From: Alphaproteobacteria bacterium
GTDB taxonomy: Bacteria > Pseudomonadota > Alphaproteobacteria > MPNO01 > UBA2964
Assembly: GCA_012103315.1 (NCBI GenBank)
Contig: WLWZ01000001.1
Coordinates: 744,001 to 808,000, forward strand
Length of the DNA stretch: 64,000 bases
Direction of reading: 5' to 3'
The first letter of the stretch is position 1, and the number at the start of each line of letters is the position of its first letter. Shown here piece after piece: positions 1 through 64,000 of this stretch. The position numbers were made by a program, and so were the translations under genes. The notes beneath the pieces were generated by a model. The model was not told where the DNA came from and made no database searches. It worked only from the letters and a program-made list of their open reading frames with translations.

Positions 1-656
1 ATGCAGATCGCGGGGAGCTGGTCGCGGAAATACACGATTTTCTGGGTGTGTTGGATGGCATCAAACCAGTGTTTCTGCATGGGCGCGGATTGGCCCCACC
101 GGATTGGGTCGAAAAGGTTCTCGTTATAGCGCATGAACTCGATCTTAGAGTCGTCGAGGGACCTTTCTGGGATGCTACAGATTATGGAGAGTTCCCTGAA
201 TGGTACGCTGACCATTGTCGTGCGGGGCTCTTGCCTTATCACGCTTGGTATATATGCAGCGATGAAGATATTGCGGAGTCCGTACGAACAGTAAACGCAG
301 CTACTGGCTATCTTTCGATGACTGAAGAGGCTCGGTTGTTGGGCTATCCGGAATGTTGCGTAAACGCTCACTACGAACGGGCGAGACGATATCATCAGGG
401 CACGTTGGCAATTCTCAAAAGGCTCGCCAATGGCGATGAAAACAAAATGCAGAAGTTGTTTGCTGGCGGAGCACATCTCGTACCGGTAACACAGCAGGAG
501 ATCGATGATTTTGATGCAGCGTTTGATATTCACGAGCCCCGGTTCGGGAGCTGGAACATGTGTGGTGCTTGCGCCAGTGGAACCAGCAGCGCTTCAGGCA
601 ATTTATCGCAACAATATTCTGATGTGGTTCAAAAAGCAGATTTGAAATTAGGTTAA
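1..656 (+). CDS. Partial CDS (start lies upstream of the window); uncharacterised protein with a GYPECCV motif
   Basis: Frame is open from the window edge (ADRGELVAEIHDFLGVLDGIKPV...) through the listed ORF 48-656; Cys-containing motifs LGYPECCV and NMCGAC. Confidence 0.6.
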   Translation, partial: ADRGELVAEIHDFLGVLDGIKPVFLHGRGLAPPDWVEKVLVIAHELDLRVVEGPFWDATDYGEFPEWYADHCRAGLLPYHAWYICSDEDIAESVRTVNAATGYLSMTEEARLLGYPECCVNAHYERARRYHQGTLAILKRLANGDENKMQKLFAGGAHLVPVTQQEIDDFDAAFDIHEPRFGSWNMCGACASGTSSASGNLSQQYSDVVQKADLKLG

Positions 657-1465
657 GCGCGGGCCAACGCCATATTAGCTGCGGTAATGACGCGCAGACC
701 TTTGTCTGCATCCACAAACTCTGCGAGCGCTGCGGTTACTTCAGCTTTGAGTTCCCTTAACCCTGTATCGTCCAATTGTTCGAGAGCGTGCCGAGACGAG
801 GGGCCGCCTGCCGCGAGACATTCAATAAAGTTTTCAGCCGATGGGAAATAGCTGTCCATCTGCTTGCGAACGACGGAGACGTCTTTGAAACCCGCTTCCT
901 GAAAGAGGTCACCCAATACAACTGGGTCGCCGTATGAAAAGGGGTGAACCACCCCTTTAGAATCGATCCCATGGTTTTCCAGGGCGTTAGCAACTGCGGC
1001 ATGGGCGGGATTACGGTGCGGTGCACAGTAAACTGTCAAAGCGAGCCTGCCGCTTTTTGCAAGAACCCGTTTCATCTCTGCCAATCCCTTTTCCTTTTCG
1101 GGAAGAAACTGCAGCAGCTGATTGCCAACAATGACGTCGAAGGCGTTATCGTCATATGGCATATCTGTGACGTCCCCTTGATGCCAATCGATATGCCCGC
1201 TCGGGTCAAGGGTGCGGGCATAGCTAATCATACCCGCGTTGAAGTCAATTGCAGAGACCATCCCGGACGCACCAACAGTTTTGGCGGCATAACGCGCGGC
1301 AGCACCACTACCGCAACCGACATCAAGGAGGCGGTGGCCTTCCTGGGTTCCAGCGTGATCGATCATCGCCTCTGACCACGGCCCAAAGATTGTCGGTACC
1401 AGATATTTTTCGAAAGCTTCGGCGGCGGAGGTGTCGACCTCACCGTCTTTTGCGTTGTCCGCCAT
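653..1465 (-). CDS. Class I SAM-dependent methyltransferase
   Basis: LLDVGCGSGAAARYAAK motif I and DVIVGNQLLQFLPEKEKGLAEMKRVLA. Confidence 0.85.
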   Translation of the reverse strand: MADNAKDGEVDTSAAEAFEKYLVPTIFGPWSEAMIDHAGTQEGHRLLDVGCGSGAAARYAAKTVGASGMVSAIDFNAGMISYARTLDPSGHIDWHQGDVTDMPYDDNAFDVIVGNQLLQFLPEKEKGLAEMKRVLAKSGRLALTVYCAPHRNPAHAAVANALENHGIDSKGVVHPFSYGDPVVLGDLFQEAGFKDVSVVRKQMDSYFPSAENFIECLAAGGPSSRHALEQLDDTGLRELKAEVTAALAEFVDADKGLRVITAANMALARA

Positions 1466-1637
1466 AACATCTCTCTTGTATCAAGGCTTGCGTGATCGCT
1501 TGGATTGTTTGATAACCTGAAAACTTGTTGGAGGCCAGTCTTTGCACCGTGGGAGGGGTTTCAGGTGTTTAGGCTGCTTGGTTTTAACGTGTCTTTAACG
1601 ATGCGGGTCCAGAAGAAGGGCATTGTAGGGGGATAAG

Positions 1638-2345
1638 TTGTTGTTTTTTACGAGCATCGCAATAGCTTGCGACACTTTTGTCGTGCGTCTATTGCTCTTG
1701 GGTAAGCGCTATTTGAGGGCAGTTTTGGCTCTTTGTGCAGTGAGTATTCTCCTCCCTGCGTGTAGTGGCGCTCTCGGCGGCGGATCTTCGACGACGCAGA
1801 TCGTAACCGAACCTGCGGGCGCACTCTGTACGCTTACAGGGGAAGGATTTGCCGTGAGACTGACTACACCTTTAAAGACAAAGCTTCCGAAAGAGGCCGC
1901 GCCGATTAAGCTTTCCTGCGACGCTCGTGGTCATCGAACATTTGTTACGCTTCTAAAGCCAACCTTTAATGACAAAGTGTTGCGTAATTTTCTCGTAGGA
2001 AGCTCGATGGGGATGGCTATTGATATGATGAATGGCAACCATGAGAAATATCCCAGGAGAGTTGTCCTGCATTTAGAACCAAGTTCATTTCTGAACGTTG
2101 TGGCGCGAGATTTCTGGTATGCGCGTTATCGGCAATTTATCGAATTTAAATGGCGACGCATTCTCGACGAAATTCAGTCCGATTGTTCTGACAGTTCGGG
2201 GGAAAACGGAAATTGCAAAGATGCTGTTACAAAGGCCACGTCAGCTCGTGAACAGGAATTGCAACGTCTCGAACGGCGTCGCAGACGCGCAGCTCTAGAC
2301 CTGCCCCCGTTTAGCCAAACATCTGTATTGCCAGTGCCTCGGTAG
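1638..2345 (+). CDS. Hypothetical lipoprotein
   Basis: Hydrophobic N-terminus followed by lipobox-like LLPAC; no family recognised. Start codon uncertain. Confidence 0.5.
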   Translation: MLFFTSIAIACDTFVVRLLLLGKRYLRAVLALCAVSILLPACSGALGGGSSTTQIVTEPAGALCTLTGEGFAVRLTTPLKTKLPKEAAPIKLSCDARGHRTFVTLLKPTFNDKVLRNFLVGSSMGMAIDMMNGNHEKYPRRVVLHLEPSSFLNVVARDFWYARYRQFIEFKWRRILDEIQSDCSDSSGENGNCKDAVTKATSAREQELQRLERRRRRAALDLPPFSQTSVLPVPR

Positions 2346-3272
2346 CTAGGCTGCTTTCTTGCGTGATTTGGCTTTAAGTAATCCAGCACGTTTCAGAACA
2401 CCATCCAACCGTTTTTCCAACTCTTTGGAGGCTGGCATCATCGGTAGACGATGTTCATTCTTCGGCATGATCCCGAGCTTTTTCATCATATATTTCATCG
2501 GCTGTGGATTGGTATCGTAAAACACGGCCTGATTAATTTCGAACAGCTCGTAATGGATTTTCTGGGCCTGCTTCATCTTGCCCTGCCAGACTAGTTCGCA
2601 CATCTTTGACAGCTTTTTGGGCATAAGATTGCCAACCGCGTTCATCAAGCCGCAAGCGCCTACAGTCATCATCGGGTAGGATAGGTCTTCCAGTCCGACG
2701 AAGATACGGAAATCCATGCCAAAATGATCTAGGCAATTAGATACGAATCCAAGATCGTCGACAGCGTGTTTCATGCCCACAAAATGAGGATTCTTACGAC
2801 TGATCTGATCGAGCGTATCAAGCGTCACCGATACGGCCGCACGACCGGGGATATGGTAGATCATCCAGGGCAGGCTGGTCTGTTTGGCGACTTCTCCATA
2901 ATAAGCAACAAGTCCCCGCTGCGACGGCCGAATGTAATACGGCGTTACAATCAACAACGCATCCGCACCGGCCTGATCAGCATGTGCCGTGAGCGCCGTG
3001 GTTTCAGCGAGGCTCTGGGAACCAGTTGCGGCGACGATTGGTACTTTGCCGCGGGCAGCCTCAATTGCGACATCAACCGTTCGGTTGCGTTCCTCAACGG
3101 TCAGCGTGGATGGTTCTGACGTTGTGCCGTTGACCAGAATACCGTGCGAGCCGTTTTTAACCTGAAACTCTACAAGCCCGGCATAGGCATCATAATCGAC
3201 CTTGCCATTTTTGAATGGTGTGATCAGCGGCGGAATGGACCCTTTGAGGAAGTCCTTGGGTAAACGCATCAT
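2346..3272 (-). CDS. DapA-family class I aldolase/lyase
   Basis: GTTSE, YHIPGRAAV and Schiff-base-like GMKHA motifs. Start likely MMRLPKDF, just after the cupin stop, not the longer ORF start at 3308. Confidence 0.85.
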   Translation of the reverse strand: MMRLPKDFLKGSIPPLITPFKNGKVDYDAYAGLVEFQVKNGSHGILVNGTTSEPSTLTVEERNRTVDVAIEAARGKVPIVAATGSQSLAETTALTAHADQAGADALLIVTPYYIRPSQRGLVAYYGEVAKQTSLPWMIYHIPGRAAVSVTLDTLDQISRKNPHFVGMKHAVDDLGFVSNCLDHFGMDFRIFVGLEDLSYPMMTVGACGLMNAVGNLMPKKLSKMCELVWQGKMKQAQKIHYELFEINQAVFYDTNPQPMKYMMKKLGIMPKNEHRLPMMPASKELEKRLDGVLKRAGLLKAKSRKKAA

Positions 3273-3276
3273 GTTA

Positions 3277-4395
3277 TTAGCTCGCAATCTTTCCACGGTT
3301 CGTATCAAAGCCCATTTCGGCGCCCAGAACGCTCCACGGCTTCTTTAGGTCTTCCTGCCACAGGAGAGATTCCATTACGATGTTTAAAGGTTGATCCTGA
3401 ATCGTCAGCTCATAAATGGGATCGGTTCCGGTACTGGCGTGATTATGGACGCCCCAACCAGGTGCTGTGAGAAGCAAGTCACCTGATTGCCATTCATAGA
3501 CCTTGCCTTCGACGGTCGAGCGGCCTTCGCCCTGGAAGATATAGTTCATTGCGGCGGAGACATGGCGGTGCGGTTTATCGACAATTCCAGGTGGGCGAAT
3601 GGTGATTGTTGCAAAGAAATTCGGGGTCGTCCCATTGGTCCGGCCGGTCATTGGATTCCACAGAAGATAAAGCCGTCGTCCGACATAATCAGAACCGAGC
3701 TCTGTTAATTTATCCAGCTCTTTCTTGACCTTTTTCCAGGGCCAATGAAGAGCGTGAGACTCAACGGCATCTGGCGCGATCAGGATTTCATAGGGCATCA
3801 GCCAGGCACCGTCGTCAGTCAACTCAAATGTACCATAGGGGCTCTTGCGCCGCGGATCGTCTTCGGCAACGGCCCCTTCCTCTTCTTCTTCAACGAGTTG
3901 GACATCAGCCGCGGGATCTTCCTCTACGATATGCACGTTCATTTTCTCAAGAAGCGGGGCGTTGGTGTAGGTCAGTCGGACCTGAACTTCGTCCGTATCA
4001 TTGACGTGGATATAGGTTTGCATTGAGGGGAAGTTGAAGACGTCATATTGCTCAAAATCAATTCGCTTGCCGCCGACAACAGAATGACCACTGCCCTGGA
4101 TACAGAAATTAACTTGTGTTGAGTTGTGACGAATTGGGCGGGTTTTTTCGCCCGGATTCAGAACTTCGACGATCGGCCGAATTCCAGGCGCTAGTCCAAG
4201 GCCAACACCGAGTTTGTGCGAATCTGGATGGACAATCCAGCTTTGCCGCCGCCCATTATTAGGGGTCGGCATCTGAGACAGGCGTTCGATTTCAGCGTCA
4301 AAATCAGCCTTTTTAACGATTGCGGGTTCCCAGAGTTCGGGGTTGGGCTCTGTCGTCCCCGATTTGTCGATAAAAATGCCTTTTTGATCGGCCAT
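3277..4395 (-). CDS. Bicupin dioxygenase-like protein (gentisate / 1-hydroxy-2-naphthoate dioxygenase-like)
   Basis: Two cupin-like halves (RPIRHNSTQVNFCIQGSGHSVVGG and KPHRHVSAAMNYIFQGEGRSTVEG). Confidence 0.75.
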   Translation of the reverse strand: MADQKGIFIDKSGTTEPNPELWEPAIVKKADFDAEIERLSQMPTPNNGRRQSWIVHPDSHKLGVGLGLAPGIRPIVEVLNPGEKTRPIRHNSTQVNFCIQGSGHSVVGGKRIDFEQYDVFNFPSMQTYIHVNDTDEVQVRLTYTNAPLLEKMNVHIVEEDPAADVQLVEEEEEGAVAEDDPRRKSPYGTFELTDDGAWLMPYEILIAPDAVESHALHWPWKKVKKELDKLTELGSDYVGRRLYLLWNPMTGRTNGTTPNFFATITIRPPGIVDKPHRHVSAAMNYIFQGEGRSTVEGKVYEWQSGDLLLTAPGWGVHNHASTGTDPIYELTIQDQPLNIVMESLLWQEDLKKPWSVLGAEMGFDTNRGKIAS

Positions 4396-4411
4396 GGCTG
4401 TCCTCCGTTCA

Positions 4412-4458
4412 ATTCATTTCACATTCATCTTGGTATGAATGCAGACCTAGTATGAATG
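4412..4458. promoter_or_regulatory. Candidate MarR operator array (CATTCAT/ATGAATG half-sites)
   Basis: Perfect inverted repeat CATTCAT-N6-ATGAATG at 4422-4441, a further ATGAATG at 4452-4458 and ATTCAT at 4412-4417, in the intergenic region between the MarR and cupin genes. Confidence 0.45.
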
Positions 4459-4528
4459 ATCTCCGAGAATGCCCGGAAATCAGGGAATTTGAATATTTAG
4501 ATACCGCACTTTTCGAATGCGTTAAAGG

Positions 4529-5020
4529 TCAAGTTGAGGTGTTTTCTTCATCTTGATCGAGGTTGGTTTTCATAACCCGCATGAGGCGCTTGAGTGTTTC
4601 GACTTCTTCGGCACTTAAACTACTGGTCGCAATCTCGTTTATCGAAATTGCCATCTGTAATAGTTCGCCCTTAAGGTTTCGGCCCTTCTGGGTCGGAAAA
4701 ATGTTGATAGTACGGCGATCACGACGGTTGCGAACCCGCCGTACTAATCCGTTTTTCTCAAGGAGGCGTAAGACACTGGCGGTCGTGGGCTCCGTTGTGC
4801 CAACGCGGCGCGACAGTTCGCGCTGACTTAGGCCCTCTTCAATCCACAATGCCCGCATGAAGTAATACTGGCCAAGGGTCATGCCGTAGTTTGAAAGGTT
4901 GCGCCGCAGGGCCTTGCCGACCGCAAGGTTGGTGTCCCTAATCAGATAACCGGGGCTCTCGTTGGGATCGAGCCATATCTCATCGTCATCTGTCGCTGCT
5001 TTTTTTCTGGGATTTTTCAC
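4529..5020 (-). CDS. MarR-family transcriptional regulator
   Basis: Winged helix: GLSQRELSRRVGTTEPTTASVLRLLEKNGLVRRVRNRRDRRTINIFPTQKG. Confidence 0.9.
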   Translation of the reverse strand: MKNPRKKAATDDDEIWLDPNESPGYLIRDTNLAVGKALRRNLSNYGMTLGQYYFMRALWIEEGLSQRELSRRVGTTEPTTASVLRLLEKNGLVRRVRNRRDRRTINIFPTQKGRNLKGELLQMAISINEIATSSLSAEEVETLKRLMRVMKTNLDQDEENTST

Positions 5021-6420
5021 GGCAGAAAATCCTCAATGTCGACAGAGTCGTAATTGGTGGGCATCGCACGGTCAAATCGTGTCTTGTCCTCGATCCTGCT
5101 GCTCCACGGTTTTGTGGCATCAATCGCCACTTTGGTTCCAATCCGGTACATCGGGCTCATGCCGGGGACGATGTCGGAAGCATTGTCCAATGACCAAATT
5201 CTGGTGTTGTCTATCTTGGTCACATCTTGTTCGGCATGCACGCGTGTCGTTAATGACCAAAACACCTGTTTGAGGTCAGAGGCATCCATGTCCTCGTCGA
5301 TAGCGATGGCAAGTTTTGGATGGAGATAAGGACTCGATAGAGCAGCCAAGAGTGCAGTCTTAGCTTGTCCGGCGATACGTGGGCGGAGCTTTACAACAAC
5401 TGCCATCAATCCCGAAACACCAAGGCATCGGATATCCAATAAGTCCAATCCACCTTCGACTTTAGAAAGGTGTTCGTACAGGGCGGCTTCAACGCAGGTG
5501 CCGGTAATTGATTGTGGATCGGTCATCGGCGCACCGGAATGCATGCCATAAAAAATTGGATTCTTTCGATGGGTGATAGCCTTTACGACAAATATCTCGG
5601 TCGAGCCTTCTTCAGCGTAACCGCCGGTAACTTCTCCGAAAGGGCCTTCTTCCGTCATAGCGTCTGGCAGAATCTCCCCTTCAATGACCATTTCTGCATC
5701 GGCAGGGACCTCCAGATCGCTGGTTTCACATTTTACGAGCCTGACGGGGTCTTCGAGCAAGCCGCCGGCGAGCGATAACTCGTCAATTCCATAACGTGTT
5801 GTGAAGCCACCGGCATAGAGGATTGCTGGATGAACGCCGACCACCATCGCCACCGGCATGGACTCTTTGCGTTCCTGATATTTTTGATAGGTCCGCAAGG
5901 CGTGGCGTGGACAAATTAGAAAGCCGCTTCGGTCTGGTCCTAAAATTTGCTGCCGGTGATACGACATGTTCCTTGTGCCAGTTTCAGGGTCTTTGATAAC
6001 CGCCATACCAGAAGCGATATAAGGCCCGGGGTCTTCTTCAGAGGTCCACATCGCCGGCAGTTTTGTGAGGTCGGCATCTTCCCCGGTAAGGATGACTTCT
6101 TTTACGGGCGCGTCTTTCGCGTCGATACTGACCGGTTGGCGTGGGCTCTTGATTCGGTCAACGACCGTCGGAATGACGTCTTCTTCTGAAACCCCCAGAC
6201 CTATTGCCCATTTGCGGCGATCGGTGACGACTTGGCTTGCAAGCTGCCAACCCGGATATCCTTTGAGATTGGTGAATAGCGTAGATTTTCCAAATTGGTC
6301 GTATGTTTTCCAGCCGATTGCCGAGACATTTTCATGCGGATCTGTTTCAGTATCGACGCGGACCAGCTCGCCTTGCTGCTCGAGGTTCTGGACGTGGCCG
6401 CGGAAGGATTGGTCTCGCAT
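5017..6420 (-). CDS. UbiD-family (prFMN-dependent) decarboxylase
   Basis: Characteristic VIEGEILPDAMTEEGPFGEVTGGY region and LTKLPAMWTSEEDPGPYI; overlaps MarR by 4 bp. Confidence 0.9.
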   Translation of the reverse strand: MRDQSFRGHVQNLEQQGELVRVDTETDPHENVSAIGWKTYDQFGKSTLFTNLKGYPGWQLASQVVTDRRKWAIGLGVSEEDVIPTVVDRIKSPRQPVSIDAKDAPVKEVILTGEDADLTKLPAMWTSEEDPGPYIASGMAVIKDPETGTRNMSYHRQQILGPDRSGFLICPRHALRTYQKYQERKESMPVAMVVGVHPAILYAGGFTTRYGIDELSLAGGLLEDPVRLVKCETSDLEVPADAEMVIEGEILPDAMTEEGPFGEVTGGYAEEGSTEIFVVKAITHRKNPIFYGMHSGAPMTDPQSITGTCVEAALYEHLSKVEGGLDLLDIRCLGVSGLMAVVVKLRPRIAGQAKTALLAALSSPYLHPKLAIAIDEDMDASDLKQVFWSLTTRVHAEQDVTKIDNTRIWSLDNASDIVPGMSPMYRIGTKVAIDATKPWSSRIEDKTRFDRAMPTNYDSVDIEDFLP

Positions 6421-6650
6421 GAATGTAATGCCTTAAGATTTAACGTTGTTGATTTGGCAGCATTCTGCTTGGCAGTGCGGACCAGCGCAACCGCGCGCTA
6501 ATCTTTAAGGTTGTTGACCCTTACCTTCCTTGACCGGAGAATGTCGCTGCCTTCTGGTAAATAGGACATAACGATGCAACGACCTCACGATTTGGGTGGT
6601 ATGGATGCGGGCGAGATGGAAATCTCCCGAAGGCGGGTTAGCGCACCCTA

Positions 6651-7670
6651 ATGCGACAAGTTAATATTTATAGTCGCGGGGCGCTCATTGCCTTATTAAT
6701 CGCTGTTGCAGTGATGCAAGCTGCCACTCGTGGATCGGCGCAGACGGTCGACGATGATCAGATTTTTACCTTGCAGTTGGCCAACGATTATTTTGGCAAC
6801 AGCGATCAGCATTTCACCAACGGATTCCGGGCTGCTTGGATGCCATCGGCCAAATCGGTGCCAGCCTGGGTAGTCGATGGGGCATCCTATTTTCCACTGT
6901 TCGACCCCGCTGGGAAAAAGAGGGTCGTCTTTTCCGTCGGCCAGAGTATTTTTACACCCGACGATCTTGCGGCAACGGCATTGTTGCGCGATGAGAGACC
7001 TTACGCTGGTTGGCTTTATGGTGGTGTCGGTCTTGTGTCGGTATCCGACGAGCGTCTCGACAATATCGAACTGAATTTTGGTATGGTTGGGCCTGCGTCA
7101 TTCGCCGAAGATGTCCAGAAATCCTGGCATACATGGTTTGGTTTTCAGCATCCTAATGGCTGGGACAATCAGCTCAAGAATGAGCCGGGCATTTTGCTCA
7201 ACTATGAACGCAAATGGCGTATGCGGACGCCGCAAAAGTATTTCGGACTCGATACAGACTTTACGCCACATGCCGGCGTTAGTCTCGGTAACATTCTCAC
7301 ACAAGCTTCGGCGGGCTTTACTGTGCGTTTGGGTGGCAATTTGCAAAAGCATGATGATTATGGCCCGCCGCGAATTCGCCCAAGCTTGCCCGGGTCGGAC
7401 TATTTCGTGCGCAGCGATGGGTTGAGTTGGTATGTGTTTTTCGGTGCCGAGGGGCGCGGTGTGCTCCGCAATATCTTTCTTGATGGTAATAGCTTCCGGA
7501 GTAGTCATAGCGTCGACAAAAGGCCATTTGTTGGCGATATCCAGGGCGGTGTTGCGGTTGTCATGGGCCGTGCGCGGCTCGCCTATACGCACATTTTCCG
7601 AACCAAGGAATTCGATACCCAGGACGATACCGATCAATTTGGATCGATCAGCCTGTCCTTCATCTTCTAG
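6651..7670 (+). CDS. Lipid A deacylase LpxR-family outer-membrane protein
   Basis: Signal peptide, then LQLANDYFGNSDQHFTNGFRAAWM and RPYAGWLYGGVGL, ending in SLSFIF typical of outer-membrane beta-barrels. Confidence 0.8.
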   Translation: MRQVNIYSRGALIALLIAVAVMQAATRGSAQTVDDDQIFTLQLANDYFGNSDQHFTNGFRAAWMPSAKSVPAWVVDGASYFPLFDPAGKKRVVFSVGQSIFTPDDLAATALLRDERPYAGWLYGGVGLVSVSDERLDNIELNFGMVGPASFAEDVQKSWHTWFGFQHPNGWDNQLKNEPGILLNYERKWRMRTPQKYFGLDTDFTPHAGVSLGNILTQASAGFTVRLGGNLQKHDDYGPPRIRPSLPGSDYFVRSDGLSWYVFFGAEGRGVLRNIFLDGNSFRSSHSVDKRPFVGDIQGGVAVVMGRARLAYTHIFRTKEFDTQDDTDQFGSISLSFIF

Positions 7671-7765
7671 GGCTTCACTGGGAACTTTGCTGCCGTTTTC
7701 GGCGAGACCTTTATGGATTAGGATGCAGCACACATTATTTCAGTTGAAAATAGAAAGTAGCTTCA

Positions 7766-8941
7766 ATGACCACTTCGTTTAATCCCCCGGTGCGTCGGCT
7801 CATGGGCCCGGGTCCTTCCGATGTACATCCTCGTGTGTTGGGTGCCATGGCGCGTCCAACCATCGGCCACCTTGATCCTGAATTCTCGCGGATGATGGAA
7901 GAGGTCAAGGAAATGCTGCGCTATGCGTTTAAGACCAAGAATGCGCTGACCATTCCGGTCTCCGGCCCAGGGTCGGTGGGTATGGAAACCTGTTTCGTCA
8001 ACCTGGTGGAAGCAGGTGACACTATCATTGTTTGTCAGAACGGCGCCTTTGGCGGGCGTATGAAAGAGAACGTCGAACGGTGCGGCGCGACGGCGGTCAT
8101 GGTCATGGATGACTGGGGTAAGCCCGTCGATGTTGCGAAAGTTGAAGATGCGCTCAAAGCCAATCCTGGTGTCAAAGCGGTGGCTTTTGTTCATGCAGAA
8201 ACGTCAACTGGCGTTCAATCTGACGCGGCGGCAATTTGTGCATTGGCTCAGGAACATGGGGTGCTGTCGATTGTTGATGCAGTGACATCATTGGGTGGAA
8301 CACCTGTTCTCACGGATGAGTGGGGCGCCGATGCGGTGTATTCCGGATCACAAAAATGCCTGTCCTGTATGCCGGGAATCTCACCGGTGACGATTAGCGA
8401 AAAAGCTGCCGATGTGGTGCGCAGCCGTAACCACAAAGTCCAAAGCTGGTTCATGGATTTGAATTTGGTGATGGGCTATTGGAGTGGCGAAGGCGCACGA
8501 GTTTATCACCATACCGCTCCGATTAATCCCCTCTATGCCATTCATGAAGCTTTGGTGATGCTTGAAGAAGAAGGTCTAGAGCAGGCCTGGGCGCGCCATG
8601 CGGCGATGCATAGTGCGTTGCGTGCGGGCATTGAGGCGATGGGGTTGTCGCTAATTGTTGATGAAGCCTATCGGTTGCCGCAGCTTAATACAGTTTCGAT
8701 ACCTGAGGGTGTTGATGAAGCCGCCGTGCGAGGCGCGTTGCTTTCTCGCTATAATCTTGAAATCGGGGCTGGACTTGGCGATCTTGCTGGTAAGGTCTGG
8801 CGCGTTGGCTTGATGGGACAAAGCGCTACCGGTGAACACGTCACCTTGTTCTTGAGTGCTATGGAAGACGTCTTGAGTGAACAGGGTGCTGCCATCAATA
8901 CCGGAGCTGCATTGCCAGCCGCTCGCGCCGTTCTCGGATAA
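7766..8941 (+). CDS. Alanine/serine-glyoxylate aminotransferase family PLP enzyme
   Basis: [47 protein letters not shown]-lysine region. Confidence 0.88.
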
Positions 8942-8950
8942 GGAGCTTCA

Positions 8951-9700
8951 ATGATGGAGACCGCGATATTTAAACCCGGTGGTTACCGCTATGTGCGTGG
9001 CCCGTTTCAATATTCTGGTGGTGTTGCAGCGGAGCCCGGCTTTGCGATTGAGCGCGCGCGGTTTAAGTCACCGGTAGCCATCGAAGAGGGCTTCGCCCGA
9101 ATAGAAGCGCACCTGAAAGCCATGGGGCTGCCTTTGACGTCGTTCTGCGCTTGTGAATTACGATCTCCAGCGCCCTTTACGGAACAGGGGTTTATAGATT
9201 TCAACAGGGTTTATGTCGGGACGCTCGAACGTTGGGGAATCTATAAGGATGAAGAAAACCCGGTGGCCCGGTCAAATGTTTGTCCTGCTGCAGACGCGCC
9301 TCCGGAGCCAAGCTTTCAGGCTTTTTCTTATACCGTTCCGACGGACATTGACGACGGAAGTTTCGTCATCGCAGGGTCTGCCGAGGCCCCGGAAGGGCAT
9401 GGTACCTACGAAGATCGTATCATTCGGCTTGGCGATCAATCACCTGAGGCAATGCGTGAGAAGGCGGTATACGTCCTCGGTGTTATGGAGGCCAGAATGG
9501 CAGCTCTTGGAAAGACGTGGGCGGATTCAACGGTCACTCAAGCCTATACTGTATATGACCTGCACCCATTCCTGGGTGACGAAATTGTTACACGCGGTGC
9601 CGCTAAGAGTGGCCTGACGTGGAATTACGCCCGCCCGCCAGTCGAAGGCCTCGACTACGAAATGGATGTTAGGGGTGTGAATACCGAACGGGTGATTTGA
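8951..9700 (+). CDS. CnbZ-like (2-aminomuconate deaminase / RidA-related) protein
   Basis: Sequence pattern YVRGPFQYSGGVAAEPGF...FCACELRSPAPFTEQGF...NRVYVGTLERWGI; family assignment from memory. Confidence 0.45.
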   Translation: MMETAIFKPGGYRYVRGPFQYSGGVAAEPGFAIERARFKSPVAIEEGFARIEAHLKAMGLPLTSFCACELRSPAPFTEQGFIDFNRVYVGTLERWGIYKDEENPVARSNVCPAADAPPEPSFQAFSYTVPTDIDDGSFVIAGSAEAPEGHGTYEDRIIRLGDQSPEAMREKAVYVLGVMEARMAALGKTWADSTVTQAYTVYDLHPFLGDEIVTRGAAKSGLTWNYARPPVEGLDYEMDVRGVNTERVI

Positions 9701-9720
9701 GCGTCACAATCTATTTGATA

Positions 9721-10668
9721 TTAGGAATCCGTTGCGCCGTAATAGAGATTTACGGTGTGTTTGGCTTCCGCGAAAAATAGCCAGCGTTCGACCATCGTTC
9801 CGGCCATGACGGAAATGACTGCCAGAATGGCGGCGGGAATTTTGAGCCAAGGCTCGGCTTCAACTGTGCCGACCGCAAGGCACCAGGGGACCAGGAAGTA
9901 ACTAAAGAATGCCCAGCGGCGGAGTTTTTCCGCGTGTTTACGGGCGACTTTGAACCCCATCTCCTGCTGGACGTAGTTTTCCTGAGTGTTCGGCGCATCC
10001 AGTAGCCGGACAGAGCCGAGGTCGCCAAGGCCAGTGGCGCTCTCTGGTGGCACCCAACTCGGGGAGGTGTCGAGGAACATCCAGTATTTGCGTTTGAGCC
10101 ATAGGGCCAAAACGCCGGTGATGACAACAATCATTCCGATGCCAGGCGTATGGAGATCGAAGAGCTGAGTGATCATGTTGAACCAGATGCTGCCGGTCCA
10201 GAGTGCAAAGGCTAAATAGACGCGAACAGTATGACGATTAAACCACGCCCGGATGGTTCGCAGCGTCGCGTAAATCATTGATGTCGCATAGACGGTCAAT
10301 GCGGCGAATAGGACCGTGAGCATGGCGTAGAGCCGCCAGGCACCATCATGGCTTTCATAGATGACCCACCCAATGGCAAAGAGACCAAACGGGACAAACC
10401 CGGCCACGGCCAACACACCTTCGCGGGACAGCCAGGATGATTTCCATTGCGACAAGGCGCGCCATGCGCGTTCGGGGTGCCCGAGATGAAAAGTAGAGGA
10501 CAGCAGCCCACTAATCACCATGGTGAAGGCAAGAAAAAATCCGGTGAACCCGAACCAGCGATCAGGTTCAATCCATTGGCCGGCTGCAAACAACCCCATC
10601 AGGAAGAGCAAGCCGTACCCAGCACCTGAAAAGGTCGTGAAAATTATAACGGAGTAAGCGGGATGCAT
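9721..10668 (-). CDS. soeC: Sulfite dehydrogenase membrane anchor, DmsC/SoeC-like
   Basis: Multi-TM DmsC-like protein (STFHLGHPERAWRALSQWKSSWLSREG) encoded directly after FeS and molybdopterin subunits. Confidence 0.75.
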   Translation of the reverse strand: MHPAYSVIIFTTFSGAGYGLLFLMGLFAAGQWIEPDRWFGFTGFFLAFTMVISGLLSSTFHLGHPERAWRALSQWKSSWLSREGVLAVAGFVPFGLFAIGWVIYESHDGAWRLYAMLTVLFAALTVYATSMIYATLRTIRAWFNRHTVRVYLAFALWTGSIWFNMITQLFDLHTPGIGMIVVITGVLALWLKRKYWMFLDTSPSWVPPESATGLGDLGSVRLLDAPNTQENYVQQEMGFKVARKHAEKLRRWAFFSYFLVPWCLAVGTVEAEPWLKIPAAILAVISVMAGTMVERWLFFAEAKHTVNLYYGATDS

Positions 10669-10685
10669 TTCTTGCTAAATCCTGA

Positions 10686-11441
10686 CTATCGTGTGAGGAC
10701 TTTATCGAGCCAGCGGAACAGGCCACCGGCCTCTTCGACTTCATTTGTTGGCTCGATGGGTGTTAGTCGTCTCGGCCGATCTTCTTCGTACCCTGTGCTT
10801 TTAGGGCGCGGCGGCAGATATTTATTGACTGGTTCGTAATGCAGTTCCGGCATTAGGTCGTAACCGCCACGATCCTCGACCATACGAGAAACGTCGGAGC
10901 TCGGGTCGCCAAGGTCGCCAAAATGGCGGGCATTCGCGGGGCAGGTCGAGACACAAGCGGGAACGCGCTCTTCCTCGGCGATATTCTCGTTATAGATACG
11001 ATCAATACACAGCGTACACTTTTTCATCACACCGGCATCGCCATCATATTCGCGAGCGCCATATGGGCAGGCCCAACTACAGAGCTTGCAGCCTATGCAT
11101 ATGTCTTCATTGACCAGAACAATACCGTCTTCCGCGCGCTTATAGGAGGCACCGGTTGGGCACACCTCGACGCAGGCGGGTTGTTCGCAATGTAGGCAAG
11201 AGCGCGGGAAATGAACCGTCCGGCTATCGGCGCCGTCGCCGCATTCGAATGTGTGAACCCTGTTAAACCAGACGCCATCGGCATTTTCGCCAAACGGGTC
11301 GGTGTCGGGTAAGGGCGCAGAATGTCCGCTAGTGTTCCATTCTTTGCAGTTCACTGCACAGGCATGACACCCGACACAGATATCAAGATCGATTACCAGG
11401 CCAAGTTTTGTACCGGTCGTATTTTGAGGGATTTGCGTCAC
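10686..11441 (-). CDS. soeB: 4Fe-4S ferredoxin subunit, SoeB/DmsB-like
   Basis: Cys clusters CVGCHACAVNCKEWNT, CLHCEQPACVEVCPTGA, CIGCKLCSWACPYGA. Confidence 0.8.
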   Translation of the reverse strand: MTQIPQNTTGTKLGLVIDLDICVGCHACAVNCKEWNTSGHSAPLPDTDPFGENADGVWFNRVHTFECGDGADSRTVHFPRSCLHCEQPACVEVCPTGASYKRAEDGIVLVNEDICIGCKLCSWACPYGAREYDGDAGVMKKCTLCIDRIYNENIAEEERVPACVSTCPANARHFGDLGDPSSDVSRMVEDRGGYDLMPELHYEPVNKYLPPRPKSTGYEEDRPRRLTPIEPTNEVEEAGGLFRWLDKVLTR

Positions 11442-14335
11442 TGACCATCCCCCCGTTTAGCCGAACGAGAATACATGCGGCCATAGCGCAATATGCCCGG
11501 TCGCTCAGGCAGTGCTTTTGGCGGTTCCAGTGTCGGGAATTGTGGCGCGGTCTCTGCGCTTTCTTCGGCGCTACATTTCTCAATGCGCACGCGGAGATCA
11601 TACCAAGCTGCCTGACCGGTTACCGGGTCGGAATTGGCATAGCGAAAACCGTCTCCTTTTGGCGGCAGAAGCTCTGAGATCACATGGTTGAGCAGAAAGC
11701 CGGTTTTGGCTTCTGGTGCTTTGGGGTCGAGGTTCCACGCACCTTTTTGTTTGCCAATGGCATTCCAGGTCCACACTGTGTCGCCGTTAACACCTTCCAT
11801 CAACTTCGCCTGTGCCTTGACGCGATTATGATGACTAATCACCCAGACCCAATCACCATCTTCGATCTCATGGGCTTCGGCAGTCTTGCGATTGATATAA
11901 AGCGGGTTGGTGCCATGGATTTGGCGTAGCCACGCGTTCTGTGATCCCCAGCTGTGATACATTGCCATGGGTCGCTGGGTGAGGGCGTGCATCGGATACT
12001 CATTGGTATCCAGGGCTTCACCTTCAAAGGGTGGGTACCAAATCGGCATAGGATCGAAATATTTTTTGATGCGATCACGGTGCTCTTCCGGTGGCTGAAC
12101 GGCACCATGTCCCTGAGCGGCCAGACGGAATTTTTGTAGCGGCTCTGAATAAACCTGCATGATGATCTGGTTGGCCGATCCTATAAAGCCAACAGACGCT
12201 GCATAATCGAGATAATCACGATTGGCGTGCTTGAAATAATGCTGTTCAGGCGGCAGCTTATGTTCCCAAAAACAACCATTTTCAACATATTTGTCGAGCT
12301 GGTTTTTGTTCGGCGCGCCTGTACCATGGCTGTTGCCATCTTCGCCACGCCAACCAGCAAGCGATCCGATACCAGGAGCTCGTTCATGATTGACGAGATA
12401 GTCAGGGTAGCCGCCGGGATACTTGGCGCTGCCATCTTCATTGGTCAGGCCGGGCAATCCAATTCGCGATCCAAGGTCAATCAGGACGCTCTGGAAGGGG
12501 CGAACGTCCCGATCTGGTTCCACGACGGGCTGACGAATGGAGTCGGCTGCACTTTCGGCGCTACAGATCGGACGGTCGAGAAGAGACACGCAATCCCAGC
12601 GTTCGAGATAGGTCGTATCTGGTAGGACGAGATCGGCATAGGCGACCATTTCCGAGAAGTAAGCATCGGAATACATGATCTTGGGGATACGATATTCGCC
12701 GGTCTCTTCATCCTTGGCGGTGAGCATTTCCTTGGTGCCCGCCGTATTCATGGACGAGTTCCAGCTCATATTTGCCATATACATAAACAGCAAATCGACC
12801 GGGTAAGGGTCCTGATTGTGGGCGTTGGTGATGACCATATGCATCATGCCGTGCGCCGCTATAGGTGCTTCCCACGAGAAAGCATGATCAATCCGTCTCG
12901 GTGTTCCGTCTTCTTCGACCAGCAAATCTTCCGGACCGGCAGGGAACCCGAGCGGCGGGCCAGCCATTGGTGTGTTTGGCGCAATCTGATCGGGTTTACC
13001 GGTTGGCTTTAAGGGCGGGGGTGCAGCTTTTGGGAAGGGTGGCTTGTACCGGAAGCCACCGGGGCAATCGATGCTCCCTAACAAAATCTGCAGTAAATGA
13101 ATAGCGCGGCAAGTGTGAAAGCCGTTCGAATGCGCTGAGATACCGCGCATCGCATGCATTGAGACCGGTCGACCGATCATCTTGTCATGTTTGCGCCCGG
13201 CCCAATCTGTCCACGGTTGATCGATCTCAATCTGTTGTTCAAACGCAACATCGGCAATTTCAGCAGCGATGCGGCGCATCGTTCTTGCGGGAACGCCGGT
13301 TTCTTTCTCAGCGGCTTCGGGTGAATAGCTTTTATCGAGATAACGTTCCGCCATCAGGGCGAATGCTGGGACCGCCTTGCGGCCGTCTTCCGTAGTGAAA
13401 GACCCCGTTAGGGCCGGCGATACACCTGCTAAACGAGCGTCTGCGGCTTGGTTGGTGCCGGTGTCCCAGCAGAGCGGTTCGTCATCAATACCCCGAACGA
13501 ACAGTCCGTCATCGGCCTCGCCTGGATTTTGAATAACCAACCAGGGCAAATTGGTGTAGCGAACAATGTAGTCGAGGTCGATCTTGTCGGCTTTGAGAAG
13601 CTCGTGGATCAATGCAAGAACAAACTTGCCGTCAGTTCCGGGCCGGATGCCAATCCATTCATCAGCTATAGCGGAGTAGCCGGTACGGATCGGGTTCAGT
13701 GAGACGAATTTAGCGCCGTTATTTTTGAGCTTTGAAAGTCCGGCTTTGATTGGGTTGCTATCGTGATCTTCGGCAACGCCAAACATCAGCATATATTTGG
13801 TTAGGTCCCAATCGGGTTCGCCAAACTCCCAGAATGAGCCACCGATAGTGTATATGCCGCCCGCCGCCATATTGACTGAACAGAACCCGCCATGGGCAGC
13901 ATGGTTGGGTGTGCCGAACTGGCTGGCCCACCAGCCGGTAAGGGCCTGGCTTTGATCGCGACCCGTAAAGAAGGCCAGCTTGCGCGGATCAGTTTTGCGG
14001 ATATCGCCAAGCCACTCGCTAGCGAGCTCTAGCGCTTCATCCCATTCGATTTCCTTGAATTCCGCCTTGCCACGTTCACCAACCCGTTTGAGGGGCTTGG
14101 TCAGTCGCGCCGGGGAATAATGATTCATGATCCCGGCCGACCCCTTGGCACAAAGGACGCCTTTGTTTACCGGATGATCGCGATTGCCTTCGATATAGCG
14201 GATTCCACCATCTTTCATATGCACTTTGATGCCGCACCGACAGGCACACATGTAGCAGGTGGTGTGTTTGATTTCGTCTGAGACCGTGGGTGAGGTGTCG
14301 ATCTCTTCGATAGGGTCGAAGTACCCGCGTGTCAT
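11438..14335 (-). CDS. soeA: Molybdopterin oxidoreductase catalytic subunit, SoeA-like sulfite dehydrogenase
   Basis: N-terminal TTCYMCACRCGIKVH FeS motif, large Mo-bisMGD fold, overlaps soeB by 4 bp. Start MTRGYFDPIEE at 14335 preferred over the ORF-track start 14422. Confidence 0.8.
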   Translation of the reverse strand: MTRGYFDPIEEIDTSPTVSDEIKHTTCYMCACRCGIKVHMKDGGIRYIEGNRDHPVNKGVLCAKGSAGIMNHYSPARLTKPLKRVGERGKAEFKEIEWDEALELASEWLGDIRKTDPRKLAFFTGRDQSQALTGWWASQFGTPNHAAHGGFCSVNMAAGGIYTIGGSFWEFGEPDWDLTKYMLMFGVAEDHDSNPIKAGLSKLKNNGAKFVSLNPIRTGYSAIADEWIGIRPGTDGKFVLALIHELLKADKIDLDYIVRYTNLPWLVIQNPGEADDGLFVRGIDDEPLCWDTGTNQAADARLAGVSPALTGSFTTEDGRKAVPAFALMAERYLDKSYSPEAAEKETGVPARTMRRIAAEIADVAFEQQIEIDQPWTDWAGRKHDKMIGRPVSMHAMRGISAHSNGFHTCRAIHLLQILLGSIDCPGGFRYKPPFPKAAPPPLKPTGKPDQIAPNTPMAGPPLGFPAGPEDLLVEEDGTPRRIDHAFSWEAPIAAHGMMHMVITNAHNQDPYPVDLLFMYMANMSWNSSMNTAGTKEMLTAKDEETGEYRIPKIMYSDAYFSEMVAYADLVLPDTTYLERWDCVSLLDRPICSAESAADSIRQPVVEPDRDVRPFQSVLIDLGSRIGLPGLTNEDGSAKYPGGYPDYLVNHERAPGIGSLAGWRGEDGNSHGTGAPNKNQLDKYVENGCFWEHKLPPEQHYFKHANRDYLDYAASVGFIGSANQIIMQVYSEPLQKFRLAAQGHGAVQPPEEHRDRIKKYFDPMPIWYPPFEGEALDTNEYPMHALTQRPMAMYHSWGSQNAWLRQIHGTNPLYINRKTAEAHEIEDGDWVWVISHHNRVKAQAKLMEGVNGDTVWTWNAIGKQKGAWNLDPKAPEAKTGFLLNHVISELLPPKGDGFRYANSDPVTGQAAWYDLRVRIEKCSAEESAETAPQFPTLEPPKALPERPGILRYGRMYSRSAKRGDGQ

Positions 14336-14442
14336 AAACGAAAAGCTCCCTTTGTTAGCTGCTTTGTTAAAAGAGAACGCAGCTGCCGTCAAATCTGCTA
14401 GTTGTGATGGATAAAAATACACCTAACCTTTGCATTATACAA

Positions 14443-14459
14443 AATCACATGCTGTGATT
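14443..14459. promoter_or_regulatory. Candidate operator palindrome AATCACA-TGC-TGTGATT
   Basis: Perfect 7-bp inverted repeat with 3-bp spacer in the 154-bp divergent soeA / MBL-protein intergenic region. Confidence 0.4.
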
Positions 14460-14489
14460 GCACTAGTTTGCAGAAAAAAAGTTTGGACA

Positions 14490-15353
14490 ATGACCGTAAC
14501 CGTAAAAACCTTTTTCGATAGTGAGACCAATAACGCAACTCATCTTGTTTGTGATGGGGAAACGCGCAATTGCGCCATAATAGACCCGGTGCTTGATTTT
14601 GATCTTGCAGCGGGGAAAGTGGTGACGCGGTCGGCAGACGAGTTAATGGCGTATGTGAATGATGAGAGCTTCAAGGTCGAGTGGATTTTGGAAACTCATG
14701 TCCATGCAGATCATCTCTCTGCATGCGCTTATCTAAAAGAAAAAATCGGCGGTAAAACGGGCATAAGCTCGGGTGTAATCGAGGTCCAAAAGACGTTCGG
14801 GGCGATTTATAATCTCGAGGGTGATTCAGCACTCGACGGATCGCAATTTGATAGACTCTTCTCAGATGGCGACTCTTTTTCGATCGGTAATCTTGAAGCG
14901 AGGGTGATTCATACGCCTGGTCATACCCCTGCATGTGCAACCTATGTTATCGACGACTGCGCCTTTACGGGGGATACGTTCTTTATGCCGGACTCGGGAA
15001 CGGCGCGGTGTGATTTTCCGGGTGGCAGCGCTTCACAACTTTATAACTCACTCGAAAAGATTTTGGCATTACCCGCTGAAACACGATTGTTCCTCAACCA
15101 TGACTATGGCTGCGGAGGATCGCGCGACTGTTGTTGGGAAACAACCGTTGAGGAACAGCGCGATAATAATATTCATGTTGGTGGTGGGAAGACAGCGGAA
15201 GAATTTATTGCGATGCGTGAAGAACGTGACGCGACATTATCGATGCCGAAACTGGTTCTTCCGGCTATTCAGGTGAACATGCGGGCAGGGGAGCTACCAC
15301 CGCCTGAGGCCAATGGCAGCCGTTTTCTCAAAATCCCACTTAACGCGTTTTAA
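14490..15353 (+). CDS. MBL-fold persulfide dioxygenase-like protein (ETHE1/Blh-type)
   Basis: ETHVHADHLSACAYLK, HTPGHTPACATYVIDDCAFTGDTFFMPDSGTARCDFPGG, LFLNHDYGCGG. ATG at 14490 preferred over the TTG at 14430. Confidence 0.8.
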   Translation: MTVTVKTFFDSETNNATHLVCDGETRNCAIIDPVLDFDLAAGKVVTRSADELMAYVNDESFKVEWILETHVHADHLSACAYLKEKIGGKTGISSGVIEVQKTFGAIYNLEGDSALDGSQFDRLFSDGDSFSIGNLEARVIHTPGHTPACATYVIDDCAFTGDTFFMPDSGTARCDFPGGSASQLYNSLEKILALPAETRLFLNHDYGCGGSRDCCWETTVEEQRDNNIHVGGGKTAEEFIAMREERDATLSMPKLVLPAIQVNMRAGELPPPEANGSRFLKIPLNAF

Positions 15354-15361
15354 TAGCCGAT

Positions 15362-18300
15362 CTATTCAGCTGCGGAAACCACCGGTACTTCGCGCATCTT
15401 TGAACCCTTTTGACGCCGCAGAAGCGGAGAGGCGAACGACAGTAATGGCGGGACGATCAGCAGCGTCAGCAGCGCCGACATTGCGAGTCCGCCGAGGACG
15501 ACGGAACCCAGACCTCGGTATAGCTCTGAGCCAGCGCCGGGAATGACGACCAACGGCATCATGCCGAAGACAGTTGTCATGGTTGACATAAAGATCGGTC
15601 TAATTCGGTTTCGGGTTGCTTCGGCAATCGCTTCAGCGGCGTCCATCGCTTCTTTGCGGACGTGATGAAGTGTCTGATGAACTAGCAGAATAGCGTTGTT
15701 CACCACTGTTCCTATTAATATTACGAAGCCAAGTACCGTCAGCATATCGAGCGCTTGGAAGGTGTAGATATTCAGGATCGACAGCCCCGCAACGCCACCT
15801 GCTGTCGCTAATGGTACCGAGAACATAATGATCAACGGGAAAACAAAGCTTTCATAGAGAATAGCCATGACAAGATAAACGATAGCGATCGCTATGAGCA
15901 GATTGATCACCATTGCATCCCAGGTTCTGTTTAGCTCGTCGGCTGTACCGGACATCGTAAGTCGTACGCCGTCAGGTAGGCCCCGTTCTTCAAGGGGCGC
16001 CATAACTTCCTTCCGCACTTTTGCGATGGCCTCTTCGAGAGCGACTTTGTTTTTTGGTCGAATTTGGAGGGTTACCGTTCGCACTCTTTCAAGGTGACGG
16101 ATCTGCGTTGGTCCCTCGGTGACGTCAATTTTCGCGAGAGCGGATACTGGCAAGATGTGTCCGGTGCGGGTGACCACCGGTAAATTACCTATTTCCTGTG
16201 TCGAGGTTGCTTCTCTTGGGCCCATTAACGTCAGATCGATACGCTTGCTACCTCGCGTTACTTCGGCAGCGCGCAGCCCGTCATTTGACGCATCAACTGT
16301 AAGCGCCAAATCGCGAGCCGTTAATCCAACGTCGGCAAGACGCAGCAGATTTGGGACGACTCTGACTTCGGGAGCCCCAAGTTCGAGTCCTGGCTTAGGT
16401 CTAATTTGGTAGCCTTCGCTGCGCGGCATTACGCGGCGGAGAATGCCCACACCCTGACGGGCCACTTGCAACAAGTCTTCGAGGTTTGGACCGGTGATAT
16501 CGAGTTCGATGATGCGAGATCCACCTAACCCGCGCCCAAATAGTGAGGTTTGCCTGGCAAAGCCAAACGTACCGGGTTCGCTGAAAACGGCGCGCCGCAT
16601 GATTGGAACCAGTTCACGAGCACGCGATGGGTCCAACGCATTTGCACCCATAAAGGTAGAGGTCGACCTGGCGACAAACCAGAAACGTCCCATTTTGACT
16701 GGGCCCAAGTCACAGTCTTTTATGTGAAGTGGAAACCAACCGCCTGCCGACCCAAATTCAATTCGGGAATACCATGGGTCGCAGGTCTTGGGCTCCTCGT
16801 CTTCTTTGGCCCAGTGCCGACGAACACTTCCCTCAACCTTTGTTGCCATATTATTGAGGGTTTTTAGATTATATCCCGGCGGCGGATTGGCGATGGCGAT
16901 AATAAAATTTCGGTTTCCCTCAGGGAGATAACTTAGTTTGGGTAAGAAAAAATAGGTCCCGGCCGCCGCTAAACCTGTAACGCCTAATACGACGAGCATT
17001 CCAACGAAACGGTGGGTGATGACCACCCCGGTGAATCCCGTAATAAATTTTACAAAGCCACTGGCAAAATTATCGACTAGAGGTATCCGTCGCGTTCCGG
17101 TTACCTTGTGGGTATTGTCGCCAAGCAATTTATTCGCAAGTGTCGGCACTACGGTGATCGAGACGATGAGTGACAACAAAACAGCGACAGAGAGAGCTAC
17201 GGCTATATCACGGAATAGCTGACCGACAACGAGATCCATGACGAGGATCGGTGCGAAGACGACAATCGTGGTAACAGCCGAGGCCATAATCGCACCCCAG
17301 ACCTCTCCGGCGCCACGCACAGCCCCTTCAAGCTTAGAGCTGCCTTTCTCCCGGTGACGGTAGATATTCTCCAGAACCACAATTGCCGCATCGACGACCA
17401 TGCCAACAGCGAAGGCGATGCCTGCCAAAGAAATTACATTGATGGAACGGCCCATAGCGGCGAGAGCGACAAATGAGCCAACCACAGAGACCGGAATAGC
17501 TAGTGACACGACGGCTGTGGCGCCAAACGATCTCAGAAACAGTAATAGTATTAACGCCGCTAATGTACCGCCCAACCATATATTTTGCGTAACAAGCTGA
17601 ATTGCTGATTTGATGTACACAGTGTCGTCATGAACCTGTTTCATGACGAGGCCAACTTTGGGCAGGACGTCACGGTTCAGCCGGGTGACGACCTTTTTTA
17701 TGCCCTCCATTGTTTCGATGACATTTGCACCGGTATCGCGGATCGCACTAACTGCAATGGCGGGTTGACCCAAATTTCGGATCCGGGCATCGCGTTTTTT
17801 GTGCCCAAATTCTACATGGGCAATGTCACCGACCGTTACCCGGAAAACGCGTCCAGAGGTTTCATCACGTTGTGTTCGAAGGACAACTTCTTTGACACGG
17901 GAGACAGAATTAAGTTCGCTTTCGGTTCTGACACGGTATTCGCGCTTGCCTTCGTCGACTTCACCAGCAGAAACACTAATGTTTGTACCCCGTAGAGCAT
18001 TGTTTACATCCGGGACAGTGATGCGGTAGTGCGCCAAACGTTTTGGATCGACAATGACCCGTATCTCTGACTCGTTTCCACCACGAACATTGACAGCAGC
18101 TACGCCCGGAACGCGTTCCAGTTGATCGCGGACAACATCATCGAGGAAGTCGCCATAAGCTCGGATCGATTTGGAATTGTTGGGAAGTTTGGTGATTGAA
18201 AACCAAGCAATAGGATTATCGTCAGTATCGCGTGTTCTAAGAATGGGTTCGTCTGCTTCTTCGGGCAGGCCGGTGACCTGTTGCAGCCGGTTGTTTATCA

Positions 18301-18619
18301 GGAGTATCGATCTATTGCGGTCAGCGGTGATATTGAATTCAAGAATGATGGTTGCCCGTCCGCGGCGAGCGCGTGATTCCATTTTCTCCAGACCTTCCAG
18401 GCCTTTGAGTTTCTCTTCTTGAGGAATGACGATTTCGCGTTCGATCTCAGCTGGCGATGCGCCAGGCCAGGAAGTTTGAATCAGGATGAGCGGCTTGCGA
18501 ACGTCGGGTGTTAACTGGATGGGTATAATTCGAAGGGCCAGCCAACCCATAAGGACGATCATCAAAACAATCGATAGAATGGCGATCGGCCGTCGAACGG
18601 CGAGTTCGATAAGTTTCAT
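15362..18619 (-). CDS. RND-family efflux transporter permease (AcrB/MdtB-like)
   Basis: 1085 aa; MKLIELAVRRPIAILSIVLMIVLMGWLALRIIPIQLTPDVRKPLILIQTSWPGASPAEIE and GMVVDAAIVVLENIYRHRE. Confidence 0.95.
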   Translation of the reverse strand: MKLIELAVRRPIAILSIVLMIVLMGWLALRIIPIQLTPDVRKPLILIQTSWPGASPAEIEREIVIPQEEKLKGLEGLEKMESRARRGRATIILEFNITADRNRSILLINNRLQQVTGLPEEADEPILRTRDTDDNPIAWFSITKLPNNSKSIRAYGDFLDDVVRDQLERVPGVAAVNVRGGNESEIRVIVDPKRLAHYRITVPDVNNALRGTNISVSAGEVDEGKREYRVRTESELNSVSRVKEVVLRTQRDETSGRVFRVTVGDIAHVEFGHKKRDARIRNLGQPAIAVSAIRDTGANVIETMEGIKKVVTRLNRDVLPKVGLVMKQVHDDTVYIKSAIQLVTQNIWLGGTLAALILLLFLRSFGATAVVSLAIPVSVVGSFVALAAMGRSINVISLAGIAFAVGMVVDAAIVVLENIYRHREKGSSKLEGAVRGAGEVWGAIMASAVTTIVVFAPILVMDLVVGQLFRDIAVALSVAVLLSLIVSITVVPTLANKLLGDNTHKVTGTRRIPLVDNFASGFVKFITGFTGVVITHRFVGMLVVLGVTGLAAAGTYFFLPKLSYLPEGNRNFIIAIANPPPGYNLKTLNNMATKVEGSVRRHWAKEDEEPKTCDPWYSRIEFGSAGGWFPLHIKDCDLGPVKMGRFWFVARSTSTFMGANALDPSRARELVPIMRRAVFSEPGTFGFARQTSLFGRGLGGSRIIELDITGPNLEDLLQVARQGVGILRRVMPRSEGYQIRPKPGLELGAPEVRVVPNLLRLADVGLTARDLALTVDASNDGLRAAEVTRGSKRIDLTLMGPREATSTQEIGNLPVVTRTGHILPVSALAKIDVTEGPTQIRHLERVRTVTLQIRPKNKVALEEAIAKVRKEVMAPLEERGLPDGVRLTMSGTADELNRTWDAMVINLLIAIAIVYLVMAILYESFVFPLIIMFSVPLATAGGVAGLSILNIYTFQALDMLTVLGFVILIGTVVNNAILLVHQTLHHVRKEAMDAAEAIAEATRNRIRPIFMSTMTTVFGMMPLVVIPGAGSELYRGLGSVVLGGLAMSALLTLLIVPPLLSFASPLLRRQKGSKMREVPVVSAAE

Positions 18620-18622
18620 GAC

Positions 18623-20053
18623 CTAACCCTCCTGTGCGGATTTAGGCGTACCGCGCCGACTTTCACCACGTGGTCCGCGTTTTCCGCCTTTGTTGCGACC
18701 CTTGCGGCCTTTCCAGCCACCTTTGCCGCCGCGTCCACGCTTGCCGCCCCAGCTACCCCCGCCTTTGCGCGCCCCGGGGGTGGAAATTTTTATTTTTTGG
18801 CGGGGCCGCAAACGCTCATTGCCGCGGACAACAACCTTGTCCCCTGGTTTGAGACCTTTCAGAACTTCGAAACGTAGACCAAAGGCATCGCCAAGAGTCA
18901 CCTGGCGCATGTCTGCGCGCAAACCTTCGACTGTTTTCTTGGCGACGAATACCACTCTTTTACCGCGGCGCTGGGTAATTGCGTCCTTATGAACGGTGAC
19001 AGCTATCTTGGCAGCCCCGGACGGAATGTGGAGGACGACGCTCTGGTTAGCGGCGACCGTATCGTCCACTGCAATAAATGTGGGTGTGAAGCGAACAGCA
19101 CGGGTTCTCGAGAGTGCATTCTCTTCGGGTACAATGGCGCGAACGGATGCCTTAAATGATTTCCCGAACTCCGGTTTTACGTCGATCTGGATTCCGTTTG
19201 TCAGCCCACCCAGGCGATTCGCCGGAACCTCGGCTTCGACTTCAAGAGATTTCTCGTTCAGCATCGTGACGACAGGCGAACCAACGCTGACATAATTTCC
19301 AGCCTCTACCGTGCGTTTGGTAACAACCCCATCGAACGGCGCGAGGACTTTTGCGTTGTAGAGGTTGATATCTGCCATCCGCAATTCCGCACGGGCCTGC
19401 TCCTGTTTGGCCCTCGCTTCTGCAAGTGCGCTGCGGAATCTCTCAACGTCGCGCAGCTTGTCCTGATAACGAGCAACCGAAAACGCGGAGGATTTGCGTA
19501 GTCTTTCCAGCCGTTCAAGTTCTTGCGCGGACAGTCTGAGTTGTGCTCCAGCAGTTCGGATCTTGGCAGAGAATTCTTTCAGTTCAGCTGCTTTTAAAGA
19601 GCGTTCGGCGGTAAGCATGTCGGCGACCAGCGTCGCAATGACGTCACCCTTTTTGACACGGTCCCCAACATGAACTGTTACACTATCAATGGCACCGCGT
19701 GTTCGTGATGCGACAACACCAGTCTGACGGGCGAGGACACGGCCATAAACCTGAATGGTTTCAACAGCAGTTCCCTTCGTTACCGCATCTACGAAAACCG
19801 TTGCCGGGCCACGTCTTCCTCGGCGGCCACCTCGACGCTTGCTTTTCCCTTTTTTGGCGCTCTTTTCGCCTTTTTTGGCGTCTCCTGACTTGGACGACGT
19901 TGCCTTGTCTGGCCGTTGAGCGTGCGCATCAGAAATTGGCGACTGCAATGATAGCATTGTAGTCGCAGAGAAGATAACGCCTATGATGCTGGTCTTACGC
20001 AGCACTTCAGTTACCGAGAACTCACGGTAGGACTTAATCATCCGGTATTTCAT
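18623..20053 (-). CDS. RND efflux periplasmic adaptor (membrane-fusion protein) with basic Gly/Lys/Arg-rich tails
   Basis: HlyD/AcrA-like lipoyl and beta-barrel segments (GDRVKKGDVIATL..., APFDGVVTKRTVEAGNYVSVGSPVVTM). Start likely MKYRMIKSYREF rather than 20140. Confidence 0.85.
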   Translation of the reverse strand: MKYRMIKSYREFSVTEVLRKTSIIGVIFSATTMLSLQSPISDAHAQRPDKATSSKSGDAKKGEKSAKKGKSKRRGGRRGRRGPATVFVDAVTKGTAVETIQVYGRVLARQTGVVASRTRGAIDSVTVHVGDRVKKGDVIATLVADMLTAERSLKAAELKEFSAKIRTAGAQLRLSAQELERLERLRKSSAFSVARYQDKLRDVERFRSALAEARAKQEQARAELRMADINLYNAKVLAPFDGVVTKRTVEAGNYVSVGSPVVTMLNEKSLEVEAEVPANRLGGLTNGIQIDVKPEFGKSFKASVRAIVPEENALSRTRAVRFTPTFIAVDDTVAANQSVVLHIPSGAAKIAVTVHKDAITQRRGKRVVFVAKKTVEGLRADMRQVTLGDAFGLRFEVLKGLKPGDKVVVRGNERLRPRQKIKISTPGARKGGGSWGGKRGRGGKGGWKGRKGRNKGGKRGPRGESRRGTPKSAQEG

Positions 20054-20256
20054 GGGGGCACAAACCCTAATTAAATTTGGGGAAATTATAGGCTCGATTT
20101 GTACATCTGGAAAAGCAGAATTTAAGAGCCCGAAGATCAAACCGAGAATGTAATTTTCTAAATCTCACCATTTATATCACCACGAAATACCATAGTGTTT
20201 TCCGTCGGTTTAACGGGTTATCGTGTTTTTAAGCGCTTGAATGAGTGGGGTAGATT

Positions 20257-21186
20257 ATGACGACATTGATTTTCGGGCATCAAAGTTCTGTAGAACATGA
20301 TATGGGGCAAGGCCATCCAGAACGACCAGAGCGAATACTCGCAGTAAAAAAAGCGCTCGAAGCAGATCGTTTTAAAGACCTCGAACGTCGTGAAGCGCCG
20401 CAGGCAACGATTGATCAGATCGCTCGGGTTCATGATCGTGATTATGTCACTAAACTTCTTGATGCAGTGCCAAATGAAGGTAGAGTCCAGATTGATCCGG
20501 ATACCTCGATGTGCCCGGAGTCAGGAGAAGCGGCATTGCGGGCATCGGGCGCCATCGTCGCTGCGATTGATTCTATTGTTGCGGGCGAGGCCAATTCCGC
20601 ATTCTGTGCCGTGCGTCCACCTGGTCATCACGCTGAACCCAGTCGCGGCATGGGTTTTTGCCTATTCAACAATGTTGCGATCGGCGTTGAACATGCCCGG
20701 AAAGCTCACAATCTGGCGCGCGTCGCTGTCGTTGATTTTGATGTTCATCACGGGAATGGTACCCAAGCAGCTTTTTGGTCTGAACCTGATGTGCTTTTTG
20801 CGTCGTCCCATCAATATCCCTTTTATCCGGGAACTGGTGCCGAGGATGAAACTGGAGTCGGTAATATATTTAACGTGCCGTTAGGTGACGGAACGGGCTC
20901 AGTATTATTTCGGCGCGGTATGGAACGGGTTGTTTTGCCTGCCCTGGAAGAATTCGATCCAGATATAATCGTGATATCTGCTGGTTTCGATGGGCATGCC
21001 CGTGATCCGCTGGCAAACATTCGTCTCGAAGAGGAAGATTTTGAGTGGATTACCGGGAAACTTGTCGATATTGCGGGCGAATTCTGCGATGGCCGAATCG
21101 TTTCTTCGCTAGAAGGTGGATATGACCTTGATTCTCTATCTTCCAGCGTTACCGCTCATTTAAGCGCTCTCATGCGGGCTGGATGA
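20257..21186 (+). CDS. Histone deacetylase family / acetylpolyamine amidohydrolase-like protein
   Basis: RPPGHHAEPSRGMGFCLFNNVAIG, VVDFDVHHGNGTQ, SAGFDGHARDPL. Confidence 0.92.
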   Translation: MTTLIFGHQSSVEHDMGQGHPERPERILAVKKALEADRFKDLERREAPQATIDQIARVHDRDYVTKLLDAVPNEGRVQIDPDTSMCPESGEAALRASGAIVAAIDSIVAGEANSAFCAVRPPGHHAEPSRGMGFCLFNNVAIGVEHARKAHNLARVAVVDFDVHHGNGTQAAFWSEPDVLFASSHQYPFYPGTGAEDETGVGNIFNVPLGDGTGSVLFRRGMERVVLPALEEFDPDIIVISAGFDGHARDPLANIRLEEEDFEWITGKLVDIAGEFCDGRIVSSLEGGYDLDSLSSSVTAHLSALMRAG

Positions 21187-21321
21187 TGTTTTCGCATAAT
21201 TTTCAACAGAAACTGTCGAATTTGTGAGTACAAGTGCTTGAACGTCGACCATTACTGACTAGGTTGCTCTCGGTCGTCGCTGTCACTAAACTTTCACACA
21301 CATTATTTGGGACACAAGTGG

Positions 21322-21573
21322 ATGGCAAATAGCGAGAAATCGCCCGAAATCTCCTCACTTTCGTTCGAGGGAGCGCTCGCTGAGCTGGAGGATATCGTTC
21401 GTCGGCTTGAGCAGGGGAAGAGTGAACTCGAAGATGCCATCGGGGCATACGAACGAGGGGCTGCGCTGAAAAAGCATTGTGAAACAAAACTTAAAGAAGC
21501 TAAAGCGAGAGTAGAGAAGATCAAACTCGGCGCAGATGGGGCTGAGGGATTGGAGCCCACGGACCTTGAGTGA
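21322..21573 (+). CDS. xseB: Exodeoxyribonuclease VII small subunit
   Basis: SLSFEGALAELEDIVRRLEQGKSELEDAIGAYERGAALKKHCETKLKEA; ATG at 21322. Confidence 0.93.
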   Translation: MANSEKSPEISSLSFEGALAELEDIVRRLEQGKSELEDAIGAYERGAALKKHCETKLKEAKARVEKIKLGADGAEGLEPTDLE

Positions 21574-22471
21574 AGCGAATGCTCTGATGCCGCTGCCCGA
21601 GGCCATGGCTGAAGGGGCAGCTGCTGTAGAACAAATTTTGGATGAGGTTCTGGCCGCGCCGCAAGGTCATGAGGCGCGATTGTTTGAAGCTATGCGCTAT
21701 GCATCACTCGATGGCGGCAAGCGATTACGTCCATTTCTAACGCTGGAATGCGCCCGACTGTTTGATACGCCTGACAGCTATTCTTTGCGTGCAGGTGTCG
21801 CAGTAGAACTTATTCATTGTTATTCACTGGTTCATGATGACCTGCCAGCGATGGATGATGACGATCTTCGGCGCGGCAAACCGTCCTGTCATATCGCGTT
21901 TGACGAGGCGACCGCTATCCTCGCAGGCGATGCTCTCCAGGCAATTGCATTTGAAATACTGGCCGATAGCGCTACACATCCTGATGCTGACGTGCGAACC
22001 GCGTTGATCAAAGGGCTCGCTATTGCATCTGGTGGCAATGGCATGGTCGGCGGCCAAATGATTGATTTGGCGGCGGAGCATAGCGACGCTGATGTCTCGA
22101 CCATCACTCGCATGCAACGTCTTAAAACCGGCGCCCTAATCAGCTTTTCCTGTGAGGCAGGCGCGATCGTTGGTAAGGCCTCTGATGACGCGCGGCAGGC
22201 ACTCTTACATTACGCCCATGATTTGGGTTTGGCCTTTCAGATCGCGGATGATTTACTCGATGTCTTGGGTAATGCTGAGGACGTTGGGAAGGCTACCCAA
22301 AAAGATGAAGCGGCGGGTAAAGCAACCTTTGTCTCTCTGTTGGGTATCTCAGAAGCACAAGAGCGCGCCCAATTGCTAACCGAGCAAGCCATCGAACGAC
22401 TTGACATGTTTGGTGAAAAGGCTGCACATCTGCGCGCTATTGCGAATTTCGTCGTTGAACGACGGACATAA
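21566..22471 (+). CDS. ispA: Polyprenyl (farnesyl) diphosphate synthase
   Basis: [30 protein letters not shown] and [11 protein letters not shown] Asp-rich motifs. Start uncertain (TTG 21566 or ATG 21587). Confidence 0.93.
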
Positions 22472-22481
22472 GGAGGTTGCG

Positions 22482-24404
22482 TTGAGCAAGGGACCCGAAA
22501 CGCCGTTGCTGGATACCGTCAATTTACCGGCGGATCTAAGAGAGCTAGATGAAAAACAGCTGCGGCAGCTTGCGGACGAGTTGAGAGCGGAAACCATTGA
22601 TGCTGTCTCGACAACAGGGGGGCATTTGGGTGCCGGGCTCGGTGTCGTTGAGCTCACTGTTGCCCTCCATTACGTGTTTAACACTCCCGATGATCGTTTG
22701 GTCTGGGACGTTGGCCATCAGGCCTATCCGCATAAAATTCTAACTGGTCGGCGAGATGGCATTCGAACACTTCGTCAGGGCGGTGGATTATCTGGTTTTA
22801 CTAAACGCTCTGAAAGTGAATATGATCCGTTTGGCGCTGCGCATGCGGCGACTTCTATTTCTGCGGCTCTTGGCTTCGCCGTAGCCCGCGATTTAGAAGG
22901 CGGTTCAAATAATTCGATTGCGGTAATCGGTGACGGTTCGATGACGGCTGGCATGGCCTATGAGGCGATGAATAACGCCGGGTCAATGGACTCGCGTCTG
23001 GTTGTCATTCTCAACGATAACGATATGTCGATTGCGCCGCCGGTTGGCGCGATGAGTGCCTATCTGTCGCGTCTGATTTCGTCTCGCTATTATCGTTCGT
23101 TGCGTCATTTGATGCGCGATCTTGCCAAGAAATTTCCCAAACCCTTGGAACAAGCTGCGACGAAGTCTGAAGAGTATGCCCGTGGCTTGGTAACCGGCGG
23201 AACGATGTTTGAAGAGCTTGGCTTCTTCTACGTTGGGCCTATCGATGGCCATAACCTCGATCATCTATTGCCAGTGCTGAAGAATGTACGGGATTCTGAT
23301 GAGCCGGGCCCGGTTCTGATTCATGTTGTTACCAAGAAAGGTGGCGGCTATCCACCGGCTGAAGCAGCAGCTGATAAATATCATGGTGTCGGCAAGTTCG
23401 ACGTCGTTACCGGGACACTTGCGAAAGCACCTCAAGGCCCACCGGCGTATACCAAAGTTTTTGCGCAGTCGCTGATCGCTGAAGCCGAAAAAGACGACAA
23501 AATTGTTGCGATTACCGGTGCGATGCCATCCGGTACAGGACTCGATATGTTTGAGAAAGCGTTTCCTGACAGATGCTTCGATGTTGGGATCGCGGAACAG
23601 CATGCCGTTACATTTGCGGCGGGCATGGCGGCTGAAGGCTATAAACCTTTCGCGGCGATTTATTCGACATTCTTACAACGTGCTTACGACTCGGTAGTGC
23701 ACGATGTCGCGATCCAGAACCTTCCGGTGAGGTTCGCAATGGATCGCGCAGGCATGGTCGGTGCTGATGGTGTAACGCATCAGGGCTCCTTCGATATTGC
23801 GTATCTTGGTTGTTTGCCTGGTATGGTGCTAATGGCAGCGGCTGATGAAGCCGAACTTGTTCATATGGTGAAAACGCAAGTTGAAATTGATGACCGTCCG
23901 TCAGGATTGCGTTATCCGCGTGGCAACGGTGTTGGCGTTGATATGCCAAAGTCAGGAGAAATTCTTGAGATTGGTAAGGGCCGGATCATCCGTGAAGGTA
24001 CCAAGGTGGCACTACTTTCCTATGGCACTCGACTTGCTGACTGTCTATTGGCAGCCGACGATCTTGCAGCGCGCGGATTGTCGACAACGGTAGCAGACGC
24101 ACGTTTTGCCAAACCGATTGATGAAGAGCTGGTGCGCCGCCTTGCGGCGGAACATGAAGTCCTAATTACGATCGAAGAAGGATCGATTGGTGGCTTTGCC
24201 AGTCAGGTCACTCATGTGTTGGCGTTCAGCGGGTCGCTCGATAACGGCCTGAAATTCCGCCCAATGTATTTCCCTGATATCTACATTGACCATGACAGTC
24301 AGCCTAAACAGTTTGAAATTGCTAGTTTGGCCGCGGTCGATATTGTGGATACGACGCTCAAAGCGTTGGGGCAGGAAATTACTGAAGCGCCCGCCCGCGC
24401 CTAA
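22482..24404 (+). CDS. dxs: 1-deoxy-D-xylulose-5-phosphate synthase
   Basis: [56 protein letters not shown] start at 22482 preceded by AGGAGG. Confidence 0.97.
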
Positions 24405-24417
24405 TCGGTTATAATCA

Positions 24418-25161
24418 ATGGCTGCGAAACAGCGCGTCGACCAGTTGATGGTAGCGCGTGGTCTTGCGGAAAATAGAACACGCGCACAGGCTCTTGTTTT
24501 GGCCGGCACTGTTTATTCAGGTGAAGCACGACTTGATAAGCCGGGCCATCAAGTTGCCGAAGATATTGCGATAGAAGTTCGCGAACGCCCGCATCCCTGG
24601 GTGTCACGCGGCGGTATCAAGCTAGCGCATGGTCTTGAATTTTTTTCCCTATCCGTAACGAATTGCATCTGTGTCGATGTCGGCTCGTCGACGGGCGGCT
24701 TTACAGATGTCTTGCTGCAGAACGATGCGGCAAGAGTTTATGCCGTGGACGTTGGGCGTGGCCAGTTGGATTGGCGGCTTAGAAATGATGAAAGAGTCGT
24801 CGTTCTGGAAGGTGTCAATGCGCGCCGGTTGGACAAAACCCACATTCCTCAGAGGCCGTCGGTGATCGTTTGTGATGCCAGTTTTATCGGACTTCGTACG
24901 GTCTTGCCGGCTGTGCTCAACTTAGCGGCGCCGACAGCATCGCTGATTGCGCTGATCAAACCGCAATTTGAGGTGGGTAAAGGTCGCGTTGGTAAAGGTG
25001 GCGTTGTACGTAATCCCGAATTGCATCAGGAAGTTTGTGATGAAATTCGGGATTGGCTTATCGATGACATGGGTTGGACAGTCGACGGTATTGAAAAGAG
25101 CCCGATAACCGGGCCGAAAGGCAATATAGAGTTTCTTATTTTCGCGAGCCGCGGGCCGTGA
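24418..25161 (+). CDS. tlyA: TlyA-family rRNA 2'-O-methyltransferase
   Basis: S4 domain RVDQLMVARGLAENRTRAQALVLAG plus VDVGSSTGGFTDVLL and KPQFEVGKGRVGKGGVV. Confidence 0.93.
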   Translation: MAAKQRVDQLMVARGLAENRTRAQALVLAGTVYSGEARLDKPGHQVAEDIAIEVRERPHPWVSRGGIKLAHGLEFFSLSVTNCICVDVGSSTGGFTDVLLQNDAARVYAVDVGRGQLDWRLRNDERVVVLEGVNARRLDKTHIPQRPSVIVCDASFIGLRTVLPAVLNLAAPTASLIALIKPQFEVGKGRVGKGGVVRNPELHQEVCDEIRDWLIDDMGWTVDGIEKSPITGPKGNIEFLIFASRGP

Positions 25162-26438
25162 CCGATATCGATGTTACAATCAAGGCATTGGGTGCCAAAG
25201 GCGACGGCGTAGCTGAAACTGACGGTGGTGCTATTTTCGTGCCGTTCGCAGCGCCTGGCGATCTCGTTAATATTCGCGTCAATAAGTCTAAGGACGGCAG
25301 ACGTCGCGGCAAAGTCCTGTCGGTGACAGAAGCAGGACCTGATCGTCACCCTGCAGCTTGCGAACATTTTACCCAGTGTGGCGGATGTTCTGTACAACAT
25401 CTTACGCCGGCGTCTTATCAGAGCTGGAAACGCGAGATCGTCTGTCAGGCGCTTAAACGACAAAATCTGGACACCGCTATCGTTGCTAATCTGATCACAG
25501 GTTCCGTGGGCGAACGCCGCCGGGCAAGGCTTTCAGCTCGACGTCTTGCCGGTGGTACGATTCTTGGGTTTTTCGAAATGGGCAGCCACCGAATAGTTAA
25601 TTTAGAGCAATGCCCGGTATTACATTCGGATATTACCTCAATTTTCCCTGCGCTACGAAGTTTGTTGGATGAACTCCTTGAAGTGCGGTCTGCCGCGGAA
25701 GTAGCTGTTACACGTTCTGATACCGGGTTGGATATCACTCTGTTAATGCCGGGGGAAACCGATCTGACGGTACGAGAGACACTTGCGACATTCGCCGAAA
25801 CCAATGATGTCGCGCGTATCAGCTGGAAACCTCTGCAACCTAAGGCAGGAGATGATGCTGAACCGATTGTGGCGCGCCGGTCCGTTGCGATGAAATTTGG
25901 CGATATACAAACGGAAATTCCGCCTGATGCCTTTATTCAGCCGACATCCTGGGGTGAACAGGTGTTATGTGAGAATGTCATGGCGGCAGTAAACGGCGCC
26001 GACAAGGTTGTCGAACTGTTTGCCGGTTGCGGCGCCTTTGCATTGCCAATAGCAATGTCAGGTAGCCAAGTCTTTGCCGTCGATTTGGCGCAGGATCATC
26101 TTGGAGCGCTATCTCGCACAGCGAGGTCTAATGGGCTGGGAGAGCGTATTAAGGTTGAGGCAAGAAACCTCGACCGACGCCCCTTGGCTGGCCCAGAGCT
26201 CGATGGATTGGATGTGGTAGTTTTGGATCCGCCGCGTGCTGGGGCTTCGGCTCAGGCAGGTCTACTTGCGAATAGTGCGATCCCCACGATTGTCTATATA
26301 TCTTGCAATCCGCAAAGTTTTGCGCGCGATGCCCGAAAATTAATTGATGGTGGATATGAGCTAGAGTCGGTGTTGCCCATTGATCAATTTTTGTGGTCGC
26401 CGCATGTCGAATTGGTGAGCGTGTTTAGGAGCTCTTAA
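25158..26438 (+). CDS. Class I SAM-dependent RNA methyltransferase (TrmA/RlmD family)
   Basis: CEHFTQCGGCSVQHL FeS motif; ELFAGCGAFALP; VLDPPRAGA; ISCNPQSFARD. Confidence 0.92.
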   Translation: MTDIDVTIKALGAKGDGVAETDGGAIFVPFAAPGDLVNIRVNKSKDGRRRGKVLSVTEAGPDRHPAACEHFTQCGGCSVQHLTPASYQSWKREIVCQALKRQNLDTAIVANLITGSVGERRRARLSARRLAGGTILGFFEMGSHRIVNLEQCPVLHSDITSIFPALRSLLDELLEVRSAAEVAVTRSDTGLDITLLMPGETDLTVRETLATFAETNDVARISWKPLQPKAGDDAEPIVARRSVAMKFGDIQTEIPPDAFIQPTSWGEQVLCENVMAAVNGADKVVELFAGCGAFALPIAMSGSQVFAVDLAQDHLGALSRTARSNGLGERIKVEARNLDRRPLAGPELDGLDVVVLDPPRAGASAQAGLLANSAIPTIVYISCNPQSFARDARKLIDGGYELESVLPIDQFLWSPHVELVSVFRSS

Positions 26439-26441
26439 CGC

Positions 26442-27512
26442 TCAACCGCACTGCCCACGATGGCGCAACAGATGGTCTGCCAGAACACAGGCCATCATAG
26501 CTTCACCCACCGGTACCGCCCGAATGCCAACGCAGGGATCATGACGTCCCTTAGTTTCAACTGTCGTATTTCTTCCTTGGCGCGTGATGGTGTTTCTGGG
26601 TGTCAGGATCGAGCTGGTTGGTTTAACAGCAAACCGGATAACGATATCCTGGCCAGTAGAGATGCCCCCGAGAATGCCCCCGGCATTGTTTGATCCAAAT
26701 GTGACCTTGCCGTCCTTCATACGCATTTCGTCGGCATTGTCTTCGCCAGACAAGGCAGCCGCATCGAAGCCAGCGCCGATTTCGACACCTTTGACCGCGT
26801 TGATGCTCATCATTGCAGCTGCAAGGTCGCCATCAAGTTTGCCATAAATTGGAGCACCTAGTCCCGCGGGAAGACCGGATGCAACTATTTCAATGACCGC
26901 ACCAACCGAAGAGCCTGATTTGCGAATGCCGTCTAAATAATTTTCCCAGTGTGCTGCGGTCTTTGCGTCGGGGCACCAAAAGGGGTTTTTCTCGCGCTGT
27001 GACCAATTCCATTTATTTCGATCAATGGTTTCAGTTCCCATCTGAACCATTGCGCCGCGAATTTTTACGGAGCGGCCCAGTATCTTTCGGGCGACACCAC
27101 CCGCGGCAACCCGCATGGCGGTTTCTCGCGCGCTGGGTCGACCACCGCCGCGATAGTCACGTACACCGTATTTTTTCCAATAGGCGTAGTCGGCATGGCC
27201 TGGTCGAAACTTATCTTTGATCGCTGAGTAATCTTTGCTGCGGGCATCCTGATTCTGAATGAGCAGGCTTATCGGTGTGCCGGTGGTTTTTCCTTCAAAA
27301 ACACCGGATAGGATTGAGACCTGATCGGGTTCCTGACGTTGTGTCACGAAGCGCGATGTTCCCGGTTTGCGTTGGTCGAGCCAGGTTTGAAGATCGGCTT
27401 CAGTAATTGCGATTCCGGGCGGGGTGCCGTCGACGACGCAACCAATGGCCGGGCCATGGCTTTCTCCCCAGGTGGTCACGCGAAAAAGCGTACCAAAACT
27501 ATTGTCGGACAT
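26442..27512 (-). CDS. aroC: Chorismate synthase
   Basis: [50 protein letters not shown]. Confidence 0.97.
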
Positions 27513-27545
27513 TTAATTAGCCCCGAATTCCTAAAGCTCTTTAGC

Positions 27546-28367
27546 TTAGTCCCCGGTTACCACACTGATGTCGGGTGCGTCGACTGCTTTCATCCCGACC
27601 ACGTTATAGCCGCAATCGACATGATGCACTTCACCTGTAACACCTTTGGAAAGGTCGGATAACAAATAGAGTCCGGCACCGCCGACGTCATCAATGGTGA
27701 CATTGCGTTTCAGCGGAGCATTTAACTCATTCCATTTAAGGATATAGCGGAAGTCGCCAATGCCCGAAGCTGCCAGCGTTCTGATTGGACCGGCAGAGAT
27801 CGCATTCACTCTGATATCTTCTTTGCCAAGGTCGACCGCGAGATATCGAACGCTGCATTCCAACGCGGCTTTCGCAACGCCCATGACGTTGTAGTGAGGG
27901 ACAACGCGTTCTGATCCCGCATATGTAAGGGTTACTATACTGCCACCTTTATTCATCAGTGGCTGTGCAGCGCGGCAAACCGACGTGAATGAATAGCAAG
28001 AAATCGCCATGGTTTGGGCGAAGTTCTGTGCCGATGTATCGAGATAGCGGCCGGTAAGTTCGTTCTTGTCAGAAAATGCAATCGCGTGAATGACAAAGTC
28101 GAGCGACCCCCATTTTTCGCTGAGCGTAGCAAAAACCTGTTCGATGCTTTGGTCGTCAGAAACGTCACACTCGATTAGGACATCGCTCCCCAGCCCTTCA
28201 GCCAATGGACGTACGCGTTTTTCGAGAACTTCATTTTGATAGGTGAAAGCGACTTCGGCTCCCTGGTCGACAACAGCTTTGGTAATTCCCCATGCAATTG
28301 ATCGATCATTCGCGACGCCCATGATGAGGCCTTTTTTGCCCTTCATGAGAGATGCTGGCTCGGTCAT
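27546..28367 (-). CDS. fabI: Enoyl-ACP reductase [NADH]
   Basis: KKGLIMGVANDRSIAWGITKAV; YNVMGVAKAALECSVRYLAVDLG. Confidence 0.95.
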   Translation of the reverse strand: MTEPASLMKGKKGLIMGVANDRSIAWGITKAVVDQGAEVAFTYQNEVLEKRVRPLAEGLGSDVLIECDVSDDQSIEQVFATLSEKWGSLDFVIHAIAFSDKNELTGRYLDTSAQNFAQTMAISCYSFTSVCRAAQPLMNKGGSIVTLTYAGSERVVPHYNVMGVAKAALECSVRYLAVDLGKEDIRVNAISAGPIRTLAASGIGDFRYILKWNELNAPLKRNVTIDDVGGAGLYLLSDLSKGVTGEVHHVDCGYNVVGMKAVDAPDISVVTGD

Positions 28368-28501
28368 TTGTTATTCACCCCTTTACGCAAATACTATCGA
28401 CACAATCCTACACGAAAGGATTCATGCGGCAAAGTCAGAGCTTAGCCACGCATTAAACACCTGTTTACGCGTCAATGAATGCCGCAGCAAGCACTCTGCG
28501 C

Positions 28502-28978
28502 TTAGTTTACGATTTGCCAACTTCCATCTGTTTGGCGGCAAGCTTGGCCATAGGCCTGCTCCGTTTTTCCGTCAATGGTAACAGTGTGTTGATACTCACG
28601 ACATGGTTGACCGTTGTCCGCGCTAGCAACAGTTCTCGTTGGTGTGACTGTGCCTGAATTACCAGTATCGGGGTTAGACCAGCTCGAAGACTGCCCTACA
28701 GGGTTGGTCTCAAGTGCAGTCTGTTGCGTCCGAGCAGCGTGCATCTGGTCAACTTTGTCGAGTTTTTTACCGATCCGGCTTCCGAGAAAGACACCGAGTG
28801 CAGCACCGGCTGCTGAGGCAGCTACCCTGCCTTTGCCACCGCCAATTTGAGAGCCGAGAAGGCCGCCAATTACGCCGCCAATAATGGCGCCACCTGTTTC
28901 GTTTTGGTCGTTTCCTGCACAGGCAGTTAAGCCCAGTCCGAACATGCCGATCATGGCGACGGTCACTAGTCTTTTCAT
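28502..28978 (-). CDS. Glycine-zipper lipoprotein (17-kDa surface antigen-like)
   Basis: Lipobox GLGLTACAG, glycine zipper GGAIIGGVIGGLLGSQIGGG, C-terminal CREYQHTVTIDGKTEQAYGQACRQTDGSW. Confidence 0.85.
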   Translation of the reverse strand: MKRLVTVAMIGMFGLGLTACAGNDQNETGGAIIGGVIGGLLGSQIGGGKGRVAASAAGAALGVFLGSRIGKKLDKVDQMHAARTQQTALETNPVGQSSSWSNPDTGNSGTVTPTRTVASADNGQPCREYQHTVTIDGKTEQAYGQACRQTDGSWQIVN

Positions 28979-29196
28979 CATTTCCCAAACCTCACGCAAA
29001 TTAGTCAGTCAAAATAATACAAGATCATAACAATAAATCCTGAAAGACTTTCGTTGTGATCAATTTTATTATGTATAGATGGGTATCCAAGCATTATTAG
29101 TGCAAGCCTTTTGGTGAATTGGTATAGCGCGTTTCTGACGCCACCCTTGTAATAATTATGTAACTTGTTGAATTAAAAGGAATTTTAAATATACGT

Positions 29197-29787
29197 ATGG
29201 CAAATGACAGGCAAAAAAAACCATTAGAGTTTTTTAGAGAATGGTTTGCTGATGCAGAAAAATCGGAGCCGGGTTTGGCTGAGGCGATGACACTCGCAAC
29301 GGCTGATCAATCTGGCACGCCTTCTGCAAGGATGGTGCTACTCAAAGAGGCGACTGAAAAGGGGTTCGTATTTTATACCAATTTGGCGAGCCAAAAAGGT
29401 CTGGAATTAGCGAAAAATCCTAAAGCTGCTCTGGTATTTCATTGGAAATCACTTAAGCGTCAGGTGCGCATTTCTGGTGCTGTAGAGCCTGTTAGCGAAA
29501 TGGAGGCTGATGCTTATTTCGAGAGTCGTGCCCGCGGTGCACAGATTGGTGCTTGGGCGTCTGATCAGTCACGCGCAATGGAAAGCCAGTTTGATCTCGA
29601 GAAGAACGTTGCAAAATTGACTGCCAAGTTTGGTGTTTCAAAAGTGACGCGCCCTCCTCATTGGTCTGGTTTTTGTGTTATTCCCTCTGCGATTGAATTC
29701 TGGGAAGAACGTCCTTTCCGCCTTCACCGGAGAATCTTGTATCGTTTGGAGAACGGTGAATGGTCCGTAAGGCATTTATTTCCTTAA
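29197..29787 (+). CDS. pdxH: Pyridoxamine 5'-phosphate oxidase
   Basis: [38 protein letters not shown]-terminal [10 protein letters not shown]...LFP. Confidence 0.95.
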
Positions 29788-29896
29788 ATAGATTTTTCGA
29801 AATAACTTGAATGCTGCTTAAAAAACGTCAAATCTACGATGACGGAATAATTTGGCCGTCGCGCTAATTGGCATCGATTGGTGTCGGGAGGAAAAC

Positions 29897-30760
29897 ATGA
29901 TCAAAACGATTCTTGCTTGTGTCAGCAGTGGTGATTCAGGTCAGACGGTTCTTGAAACTGTTGGACGAATAGCGACGCGGTTTGACTCCCATATTGAGGT
30001 ATTGCACGTCCGTGCTGATCCGCGTGGCCTCGTTCCTTATACCGGAGAAGGCATGGACGGCTCCATGATCGAGGAGATCATGGAAGTAACCGAGAAAGAA
30101 GGTGGCGAACGTGCTGTCCATGCACGCGAAATATTCGACTCATTCTGTCAATCAAGTGGTATCGCCATCGCAGATGCGCCAAATGGTCAATCCGGCCCGA
30201 CGATATGTTGGCGGGAAGAAAGTGGCCGTGAAGACGAGATCGTCGCCATCCGTGGCCGCTTGTTTGATGTTGTGGCTGTAGGCCGACCTGTAAAAGACTC
30301 AGCGTTGCCATCGCCGATTACGTTGGAAGCAGCACTTCTGGATACCGGGCGTCCGACGCTCGTGGCGTCGCCTGAGTTGCCCGCTAATACTGGCAGCCAC
30401 GTTGCAGTAGCTTGGGAAAGTAGTCCCGAAGCCGCGCATGCAATTGGGGCGGCTATGCCGATTCTTGAGAAGGCCGATAAGGTCACTCTGCTTGCGGCAG
30501 ACCCAGTCGAGCCGCCGTCAATTCCGCCAGAAGAGGGCGTGACCCGGTTGGCGTGGTCCGGTATTGACGCTGAAATTATGCGTTTTGACGTCCAAGAAGA
30601 CGAAATTGGTGCGGCCTATTTGAAACATGCAAAACAGGTGAATGCGGATATGTTAGTTAAAGGCGCCTATTCGCGTAGCCGCGTCCGTCAGATGATTTTA
30701 GGGGGACGTACACGATATATCATCACGGCAACTGAAATTCCGGTCTTGCTTTGCAAGTGA
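29897..30760 (+). CDS. Universal stress protein family protein
   Basis: MIKTILACVSSGDSGQTVLETV; C-terminal MLVKGAYSRSRVRQMILGGRTRYIITATEIPVL. Confidence 0.88.
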   Translation: MIKTILACVSSGDSGQTVLETVGRIATRFDSHIEVLHVRADPRGLVPYTGEGMDGSMIEEIMEVTEKEGGERAVHAREIFDSFCQSSGIAIADAPNGQSGPTICWREESGREDEIVAIRGRLFDVVAVGRPVKDSALPSPITLEAALLDTGRPTLVASPELPANTGSHVAVAWESSPEAAHAIGAAMPILEKADKVTLLAADPVEPPSIPPEEGVTRLAWSGIDAEIMRFDVQEDEIGAAYLKHAKQVNADMLVKGAYSRSRVRQMILGGRTRYIITATEIPVLLCK

Positions 30761-30786
30761 TGAGCTCTTTGGCGTCAAAAAATTGA

Positions 30787-31527
30787 ATGACGGATCCCGT
30801 TAAATCTATAGTTCTGACAGGAGCTAGCCGAGGCATTGGCCATGCAACTGTTAAGAGATTTAGCGATGCCGGCTGGCGCATAATTACGTGTTCTCGGGAA
30901 GATATCCCCGATGATTGCCGACGGGATCCAAATTGGGCGCACCACATTTCAACAGATCTCGCAGATCCGAAAAGTGTCGATGCCTTTGTTAGACAGGCAA
31001 ATGATGTTTTGGGTAACGATGGTCTGCATGCGTTGATAAACAATGCCGCTCAATCGCCTAAGACACCTTATAAAGAACGGTTAGGGTCTCTCAACGGCAG
31101 TCTGGATGATTGGCGCGAAGTCTATGATCTAAATCTTTTTGCGCCTCTTTCACTGGCCCGCGGATTCGCCGCTGCTTTGCATCGGGCAGAAGGATCCATC
31201 GTCAATATTACATCGATCGCCGGTCATGCAATCCATCCGTTTGCAGGATCGGCCTATTCGACTTCGAAATCGGCGCTTTCAGCACTTACTCGTGAGATGG
31301 CAGTTGAGTTTGCTGAGTTGGGTGTGCGGGTGAATGCTGTCGCCCCAGGTGAAATAGCGACTGAAATGATCGGTGCGGAGTATGAGTCGCTTATCCCGCG
31401 AATACCGTTGAACCGAATGGGTACGGCGGATGAAGTTGCTTCGGTTATCTTCCAGCTTTGTGGTGAGGATTTTGGTTACGTGACTGGTTCAGAAATTTTT
31501 GTCACTGGTGGTCAACACCTGTTCTAG
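30787..31527 (+). CDS. SDR-family oxidoreductase
   Basis: VLTGASRGIGHATV; INNAAQSP; GSAYSTSKSALSAL. Confidence 0.92.
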   Translation: MTDPVKSIVLTGASRGIGHATVKRFSDAGWRIITCSREDIPDDCRRDPNWAHHISTDLADPKSVDAFVRQANDVLGNDGLHALINNAAQSPKTPYKERLGSLNGSLDDWREVYDLNLFAPLSLARGFAAALHRAEGSIVNITSIAGHAIHPFAGSAYSTSKSALSALTREMAVEFAELGVRVNAVAPGEIATEMIGAEYESLIPRIPLNRMGTADEVASVIFQLCGEDFGYVTGSEIFVTGGQHLF

Positions 31528-31536
31528 CGGACTACG

Positions 31537-32088
31537 TTAATCCGATGTCAGGCTGGTTTTTAAGCCGCGCAGCCATTCAAGCCTATCTTCGACTTGCCCG
31601 ATGTCGTGATCCAGCCAATCGATCAATAACCCAGGGTCTTCGCTATGATGGCCCCGTAAATCGACGAGTCTGGCAAGTTCTCCTTCGCATGCCTCGATCA
31701 TCATCTCTACCTGATCGCTCTGATCTGAGACATCGAGCAGATGGAGGAAGCGGAATTTTAGGGCGAGAATTAGTTTTGCGACATCATTAACAGGTGGTCG
31801 CACAGCAGCACGCAACAGGGATGCAAGTTCCGAACGCCCGTTTTCTGTGAGTGTCAAAATAGCTTCCGGAATCTCTTCGGTCTCAGTTTCTTCCGTCTCA
31901 ACGAGACCTTCGAAACGCAAAAGTTCGATCGAGGTTCCCATCAAATCGAGCGAAGGGCCGGCGATACGACTCGTAAAATTGCGGACGGCAGCGGCGAGGG
32001 CTGCATAGGTCATCGGTCCACCGGCCAGAATACCGAGGGCGGCGAGACGTACCGCTTCACGCGGAAGAAGAGAATTGTCCTTATACAC
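31537..32088 (-). CDS. PadR-like transcriptional regulator
   Basis: LAALGILAGGPMTYAALAAAVRNF and a long C-terminal helix region; family call tentative. Confidence 0.55.
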   Translation of the reverse strand: MYKDNSLLPREAVRLAALGILAGGPMTYAALAAAVRNFTSRIAGPSLDLMGTSIELLRFEGLVETEETETEEIPEAILTLTENGRSELASLLRAAVRPPVNDVAKLILALKFRFLHLLDVSDQSDQVEMMIEACEGELARLVDLRGHHSEDPGLLIDWLDHDIGQVEDRLEWLRGLKTSLTSD

Positions 32089-32206
32089 GTCGTATGTCCG
32101 AATATCGTCGTTTCAGAGGCATATTATACACCTAATGGGCCTAATATGCGGTGAAATTTCAAGGTAGATGACCTAACAGTTATAAGTCGTCTGACAAATA
32201 CCACGC

Positions 32207-33832
32207 CTAAGCGCTAGGCCGCGTAACCTCTGAGAAAAAGTCATTCCCTTTATCATCGACAACAATGAAAGCAGGGAAATCTTCGACTTCAATGCGCCAG
32301 ACAGCTTCCATGCCGAGCTCTTCATACTCAACGCATTCGACCTTTTTAATGCAGTCCTGTGCCAGGCGCGCTGCTGGACCACCAATTGATCCAAGATAAA
32401 ACCCACCATGCTCTTTGCAGGCATCCGTAACTTGTTTCGACCGGTTACCTTTAGCGAGCATGACAAAACTACCGCCCTGTGCCTGGAAGTCGGCAACATA
32501 CGAATCCATGCGGCCTGCTGTTGTCGGGCCAAATGACCCCGATGCGAAGCCGGTTGGTGTCTTTGCGGGGCCTGCATAGTACACAGGATGATCGCGCATA
32601 TAATCCGGCATCGGTTCACCAGCTTTGAGCCGTTCAGAAATTTTTAGATGTGCAAGGTCGCGTGCGACAATCAGGGAGCCCGTGAGTGCTAGCCGAGTCT
32701 TGATCGGATAGCCGGATAGCGTTTTCCGTATATCGTCCATGGGCTGATTGAGATTGACTGAAACGACCTCCCCGCCCAAGGAGCCTTCTTCAACATCGGG
32801 CATGTACTGCGCGGGATTGGTCTCAAGCTGCTCAAGAAAAATGCCGTCTTTTGTGATTTTGCCGAGCGCTTGTCTATCGGCGGAGCAGGAAACGCCAATG
32901 CCGATGGGCAATGATGCGCCATGCCGGGGGAGCCGGACGACCCGGACATCATGGCAAAAGTATTTCCCACCAAATTGAGCGCCAATTCCCATTTCGCGAG
33001 TCAAAGCTAGGATATGCGCTTCCATTTCGAGGTCACGGAAAGCCTGACCATTTTCATTCCCTTGCGTCGGCAGCCCATCTAGATACCGGGTGCTGGCGAG
33101 TTTTGTCGTTTTAAGATTGAACTCCGCGGAAGTGCCGCCGATAACAATTGCTAAATGATAAGGTGGGCAGGCCGCCGTGCCGAGCAGTCTGATCTGGTCT
33201 TCCAGAAATGAGATGAGTCGGTCAGGATTTAACATGGAGGGGGTTTGTTGAAACAAGAACGACTTGTTTGCCGAACCGCCGCCTTTAGCGATAAACAGGA
33301 ATTTGTAGGCGTCGCCTCCAGTTGCATAGAGTTCGATCTGTGCTGGCAGATTATTGCCGGTGTTTTTTTCTTCATACATCGAGAGTGGTGCGAGCTGTGA
33401 ATAGCGCAGATTGCTCTCCGTAAACGTTTTTGCGACACCCGCTGCCAGGGCGGCTTCGTCATTGCCATCTGTCCAGACATTCTGGCCTTTCTTACCCATG
33501 ATGATGGCGGTACCGGTATCCTGACACATCGGCAGAACGCCACCAGCAGCGATGTTTGCATTCTTCAAAAGATCCCATGCAACGAAATGATCGTTCGGGG
33601 AGGCATCCTCATCATCAAGAATGGCAACGAGTTGTTTGAGATGACCAGGTCGCAGAAAATGGGCGGTATCGTAATATGCTTCGGCAGCTAGTTTGGTTAA
33701 GGCCTCTGTTTCTACGGTCAGTACCTCCGTGCCATTGAGACTGCTCACCCCGACATGGTCAGATGTCAGTTTTCGGTATTCCGGTTCCTCTTGGGCCACA
33801 GGAAACATTTCGTGGTACGTAAAATCCGACAT
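32207..33832 (-). CDS. Class I fumarate hydratase
   Basis: [63 protein letters not shown]. Confidence 0.93.
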
Positions 33833-33898
33833 AGCTGATATCCGTTTTAAAATTTGTAGATGGTCCGCGTCACAAAACTCTTTTTGTGCAGCTGCGCG

Positions 33899-34402
33899 TT
33901 ATTTTTTACGAAAACTATCGAGAGCAACTACCGTCCCGTCGTCCGATGCTAATACCGTTGCTGAGTTCTCGTCGTCTGTATCAGCGGTTGTTTCGATCGT
34001 TTCCGCTTCATCGTCTTCGGTCGTCAGTTGCGCAAGACCGGCGCCCTCTTCTTGACCGAACTGCAACCCAAACTTTACCGATGGATCAACAAAGGCGGTC
34101 ACCGCATCGTAAGGGACAAATAGCCGCTCCCGTTTACCGCCAAAGCTTAATGTAACAGCAAATGATTCATCGGTGACATCCAAATCCCAGAACTGGTGCT
34201 CAAGAACGATCGTCATTTCTTCCGGATATTGCACGCCAAGAACCGGAGAAATGTCGACCCCTGCCTTCCGTGTTTCGAAGGTGATATAGAAATTGTGGTC
34301 GCTTGGCAGCCCTTGATCACGCGCGATCTCAAGGGCGTCGCGTAGGACATTGCGCATCGCGCGGTCTACAAGCTTGGCATAGTCGATTATTTCGTCAGTC
34401 AT
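33899..34402 (-). CDS. sspB: SspB-family ClpXP adaptor (alphaproteobacterial type)
   Basis: HNFYITFETRKAGVDISPVLGVQYPEEMTIVLEHQFWDL; RERLFVPYDAVTAFVDPSVKFGLQF; acidic linker and C-terminal ALDSFRKK. Confidence 0.9.
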   Translation of the reverse strand: MTDEIIDYAKLVDRAMRNVLRDALEIARDQGLPSDHNFYITFETRKAGVDISPVLGVQYPEEMTIVLEHQFWDLDVTDESFAVTLSFGGKRERLFVPYDAVTAFVDPSVKFGLQFGQEEGAGLAQLTTEDDEAETIETTADTDDENSATVLASDDGTVVALDSFRKK

Positions 34403-34449
34403 GATGTGTGCAGTTTTACGAGATTTACCCTTGGCACCGCAAGGGTGCA

Positions 34450-34769
34450 GAGACAGACGTCGATATAAGCGTATTAGTATAAGTGGGGGGTATTCTGTTA
34501 CTAGGAACCCCCCGAAACCCTATCCAATTACGCAGCTAGTGCGAAATCTTGAGATGCAACATTATCGTTTGCATTTATAAATTAGCCCGATAACGGCGGT
34601 ACCATGCCGGACGAAAAACCAGTCTTTACACGCGCGTCGATCCTATTTCGCCCCCAAAGACATTCGAGAAAACCCCGAAAGAAAGAAATTGGTGGAGGCG
34701 CCGGGTACCGCCCCCGGGTCCGCATCGCTTATTTCACAAGTCGTTTATCGTCATAGCTGGTTGCCCAGC
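34450..34769 (-). ncRNA. ssrA: Two-piece (circularly permuted) tmRNA; outer ends approximate
   Basis: Minus strand: acceptor piece ending CGCCTCCACCA at 34690; about 34-nt spacer; coding piece starting GGGGGCGAAATAGGATCGACG at 34655. Tag frame 34572-34528 reads ANDNVASQDFALAA-stop. 7-bp acceptor stem with G3-U70. Coding-piece 34465-34471 pairs with acceptor-piece 34726-34732 (ATAAGCG/CGCTTAT). Confidence 0.92.
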
Positions 34770-34775
34770 ACTTCC

Positions 34776-34781
34776 AATATA
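34776..34781 (-). promoter_or_regulatory. Candidate -10 element (TATATT) of ssrA
   Basis: TATATT on the minus strand about 7 nt before a GCTGG-GCAA-CCAGC hairpin that could open the transcript; weak -35 (TTTAAT) 17 bp further upstream. Confidence 0.35.
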
Positions 34782-34841
34782 GGGTGATTCTGCCCTAAAT
34801 TAAAGTTAAACAGCGTCGGCCCCAATATTTCAGAAGTCGGT

Positions 34842-35636
34842 ATGCAACAATATCTAGATCTTATGCGGCTCGTCGTGGAAGAAGGCGCTCACAAGGGTGA
34901 CCGCACCGGGACAGGCACACGCAGTGTATTTGGCCACCAAATGCGGTTTGATCTGTCCGCTGGCTTCCCGTTGGTGACCACCAAAAAATTGCATCTGCGA
35001 TCGATCATCCACGAGCTTTTGTGGTTTCTCGCGGGCGATACAAACATTAAATATCTGAATGAAAATAAGGTCTCAATTTGGGATGAGTGGGCTGATGAGA
35101 ACGGTAATCTTGGTCCTGTGTACGGTGCTCAATGGCGTTCATGGTCAACCGCTGATGGTGGCGCCGTCGACCAGATCAGCCAACTTATTCATGACATTAA
35201 GACCAACCCCGATTCCCGACGATTGATCGTAAGCGCCTGGAATGTTCTCGAAATCGAGAAAATGGCTTTGCCACCTTGCCACTGTTTGTTTCAGTTTTAT
35301 GTGGCAGATGGGAAATTGTCTTGCCAGCTCTATCAACGTAGCGCTGATATTTTCCTCGGCGTTCCTTTCAATATCGCCTCTTATGCGCTCTTCACTTTAA
35401 TGATTGCGCAAGCGACCGGCCTTAAACCCGGTCACTTCGTCCATACTTTTGGCGATGCCCATCTTTATAATAATCATCTGGATCAGGCGGCGGAGCAGTT
35501 GGCACGAGAAACGAGGCCGTTGCCTGAAATGCTTCTGAACCCGGACGTGACGGATATCTTTAAGTTCTCTTATGAAGATTTTGTCCTAGATGGTTACAAT
35601 CCTCATCCACATATCTCAGCGCCTGTGGCAGTCTGA
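34842..35636 (+). CDS. thyA: Thymidylate synthase
   Basis: [61 protein letters not shown]. Confidence 0.98.
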
Positions 35637-36152
35637 TTGACGATGCGTCTTTCCCTCATTGTTGCCGTCGCTGAAAACGGAGTGATAGGCCGAGATAACG
35701 ATTTACCGTGGAAGCTCTCGGGTGACTTGAAGCGGTTTAAGACGGTGACGATGGGCAAACCTATTGTCATGGGCCGGAAGACATTTGAGTCAATCGGTCG
35801 TCCTTTGCCGGGGCGCGCGAACATTGTTATGACCCGAGATTCTGACTTTTCAGCTGATGGTATCAACGTGGTACACGATATTGCGAGTGCCGTGGCGGTC
35901 GGAGAAAATGCTGCCAAGGAAAGTGGTGTCGAGGAAATTATGGTGATCGGTGGTGCAAACATATATGCCGCGACACTAGCTGCGGCAGATCGCTTGTATG
36001 TCACCGAAGTTCACAGTGTGATCGAAGGCGATGTTCGGTTTCCAGATATCGACAACGAAATTTGGACGGAAATTTCGCGCGAACACCGCAAGGCTAGCCC
36101 TGGAGAAACCTGTGACTACAGCTTTGTGCAATATGACCGTTGTACGGCGTAA
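35637..36152 (+). CDS. folA: Dihydrofolate reductase
   Basis: LIVAVAENGVIGRDNDLPWKLSGDLKRFKTVTMGKPIVMGRKTFESIGRPLPGR. Confidence 0.97.
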   Translation: MTMRLSLIVAVAENGVIGRDNDLPWKLSGDLKRFKTVTMGKPIVMGRKTFESIGRPLPGRANIVMTRDSDFSADGINVVHDIASAVAVGENAAKESGVEEIMVIGGANIYAATLAAADRLYVTEVHSVIEGDVRFPDIDNEIWTEISREHRKASPGETCDYSFVQYDRCTA

Positions 36153-36230
36153 CACATCACCGTTACTGGCCCTCTAAATTATAATCTGTTAACAAATTCC
36201 GGTAACCATTGGAGTCACTTTAAGTTTCAC

Positions 36231-36779
36231 GTGATATTGGGGGGTTGGGCAATGCGATCCATCCTATCAAGGGTCGTTTTAGGAGGCTGTCTGCTGTTAG
36301 TTAGCAGCTGGAGTGCTGCGGCCATCGCCGGCCAGACTGCACGCCTTTCTTTGCCCAAAGCAGATCGTGTCATTGTTTTGAAATCTGAGCGTCGATTGGT
36401 CCTGATGAAGGGCGATTTTGTCTTGAAGGTGTTTCCGGTCGCCCTGGGCCGCTACCCCAAAGGTCATAAGCAATACCAGGGGGATGCGAAAACACCAGAG
36501 GGCGAATACCTCCTCGATTTCAAACTCAAGAACAGCCAGTTTTATCGGGCAATTAGAGTGAACTACCCAAATGCCAGAGATAAAGCGAGGGCGCGGGCGT
36601 TGGGTAAAGACCCCGGCGGTAAAATCATGATTCACGGTTTGCCCAATAGAATGTCCGCTGACCGTGTCGGTCACCCTTCAATCGATTGGACACAAGGCTG
36701 CATTGCCGTCACTAACCGGCAAATGGATCAAATCTGGAAAATGGTCGATGCCGGAACACCGATCGAAATCCACCCTTAG
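36231..36779 (+). CDS. L,D-transpeptidase (YkuD) family protein
   Basis: Catalytic-like IMIHGLPN...DWTQGCIAVTNRQMDQIW. Confidence 0.9.
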   Translation: MILGGWAMRSILSRVVLGGCLLLVSSWSAAAIAGQTARLSLPKADRVIVLKSERRLVLMKGDFVLKVFPVALGRYPKGHKQYQGDAKTPEGEYLLDFKLKNSQFYRAIRVNYPNARDKARARALGKDPGGKIMIHGLPNRMSADRVGHPSIDWTQGCIAVTNRQMDQIWKMVDAGTPIEIHP

Positions 36780-36791
36780 CGGTAGATCTTG

Positions 36792-39128
36792 TTAGGCTGC
36801 CGACTTCACAGTCTGCAATGCGCGCCAAACTTTTTCCTGAGTTGCTGGCATTTCAATGGGCGGTGCGCCAACACGGTGTAGTGCATCGTTGATCGCGTTC
36901 ATGACCGCGGGCATCGCACCGACGGTGCCTGCTTCTCCAACGCCTTTAACGCCGAGTGGGTTCCTCGCTGTAGGAACTTCGTTGGCAGCAATATCGAACG
37001 CGCAGAAATCATCAGCGCGCGGCATGCAGTAATCCATGAATGACCCCGTGAGGAGTTGGCCGCTTTCCGGATCATAATGAACGTCTTCCATTAGGATCTG
37101 ACCCGCTCCCTGGACGATGCCGCCATGAACCTGCCCGTCAAACAAAAGCGGATTGAGGATCGTGCCCGCATCATCTACGGCCGTATATTTGACGAGTTCG
37201 ACCTTGCCGGTGTCTGTATCGATTTCAATCTCGGCGAGGTGAACCCCATTTGGGTAGGTTGGTAGCTGGCCTTGGCCCATACCGAACTCACCATGTTCAT
37301 AGAGGCCTGGCTCGATGTCCGCAGGAAGCTTGGGCTTCTGGAAGGCGGTCTTCGCAACTTCTTCCAGTGAAATCGTTTTGTCGGTTCCAGCAACCGTAAA
37401 TGTGCCATCGCCATATTCGATGTCGTCATCGGCCGCTTCGAGCAAATGAGCCGCTATTCGTTTGCCTTTTTCAACGATCTTTTCAGCGGCATTGACGACT
37501 GCGGCGCTCACGAAGACGGCACAACGGGCATTAAAAGTACCGACGCCATGCGCGACCTTATCGGTGTCGCCGAAACGGTATTGGACTTTATCAGTGTTGA
37601 TTCCAAGGCTGTCAGCGAGGACCTGTTTAAAGGTGGTGCCATGACCCTGACCGTGATCCATAGCGCCACAAAGCAATGTGATGTTGCCTGATGGGTCGAA
37701 TCTGATTTCCACGTGTTCGAAGTTTGTGCTGGCAACGCCGGTAACTGAGTTCGAAGAGCCCACACCCAAGATTTTGCCGCGGGAAGCACTGTTAACTCTA
37801 CGTTGATCGATGCCGTCATAATCACCTGCCTTCAGGCAATCCTCAAAATTTCGCGGGAAGTCACCGCAATCATAGATGTCACCAAAACAAGTCGTAAACG
37901 GCATTTGGTCGGGGCCAACGGTGTTGCGACGACGCAGTTCAATTGGATCGATCCCCAATTCACGAGCCGCAACGTCGACCATTACCTCAAGGACATAGAC
38001 GGGTTCGGGTTTAGCACCACCGCGATATTGGGCGTTGCCGATCATGTTGGTTAGTCCGCCTGTGACTTTGGCATGGATGGCAGGAATACCATAGACGCCT
38101 GCCAGACCGCCGAGGCCGCCTGTTGCAGTTCTAAGATTACGGTCGTTTCCGAAGTAGGCGCCGATTGGAACCTTTGTATGGGTCCTCAGTCCGAGAAACT
38201 TAAGGTCGGTATCGAGAGCCAATTCGCAATCGACCAAACCACCGCGCGCCTGCTCATCGGTCATGATGCCTTCGGTACGGTCACCGATCCACTTTACGGG
38301 TCTGCTGATTACTTCTGAAGCCCAAAGGGACAGGCTATATTCAGGATGGCAGCCACCTCGGGTGCCAAACCCGCCGCCCATATTGTCGCAAATGACGCGG
38401 AGCTGGGTTTGCGGAATCCCGAAAACTTGGCCAGAAATTTGTTGCCTTATACCATGAACCGATTGGACCGTAGCGCGGAGCGTGTAACGGTCCTCGTAGG
38501 AATCGTAATCGCCGATACAGCCGCGATTTTCCATCGGATTGCCCGTCACACGATTAACGCAAACTCGATGTTTGATGATATGTGCGGCGTTCGACATCGC
38601 AGCATCGGCGGCGGCGGCATCACCTTTTTCAAATGTATAGGCCTCGTTGCTTGGATTGTCGGCCCATATTGCGGGGGCCCCCGGCGCAAAGGCGTCATCC
38701 ACAGACGTCACGACGGGCAGCGCGTCAAAGTCGATCTCGATAAGTTCGGCAGCATCTTTTGCTTGTTCGACGGTTTCTGCCACGATGAAGGCGATTGCTT
38801 CACCGGCATAGCGGACCCGATTCTGCGCTAGCAAAGGCTGCGTGCAGACGAAGCCAGGCGAGCCGTCACTTCGTTTTCCGGGCGCCGCCGGCTTCAATGT
38901 GCCTAAGCCGCGTGCTTTGAGGTCTTCGCCTGTTATAACAGTAAGGACACCTGGAGCAGTCGACGCTGCTGCTGTGTCGATTGACCGAATGTCGGCGTGC
39001 GCCATGGGAGATCTGAACACATAAGCATGCGCTTGCTGAAGGGCGTTTACGTCATCCGTGTAGCGGCCGCGCCCTTGCAGAAGCCTTAGATCCTCTTCAC
39101 GTGGAATAGCTTTGCCAATTTGGTTCAT
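36792..39128 (-). CDS. Xanthine dehydrogenase family molybdopterin-binding (CoxL-like) subunit
   Basis: GRYTDDVNALQQAHAYVFRSPMAHADI; DNMGGGFGTRGGCHPEY; GVKGVGEAGTVGAMPAVMNAINDAL. Confidence 0.9.
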   Translation of the reverse strand: MNQIGKAIPREEDLRLLQGRGRYTDDVNALQQAHAYVFRSPMAHADIRSIDTAAASTAPGVLTVITGEDLKARGLGTLKPAAPGKRSDGSPGFVCTQPLLAQNRVRYAGEAIAFIVAETVEQAKDAAELIEIDFDALPVVTSVDDAFAPGAPAIWADNPSNEAYTFEKGDAAAADAAMSNAAHIIKHRVCVNRVTGNPMENRGCIGDYDSYEDRYTLRATVQSVHGIRQQISGQVFGIPQTQLRVICDNMGGGFGTRGGCHPEYSLSLWASEVISRPVKWIGDRTEGIMTDEQARGGLVDCELALDTDLKFLGLRTHTKVPIGAYFGNDRNLRTATGGLGGLAGVYGIPAIHAKVTGGLTNMIGNAQYRGGAKPEPVYVLEVMVDVAARELGIDPIELRRRNTVGPDQMPFTTCFGDIYDCGDFPRNFEDCLKAGDYDGIDQRRVNSASRGKILGVGSSNSVTGVASTNFEHVEIRFDPSGNITLLCGAMDHGQGHGTTFKQVLADSLGINTDKVQYRFGDTDKVAHGVGTFNARCAVFVSAAVVNAAEKIVEKGKRIAAHLLEAADDDIEYGDGTFTVAGTDKTISLEEVAKTAFQKPKLPADIEPGLYEHGEFGMGQGQLPTYPNGVHLAEIEIDTDTGKVELVKYTAVDDAGTILNPLLFDGQVHGGIVQGAGQILMEDVHYDPESGQLLTGSFMDYCMPRADDFCAFDIAANEVPTARNPLGVKGVGEAGTVGAMPAVMNAINDALHRVGAPPIEMPATQEKVWRALQTVKSAA

Positions 39129-39131
39129 AAT

Positions 39132-40028
39132 TTATACCGTCCTGTAAGTGGCGGTCTCCATCGGTGTGCCATCGCTAGTTGCGCGCCCGGTTTCTACCAT
39201 ATGTTCTAAATGTGCCAGTACCGACCGTGAGGCTGCACCGTGCATCTTTTCTGGTAAATGTTTGTAGAGTCTTCCAACGATTTCGGGAATGGTATGATGG
39301 CCATTATCCAAACATTTCTGAATTTCGCCCTCACGCATCCGACGGTGATTTCGATAGGCACGCGTAAAGGGTTCGGGGTCTGGAATGGAAGGTCCATGCG
39401 CAGGCCAATAAGTTTTTTCGTCGCGCGCGAGACAGACTTCAAGGCTCGAAAAATACTCCGCCATGTTGCCGTCGGGTGGCGAGACGACCGTGGTATTCCA
39501 GCTCATAATATGGTCGCCAGTAAACAGAATGTCCTCTTCTGCTAGGGCAAAACACATGTGGTTCGACATATGGCCAGGCGTATGGACGGCTTCTAACGAC
39601 CAGCCGTCTCCTTCGACGACTGTCCCGTTTTCCAGCACATGATCCGGGGTGAAATCATATTGAATGGACTCCGCTGTTTTTACGCCAGTTGGGATTTCTC
39701 TTGGGATAGCACCATGAACCTCTCCGCCTAGCTTTTCTTTGAGGGGGGTAACGCCTGGCGAATGGTCGTGATGGGTGTGGGTAACAAGGATGTTTTCGAC
39801 GGTTTCCCTACCCAAGGCTTTGACCAAAGCGGATGTTTGTTCTTCCAGTAGCGGGCCGGGGTCAATAACAGCAACGCGCCCGTGTCCCACGATATATGTA
39901 TTTGTCCCATGGAAAGTGAAGCCACTTGGGTTCCGCGCGACGAGGCGACGAACCAGCGGGGTCACTTGCTGGACTTCGCCATATTCAAACTCCATGCGTT
40001 TGCGGAACGGAATCGTGGCTTCGGTCAT
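39132..40028 (-). CDS. MBL-fold metallo-hydrolase (LACTB2-like)
   Basis: ILVTHTHHDHSPGVTPLK; HTPGHMSNHMCFAL; LFTGDHIMSW. Confidence 0.88.
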   Translation of the reverse strand: MTEATIPFRKRMEFEYGEVQQVTPLVRRLVARNPSGFTFHGTNTYIVGHGRVAVIDPGPLLEEQTSALVKALGRETVENILVTHTHHDHSPGVTPLKEKLGGEVHGAIPREIPTGVKTAESIQYDFTPDHVLENGTVVEGDGWSLEAVHTPGHMSNHMCFALAEEDILFTGDHIMSWNTTVVSPPDGNMAEYFSSLEVCLARDEKTYWPAHGPSIPDPEPFTRAYRNHRRMREGEIQKCLDNGHHTIPEIVGRLYKHLPEKMHGAASRSVLAHLEHMVETGRATSDGTPMETATYRTV

Positions 40029-40034
40029 AAGGGG

Positions 40035-41159
40035 TTACTCCACAATGATTTCTGGGGCGGTGTGTTGGCCGTCACCGCTTGAAACCTTGGCCCAGAGTTC
40101 ATCTGCAATAGCGTGATAGGCTTTGGCTTGCGGGCTATCCGGGGCGGTCGCGACAATTGGTCGACCAGTATCTGATCCCTCGCGGATCGCCATTTCCAAG
40201 GGAACTTCGCCAAGAAAATCGACGCCCATTTGGGCAGCTGCATTCTTAGCCCCACCATGCGTGAAGATCTCAGATCGTTCCCCACAATGGGGGCACAGAA
40301 AATAGCTCATATTTTCGATGATACCGAGCACGGGCACTTCGACTCGTTTAAACATGTTCAAGCCTTTTCGCGCGTCGAGGAGAGCCAGGTCTTGTGGCGT
40401 GGAGACGATAACGGATCCAGCTAGTGCAACGCGTTGGGCCATTGTGAGCTGCGCATCACCTGTACCGGGTGGCATATCGACTATAAGAACATCTACCTCA
40501 CCCCATTCAACATCGCCCATCATCTGCTCAAGCGCACCCATGACCATGGGGCCACGCCAGATCATCGGGGTGTCCGCGGGCACCATGAAGCCAATCGACA
40601 TGCATTTAAGCCCGTATTTCTCAATCGGCATCAGGCGTTTGCCGTCAGGCGAGTCAGGCTTCTCAGTTATGCCGAGCATTAACGGTAAAGATGGTCCGTA
40701 AATATCGGCGTCTAAAATAGCGGTTCGAAGGCCTTTCTGAGAGAGCGCGAGGGCCAGATTAACAGCAGTCGTGGATTTTCCGACACCACCTTTGCCTGAG
40801 GCAACGGCGATGACGGCGCCAATCTCTTCGAGTAATTTGACTGGTTGCTGAGGTTCACCTTTCCCTGGGGTCGCCTGCGTGGCTGGCTTTTGGGTTGGTT
40901 GTGGTGCTGTAGTCGGTGCGGTTAGGACGGCCGTAACGGATAAAACTCCAGGGATAGCCTTCACGGCTTCCTCAGCAGCTTTACGAATAGGTTCAAGCTT
41001 AGAGCCGCGCTCTGCATCAACTTCGACCGTAAAGCCGACATTGCCGCTTTTGCTGACGACGCCTGTAACCATATTCAAACTGACGATATCCTGGCCTTTA
41101 TCGGGGTCTTGAATAGAGCGCAGCGCGTCAAGAATCTGGGCGTTGCTAATGTCGGCCAT
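40035..41159 (-). CDS. apbC: Mrp/NBP35-family FeS carrier ATPase
   Basis: VIAVASGKGGVGKSTTAVNLALAL; MSYFLCPHCGERSEIF; N-terminal DUF59-like domain. Confidence 0.93.
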   Translation of the reverse strand: MADISNAQILDALRSIQDPDKGQDIVSLNMVTGVVSKSGNVGFTVEVDAERGSKLEPIRKAAEEAVKAIPGVLSVTAVLTAPTTAPQPTQKPATQATPGKGEPQQPVKLLEEIGAVIAVASGKGGVGKSTTAVNLALALSQKGLRTAILDADIYGPSLPLMLGITEKPDSPDGKRLMPIEKYGLKCMSIGFMVPADTPMIWRGPMVMGALEQMMGDVEWGEVDVLIVDMPPGTGDAQLTMAQRVALAGSVIVSTPQDLALLDARKGLNMFKRVEVPVLGIIENMSYFLCPHCGERSEIFTHGGAKNAAAQMGVDFLGEVPLEMAIREGSDTGRPIVATAPDSPQAKAYHAIADELWAKVSSGDGQHTAPEIIVE

Positions 41160-41298
41160 AAAATCACTCCGGTCTAAAAATCAATAATTTGTGGCAAATG
41201 CAGTATAATCACTGCGTTGCGTTCCAGTTTAAGCTAACATATATACCCCATAGGTCTGGTGGCAATGCGCTGCCACAACTTTGAAGAGGACAAACGAT

Positions 41299-42417
41299 AT
41301 GCCTTGGCAACAACAGGGTGGTGGCGGCAATAACGGTGGTGGTGGTCCTTGGGGTAGTGGCCCCAGTGGCGGCGGTTCCGGTGGCGGTACCCAACCCCCT
41401 GATATTGAAGAAATGCTACGTCGTAGTCAGGATCGTTTTAAACAAATGATGCCGGGCGGCCTTGGATCCGCTGCTGGAATCTCGGTTCTCGTCGTTCTGG
41501 CCCTTATTGGCTGGTTGCTGACGGGCATGTATCGCGTGCAACCAGGTGAACAAGGTGTAGAACTTTTGTTTGGCAAGTTTGCAACGCAGACCGGCCCCGG
41601 GCTGCACTTTTGGTTTCCGGCACCAATCGGAACCGTGACCACACCAAATGTTGAGCGGACAAATACAATTTCTATCGGCTTCCGGGGAACTGGTGGTGCG
41701 GGACATTCCGCAGCGATCCGAGATGTTTCCGAGGAAAGCCTTATGCTCACCGGTGATCAGAACATCATCGATATTGATTTTGTTGTGCAATGGCGGATTA
41801 AAAACGCGAAAGACTACCTTTTTAATATTCGTGACCCGCAAGCAACGGCGAAGCTAGCGGCGGAGAGCGCGATCCGCGAGGTTGCAGGCCAGAATACCTT
41901 GGAAGACGTATTGGCAAAAAGACGTCAGGACGTCGAAGTAAAAACGAAGGCTTTGCTCCAGAAAATTCTGGATACTTATAAGGCTGGCATTTTTGTCGCT
42001 GAAGTTAAAATGCAGAAGGTCGATCCGCCGCAGCCGGTTATTGACGCCTTCAATGACGTGCAGCGCGCTAAACAGGATAAAGAGCGGCAGCAGAATGAAG
42101 CTGATGCTTACCTCAATGACATTCTTCCAAAAGCCCAGGGTGAAGCAGCCCGGCTTGTGCAGCAAGCAACGGCGTATCGGGAACAGCTTGTTAAGGAAGC
42201 GGAAGGTGAGGCCAAGAGATTTTTGTCTGTTTACGAAGCTTATAAGACCGGCAAAAAGGTAACCATTCAGCGCCTTTATCTCGAGCGGATGCAGGAAGTG
42301 CTGAAGGACGCCGATAAAATTATTATGGATAGCAAGGGCGGTCAGGGTGTCGTCCCTTACTTGCCATTGCCGGAAATTAAGAAGCGATCCGATCAAAACG
42401 CTCAGGGAGTTCGCTGA
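41299..42417 (+). CDS. hflK: FtsH protease activity modulator HflK
   Basis: Gly-rich N-terminus MPWQQQGGGGNNGGGG, SPFH domain. ATG at 41299 preferred over TTG 41281. Confidence 0.95.
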   Translation: MPWQQQGGGGNNGGGGPWGSGPSGGGSGGGTQPPDIEEMLRRSQDRFKQMMPGGLGSAAGISVLVVLALIGWLLTGMYRVQPGEQGVELLFGKFATQTGPGLHFWFPAPIGTVTTPNVERTNTISIGFRGTGGAGHSAAIRDVSEESLMLTGDQNIIDIDFVVQWRIKNAKDYLFNIRDPQATAKLAAESAIREVAGQNTLEDVLAKRRQDVEVKTKALLQKILDTYKAGIFVAEVKMQKVDPPQPVIDAFNDVQRAKQDKERQQNEADAYLNDILPKAQGEAARLVQQATAYREQLVKEAEGEAKRFLSVYEAYKTGKKVTIQRLYLERMQEVLKDADKIIMDSKGGQGVVPYLPLPEIKKRSDQNAQGVR

Positions 42418-42418
42418 T

Positions 42419-43300
42419 ATGAATAGAATAATTCTTATAGTCCTGGGTGTTGTAGTCGTCGTTGGCGGTGTCCTGGCGTTTGACGCGATGTATACAGTGC
42501 ATCAGACAAAACATGCGCTAATCTTGCAATTTGGCCGTTATGTGCGAACGGAAAGTAATCCCGGCCTGCATTTCAAAAAGCCGTTTTTGGAAAGCGTGGA
42601 GTATTTTGAAAATCGTCTTCTCGACCTAGACCCTCCTGCACAGGAAGTCGTTTTGGCGGATCAGAAACGCGTCAATGTTGATGCTTTTGTGCGTTACAAA
42701 ATCGTCAATCCGCTAGAGTTTAAGAAAAAGGCTGTGACGCAAACCAACTTTTTGCAGGTTTTTGGCGGTCGATTAAATGCGGCGGTTCGTGCTGAGGTCG
42801 GTCAGATACTACTTGGCGACATGCTTTCTGATAAGCGTGACGACGTCATGGGTCGGATCACGCAACAGATGAAGAGTCAGGCCGCTGATTTCGGTATCGA
42901 AGTGGTTGATGTTCGAATCGGCCGGACGGATTTGCCTCCGGCGACCAGTCAGGCGGTTTATAATCGGATGCGGTCTGAGCGTGTAGAACAGGCTGTTAAA
43001 CTCCGTTCAGAGGGTGCAAAGGTTAAAGCCGAGATCCAGGCCGATGCTGATCGTAGGCGGACAGTCATCCTTGCGGAAGCACGGCGGACCAGCCAGATTC
43101 TTCGTGGTGAGGGGGAGGGTCTCAAGACCAAGCTCCTGAATGATGCATTCGGAAAGGACCCTGAATTCTTTGGGTTCTATCGCAGTATGGAAGCCTACGG
43201 TGAAGCGCTTGGTAACGGCACAACAATGGTGCTGTCACCAGATAGCGAATTCTTCCGCTATTTCAGAAATTTAGGCGGAAAGAATCCAGTCAATAAATAG
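42419..43300 (+). CDS. hflC: Protease modulator HflC
   Basis: SPFH domain; RVNVDAFVRYKIVNPLEF; VVDVRIGRTDLPPATSQAVYNRMRSER. ATG at 42419. Confidence 0.95.
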   Translation: MNRIILIVLGVVVVVGGVLAFDAMYTVHQTKHALILQFGRYVRTESNPGLHFKKPFLESVEYFENRLLDLDPPAQEVVLADQKRVNVDAFVRYKIVNPLEFKKKAVTQTNFLQVFGGRLNAAVRAEVGQILLGDMLSDKRDDVMGRITQQMKSQAADFGIEVVDVRIGRTDLPPATSQAVYNRMRSERVEQAVKLRSEGAKVKAEIQADADRRRTVILAEARRTSQILRGEGEGLKTKLLNDAFGKDPEFFGFYRSMEAYGEALGNGTTMVLSPDSEFFRYFRNLGGKNPVNK

Positions 43301-43321
43301 TTGGAGTAGGCCCGACACCGG

Positions 43322-43510
43322 ATGTATCCCGACCTGGTGATTGCGTTTGCGCTTGTCTTGGTGATTGAAGGTCTTCTCTACGCGTTATTTCCAGACGCTA
43401 TGAAGCGGATGATGGTGTCGGTGATGTCGATGCCATCGTCTTCCATGCGTTCTGCCGGGCTCCTGGCGGCTATCGTTGGGGTTGGAATCGTATGGTTAAT
43501 ACGGTTGTGA
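43322..43510 (+). CDS. DUF2065-family membrane protein
   Basis: Short two-TM protein, VIEGLLYALFPDAMKRMM, immediately after hflC. Confidence 0.85.
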   Translation: MYPDLVIAFALVLVIEGLLYALFPDAMKRMMVSVMSMPSSSMRSAGLLAAIVGVGIVWLIRL

Positions 43511-43606
43511 CAAATTTGAGCCATTGATTGCACAACAGATGTTTTTTCCGGTATCGTCCTAATATTACGCACTAAGTCGCAGGTGTGATAGACGACCGGG
43601 GTTGGC

Positions 43607-44104
43607 ATGAAACGGACGTTGGTAATTGCGGCGGGGTTGGTTCTTGCTGGTTGCAGCAATTTTCCAGCAATCCCGCTATTGAACGAGGAAGATCGTTCGA
43701 AACCCATCATATCAAATGAGGAGAATGCCAGTCGTGGGGATGATGCCACGTCGGTCGCGGGGGGTAGTCTGGCCAACCGGCAGCTGGCGATGCGTATCGC
43801 ACCGGCGCCGAAGCGGAAACCCAAGGTAAAACCAATTGTCCGAATTGAACCAAAAACTTTGGTTGGGCTGACACGAACTCAGGTGCGAGAAATGATGGGC
43901 GCGCCTGTAACAATCGCTGATTCACCGCCTTCAACCGTGTGGAGCTATCGTGCGAAAGGGTGCGCTTTAGATGTTTTTTTCTATTTCGATGTCGGCTCCA
44001 AAACTTTTCGCGCTCTTACATTTGATCTGAAGAACGGCGGAAAAAAGGGGGCGGTCTCCCCAACATGTTTAAGCAGAATAAAGGCGGCAGGAAATGGCAG
44101 TTAA
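43607..44104 (+). CDS. Putative lipoprotein with SmpA/OmlA-like C-terminal segment
   Basis: Lipobox LVLAGCSNF; VGLTRTQVREMMGAPVTIADSPPSTVWSYRAKGCALDVFFYF. Confidence 0.6.
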   Translation: MKRTLVIAAGLVLAGCSNFPAIPLLNEEDRSKPIISNEENASRGDDATSVAGGSLANRQLAMRIAPAPKRKPKVKPIVRIEPKTLVGLTRTQVREMMGAPVTIADSPPSTVWSYRAKGCALDVFFYFDVGSKTFRALTFDLKNGGKKGAVSPTCLSRIKAAGNGS

Positions 44105-44867
44105 CGCAGAAGTTCTTATGAAACCCACGCCGACTGACCTCGTTCGTGTTCTCGTGGTAGATGATGACGAGTTGTTTCGTGAATCGTTACAGCAGAACCT
44201 GATTGATACTGGTTTTGATTCTTGGGCATTTGGCGATGGGCCATCTGTTCTCGCCTTCCTCGAAGACGGGAATAGGGCTGATCTTATTTTGCTTGATTGG
44301 CGCATGCCCGGCATGACGGGAATAGAAGTCCTTCGAAAGTTACGGAATTCAGGACATGAAGTGCCGGTGATCTTTTTGACGGCTCTCTCCGATCAAATGT
44401 ACGAAGAAGCCGCCTTAATTGGCGGGGCGGTCGATTTTGTCGAAAAATCGCGGAGCTATACCATTCTGAAGCGTCGGATTGAGCTCATTATGGATGGCCC
44501 TAAAGCACAATTGGCCGAGGTAGTCGTTGCTCAGGACAATGAGGCTACATTTGTGATCGGCGATCTAACGTTACATCCTGAAATCGGCCGAGCAGACTGG
44601 GGCACCAATAGAATTAATCTCACACTAACCGAATTCAGGATTGTTCACTTGCTTGCACGACAAAGCGGGCGGGATGTTCGCTATCGTGAGATTTATGATT
44701 TGGTGCGCGGAGAAGGTTTCATTGCCGGAATGGGTGAGCAAGGATATCGAGCGAATGTCAGGGCTTTTATCAAGAGAATTAGGCAAAAATTTCGTGAGGC
44801 TGACAATGGCTTCGATCGTATCGAGAATTACCCCGGCTTCGGCTACCGTTGGCGCGTCGATCCGTAA
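44094..44867 (+). CDS. ChvI-like response regulator
   Basis: VLVVDDDELFRESL, LILLDWRMPGMTGIEVL, MYEEAALIGGAVDFVEKSRS, OmpR-type wHTH C-terminus. Confidence 0.9.
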   Translation: MAVNAEVLMKPTPTDLVRVLVVDDDELFRESLQQNLIDTGFDSWAFGDGPSVLAFLEDGNRADLILLDWRMPGMTGIEVLRKLRNSGHEVPVIFLTALSDQMYEEAALIGGAVDFVEKSRSYTILKRRIELIMDGPKAQLAEVVVAQDNEATFVIGDLTLHPEIGRADWGTNRINLTLTEFRIVHLLARQSGRDVRYREIYDLVRGEGFIAGMGEQGYRANVRAFIKRIRQKFREADNGFDRIENYPGFGYRWRVDP

Positions 44868-46371
44868 GGGCTGGAACGCACTTGTCGCGCGGTCGCTGCC
44901 TTTTGTCAGGGCGTTTGCAACTAAACTAGTGTTGCTTCTCGCGATTTTTATTGCGGTGCCTTGGATACTGTATGGTCAATTTCGTGCAGCGGATGAAGAT
45001 AAACAATCTCTTCTCCTGAAGGCTGCCCAGGAACAAGGACGGCTCGTAGCAGAATCGATTAAACCTCATCTTTCAGAATTTACGCCAAAGGCAATTAGCA
45101 GTGTTGCCGCGGTTCTGTCGCGAATTGGCGGAGAAGAAACGAATATAAAGGTTCTCTACCGTCCTGTAGAGGCCACTACGACAAATGGGTTTTACTATGT
45201 CGCTTCAGCGCCAAAAGTATCCGCCAGCTATCTCGCTAGCGAGCAGGAAGAACTGGTTCAAACAGGGATGTTCGATAGCGTACCTGCTACTTGCGAACGG
45301 ATAGATTCAACAGCTGCGCGTTACCGGAATCCTAAGGGAAAAGAAGAGCTGTTAGTATCGATGCGCGCTGTAAATACAGGGGCAGGTTGCTGGGTCGTGA
45401 TCACCTCGACCGCGGCTGCGGATTTTCTCGAAACAGGGATCGGCCGACCTTATTGGCAAACACCGGAAATACGATTTGCCGCGATGATTTATCTTCTAAT
45501 GGCTGTCTTTGTCGTTTTGTTGTTTTTGGATGGTCGACGTAATTTGCAACGTTTCGCCACCCTCGCTAGACGTATTCGAACACGAAAAAGAGACAATACG
45601 ACTTTTGCGGCTGAAAACCATATTCCAGAATTGAGCGGGGTTGCGATTGAATTTGACCGCATGGTGGGTGCTCTACGCCATTCCGCACAGATGATCCGCT
45701 TTATGGCAGAAGATAATGCGCATGCCTTTAAGACCCCGATCGCCGTTATTGCACAGGCGATAGAACCGCTTAAACGATCGTCTGACACCCAAGACGGCAG
45801 AGCACAACGCTCTATCGAGATCATCGAGCATTCAGTGCAGCGGTTAGACAATCTAGTCTCAATCGTGCGACGGATGGACGAGTCCTCTGCAGAAACCATT
45901 GACCCATCTTGTGAACCTGTTGAAATTTCGGTTCTGTGCCGAAAAATGGCCGAGGAATATACCGCTGCGCTGGTTTCGAAAGACCTGTCTATTTCAGTGG
46001 ATGCCGGCCAACCGGTGGTGGTTTTGGCACAAGAAGACTCACTAGAAACTGTCCTTGAGAATCTAATAGAGAATGCTGCCAGTTTCTCTCCGAAGGGCCA
46101 ATCAATTCATATCAGCATCGCTGAAGAAAACGGAAACGGTGTAATTACACTCGAGGACTCTGGACCTGGTATTGATGAAGCAGATTTGGATCGCGTTTTC
46201 GATCGATATTTCACAAAACGTGGCCCTGAGACGTCCTGCGCCCAGGATCAACATTTCGGAGTCGGGTTGTGGATTGTTCGCCGTAATATAGAGGCTATTG
46301 GTGGCATTGTTTATGCGGGTAACAGGCCCCAAGGTGGTCTTCAGATTACCATGAAGTTACCATTACTCTAA
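44806..46371 (+). CDS. ChvG-like sensor histidine kinase
   Basis: DNAHAFKTPIAVIAQAIEPL H-box, ENLIENAASFSP N-box, GVGLWIVRRNIEAIGG. ATG at 44806 (MASIVSRIT) preferred over 44641; overlaps the regulator by 62 nt. Confidence 0.88.
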   Translation: MASIVSRITPASATVGASIRKGWNALVARSLPFVRAFATKLVLLLAIFIAVPWILYGQFRAADEDKQSLLLKAAQEQGRLVAESIKPHLSEFTPKAISSVAAVLSRIGGEETNIKVLYRPVEATTTNGFYYVASAPKVSASYLASEQEELVQTGMFDSVPATCERIDSTAARYRNPKGKEELLVSMRAVNTGAGCWVVITSTAAADFLETGIGRPYWQTPEIRFAAMIYLLMAVFVVLLFLDGRRNLQRFATLARRIRTRKRDNTTFAAENHIPELSGVAIEFDRMVGALRHSAQMIRFMAEDNAHAFKTPIAVIAQAIEPLKRSSDTQDGRAQRSIEIIEHSVQRLDNLVSIVRRMDESSAETIDPSCEPVEISVLCRKMAEEYTAALVSKDLSISVDAGQPVVVLAQEDSLETVLENLIENAASFSPKGQSIHISIAEENGNGVITLEDSGPGIDEADLDRVFDRYFTKRGPETSCAQDQHFGVGLWIVRRNIEAIGGIVYAGNRPQGGLQITMKLPLL

Positions 46372-46538
46372 TTGCCGAAGCCTTGTTCTAAAAGGAAGAA
46401 TCAGGTCTCAGCACATTGCCACAATTTTGTCTAACCTTTGCCACGCCATGACCACAGTGTCCCTTTTACTATTCAAAAGTTGAAATAGGTTGGTCTCTTT
46501 AGGGGACCGGTCGTATCTGGTTCAAAGGGTGGCTGGTT

Positions 46539-46706
46539 ATGAATAAGTTTTTTCGTTCTGTTCTTATATTGAAAAGTGTAATTGCGATCGCTGGTGTTGG
46601 TATTGCTATCGCTGTGAATACAGTTGCGCCTGATTCATTCATGCAAATTGCCGAACACGGTGTCGCATCCCTAATTCTCCCGCCAGTAACGGGTTATTGG
46701 CTGTGA
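46539..46706 (+). CDS. Small membrane protein candidate, 55 aa (below ORF-track cutoff)
   Basis: MNKFFRSVLILKSVIAIAGVGIAIAVNTVAPDSFMQIAEHGVASLILPPVTGYWL; N-terminal TM-like stretch. Confidence 0.4.
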   Translation: MNKFFRSVLILKSVIAIAGVGIAIAVNTVAPDSFMQIAEHGVASLILPPVTGYWL

Positions 46707-46891
46707 ATGTATTAACAAGAATGTTTGATCAGCCCTCCGGTGCCTACGGGCTTTTGAGAGAACACGCGCCGGCGTCCAAAGAACCGTGCGCCTTGTCGTT
46801 GGCGAGTTCAATTGATCTTGAGCGAACCATCTGGGATCCGGATTATCGCCGCTGGGCGATTGATCAATTAAGCAAACAGGAACACGGCTGA
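46703..46891 (+). CDS. Small hypothetical protein, about 62 aa, overlapping the previous small ORF (GTGA)
   Basis: GTG start overlaps the upstream TGA; VNVLTRMFDQPSGAYGLLREHAPASKEPCALSLASSIDLERTIWDPDYRRWAIDQLSKQEHG. Confidence 0.45.
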   Translation: MNVLTRMFDQPSGAYGLLREHAPASKEPCALSLASSIDLERTIWDPDYRRWAIDQLSKQEHG

Positions 46892-47111
46892 AATTTTCTG
46901 CTGAATACGGCGTCGCTCACGTAATTTTGCTTCTTATGCAGTAAATTGCGCGTGGGGGGTGGCAATTGCCCAAATTAGAACACATTTGATACCCATATCC
47001 TGCCCGAGCGGAGCAGCGAACGGGAAAAATTCTCCTGTCGCTGATCTTTAAGTTTAAGATGCGATAACCGACCGTGTCTTATAAAGACATGTCGGCAAAA
47101 AGGAGAACGAA

Positions 47112-48650
47112 ATGAAGAATTCGGATTTAGTCCCAGCGTACGTTGCTCGGCATGTAGATTCCAACCATACAAAAAGTGAAGCGGGTAAATCGCTGAGGGT
47201 TTGGTTCTTTTCATTGTTTGTAATCGCTGGCGCCATACTGGTTTCTAGTACTGCGTTTGCTAAGGCGCCGCCGGCCAGCTTTGCTGATCTGGCAGCAAAG
47301 CTTCTGCCCGCAGTTGTGAACATATCGACTACTCAGGCCGTAAAACGTGATGGAGCGACGAAGCAGCAGCGACCACAATTGCCGCCGGGATCGCCTTTCG
47401 AGGAGTTTTTTAAAGAATTTTTTGATCGTCAGCAGCAGAGAAATACACCCAATCGGCGCGCTACATCGCTGGGATCTGGTTTCATAATTGATCCTTCAGG
47501 GCTCGTTGTGACCAATAATCACGTCATCGAAGGCGCAGATGAAATATCCGTTATTTTACAGGATGACACGCGGTTAAAAGCCGAACTTGTTGGTCGAGAT
47601 GCAAAAACTGATCTCGCTATCCTGAGGGTTAAATCGAAAAAGAAATTGCCTTATGTAAAATTTGGTAACTCTGACAAGTCCCGCGTTGGTGACTGGGTAG
47701 TTGCTATCGGTAACCCATTTGGCCTCGGTGGCACGGTGACCGCAGGGATTATTTCGGCTCGCGCGCGTAATATCAACGCGGGGCCTTACGATGATTTCAT
47801 CCAATCCGACGCTTCTATCAATAAGGGCAATTCCGGCGGTCCGATGTTTAATATGGCGGGTGAGGTGATTGGTATTAACACCGCAATATACTCTCCCTCA
47901 GGCGGAAGCGTTGGCATCGGGTTTGCTATTCCGGCTAATCTTGCAAAGCCGATCATCGCACAGTTGACGAAATTTGGTCGGGCGCGGCGTGGTTGGCTTG
48001 GTGTCCGCATCCAAACGGTGACCGAAGAGCTTGCGGACAGCCTTGGCCTTGATAAAGCCCGCGGTGCCTTGGTAGCCGATGTCACCAAGGACGGCCCAGC
48101 CGAGAGTTCTAAAATTCAGGTCGGTGACGTTATTTTGAGTTTTGACGGTAAGCCAATCGTAGAGATGCGAAATCTGCCGAGAATTGTCGCTGAGACTGAA
48201 GTTGGCAAGGACGTTAAAGTTGATGTTTGGCGCAAAGGCCGAAAAGTGACGCTGGATGCCAAGCTCGGCGAATTTCCGGAAGATAAGAAGCCAGTCCTGG
48301 CAAAAGCCAGTAGTAAAAAAACGGCTGATGGGAAATCAGTAACAGTCCTCGGATTGACGATGGCACCGGTTACTGACGAACTGCGTCGGCGCTTTAAGCT
48401 AGGCAAAAAGGCTGAGGGCGTGATCATTACTAAAGTTGCCAACGATAGCCCGGCATCCGAAAAGCATATTCGGGCTGGTTCAATTATTCGCAAAATTGGC
48501 CCGGAGCAAAAACAAGTAGAGTCACCTGCTCAGGTGAAGGACAAGGTAGAAAGTGCCCGTAAGGCCAAGCTCAAGAGCCTCTTGTTTTTGATTGAGCGCG
48601 GTGGTGATTCGCGGTTCGTTGCCTTGCGGCTTTCGAAAGCGAAAAGCTGA
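47112..48650 (+). CDS. degP: Do/DegP-family periplasmic serine endopeptidase
   Basis: VVTNNHVIEGADEI; DASINKGNSGGPMFNMAGEVIGIN; two PDZ domains; SD AGGAG before ATG. Confidence 0.94.
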   Translation: MKNSDLVPAYVARHVDSNHTKSEAGKSLRVWFFSLFVIAGAILVSSTAFAKAPPASFADLAAKLLPAVVNISTTQAVKRDGATKQQRPQLPPGSPFEEFFKEFFDRQQQRNTPNRRATSLGSGFIIDPSGLVVTNNHVIEGADEISVILQDDTRLKAELVGRDAKTDLAILRVKSKKKLPYVKFGNSDKSRVGDWVVAIGNPFGLGGTVTAGIISARARNINAGPYDDFIQSDASINKGNSGGPMFNMAGEVIGINTAIYSPSGGSVGIGFAIPANLAKPIIAQLTKFGRARRGWLGVRIQTVTEELADSLGLDKARGALVADVTKDGPAESSKIQVGDVILSFDGKPIVEMRNLPRIVAETEVGKDVKVDVWRKGRKVTLDAKLGEFPEDKKPVLAKASSKKTADGKSVTVLGLTMAPVTDELRRRFKLGKKAEGVIITKVANDSPASEKHIRAGSIIRKIGPEQKQVESPAQVKDKVESARKAKLKSLLFLIERGGDSRFVALRLSKAKS

Positions 48651-48673
48651 GGTCGTCAGGATGAGGCGCAAAG

Positions 48674-49606
48674 TTATTCTTTAAATTCTTCGCGCCGATA
48701 GCCCTGTATATAAAGCAATGCAGTCAGGTCCCCGTGGCGAATAGCTGCGGGGGCCTTTTCTTCGACGACAGGCTTTGCGTGGAAGGCGATCCCCAACCCG
48801 GCAGCTAATATCATTGGCAAATCGTTTGCACCATCGCCCGTAGCCATCGTCTCCTCTATAGGAATTTCTTTTGCCGAGCTGATCGAGTTTAGGGCGTCCA
48901 GTTTTGCATCACGATCAAGAATGGGGTCGCCAACGGTACCAGTAAGGATACCGTTTTTGATGATCATCTCGTTTGATCGGTCTTCATGGAAGCCAACTTT
49001 TTTTCCGATAGCACTTGTGAAGAACTTAAAACCACCGGAAACCAAAACTGTATGGGCATCATTGGTGCGCATTGTTTGAACCAATTGCCTGGCACCGCTG
49101 GTCAGTTCAGTGATCTCGAGTGTCTTGTCCAATGCAGTTGCAGGCAGTCCTTTCAATATCGCTACGCGCTCTCTCAATGCTGCCTTGAAGTCTATTTCGC
49201 CCCGCATAGCACGTTCGGTAATTGCGGCTACGCGATCTTTTAATCCTGCTATCCCTGCGAGCTCGTCGAGAGTTTCCCCGGTGACGATCGTTGAATCCAT
49301 ATCCGCAAGAAGCAGCCGTTTTCGCCGATTTGTGATTGGTTGGACGACACTATCTATCCCCAAATCCCAAACTTCGCCCTGCATCAATTTCCGAAATGAA
49401 GGAATGTCATCGCCCTCAAATGTAATATCACAGGCAATGCTCTCGGCGAGCCATGAAGGTGATGCCGGCATTGAGCCGGCATCGTTAAGTGCCGCCTGAA
49501 TACAATCGACATGTTGCTGTGTCAGGTTGGCCTGTTCTGGGTTTGTGATGAGTGTTACGACAAGTTCCATGCCAGTCTTTATGGGTTGGAATTGATCCGC
49601 TGACAA
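48674..49606 (-). CDS. serB: Phosphoserine phosphatase
   Basis: LLLADMDSTIVTGETLDELA; VLVSGGFKFFTSAIG; TMATGDGANDLPMILAAGLGIAFHAKP. Confidence 0.95.
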   Translation of the reverse strand: MSADQFQPIKTGMELVVTLITNPEQANLTQQHVDCIQAALNDAGSMPASPSWLAESIACDITFEGDDIPSFRKLMQGEVWDLGIDSVVQPITNRRKRLLLADMDSTIVTGETLDELAGIAGLKDRVAAITERAMRGEIDFKAALRERVAILKGLPATALDKTLEITELTSGARQLVQTMRTNDAHTVLVSGGFKFFTSAIGKKVGFHEDRSNEMIIKNGILTGTVGDPILDRDAKLDALNSISSAKEIPIEETMATGDGANDLPMILAAGLGIAFHAKPVVEEKAPAAIRHGDLTALLYIQGYRREEFKE

Positions 49607-49658
49607 GTCATCCAGCGCTCAACAACGCTGCAGGCCATCACAGCCCGTGATATAGTAT

Positions 49659-50837
49659 TTGACGACTATGAATTCGGTTTATGGAATTTGGAATATGTCC
49701 GCACCAATCAATCCACCGTTCCGGGCAGAGCATATTGGCAGTTTATTGCGTCCCGCTTCTTTACTAGCGCTCCGCGCCGATCATGCTGCCGGTAAAGTTT
49801 CCGATACAGAAGTACGCCAGGCCGAGGATGATGCTATTGCGCAGGCTGTGGCGTTGCAGCTAGAGCTTGGTCTGTCGTCTATTACAGATGGCGAATATCG
49901 GCGGCATGCTTATTCGGATAGTTTTACTGTCGATGTTTTTACCGGTGTGAAGATAGGGTCAACAGAAGATCGGAACTGGACCTATTCAGATGCGCAGGGC
50001 CAGAAGACAGAAGGCAGGGTGCCAATTGTGATTGACCGCCTTGAATGGCCTGGACCTGTCAACGTCGATGACTTCAATTTTGTCTCGAGGCTTGCTGGTG
50101 CTGGAACGCCTAAAGTTACGTTGCCGGGGCCCTGTTATATCCATTTTAGATCAGGGCGCGAAAACATCAGCACAGATGTTTATCCCGATCTCGACGTATT
50201 TTGGCAGGATTTGGTTGAAGCGTACGTCAAAGAAATAGACGCGCTTTATACTGCTGGCTGTCGTTATATACAGTTCGATGAAACTTCTATTGCCAAGCTC
50301 GGTGATCCAAAGATACGCGAAGGTTTAGAGAGGCGCGGTGACCGTTGGGATGATTTGCTCGATACCTATACCGATGTGATCAACGAAATCGCCCGTCGTA
50401 CGCCAAAGGACCTAAGCCTTGGGATGCATTTGTGCCGTGGCAATAAGGGTGGTTCCTGGCAGGCGGCGACAGGTTACGACGATGTTGCCGCAAAGCTGTT
50501 TGGAAAGCTTGAGGTTCAATTCTATTTTCTGGAATATGATTCCCCGCGCGCTGGTGGGTTCGAACCATTGAGAGAAGTGCCCGACAATAAGACCGTCATT
50601 CTTGGTTTGGTGTCGACGAAGTCGTCGGCCCTTGAACAGGTTGATGCCGTAAAGCAACGCCTTGAAGCCGCAGCTGAATTTGTCGACATGGATCGCTTAG
50701 GTATTTCTCCACAATGTGGGTTTGCCAGTCTTGATAGTGGAAATCCCATATCGTTTGATGATCAGGCAGCCAAAATTCGACTGGTTGTCGATCTTGCCCG
50801 TGAGTATTGGGGATATATGCCGGTGGACCAAACATAA
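49659..50837 (+). CDS. Cobalamin-independent methionine synthase (MetE C-terminal domain)-like protein
   Basis: FRAEHIGSLLRPASLL; YIQFDETSIAKL; LSLGMHLCRGNKGGSW; LGISPQCGFAS. Confidence 0.85.
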   Translation: MTTMNSVYGIWNMSAPINPPFRAEHIGSLLRPASLLALRADHAAGKVSDTEVRQAEDDAIAQAVALQLELGLSSITDGEYRRHAYSDSFTVDVFTGVKIGSTEDRNWTYSDAQGQKTEGRVPIVIDRLEWPGPVNVDDFNFVSRLAGAGTPKVTLPGPCYIHFRSGRENISTDVYPDLDVFWQDLVEAYVKEIDALYTAGCRYIQFDETSIAKLGDPKIREGLERRGDRWDDLLDTYTDVINEIARRTPKDLSLGMHLCRGNKGGSWQAATGYDDVAAKLFGKLEVQFYFLEYDSPRAGGFEPLREVPDNKTVILGLVSTKSSALEQVDAVKQRLEAAAEFVDMDRLGISPQCGFASLDSGNPISFDDQAAKIRLVVDLAREYWGYMPVDQT

Positions 50838-51787
50838 CCCTCATGTCCATGTCTCAGCAGGGTACGGTATTGGTAGTCGCAGGCCCGACGGCTAGCGGCA
50901 AATCTGATCTAGCGGTTGATGTTGCAGAAGAGTTTGGCGGCGTTGTGATTAACGCCGACTCAATGCAAATTTATGAAGGCTTGGATGTTGTCACGGCTGT
51001 CCCAGATGAATTAGCCCGCCGGCGTGCATCGCATAAATTATATGGTGTGCGTGATCCGGCAACGCCTTGCTCTGCTGGCGAATGGGCAGCGCTCGCAACA
51101 CAGGAAATAAAGCTTGCGCATGCCGAAGGACTGTTGCCGATTGTCGTCGGTGGCACAGGGATGTATTTGCGGACTTTAATGTCAGGAATCGCACCTATGC
51201 CGTCTGTCTCTGCAGAAGTTCGTGAGGGCGTGCGGGCGCGTTTGACAAGTGATGGTAGTGAATCGCTGCATGCAAACTTGGAGAAGATCGACCCGGAGTC
51301 CGCGAAACGTATCAACCTCTCTGACAGTCAAAGGATTGCACGGGCCGTTGAAATTTATGAGGCCACCGGCAAGACGTTGACTGAGTGGCAAAGAGAAGGG
51401 GCCGACAAAGGCGCCGAATTTAATTTTAAAACTGTACTGTTGGAACCACAGCGTGACCTTCTGTATGCGACCTGCGACGCCCGATTTAATGGGATGTTGG
51501 CGCGCGGTGCGCTAGAGGAAATTCGGGCGTTGGCCAAACGGGATATCGACACCGCTTTGCCAGCAATGAAGGCGCTCGGGATCCCACACCTCTTACTACA
51601 TTTAGCAGGAGAACTGTCTTTGCAAGAGGCTTGTGAAGCTGGCCAGCAAGCTACGCGGAACTATGTAAAACGCCAAGGAACTTGGTTTAGAAACCAGTTT
51701 ATTGCGGATTTATTGATTGAATCGCAATATAATGACAATTATAAGCCAATTATCTTTTCATTTGTTAGAAAATTTGTGTTGACCTAA
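50825..51787 (+). CDS. miaA: tRNA dimethylallyltransferase; start uncertain within 50807-50850
   Basis: VVAGPTASGKSDLAVDVAEEFGGVVINADSMQIYEGLDVVTAVP; IVVGGTGMYLRTLMSGIAPMP. Confidence 0.93.
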   Translation, partial: GPNITLMSMSQQGTVLVVAGPTASGKSDLAVDVAEEFGGVVINADSMQIYEGLDVVTAVPDELARRRASHKLYGVRDPATPCSAGEWAALATQEIKLAHAEGLLPIVVGGTGMYLRTLMSGIAPMPSVSAEVREGVRARLTSDGSESLHANLEKIDPESAKRINLSDSQRIARAVEIYEATGKTLTEWQREGADKGAEFNFKTVLLEPQRDLLYATCDARFNGMLARGALEEIRALAKRDIDTALPAMKALGIPHLLLHLAGELSLQEACEAGQQATRNYVKRQGTWFRNQFIADLLIESQYNDNYKPIIFSFVRKFVLT

Positions 51788-51939
51788 ACTAATGGAAAGA
51801 CTAATTTGTCGCCGCTTCGCTGCTGATAAGTCGTCGGCAACAGCAGTTTAAAGCCTCGGCGCTAATACATTTTTATGTTTTGTGAGGGGATCCCGCGATG
51901 TGGGGTCGCCTTTTGTTTGATTGGAAAAGGTGGAAGACG

Positions 51940-53706
51940 ATGGCTAAACGTAAGCTATCCGGCTCAGATATCGTAATTCAAAGCCTAGTTGATGCAGGGG
52001 TCGATACGATCTTTGGTTATCCTGGTGGAGCGGTACTTCCGATTTACGATGCTTTGTTTAAGCAGAATCGCTTGAAACACGTTTTGGTTCGTCAAGAAGG
52101 CGGTGCCGTTCACATGGCGGAAGGTTATGCGCGTTCCACTGGGAAGCTTGGCGTCGTGCTCGTAACATCCGGGCCCGGTGCAACGAATGCTGTTACCGGT
52201 CTTACCGACGCGCTGATGGATAGTATTCCGGTTTTATGCCTGACGGGGCAGGTGCCGACACATTTGATTGGGAACGATGCTTTTCAGGAAGCGGATACGA
52301 CCGGTATCACACGTCCCTGTACCAAACATAACTATCTCGTTAGAGACGTGAATAAGCTCGGGCAGATAATGCAGGAAGCGATGCATGTTGCGCGCTCTGG
52401 TCGTCCGGGACCAGTCGTTATTGATCTGCCGAAAGACGTTCTGATCAATGAGGCTCCTTATGAGTCCGGTAAGAAGCCTGCCGTTAAACATAAGACCTAT
52501 CGTCCGCAGATTAAGGGGGATAACGCGAAGATTCGGGAAGCTGTTGAATTGATCGCAAAAGCGAAACGACCATTATTTTACTGTGGTGGTGGGGTTGTCA
52601 ATTCTGGGCCACGTGGGTCGAAGCTGCTGACCGAATTTGTTCGGATGACCGGGTATCCGATCACGTTGACACTAATGGGGCTGGGAGCGTTTCCGGCAAC
52701 TGATAAAAAATTCCTCGGCATGGTTGGTATGCACGGGACTTATGAATCCAATCTGGCGATGCATGATTGTGATGTCATGATCAATATTGGCGCGCGATTT
52801 GATGATCGGGTGACCGGATTAATTTCCGAATTCTCTCCTGGGTCAAAAAAGATCCATGTTGATATTGATCCATCGTCGATCAACAAGAATGTAGCAGTTG
52901 ATGTTCCGATTGTTGGTGACTGCGCTTCGGTTCTGGCGGAGATGATTAAGGTATGGAAGGAAACCAAGCCGCGCAAAGACGCCAAAGCCATAAATTCCTG
53001 GTGGGGTCAGATCGACAAATGGCGCAAACGCGACTGCCTTGGTTATAGGCAATCGAAGGATATCATTAAGCCGCAATATGCGCTTGAGCGGTTGCAAGCT
53101 CTGACCAAAGATCGGGATACCTATATTACGACTGAAGTTGGCCAGCATCAGATGTGGGCCGCCCAGTACATGAAGTTCAATAAGCCTAATCGCTGGATGA
53201 CTTCTGGCGGGTTGGGGACGATGGGCTACGGATTTCCGGCGGCGATTGGTGTGCAGATGGCTCATCCAAAGGCGACAGTTATAGATGTCGCTGGTGAAGC
53301 GTCATTTCAGATGAATATTCAGGAAATGTCGACGGCCGTTCAGTACCGTTTGCCGGTCAAGGTTTTCATCCTCAATAACGAGTATATGGGGATGGTCCGT
53401 CAGTGGCAGGAGCTGCTGTATGGCGGGCGGTATTCGGAGAGCTATACGGCATCGTTGCCGGACTTTGTAAAGCTGGCAGAGTCTTATGGAGCTGTTGGGC
53501 TACGCGCGACCAAGCCTAGTGAAGTTGATGATGTTATCAACGAAATGCTGAGTAATGATCAGTTTACGATTGCAGACATCGCGATTGATAAGGGTGAAAA
53601 CTGTTTTCCGATGATCCCATCGGGGGCACCGCATAACGAAATGCTTCTCGGTCCCGAAGACGAAGCTGAAAAACCGGTTTCCGAAGAGGGAATGGTGCTG
53701 GTTTAA
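51940..53706 (+). CDS. ilvB: Acetolactate synthase large subunit
   Basis: DTIFGYPGGAVLPIYDALF; VRQEGGAVHMAEGYARSTGKLGVVLVTSGPGATN; TPP-binding region. ATG at 51940. Confidence 0.96.
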   Translation: MAKRKLSGSDIVIQSLVDAGVDTIFGYPGGAVLPIYDALFKQNRLKHVLVRQEGGAVHMAEGYARSTGKLGVVLVTSGPGATNAVTGLTDALMDSIPVLCLTGQVPTHLIGNDAFQEADTTGITRPCTKHNYLVRDVNKLGQIMQEAMHVARSGRPGPVVIDLPKDVLINEAPYESGKKPAVKHKTYRPQIKGDNAKIREAVELIAKAKRPLFYCGGGVVNSGPRGSKLLTEFVRMTGYPITLTLMGLGAFPATDKKFLGMVGMHGTYESNLAMHDCDVMINIGARFDDRVTGLISEFSPGSKKIHVDIDPSSINKNVAVDVPIVGDCASVLAEMIKVWKETKPRKDAKAINSWWGQIDKWRKRDCLGYRQSKDIIKPQYALERLQALTKDRDTYITTEVGQHQMWAAQYMKFNKPNRWMTSGGLGTMGYGFPAAIGVQMAHPKATVIDVAGEASFQMNIQEMSTAVQYRLPVKVFILNNEYMGMVRQWQELLYGGRYSESYTASLPDFVKLAESYGAVGLRATKPSEVDDVINEMLSNDQFTIADIAIDKGENCFPMIPSGAPHNEMLLGPEDEAEKPVSEEGMVLV

Positions 53707-53742
53707 GGCCGGCGCTACCAATATTTGAAGGTGGAGGTAAAA

Positions 53743-54246
53743 TTGGAGCCTATAGAGCGACATACGATCGCTGTGCTGGTGGATAACGAAGCCGGTGTAT
53801 TGGCGCGGGTCATCGGCCTATTTTCCGGCCGCGGCTACAATATTGAAAGTTTGACAGTTGCCGAAGTCGATCCGGATAGTGCGGTTTCGCGCATAACGGT
53901 TGTCACGTCAGGCACACCCATGATCATTGAGCAGATTAAGGCCCAACTTGATCGCTTGGTGCCCGTCCACCGGATTAGCGATCTAACCGATGGCGGTGCG
54001 AGTGTTGAACGGGAATTGGCGCTGGTAAAAGTGCGTGGTTCTGGCAATAAACGCGTTGAAGCTCTGCGGATCGCAGACATATTTCGGGCGCGCGCGATCG
54101 ATAGTACAAACAACTCTTTTGTGTTTGAGATATCTGGTTCCACCGAAAAACTCGATGCCTTTATCAATCTCATGCGGACGCTTGGTTTGGTAGAAATTTC
54201 AAGAACTGGCGCCGTAGCTATTGCGCGCGGCGCAAAGGGGATTTAG
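53743..54246 (+). CDS. ilvN: Acetolactate synthase small subunit
   Basis: ACT domain HTIAVLVDNEAGVLARVIGLFSGRGYNIESLTVAEVD; TTG start after GGAGG. Confidence 0.95.
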   Translation: MEPIERHTIAVLVDNEAGVLARVIGLFSGRGYNIESLTVAEVDPDSAVSRITVVTSGTPMIIEQIKAQLDRLVPVHRISDLTDGGASVERELALVKVRGSGNKRVEALRIADIFRARAIDSTNNSFVFEISGSTEKLDAFINLMRTLGLVEISRTGAVAIARGAKGI

Positions 54247-54315
54247 GAAACGCCCCAACAATACGTTTAACCATCATGTTTGTTGCGGTTGGATGATCGC
54301 GGCAGTAATCGATAA

Positions 54316-55353
<1,038 letters not shown>

Positions 55354-55569
55354 CTTTCCGCGAATTTCTGGGGATTTTTCCTTAAAGGCGCTAAAAATCG
55401 TTGCTTTTAAGGTTAATAAAGGCTTAGGAATAGGCTACTAACTTGGTTTTGTTTGGATTCTCGGCCTGCCGGGTCTTCTAAATTTGGCTGAGAGAACTAT
55501 ATCGGCAGTCTGGCGCGCTTACTCAGCAAGTGCCCTAAAGCAATGGCGAAGTACGGAATGAGAGACATT

Positions 55570-55760
55570 GAATACAGAGGAGAAATGGGTAGTACCCAAG
55601 CCGGGTCGGCTTGGTATGGCATTGCTTGTCCTTTGTTCGATAGAATTCCAAGATTCGCTGATGCGCTAGAGGGGGGTCTACGACTTAGTTGCCCCTGAGT
55701 GGGAACCAGTAATGGTTGGCCGTTCAGGGGATGCAGCTATCGAGACGCAAGTCGTTAATC
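55570..55760 (+). promoter_or_regulatory. Structured leader / ncRNA candidate upstream of leuA
   Basis: Hairpin CCAAGCCG-GGT-CGGCTTGG (55596-55614); 11-bp stem 55692-55702/55720-55730 enclosing AACCA-GTAA-TGGTT (GNRA loop); outer ACGACTT/AAGTCGT (55680-55686/55749-55755). Confidence 0.5.
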
Positions 55761-55785
55761 CCAAACTAGTAGAAGGAGCTGAGCT

Positions 55786-57339
55786 ATGAGTAGCAGCACC
55801 GATCCAAACCGAGTCATTATTTTTGATACCACCTTGCGTGATGGCGAGCAGTCGCCCGGCGCATCAATGAATCTCGAAGAAAAACTGCGGATTGCCGAAC
55901 TCCTGGAGGAAATGGGCGTTGACGTTATTGAAGCTGGCTTTCCAATTGCCTCAAATGGTGATTTTGAATCTGTTAGTGAAGTGGCGAAGCTGGTCAAAGA
56001 ATCTACAGTGTGTGGGCTGGCTCGTTCTGCGCGTGGCGATATCGAACGTGCTGCGGAGGCATTGAAGCCAGCAAGGCAAAGTCGAATCCATACCTTTATT
56101 TCGACGAGCCCTTTGCACATGAAATACAAGCTCCAAATGGAGCCCGATGATGTGTATCAGGCCGTTATCGACAGCGTGAGCTATGCACGTAATTTTACAG
56201 ATGACGTTGAATGGTCTCCTGAAGACGGTTCCCGGACTGAGCACGAGTTTTTGTGCCGTTGTGTTGAGGCGGCAATCAATGCTGGGGCAACGACAATCAA
56301 TATCCCAGATACAGTTGGGTATGCCGTACCGGAAGAGTTTGGTGAGCTGATTTCAATGCTGGTGGAGCGGGTGCCGAATAGCGATAAAGCTATCTACTCG
56401 ACACATTGTCATAATGATTTGGGTCTTGCGGTTGCCAATTCCTTGGCCGGCGTTGCCAATGGAGCACGCCAGATCGAGTGCACAATTAATGGGTTGGGCG
56501 AACGTGCGGGTAATGCCGCGCTTGAAGAAGTAATTATGTCTCTGAGGACACGTCAGGACCGTCTGCCATTTGTAACGGGTATTGATACCGAGTGCATCAC
56601 GCGAGCCTCTAAATTGGTTTCGACCATCACTGGCTTTACGGTGCAACCCAATAAGGCAATTGTCGGAGCAAATGCTTTTGCACATGAATCCGGTATTCAT
56701 CAGGACGGCATGCTCAAGCATGCTCAAACTTATGAAATTATGACGCCGGAATCCGTGGGCTTGACCCAGTCCAAGCTCGTTATGGGTAAGCACTCGGGGC
56801 GGCATGCATTTCGGGTGAAGCTCAAAGAGTTGGGGTATGAGCTGGGCGAAAACGCTGTTCAGGAAGCATTCCGTCGCTTTAAAGATTTGGCCGACAAGAA
56901 AAAGGAAGTCTATGACGAGGACTTGGTTGCCCTTGTCGATGATGAAGTCTTGCGCACGAATGATACAATTAAGTTTGAGTCCTTGATGGTCGTTTGTGGT
57001 TCGAAAGGCCCACAGACGGCTGAGCTGGAACTCGATGTTGATGGCGAGCAATGCTCGATCAAGGCTGAAGGTGATGGGCCGGTTGACGCAACGTTCAATG
57101 CTATTAAAGCACTGGTGCCACATGACGCCCGTTTGCAGCTCTATCAAGTTAATGCTGTTACCGAAGGAACTGATGCACAGGCTGAAGTGACTGTGCGTCT
57201 CGAAGAAAGCGGCAAATCTGTAAATGGCCAGGGTGCTGATACAGATACGCTGGTTGCATCAGCGCGGGCCTATGTAAACGCGCTGAATAAGTTAATGGTG
57301 AAACGCGAGAAGACAGCACCTGGCGCGCTGTCTGCTTAG
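55786..57339 (+). CDS. leuA: 2-isopropylmalate synthase
   Basis: IIFDTTLRDGEQSPGASMNLEEKLRIAELLEEMGVDVIEAGFPIAS; STHCHNDLGLAVANSLAG. Confidence 0.97.
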   Translation: MSSSTDPNRVIIFDTTLRDGEQSPGASMNLEEKLRIAELLEEMGVDVIEAGFPIASNGDFESVSEVAKLVKESTVCGLARSARGDIERAAEALKPARQSRIHTFISTSPLHMKYKLQMEPDDVYQAVIDSVSYARNFTDDVEWSPEDGSRTEHEFLCRCVEAAINAGATTINIPDTVGYAVPEEFGELISMLVERVPNSDKAIYSTHCHNDLGLAVANSLAGVANGARQIECTINGLGERAGNAALEEVIMSLRTRQDRLPFVTGIDTECITRASKLVSTITGFTVQPNKAIVGANAFAHESGIHQDGMLKHAQTYEIMTPESVGLTQSKLVMGKHSGRHAFRVKLKELGYELGENAVQEAFRRFKDLADKKKEVYDEDLVALVDDEVLRTNDTIKFESLMVVCGSKGPQTAELELDVDGEQCSIKAEGDGPVDATFNAIKALVPHDARLQLYQVNAVTEGTDAQAEVTVRLEESGKSVNGQGADTDTLVASARAYVNALNKLMVKREKTAPGALSA

Positions 57340-57373
57340 GTCTAGCCAAGTGGTTGGTAAACGAAGGAAGTAA

Positions 57374-58420
<1,047 letters not shown>

Positions 58421-58486
58421 CCGTTAGGTAGTCGTGATTTTGTAGGTTTAAAAAAAGGGCGTTTGTGAGCCCGGAGTGTAGTCGTT

Positions 58487-59380
58487 GTGAATAAGAGAGG
58501 TGGGTCATCAGTATTGCGGCTTGCAGTACCTGCAAAGGTGCTGTTGCAGCGCTTCGCCTTCCTGTTCCTGATTCTTACCGCTTTCGGAATTATGCTTTTG
58601 AGTAAAGCGGAGACAATTGTCGTTGAAAAGGTTTCAACAGTCGTCGTTGATGTCTTTGCACCCATTATGGATGTGCTGTCCCGACCGGCGGCTGCGGTGA
58701 ATGATGCCGTCAAGACTGTGCGCGGCTTCTCAGATTTACGGGATGATAATATTCGTTTGAAGCGCGAAAACGAACGTCTACTTATATGGCAGGAAGCTGC
58801 TAGACGGTTGGCATCTCAGAATCAGGCTCTTCAGTCACTTCTCGATTTTAAACCTGGCCCGAAATCACAATCTATTGCTACGCGCGTTATCGCGGATTCA
58901 GGCGGCGCGTTTGTTCGTTCGGTTGTTGTGAATGCGGGTGATCGCGATGGTGTCCGCAAAGGTCAAGCGGCTGTGTCTGGGGTAGGGTTGGCCGGGCGGG
59001 TAGCAACCGCTGGATACAGGTCTGCAAGAATATTGCTTATTACCGATATTAATTCCCGCGTTCCGGTTCTGATTGAGTCTTCGCGTGATCGGGCAATCCT
59101 GTCAGGCGATAATAGCGGGATGCCTCGGCTAATCTTTTTACCGGCAAATGCCTCCATCAAGTCCGGGGATCGCGTCGTGACTTCTGGCCATGGCGGTGTT
59201 TTCCCTCCAGGCCTTCAGATTGGCCGTATCACTGTCGCTACAGATGGTATTATGCGCGTTAAGCCGAATGTCCGTTTCGACCAGCTAGAGTTTGTAAGGT
59301 TGATTGATTTTGCCGCGGTAAGCTCTGTTGTCCCGAAAGAGGGCGCGGAGACTCCGCCCAAGAAGGCTGCCTCACGGTGA
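58487..59380 (+). CDS. mreC: Rod shape-determining protein MreC
   Basis: Single TM, coiled coil, VVNAGDRDGVRKGQAAVSGVGLAGRV; follows mreB. Confidence 0.95.
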   Translation: MNKRGGSSVLRLAVPAKVLLQRFAFLFLILTAFGIMLLSKAETIVVEKVSTVVVDVFAPIMDVLSRPAAAVNDAVKTVRGFSDLRDDNIRLKRENERLLIWQEAARRLASQNQALQSLLDFKPGPKSQSIATRVIADSGGAFVRSVVVNAGDRDGVRKGQAAVSGVGLAGRVATAGYRSARILLITDINSRVPVLIESSRDRAILSGDNSGMPRLIFLPANASIKSGDRVVTSGHGGVFPPGLQIGRITVATDGIMRVKPNVRFDQLEFVRLIDFAAVSSVVPKEGAETPPKKAASR

Positions 59381-59892
59381 CCCCGTCGCTGTCGCATCGG
59401 CTTGATGCGGTTGCGCGCAACCTCGTTCCAGCTGCGCTCGGCGTTTTCTTTGTTCTGCTCTCGACGATACCATTTTATATTCCGGGGTTTGGTCCCGTAG
59501 CGCCAAACTTCGTTCTAATGGCGGTTTTTTTCTGGGCCGTTCACCGAATTGATTTATTTACCTCCATAACGGTGTTCTTCATTGGGTTGTTGTTAGATAT
59601 TCTGGTTGGGGCGCCACCTGGGATAAATGCAGCCGTATTGGTGTTGGTCAGAACAGTAGCGGCCTCGCAGGGGAAAGTATTCCGCGGAAAGTCATTCTTG
59701 GTTCTATGGTGGGGTTTCGGGCTTGTCGCTTTTGCAGCTGGGTTAGTCATCTGGATACTGACAGCTATTTATCATCTTACAGTGATTGACCCATTGCCCA
59801 TAATTTTCCAAATGGCATTAACGGTTGCTGCTTTTCCGTTTCTCGCCTGGATATTTGCACGAACCCATCAAAAATTATTCCAGAACGCCTGA
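59377..59892 (+). CDS. mreD: Rod shape-determining protein MreD
   Basis: Multi-TM protein (FFIGLLLDILVGAPPGINA) between mreC and mrdA. Confidence 0.9.
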   Translation: MTPSLSHRLDAVARNLVPAALGVFFVLLSTIPFYIPGFGPVAPNFVLMAVFFWAVHRIDLFTSITVFFIGLLLDILVGAPPGINAAVLVLVRTVAASQGKVFRGKSFLVLWWGFGLVAFAAGLVIWILTAIYHLTVIDPLPIIFQMALTVAAFPFLAWIFARTHQKLFQNA

Positions 59893-59893
59893 C

Positions 59894-61792
59894 ATGTATC
59901 GCGAGGACTCATCACGGTATAAAAAATTCTCACGGCGGGCGATGATCCTTGGTGGTGGACAGATAGCGCTGTTCGGTTTGCTGGCGGGCCGCATGTACCA
60001 GCTACAAGTCCTTGAATCCAGCCGCTACAAAATGCTGGCTGATGAAAATCGCATTAATCTCCGCTTGTTGTCGCCACCGCGTGGTAGAATTATGGACCGG
60101 TTCGGTGTACCGCTTGCAACAAACAAAGAAAACTATCGGGTTCTTTTGATCGCTGAAAGAACACGCGACGTTAAACAGACCCTCGAAGCTTTGGGTCGTC
60201 TCATCTCTATTTCTGAGCACGAACATCGGCGAATTTTACGCGAGATACGTAAGCGTCGGAGTTTTGTCCCTGTGACGGTTCAGGAAAATCTTGATTGGCG
60301 AAAGGTTTCGCGTATTGAGGTCAATGCCCCCGATCTTCCTGGTATTGTTATTGATGTAGGGCAAAGTCGAGAATACCCTCTCGGGGCAGAATCTGCTCAT
60401 CTATTGGGATATGTCGCGTCAGTGTCTGAAAAGGACAAGGTGCGGGACAAAAGCAGTGATCCTCTTCTAGAACTCCCTGGTTTCCGGATTGGTAAATCTG
60501 GCATCGAGAAGCAGCAGGACTTACGCCTTCGCGGTAAAGCGGGGAACAGTCAACTGGAAGTCAACGCGCTTGGTCGCGTAATCCGAGAACTCGCGCGTCA
60601 AGAAGGCCAACCTGGCGACGACGTCATGTTGACTGTCGATTTAGGGATTCAAAACCTTGCTGTCGCGAAACTGCGTGATAAAAAGTCCGCCGCTGCAGTG
60701 GTTATGGATGTGAATTCAGGAGGGATTATCGCCTTGGCGTCGGTCCCCGGCTATGATCCAGATGCCTTTAACACCGGTCTGACGCGTAAGCAGTGGCGCG
60801 AAATTACACGTGATCCGTACGCGCCTCTGACAAATAAAGCAGTTTCTGGCCTCTATGCACCTGGATCTACATTCAAAATGATTGTGGCGATGGCGGCGCT
60901 TGAGCACGGTGTGGTAACTCCAGAACAAAAAGTTTTTTGCCGAGGGCATGTCGAGTTGGGCAATGCACGTTTCCATTGCTGGAAGAAGCATGGCCATGGC
61001 TGGGTCGACCTCAATGGAGCGTTGCAACAGTCCTGCGACACATATTTTTACGAAATCTCTAAACGTGTGGGAATCGATAAAATTTCTGAGATGGGGCGGC
61101 GTTTTGGGTTGGGACGTGTGACGGGTATCGATCTGCCCAATGAGCGTGGTGGCTTGATGCCAACATCTGCTTGGAAAAAGAAACGTCTCGGGGTGCCATG
61201 GCAAAAAGGCGAAACCCTGGTAGCCGGGATCGGTCAGGGGTTTGTTCTGACAACGCCGTTACAGCTGGCCGTGATGACATCGCGGCTCGCGAGTGGGAAA
61301 GCTATAAAGCCGCGTTTGATACATGGTGTAGTCTCTGGTGGTGTGACGCACCCCGTGGATATCCCCGATGCTCAAGATATAAAAATTTCTCCTGAACTTC
61401 GTCAACTTGTCATGGACGGGATGAATGCTGTCAGCAATACGCAGCGCGGGACGGCCTACCGGGCCAGGATCAAGGAACCTGGATTTGAGTTGGCTGGCAA
61501 AACCGGAACTGCCCAGGTCAAACGGATTTCCAAACGTGAACGTGAAACCCGAGTTCTGAAAAACAAGGAAAGGCCATGGAAGGATCGTGACCACGCGTTA
61601 TTTGTCGCCTATGCGCCGGTCGAAAATCCCCGATATGCTATTTCGGTTGTCGTCGAACATGGCGGCGGGGGGTCTAAGGTAGCCGCTCCTATCGCTAGGG
61701 ATATCCTCCATGAGACGCTTAAACGTGATCCTTCAGGCTATCGGAAACGAGATGACGTCGTGGGCGATAAAGAGAAAGACCGCAAAGCATGA
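59894..61792 (+). CDS. mrdA: Penicillin-binding protein 2
   Basis: LLSPPRGRIMDRFGVPLATNKENYRVLLI; GLYAPGSTFKM SxxK; ELAGKTGTAQV KTG. ATG at 59894. Confidence 0.96.
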   Translation: MYREDSSRYKKFSRRAMILGGGQIALFGLLAGRMYQLQVLESSRYKMLADENRINLRLLSPPRGRIMDRFGVPLATNKENYRVLLIAERTRDVKQTLEALGRLISISEHEHRRILREIRKRRSFVPVTVQENLDWRKVSRIEVNAPDLPGIVIDVGQSREYPLGAESAHLLGYVASVSEKDKVRDKSSDPLLELPGFRIGKSGIEKQQDLRLRGKAGNSQLEVNALGRVIRELARQEGQPGDDVMLTVDLGIQNLAVAKLRDKKSAAAVVMDVNSGGIIALASVPGYDPDAFNTGLTRKQWREITRDPYAPLTNKAVSGLYAPGSTFKMIVAMAALEHGVVTPEQKVFCRGHVELGNARFHCWKKHGHGWVDLNGALQQSCDTYFYEISKRVGIDKISEMGRRFGLGRVTGIDLPNERGGLMPTSAWKKKRLGVPWQKGETLVAGIGQGFVLTTPLQLAVMTSRLASGKAIKPRLIHGVVSGGVTHPVDIPDAQDIKISPELRQLVMDGMNAVSNTQRGTAYRARIKEPGFELAGKTGTAQVKRISKRERETRVLKNKERPWKDRDHALFVAYAPVENPRYAISVVVEHGGGGSKVAAPIARDILHETLKRDPSGYRKRDDVVGDKEKDRKA

Positions 61793-62937
61793 GAATTGGT
61801 TCGGCAGATCGCGGACCGATGACAGTCGGCCAAAAGCTTTGGCAGGTTAACTGGTCGCTGATTCTGTTCATCATCATCCTAACCGGGATCGGATGCGCGA
61901 TGTTGTATTCGGCCGGTGATGCAAGTTGGAACCCGTGGGCCAAACGTCAGCTCATTCGGTTTGGCATTGGATTATGTCTGATGATTATGGTTGCCGTGAC
62001 CGATATTAGAAATTGGATGCGTCACGCATATACGCTTTATTTCCTCGTCCTTGGGCTCTTGGTTGCTGTTGAGGTTATGGGCGTGATCGGCATGGGAGCT
62101 CAACGCTGGATCGACCTTGGTGTAATTCAATTGCAGCCTTCGGAGATAATGAAGATTACACTAGTCCTGGCGTTAGCGCGTTTCTTTCATGGCGCCTCGC
62201 TGGAGGAGATCGGTCGGCCGACCTTTCTGATTATTCCGTTGCTTCTGGTCGCAGCACCTGTCGTGCTTGTTCTTCGTCAACCTGATCTCGGCACGGCGAT
62301 AATGTTGACGATGACAGCTGGTGTTATTTTCTTTTTGGCTGGCGTGAGGGCGTGGAAATTTGGATTAGTGGTCGGTGCGATTCTTGCCGCGATGCCTCTT
62401 GCTTGGACACTGCTTCATGGCTATCAGAAAAAACGGATTCTGACATTTTTGAATCCGGAGAGTGATCCCCTTGGTTCGGGGTATCATATCATGCAATCCA
62501 AAATTGCACTTGGTTCGGGGGGCGTCTTTGGAAAGGGATATCTCAGCGGAACGCAAAGCCATCTCAATTTTTTGCCTGAAAAACAAACTGATTTTATTTT
62601 TACGATGCTGGCTGAAGAGTTTGGAATGGCTGGCGGCCTTTTGCTGCTCGGGATCTACGCTATCGTCCTGATCTATGGATTTGCGATAGCGTTGCGCGTC
62701 CATAATCAGTTTGGTCGATTGATCACCTTGGGGGTCACCGGCACGTTCTTTTTCTATGTCTTTATCAACATTGCCATGGTCATGGGATTGGTCCCAGTCG
62801 TAGGTGTTCCGCTGCCTTTAATTTCCTATGGTGGGACCGCGATGCTGTCGTTGATGATAGGGTTTGGGTTTATTCTCTGTGCCTACGTCCATCGTGATGT
62901 CAGGGTCGGAAGACACGGTAGTGGCGGCGAAGATTAA
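61789..62937 (+). CDS. rodA: Rod shape-determining protein RodA
   Basis: SEDS family: GAQRWIDLGVIQLQPSEIMKI; FLPEKQTDFIFTMLAEEFG; PLPLISYGGTAMLSLMIGFG. Confidence 0.96.
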   Translation: MRIGSADRGPMTVGQKLWQVNWSLILFIIILTGIGCAMLYSAGDASWNPWAKRQLIRFGIGLCLMIMVAVTDIRNWMRHAYTLYFLVLGLLVAVEVMGVIGMGAQRWIDLGVIQLQPSEIMKITLVLALARFFHGASLEEIGRPTFLIIPLLLVAAPVVLVLRQPDLGTAIMLTMTAGVIFFLAGVRAWKFGLVVGAILAAMPLAWTLLHGYQKKRILTFLNPESDPLGSGYHIMQSKIALGSGGVFGKGYLSGTQSHLNFLPEKQTDFIFTMLAEEFGMAGGLLLLGIYAIVLIYGFAIALRVHNQFGRLITLGVTGTFFFYVFINIAMVMGLVPVVGVPLPLISYGGTAMLSLMIGFGFILCAYVHRDVRVGRHGSGGED

Positions 62938-63001
62938 CCGTCATAGATAGCTGGTATTCAAGAGTGACAAAGGCTTCGCCCTTTGCTATCTAGCGGGCTG
63001 T

Positions 63002-63077
<76 letters not shown>

Positions 63078-63168
63078 TTTTTCCTTTAATTTATTTGGTC
63101 CAGAGATGGATTTTGCCGTATTGGGCTTATAAGCGCTCGGGCGAAAGATGAAACTGACTTCGTATGAC

Positions 63169-64000
63169 TCAAGGCTCTGACATATATTTGGTGGCGTTGA
63201 AGTAGGGCAAATTGTCCTTTGAGGAACAGCCCATAACCGCTATCCGTTCGGCAATTCTAATCGCTTTTTGATATTTGCGTTCGCTCTCATCCAGGTCGTG
63301 TTCCTCGAAGGCGGTGCCACAGAGCAGAATCCCGTAATGAGCTTGCACGGTGCGAATTTCACGCCCGGTCAGCATACCATCTGCAATGACATTGAGGTCG
63401 AATTCGTCCTGCTTAATAACCTGAATGGCGTTCTCGACAAGATATTCGCGGATTTTGGTTTCTGCTTTGAGCGCAATATCCCAATAGTCGGATTCAGATC
63501 GGGTTGTTTCGCCCGATACTTCGACAAACGCCATGCAGAAGGACAGAAAGACTTGTTCCTTGGGTGTCGCTGTACGCCAGGCTGTGCCGCCGAGATTCTT
63601 CCAGACGGAGAGATTCATTTCATCGAATACCTTGGGGACGCGGTCAAAGAACAATTTATGCAAACGGTTCTCGGTCAGAGAACCATCCTGTGCCTGTTCG
63701 GCGTAGATATCGATTGCGGCGTAGGATCCACAAACTGGACATGTATCGTCTTCATATGTGTTCTTTTTATATATGTGTGAACAGCGCGTCTTGTTGGGCA
63801 GTTTATTTTCACACAACAAATAAGCATCTCTGCCGTTTTCGCCTTCCTGCTGCTGGCCTACCCAGTTAAATCGGTTGGTAAATTGCATGTAGGATTTGCG
63901 ATGGCTCCAGAGACTCCATTCGAGTTTTTCCACCGGGCCAAAGGTCGTCCAGTTAGAGCTGACGTCAATAATGACGCATTTTTCTTTGTCGGGTGCTGAC
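63169..64000 (-). CDS. Partial CDS (start beyond the window); uncharacterised protein with zinc-ribbon-like Cys motifs
   Basis: Frame stays open from the listed ORF to the window edge (SAPDKEKCVIIDVSSNWTTFGPVEKLEW...); LLCENKLPNKTRCSHIY...CPVCGSYAAIDIY. Confidence 0.65.
   Translation of the reverse strand, partial: SAPDKEKCVIIDVSSNWTTFGPVEKLEWSLWSHRKSYMQFTNRFNWVGQQQEGENGRDAYLLCENKLPNKTRCSHIYKKNTYEDDTCPVCGSYAAIDIYAEQAQDGSLTENRLHKLFFDRVPKVFDEMNLSVWKNLGGTAWRTATPKEQVFLSFCMAFVEVSGETTRSESDYWDIALKAETKIREYLVENAIQVIKQDEFDLNVIADGMLTGREIRTVQAHYGILLCGTAFEEHDLDESERKYQKAIRIAERIAVMGCSSKDNLPYFNATKYMSEP

Follow-up and report, generated by a model that had tools for sequence, protein, structure and literature searches.

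Permuted tmRNA genes of Alphaproteobacteria

The two-piece tmRNA of Alphaproteobacteria was reportedly first shown in Caulobacter. In the permuted form of the gene, the mature tmRNA consists of two pieces (PMC11915505), and two Rfam models describe it, alpha_tmRNA (RF01849) and the general permuted model tmRNA_permuted (RF04321). The locus described here lies in a 64,000-nucleotide stretch of DNA from a probably uncultured alphaproteobacterium, and this whole stretch is called the window below. The locus shares with RF01849 the gene order, the tRNA-like domain, the acceptor stem with its G3-U70 pair, the encoded CCA, a tag of the form ANDN...AA and a terminal pseudoknot with ACAGAA. It differs from the RF01849 consensus in a shorter stretch after the stop codon and in a 14-residue tag with a VASQ insertion, whereas the comparison with RF04321 (positions 34752-34528, a full-length match at 161.7 bits) brings out no material difference.

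We conclude, with a probability of roughly 0.98, that this is a genuine circularly permuted tmRNA gene and the single ssrA of the organism. As a member of a well-known family it is ordinary; the expansion of the tag and the linkage to sspB are modest additions, and the picture of trans-translation is unchanged by these observations.

The gene in the sspB-thyA gap

The original prediction had placed a permuted tmRNA on the minus strand in a 440-bp gap between sspB and thyA. The gap is there, with thyA (34842-35636) as its other flank, and measures 439 bp (34403-34841). Both Rfam models and ARAGORN agree on the gene inside it. The features of the locus are as follows.

34482..34808, minus strand: permuted tmRNA gene (ssrA), given as the extent of the RF01849 match; ARAGORN places it at 34437-34786
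34690..34786, minus strand: acceptor piece, first in the gene, ending CGCCTCC-A-CCA; 5' end uncertain (34786-34808); from direct reading, Rfam and ARAGORN
34656..34689, minus strand: intervening stretch of 34 nt, which tRNA-processing enzymes should remove; length and ends from the sequence
34482..34655, minus strand: coding piece, with GGGGGCG at its 5' end; 3' end uncertain (34437-34482); from direct reading, Rfam and ARAGORN
34528..34572, minus strand: tag reading frame, ANDNVASQDFALAA followed by TAA; from direct reading and ARAGORN
33899..34402, minus strand: sspB, encoding the adaptor that brings tagged proteins to ClpXP; next gene downstream of the tmRNA, in the same orientation (Pfam SspB, E 4e-43)

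The RF01849 match found by the Rfam covariance-model search runs from 34808 to 34482 and covers the model from end to end (1-355 of 355) at 259.3 bits (E 3.1e-74), against a cut-off of 50 bits. This is the opposite of the missing covariance-model match that had been named beforehand as grounds for giving the prediction up. On direct reading, the acceptor 3' end ...CGCCTCCACCA lies at 34690, upstream of the GGGGGCG at 34655, which is the permuted order. These two ends are exactly where they had been predicted, and so is the tag frame, read from 34572 to 34528 as ANDNVASQDFALAA*. The frame is open, with a resume alanine codon and a hydrophobic ALAA end, and ARAGORN returns the same tag, which is absent from the program's own tag list. 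The acceptor stem GGGGGCG/CGCCTCC pairs at all seven positions, G3-U70 included, as had been claimed.

The prediction was less accurate about extent. Its span of 34450-34769 picks out the right locus but stops short on the 5' side, where the gene extends to about 34786-34808. It had also called the tmRNA unlisted; the gene is indeed absent from the ORF track, which means only that ORF tracks omit RNA genes. For annotation it nevertheless matters that a gap seemingly without genes contains a core gene of ribosome rescue. The interpretation itself is supported as right, but it is textbook: nearly every alphaproteobacterium has a permuted tmRNA gene.

Elsewhere in the window, a tRNA-Lys (CTT) lies on the plus strand at 63002-63077 (Rfam, ARAGORN).

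Conservation across relatives

RF01849 scores above its cut-off in 12 of the family's 13 genomes, in all 21 of the order and in 272 of 289 of the class. ARAGORN finds a tmRNA in 64 of the loci retrieved, a few of which represent one place reached by two routes, and all 64 carry the permuted form. The acceptor stem has seven of seven pairs, again with G3-U70, in 62 of the 64, and compensatory changes are seen among its inner pairs (GGGGGCG/CGCCTCC, GGGGCCG/CGGCTCC, GGGGACG/CGTCTCC and GGGGTCG/CGACTCC). The other two loci have five of seven pairs, probably due to the script having picked the wrong CCA. The stretch between the two pieces is 17-62 nt long in relatives, compared with 34 nt here, and tags across the class have 10-14 residues.

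Expansion of the tag in four genomes

An alignment of twelve tmRNAs of the family locates a 12-nt insertion in the tag, coding for VASQ, in the genome of the window and in three others (L018, L019 and L020), all of one genus. The tag of this four-genome group is ANDNVASQD(F/H/Y)ALAA. The other aligned members of the genus carry ANDNDLALAA, as do two of the three other genera. Although the group has less sequence following the stop codon, a counterpart exists for every structural element. Other members of the genus, such as L011, L016 and L013, have the gene at the same site beside sspB, with a nearly identical tRNA-like part. They differ from this genome in the shorter tag, in the stop codon, which falls either on the 5' strand of its hairpin or at the tip, and in stem 1 of the last pseudoknot, which is CGGY/RCCG. 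Three helices around the tag frame are involved.

34554..34574, minus strand: resume-codon hairpin, ATGCAA/TTGCAT; covariation in relatives between the codon's third base and the base paired with it
34526..34548, minus strand: hairpin over the end of the tag; the stop codon is in its 3' strand only in the four-genome group
34485..34522, minus strand: last pseudoknot, with stem 1 TAGG/CCTA and stem 2 GGGGGG/CCCCCC

Most of the order has GCCAA/TTGGC as the hairpin over the resume codon; L070 and L079 have GTGCGA/TCGCAC, and L083 has AAATGCA/TGCATTT. The codon is free to vary at its third base, and each time the partner base matches (A-U, C-G and G-C). Covariation at this synonymous site (34554-34574) is seen in the order and in a few other lineages, and the Rfam model leaves the region unpaired.

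The hairpin over the tag end is GATTTCGCA/TGCGTAATT in the genome of the window, with a G-U pair where L018 and L019 have G-C; in L020 it is perfect, with nine pairs. The rest of the genus has GCTGCCTAA/TTAGGTAAGC, with the stop codon either in the 5' strand or in the tip; the four-genome group has it in the 3' strand. A 3' strand holding at least two bases of the stop codon was found in none of the sampled sequences outside that group. Stem 1 of the last pseudoknot reads CGGT/ACCG or CGGC/GCCG in relatives, and the six pairs of stem 2 are unchanged.

The tmRNA seems to have re-formed around VASQ: to judge from pairing and minimum-energy folds, which are the basis for the helix replacements, the resume-codon hairpin, the tag-end hairpin and stem 1 of the last pseudoknot have all changed in sequence and would still pair. 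Because the derived group is four genomes only, the replacements represent few independent events. We tentatively propose, at somewhat short of even odds, that four codons were gained and three helices rebuilt, the stop codon crossing from one hairpin strand to the other, and that, taken with the covarying resume-codon hairpin, this reflects stronger selection on the structure around the tag frame than on the middle residues of the tag. With the relocated tag hairpin, nature has run a small experiment on where tmRNA is under constraint.

The insertion and the shift of the stop codon might have altered function, in the reading of the tag or in degradation, rather than being neutral drift. In this family, ANDN is the presumed binding site of SspB, and ClpX reads the ALAA at the C-terminus. 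The insertion sits between these two elements, is common to four genomes and is accompanied by the replacement of three helices, all of which would suit a functional change. However, the tag keeps both its ends, its length is variable within the class, and residue 10 drifts among F, H and Y, which would be expected if the hairpin were more important than the peptide. We consider a change of function improbable.

A single ssrA gene

The alpha_tmRNA model has one match in the whole genome (4.1 Mb, 98% complete), at this locus. The canonical one-piece model RF00023 has 13 matches in the genome, none of them at the locus and all below its cut-off (best 32.8 bits, compared with 47). A canonical tmRNA elsewhere in the genome was considered and rejected, the RF00023 matches, most of them about 76-90 nt long, being taken as tRNA-like. 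A better ssrA elsewhere, the other outcome on which the original prediction was to be abandoned, did not turn up with either model. The genome has one copy of smpB (PF01668, 190.5 bits).

That the locus is a decayed or inactive permuted copy, with a working copy elsewhere, is scarcely credible: the stretch after the stop codon is indeed rearranged relative to the Rfam consensus and to other members of the genus, but the argument fails because the match is unique and pairing is preserved, the helices in the four genomes retaining their pairs through compensatory changes, and the tag frame is open as well.

A simple promoter and terminator scan was uninformative. No consensus promoter turned up upstream on the tmRNA strand, a result that counts slightly against the gene, but the scan looks for sigma-70-type sites only and misses other promoter types. 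The coding piece, folded as a single strand and compared with shuffles, gave no signal (z -0.45), which is unsurprising because the pseudoknots and the second piece are missing from the fold, and this result carries no weight in the conclusion.

Predicted action of the two-piece tmRNA

By analogy with the known family, one precursor would be transcribed with the acceptor part first, and tRNA-processing enzymes would cut it after the CCA and before GGGGGCG. The resulting acceptor RNA and coding RNA would be held together by the acceptor stem and a long helix, and would be charged with alanine by way of G3-U70. The charged tmRNA would then enter stalled ribosomes with SmpB, leading to the addition of (A)ANDNVASQDFALAA. 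Finally, SspB, encoded just downstream, would presumably deliver the tagged protein to ClpXP.

Linkage of tmRNA and sspB

The search for solved relatives of the sspB product yielded only 2nys, 2qas and 2qaz, of which one bears the name SspB. The neighborhood was surveyed in 79 genomes spread over the class, a non-random choice in which tmRNA was known to be present and its matches were among the higher-scoring ones. In 61 of them, sspB follows the tmRNA on the same strand at a distance of no more than 600 nt (median 110 nt); widening the limit to 10 kb raises the number to 72. It is elsewhere or on another contig in six, and was not found in one (G236), despite a strong tmRNA match there. Over most of the class, the linkage pairs the maker of the tag with its reader. 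No statement of an ssrA-sspB linkage was found in the open-access literature, and novelty is not claimed. The arrangement makes a tmRNA-sspB co-transcript plausible.

Between the tmRNA and sspB, at 34427-34450, are two overlapping and mutually exclusive hairpins, GCACC/GGTGC and ACCCTTG/CAAGGGT, whose inner ACC-CTTGC-GGT is kept in most of the genus. These hairpins may serve sspB as a leader or in processing.
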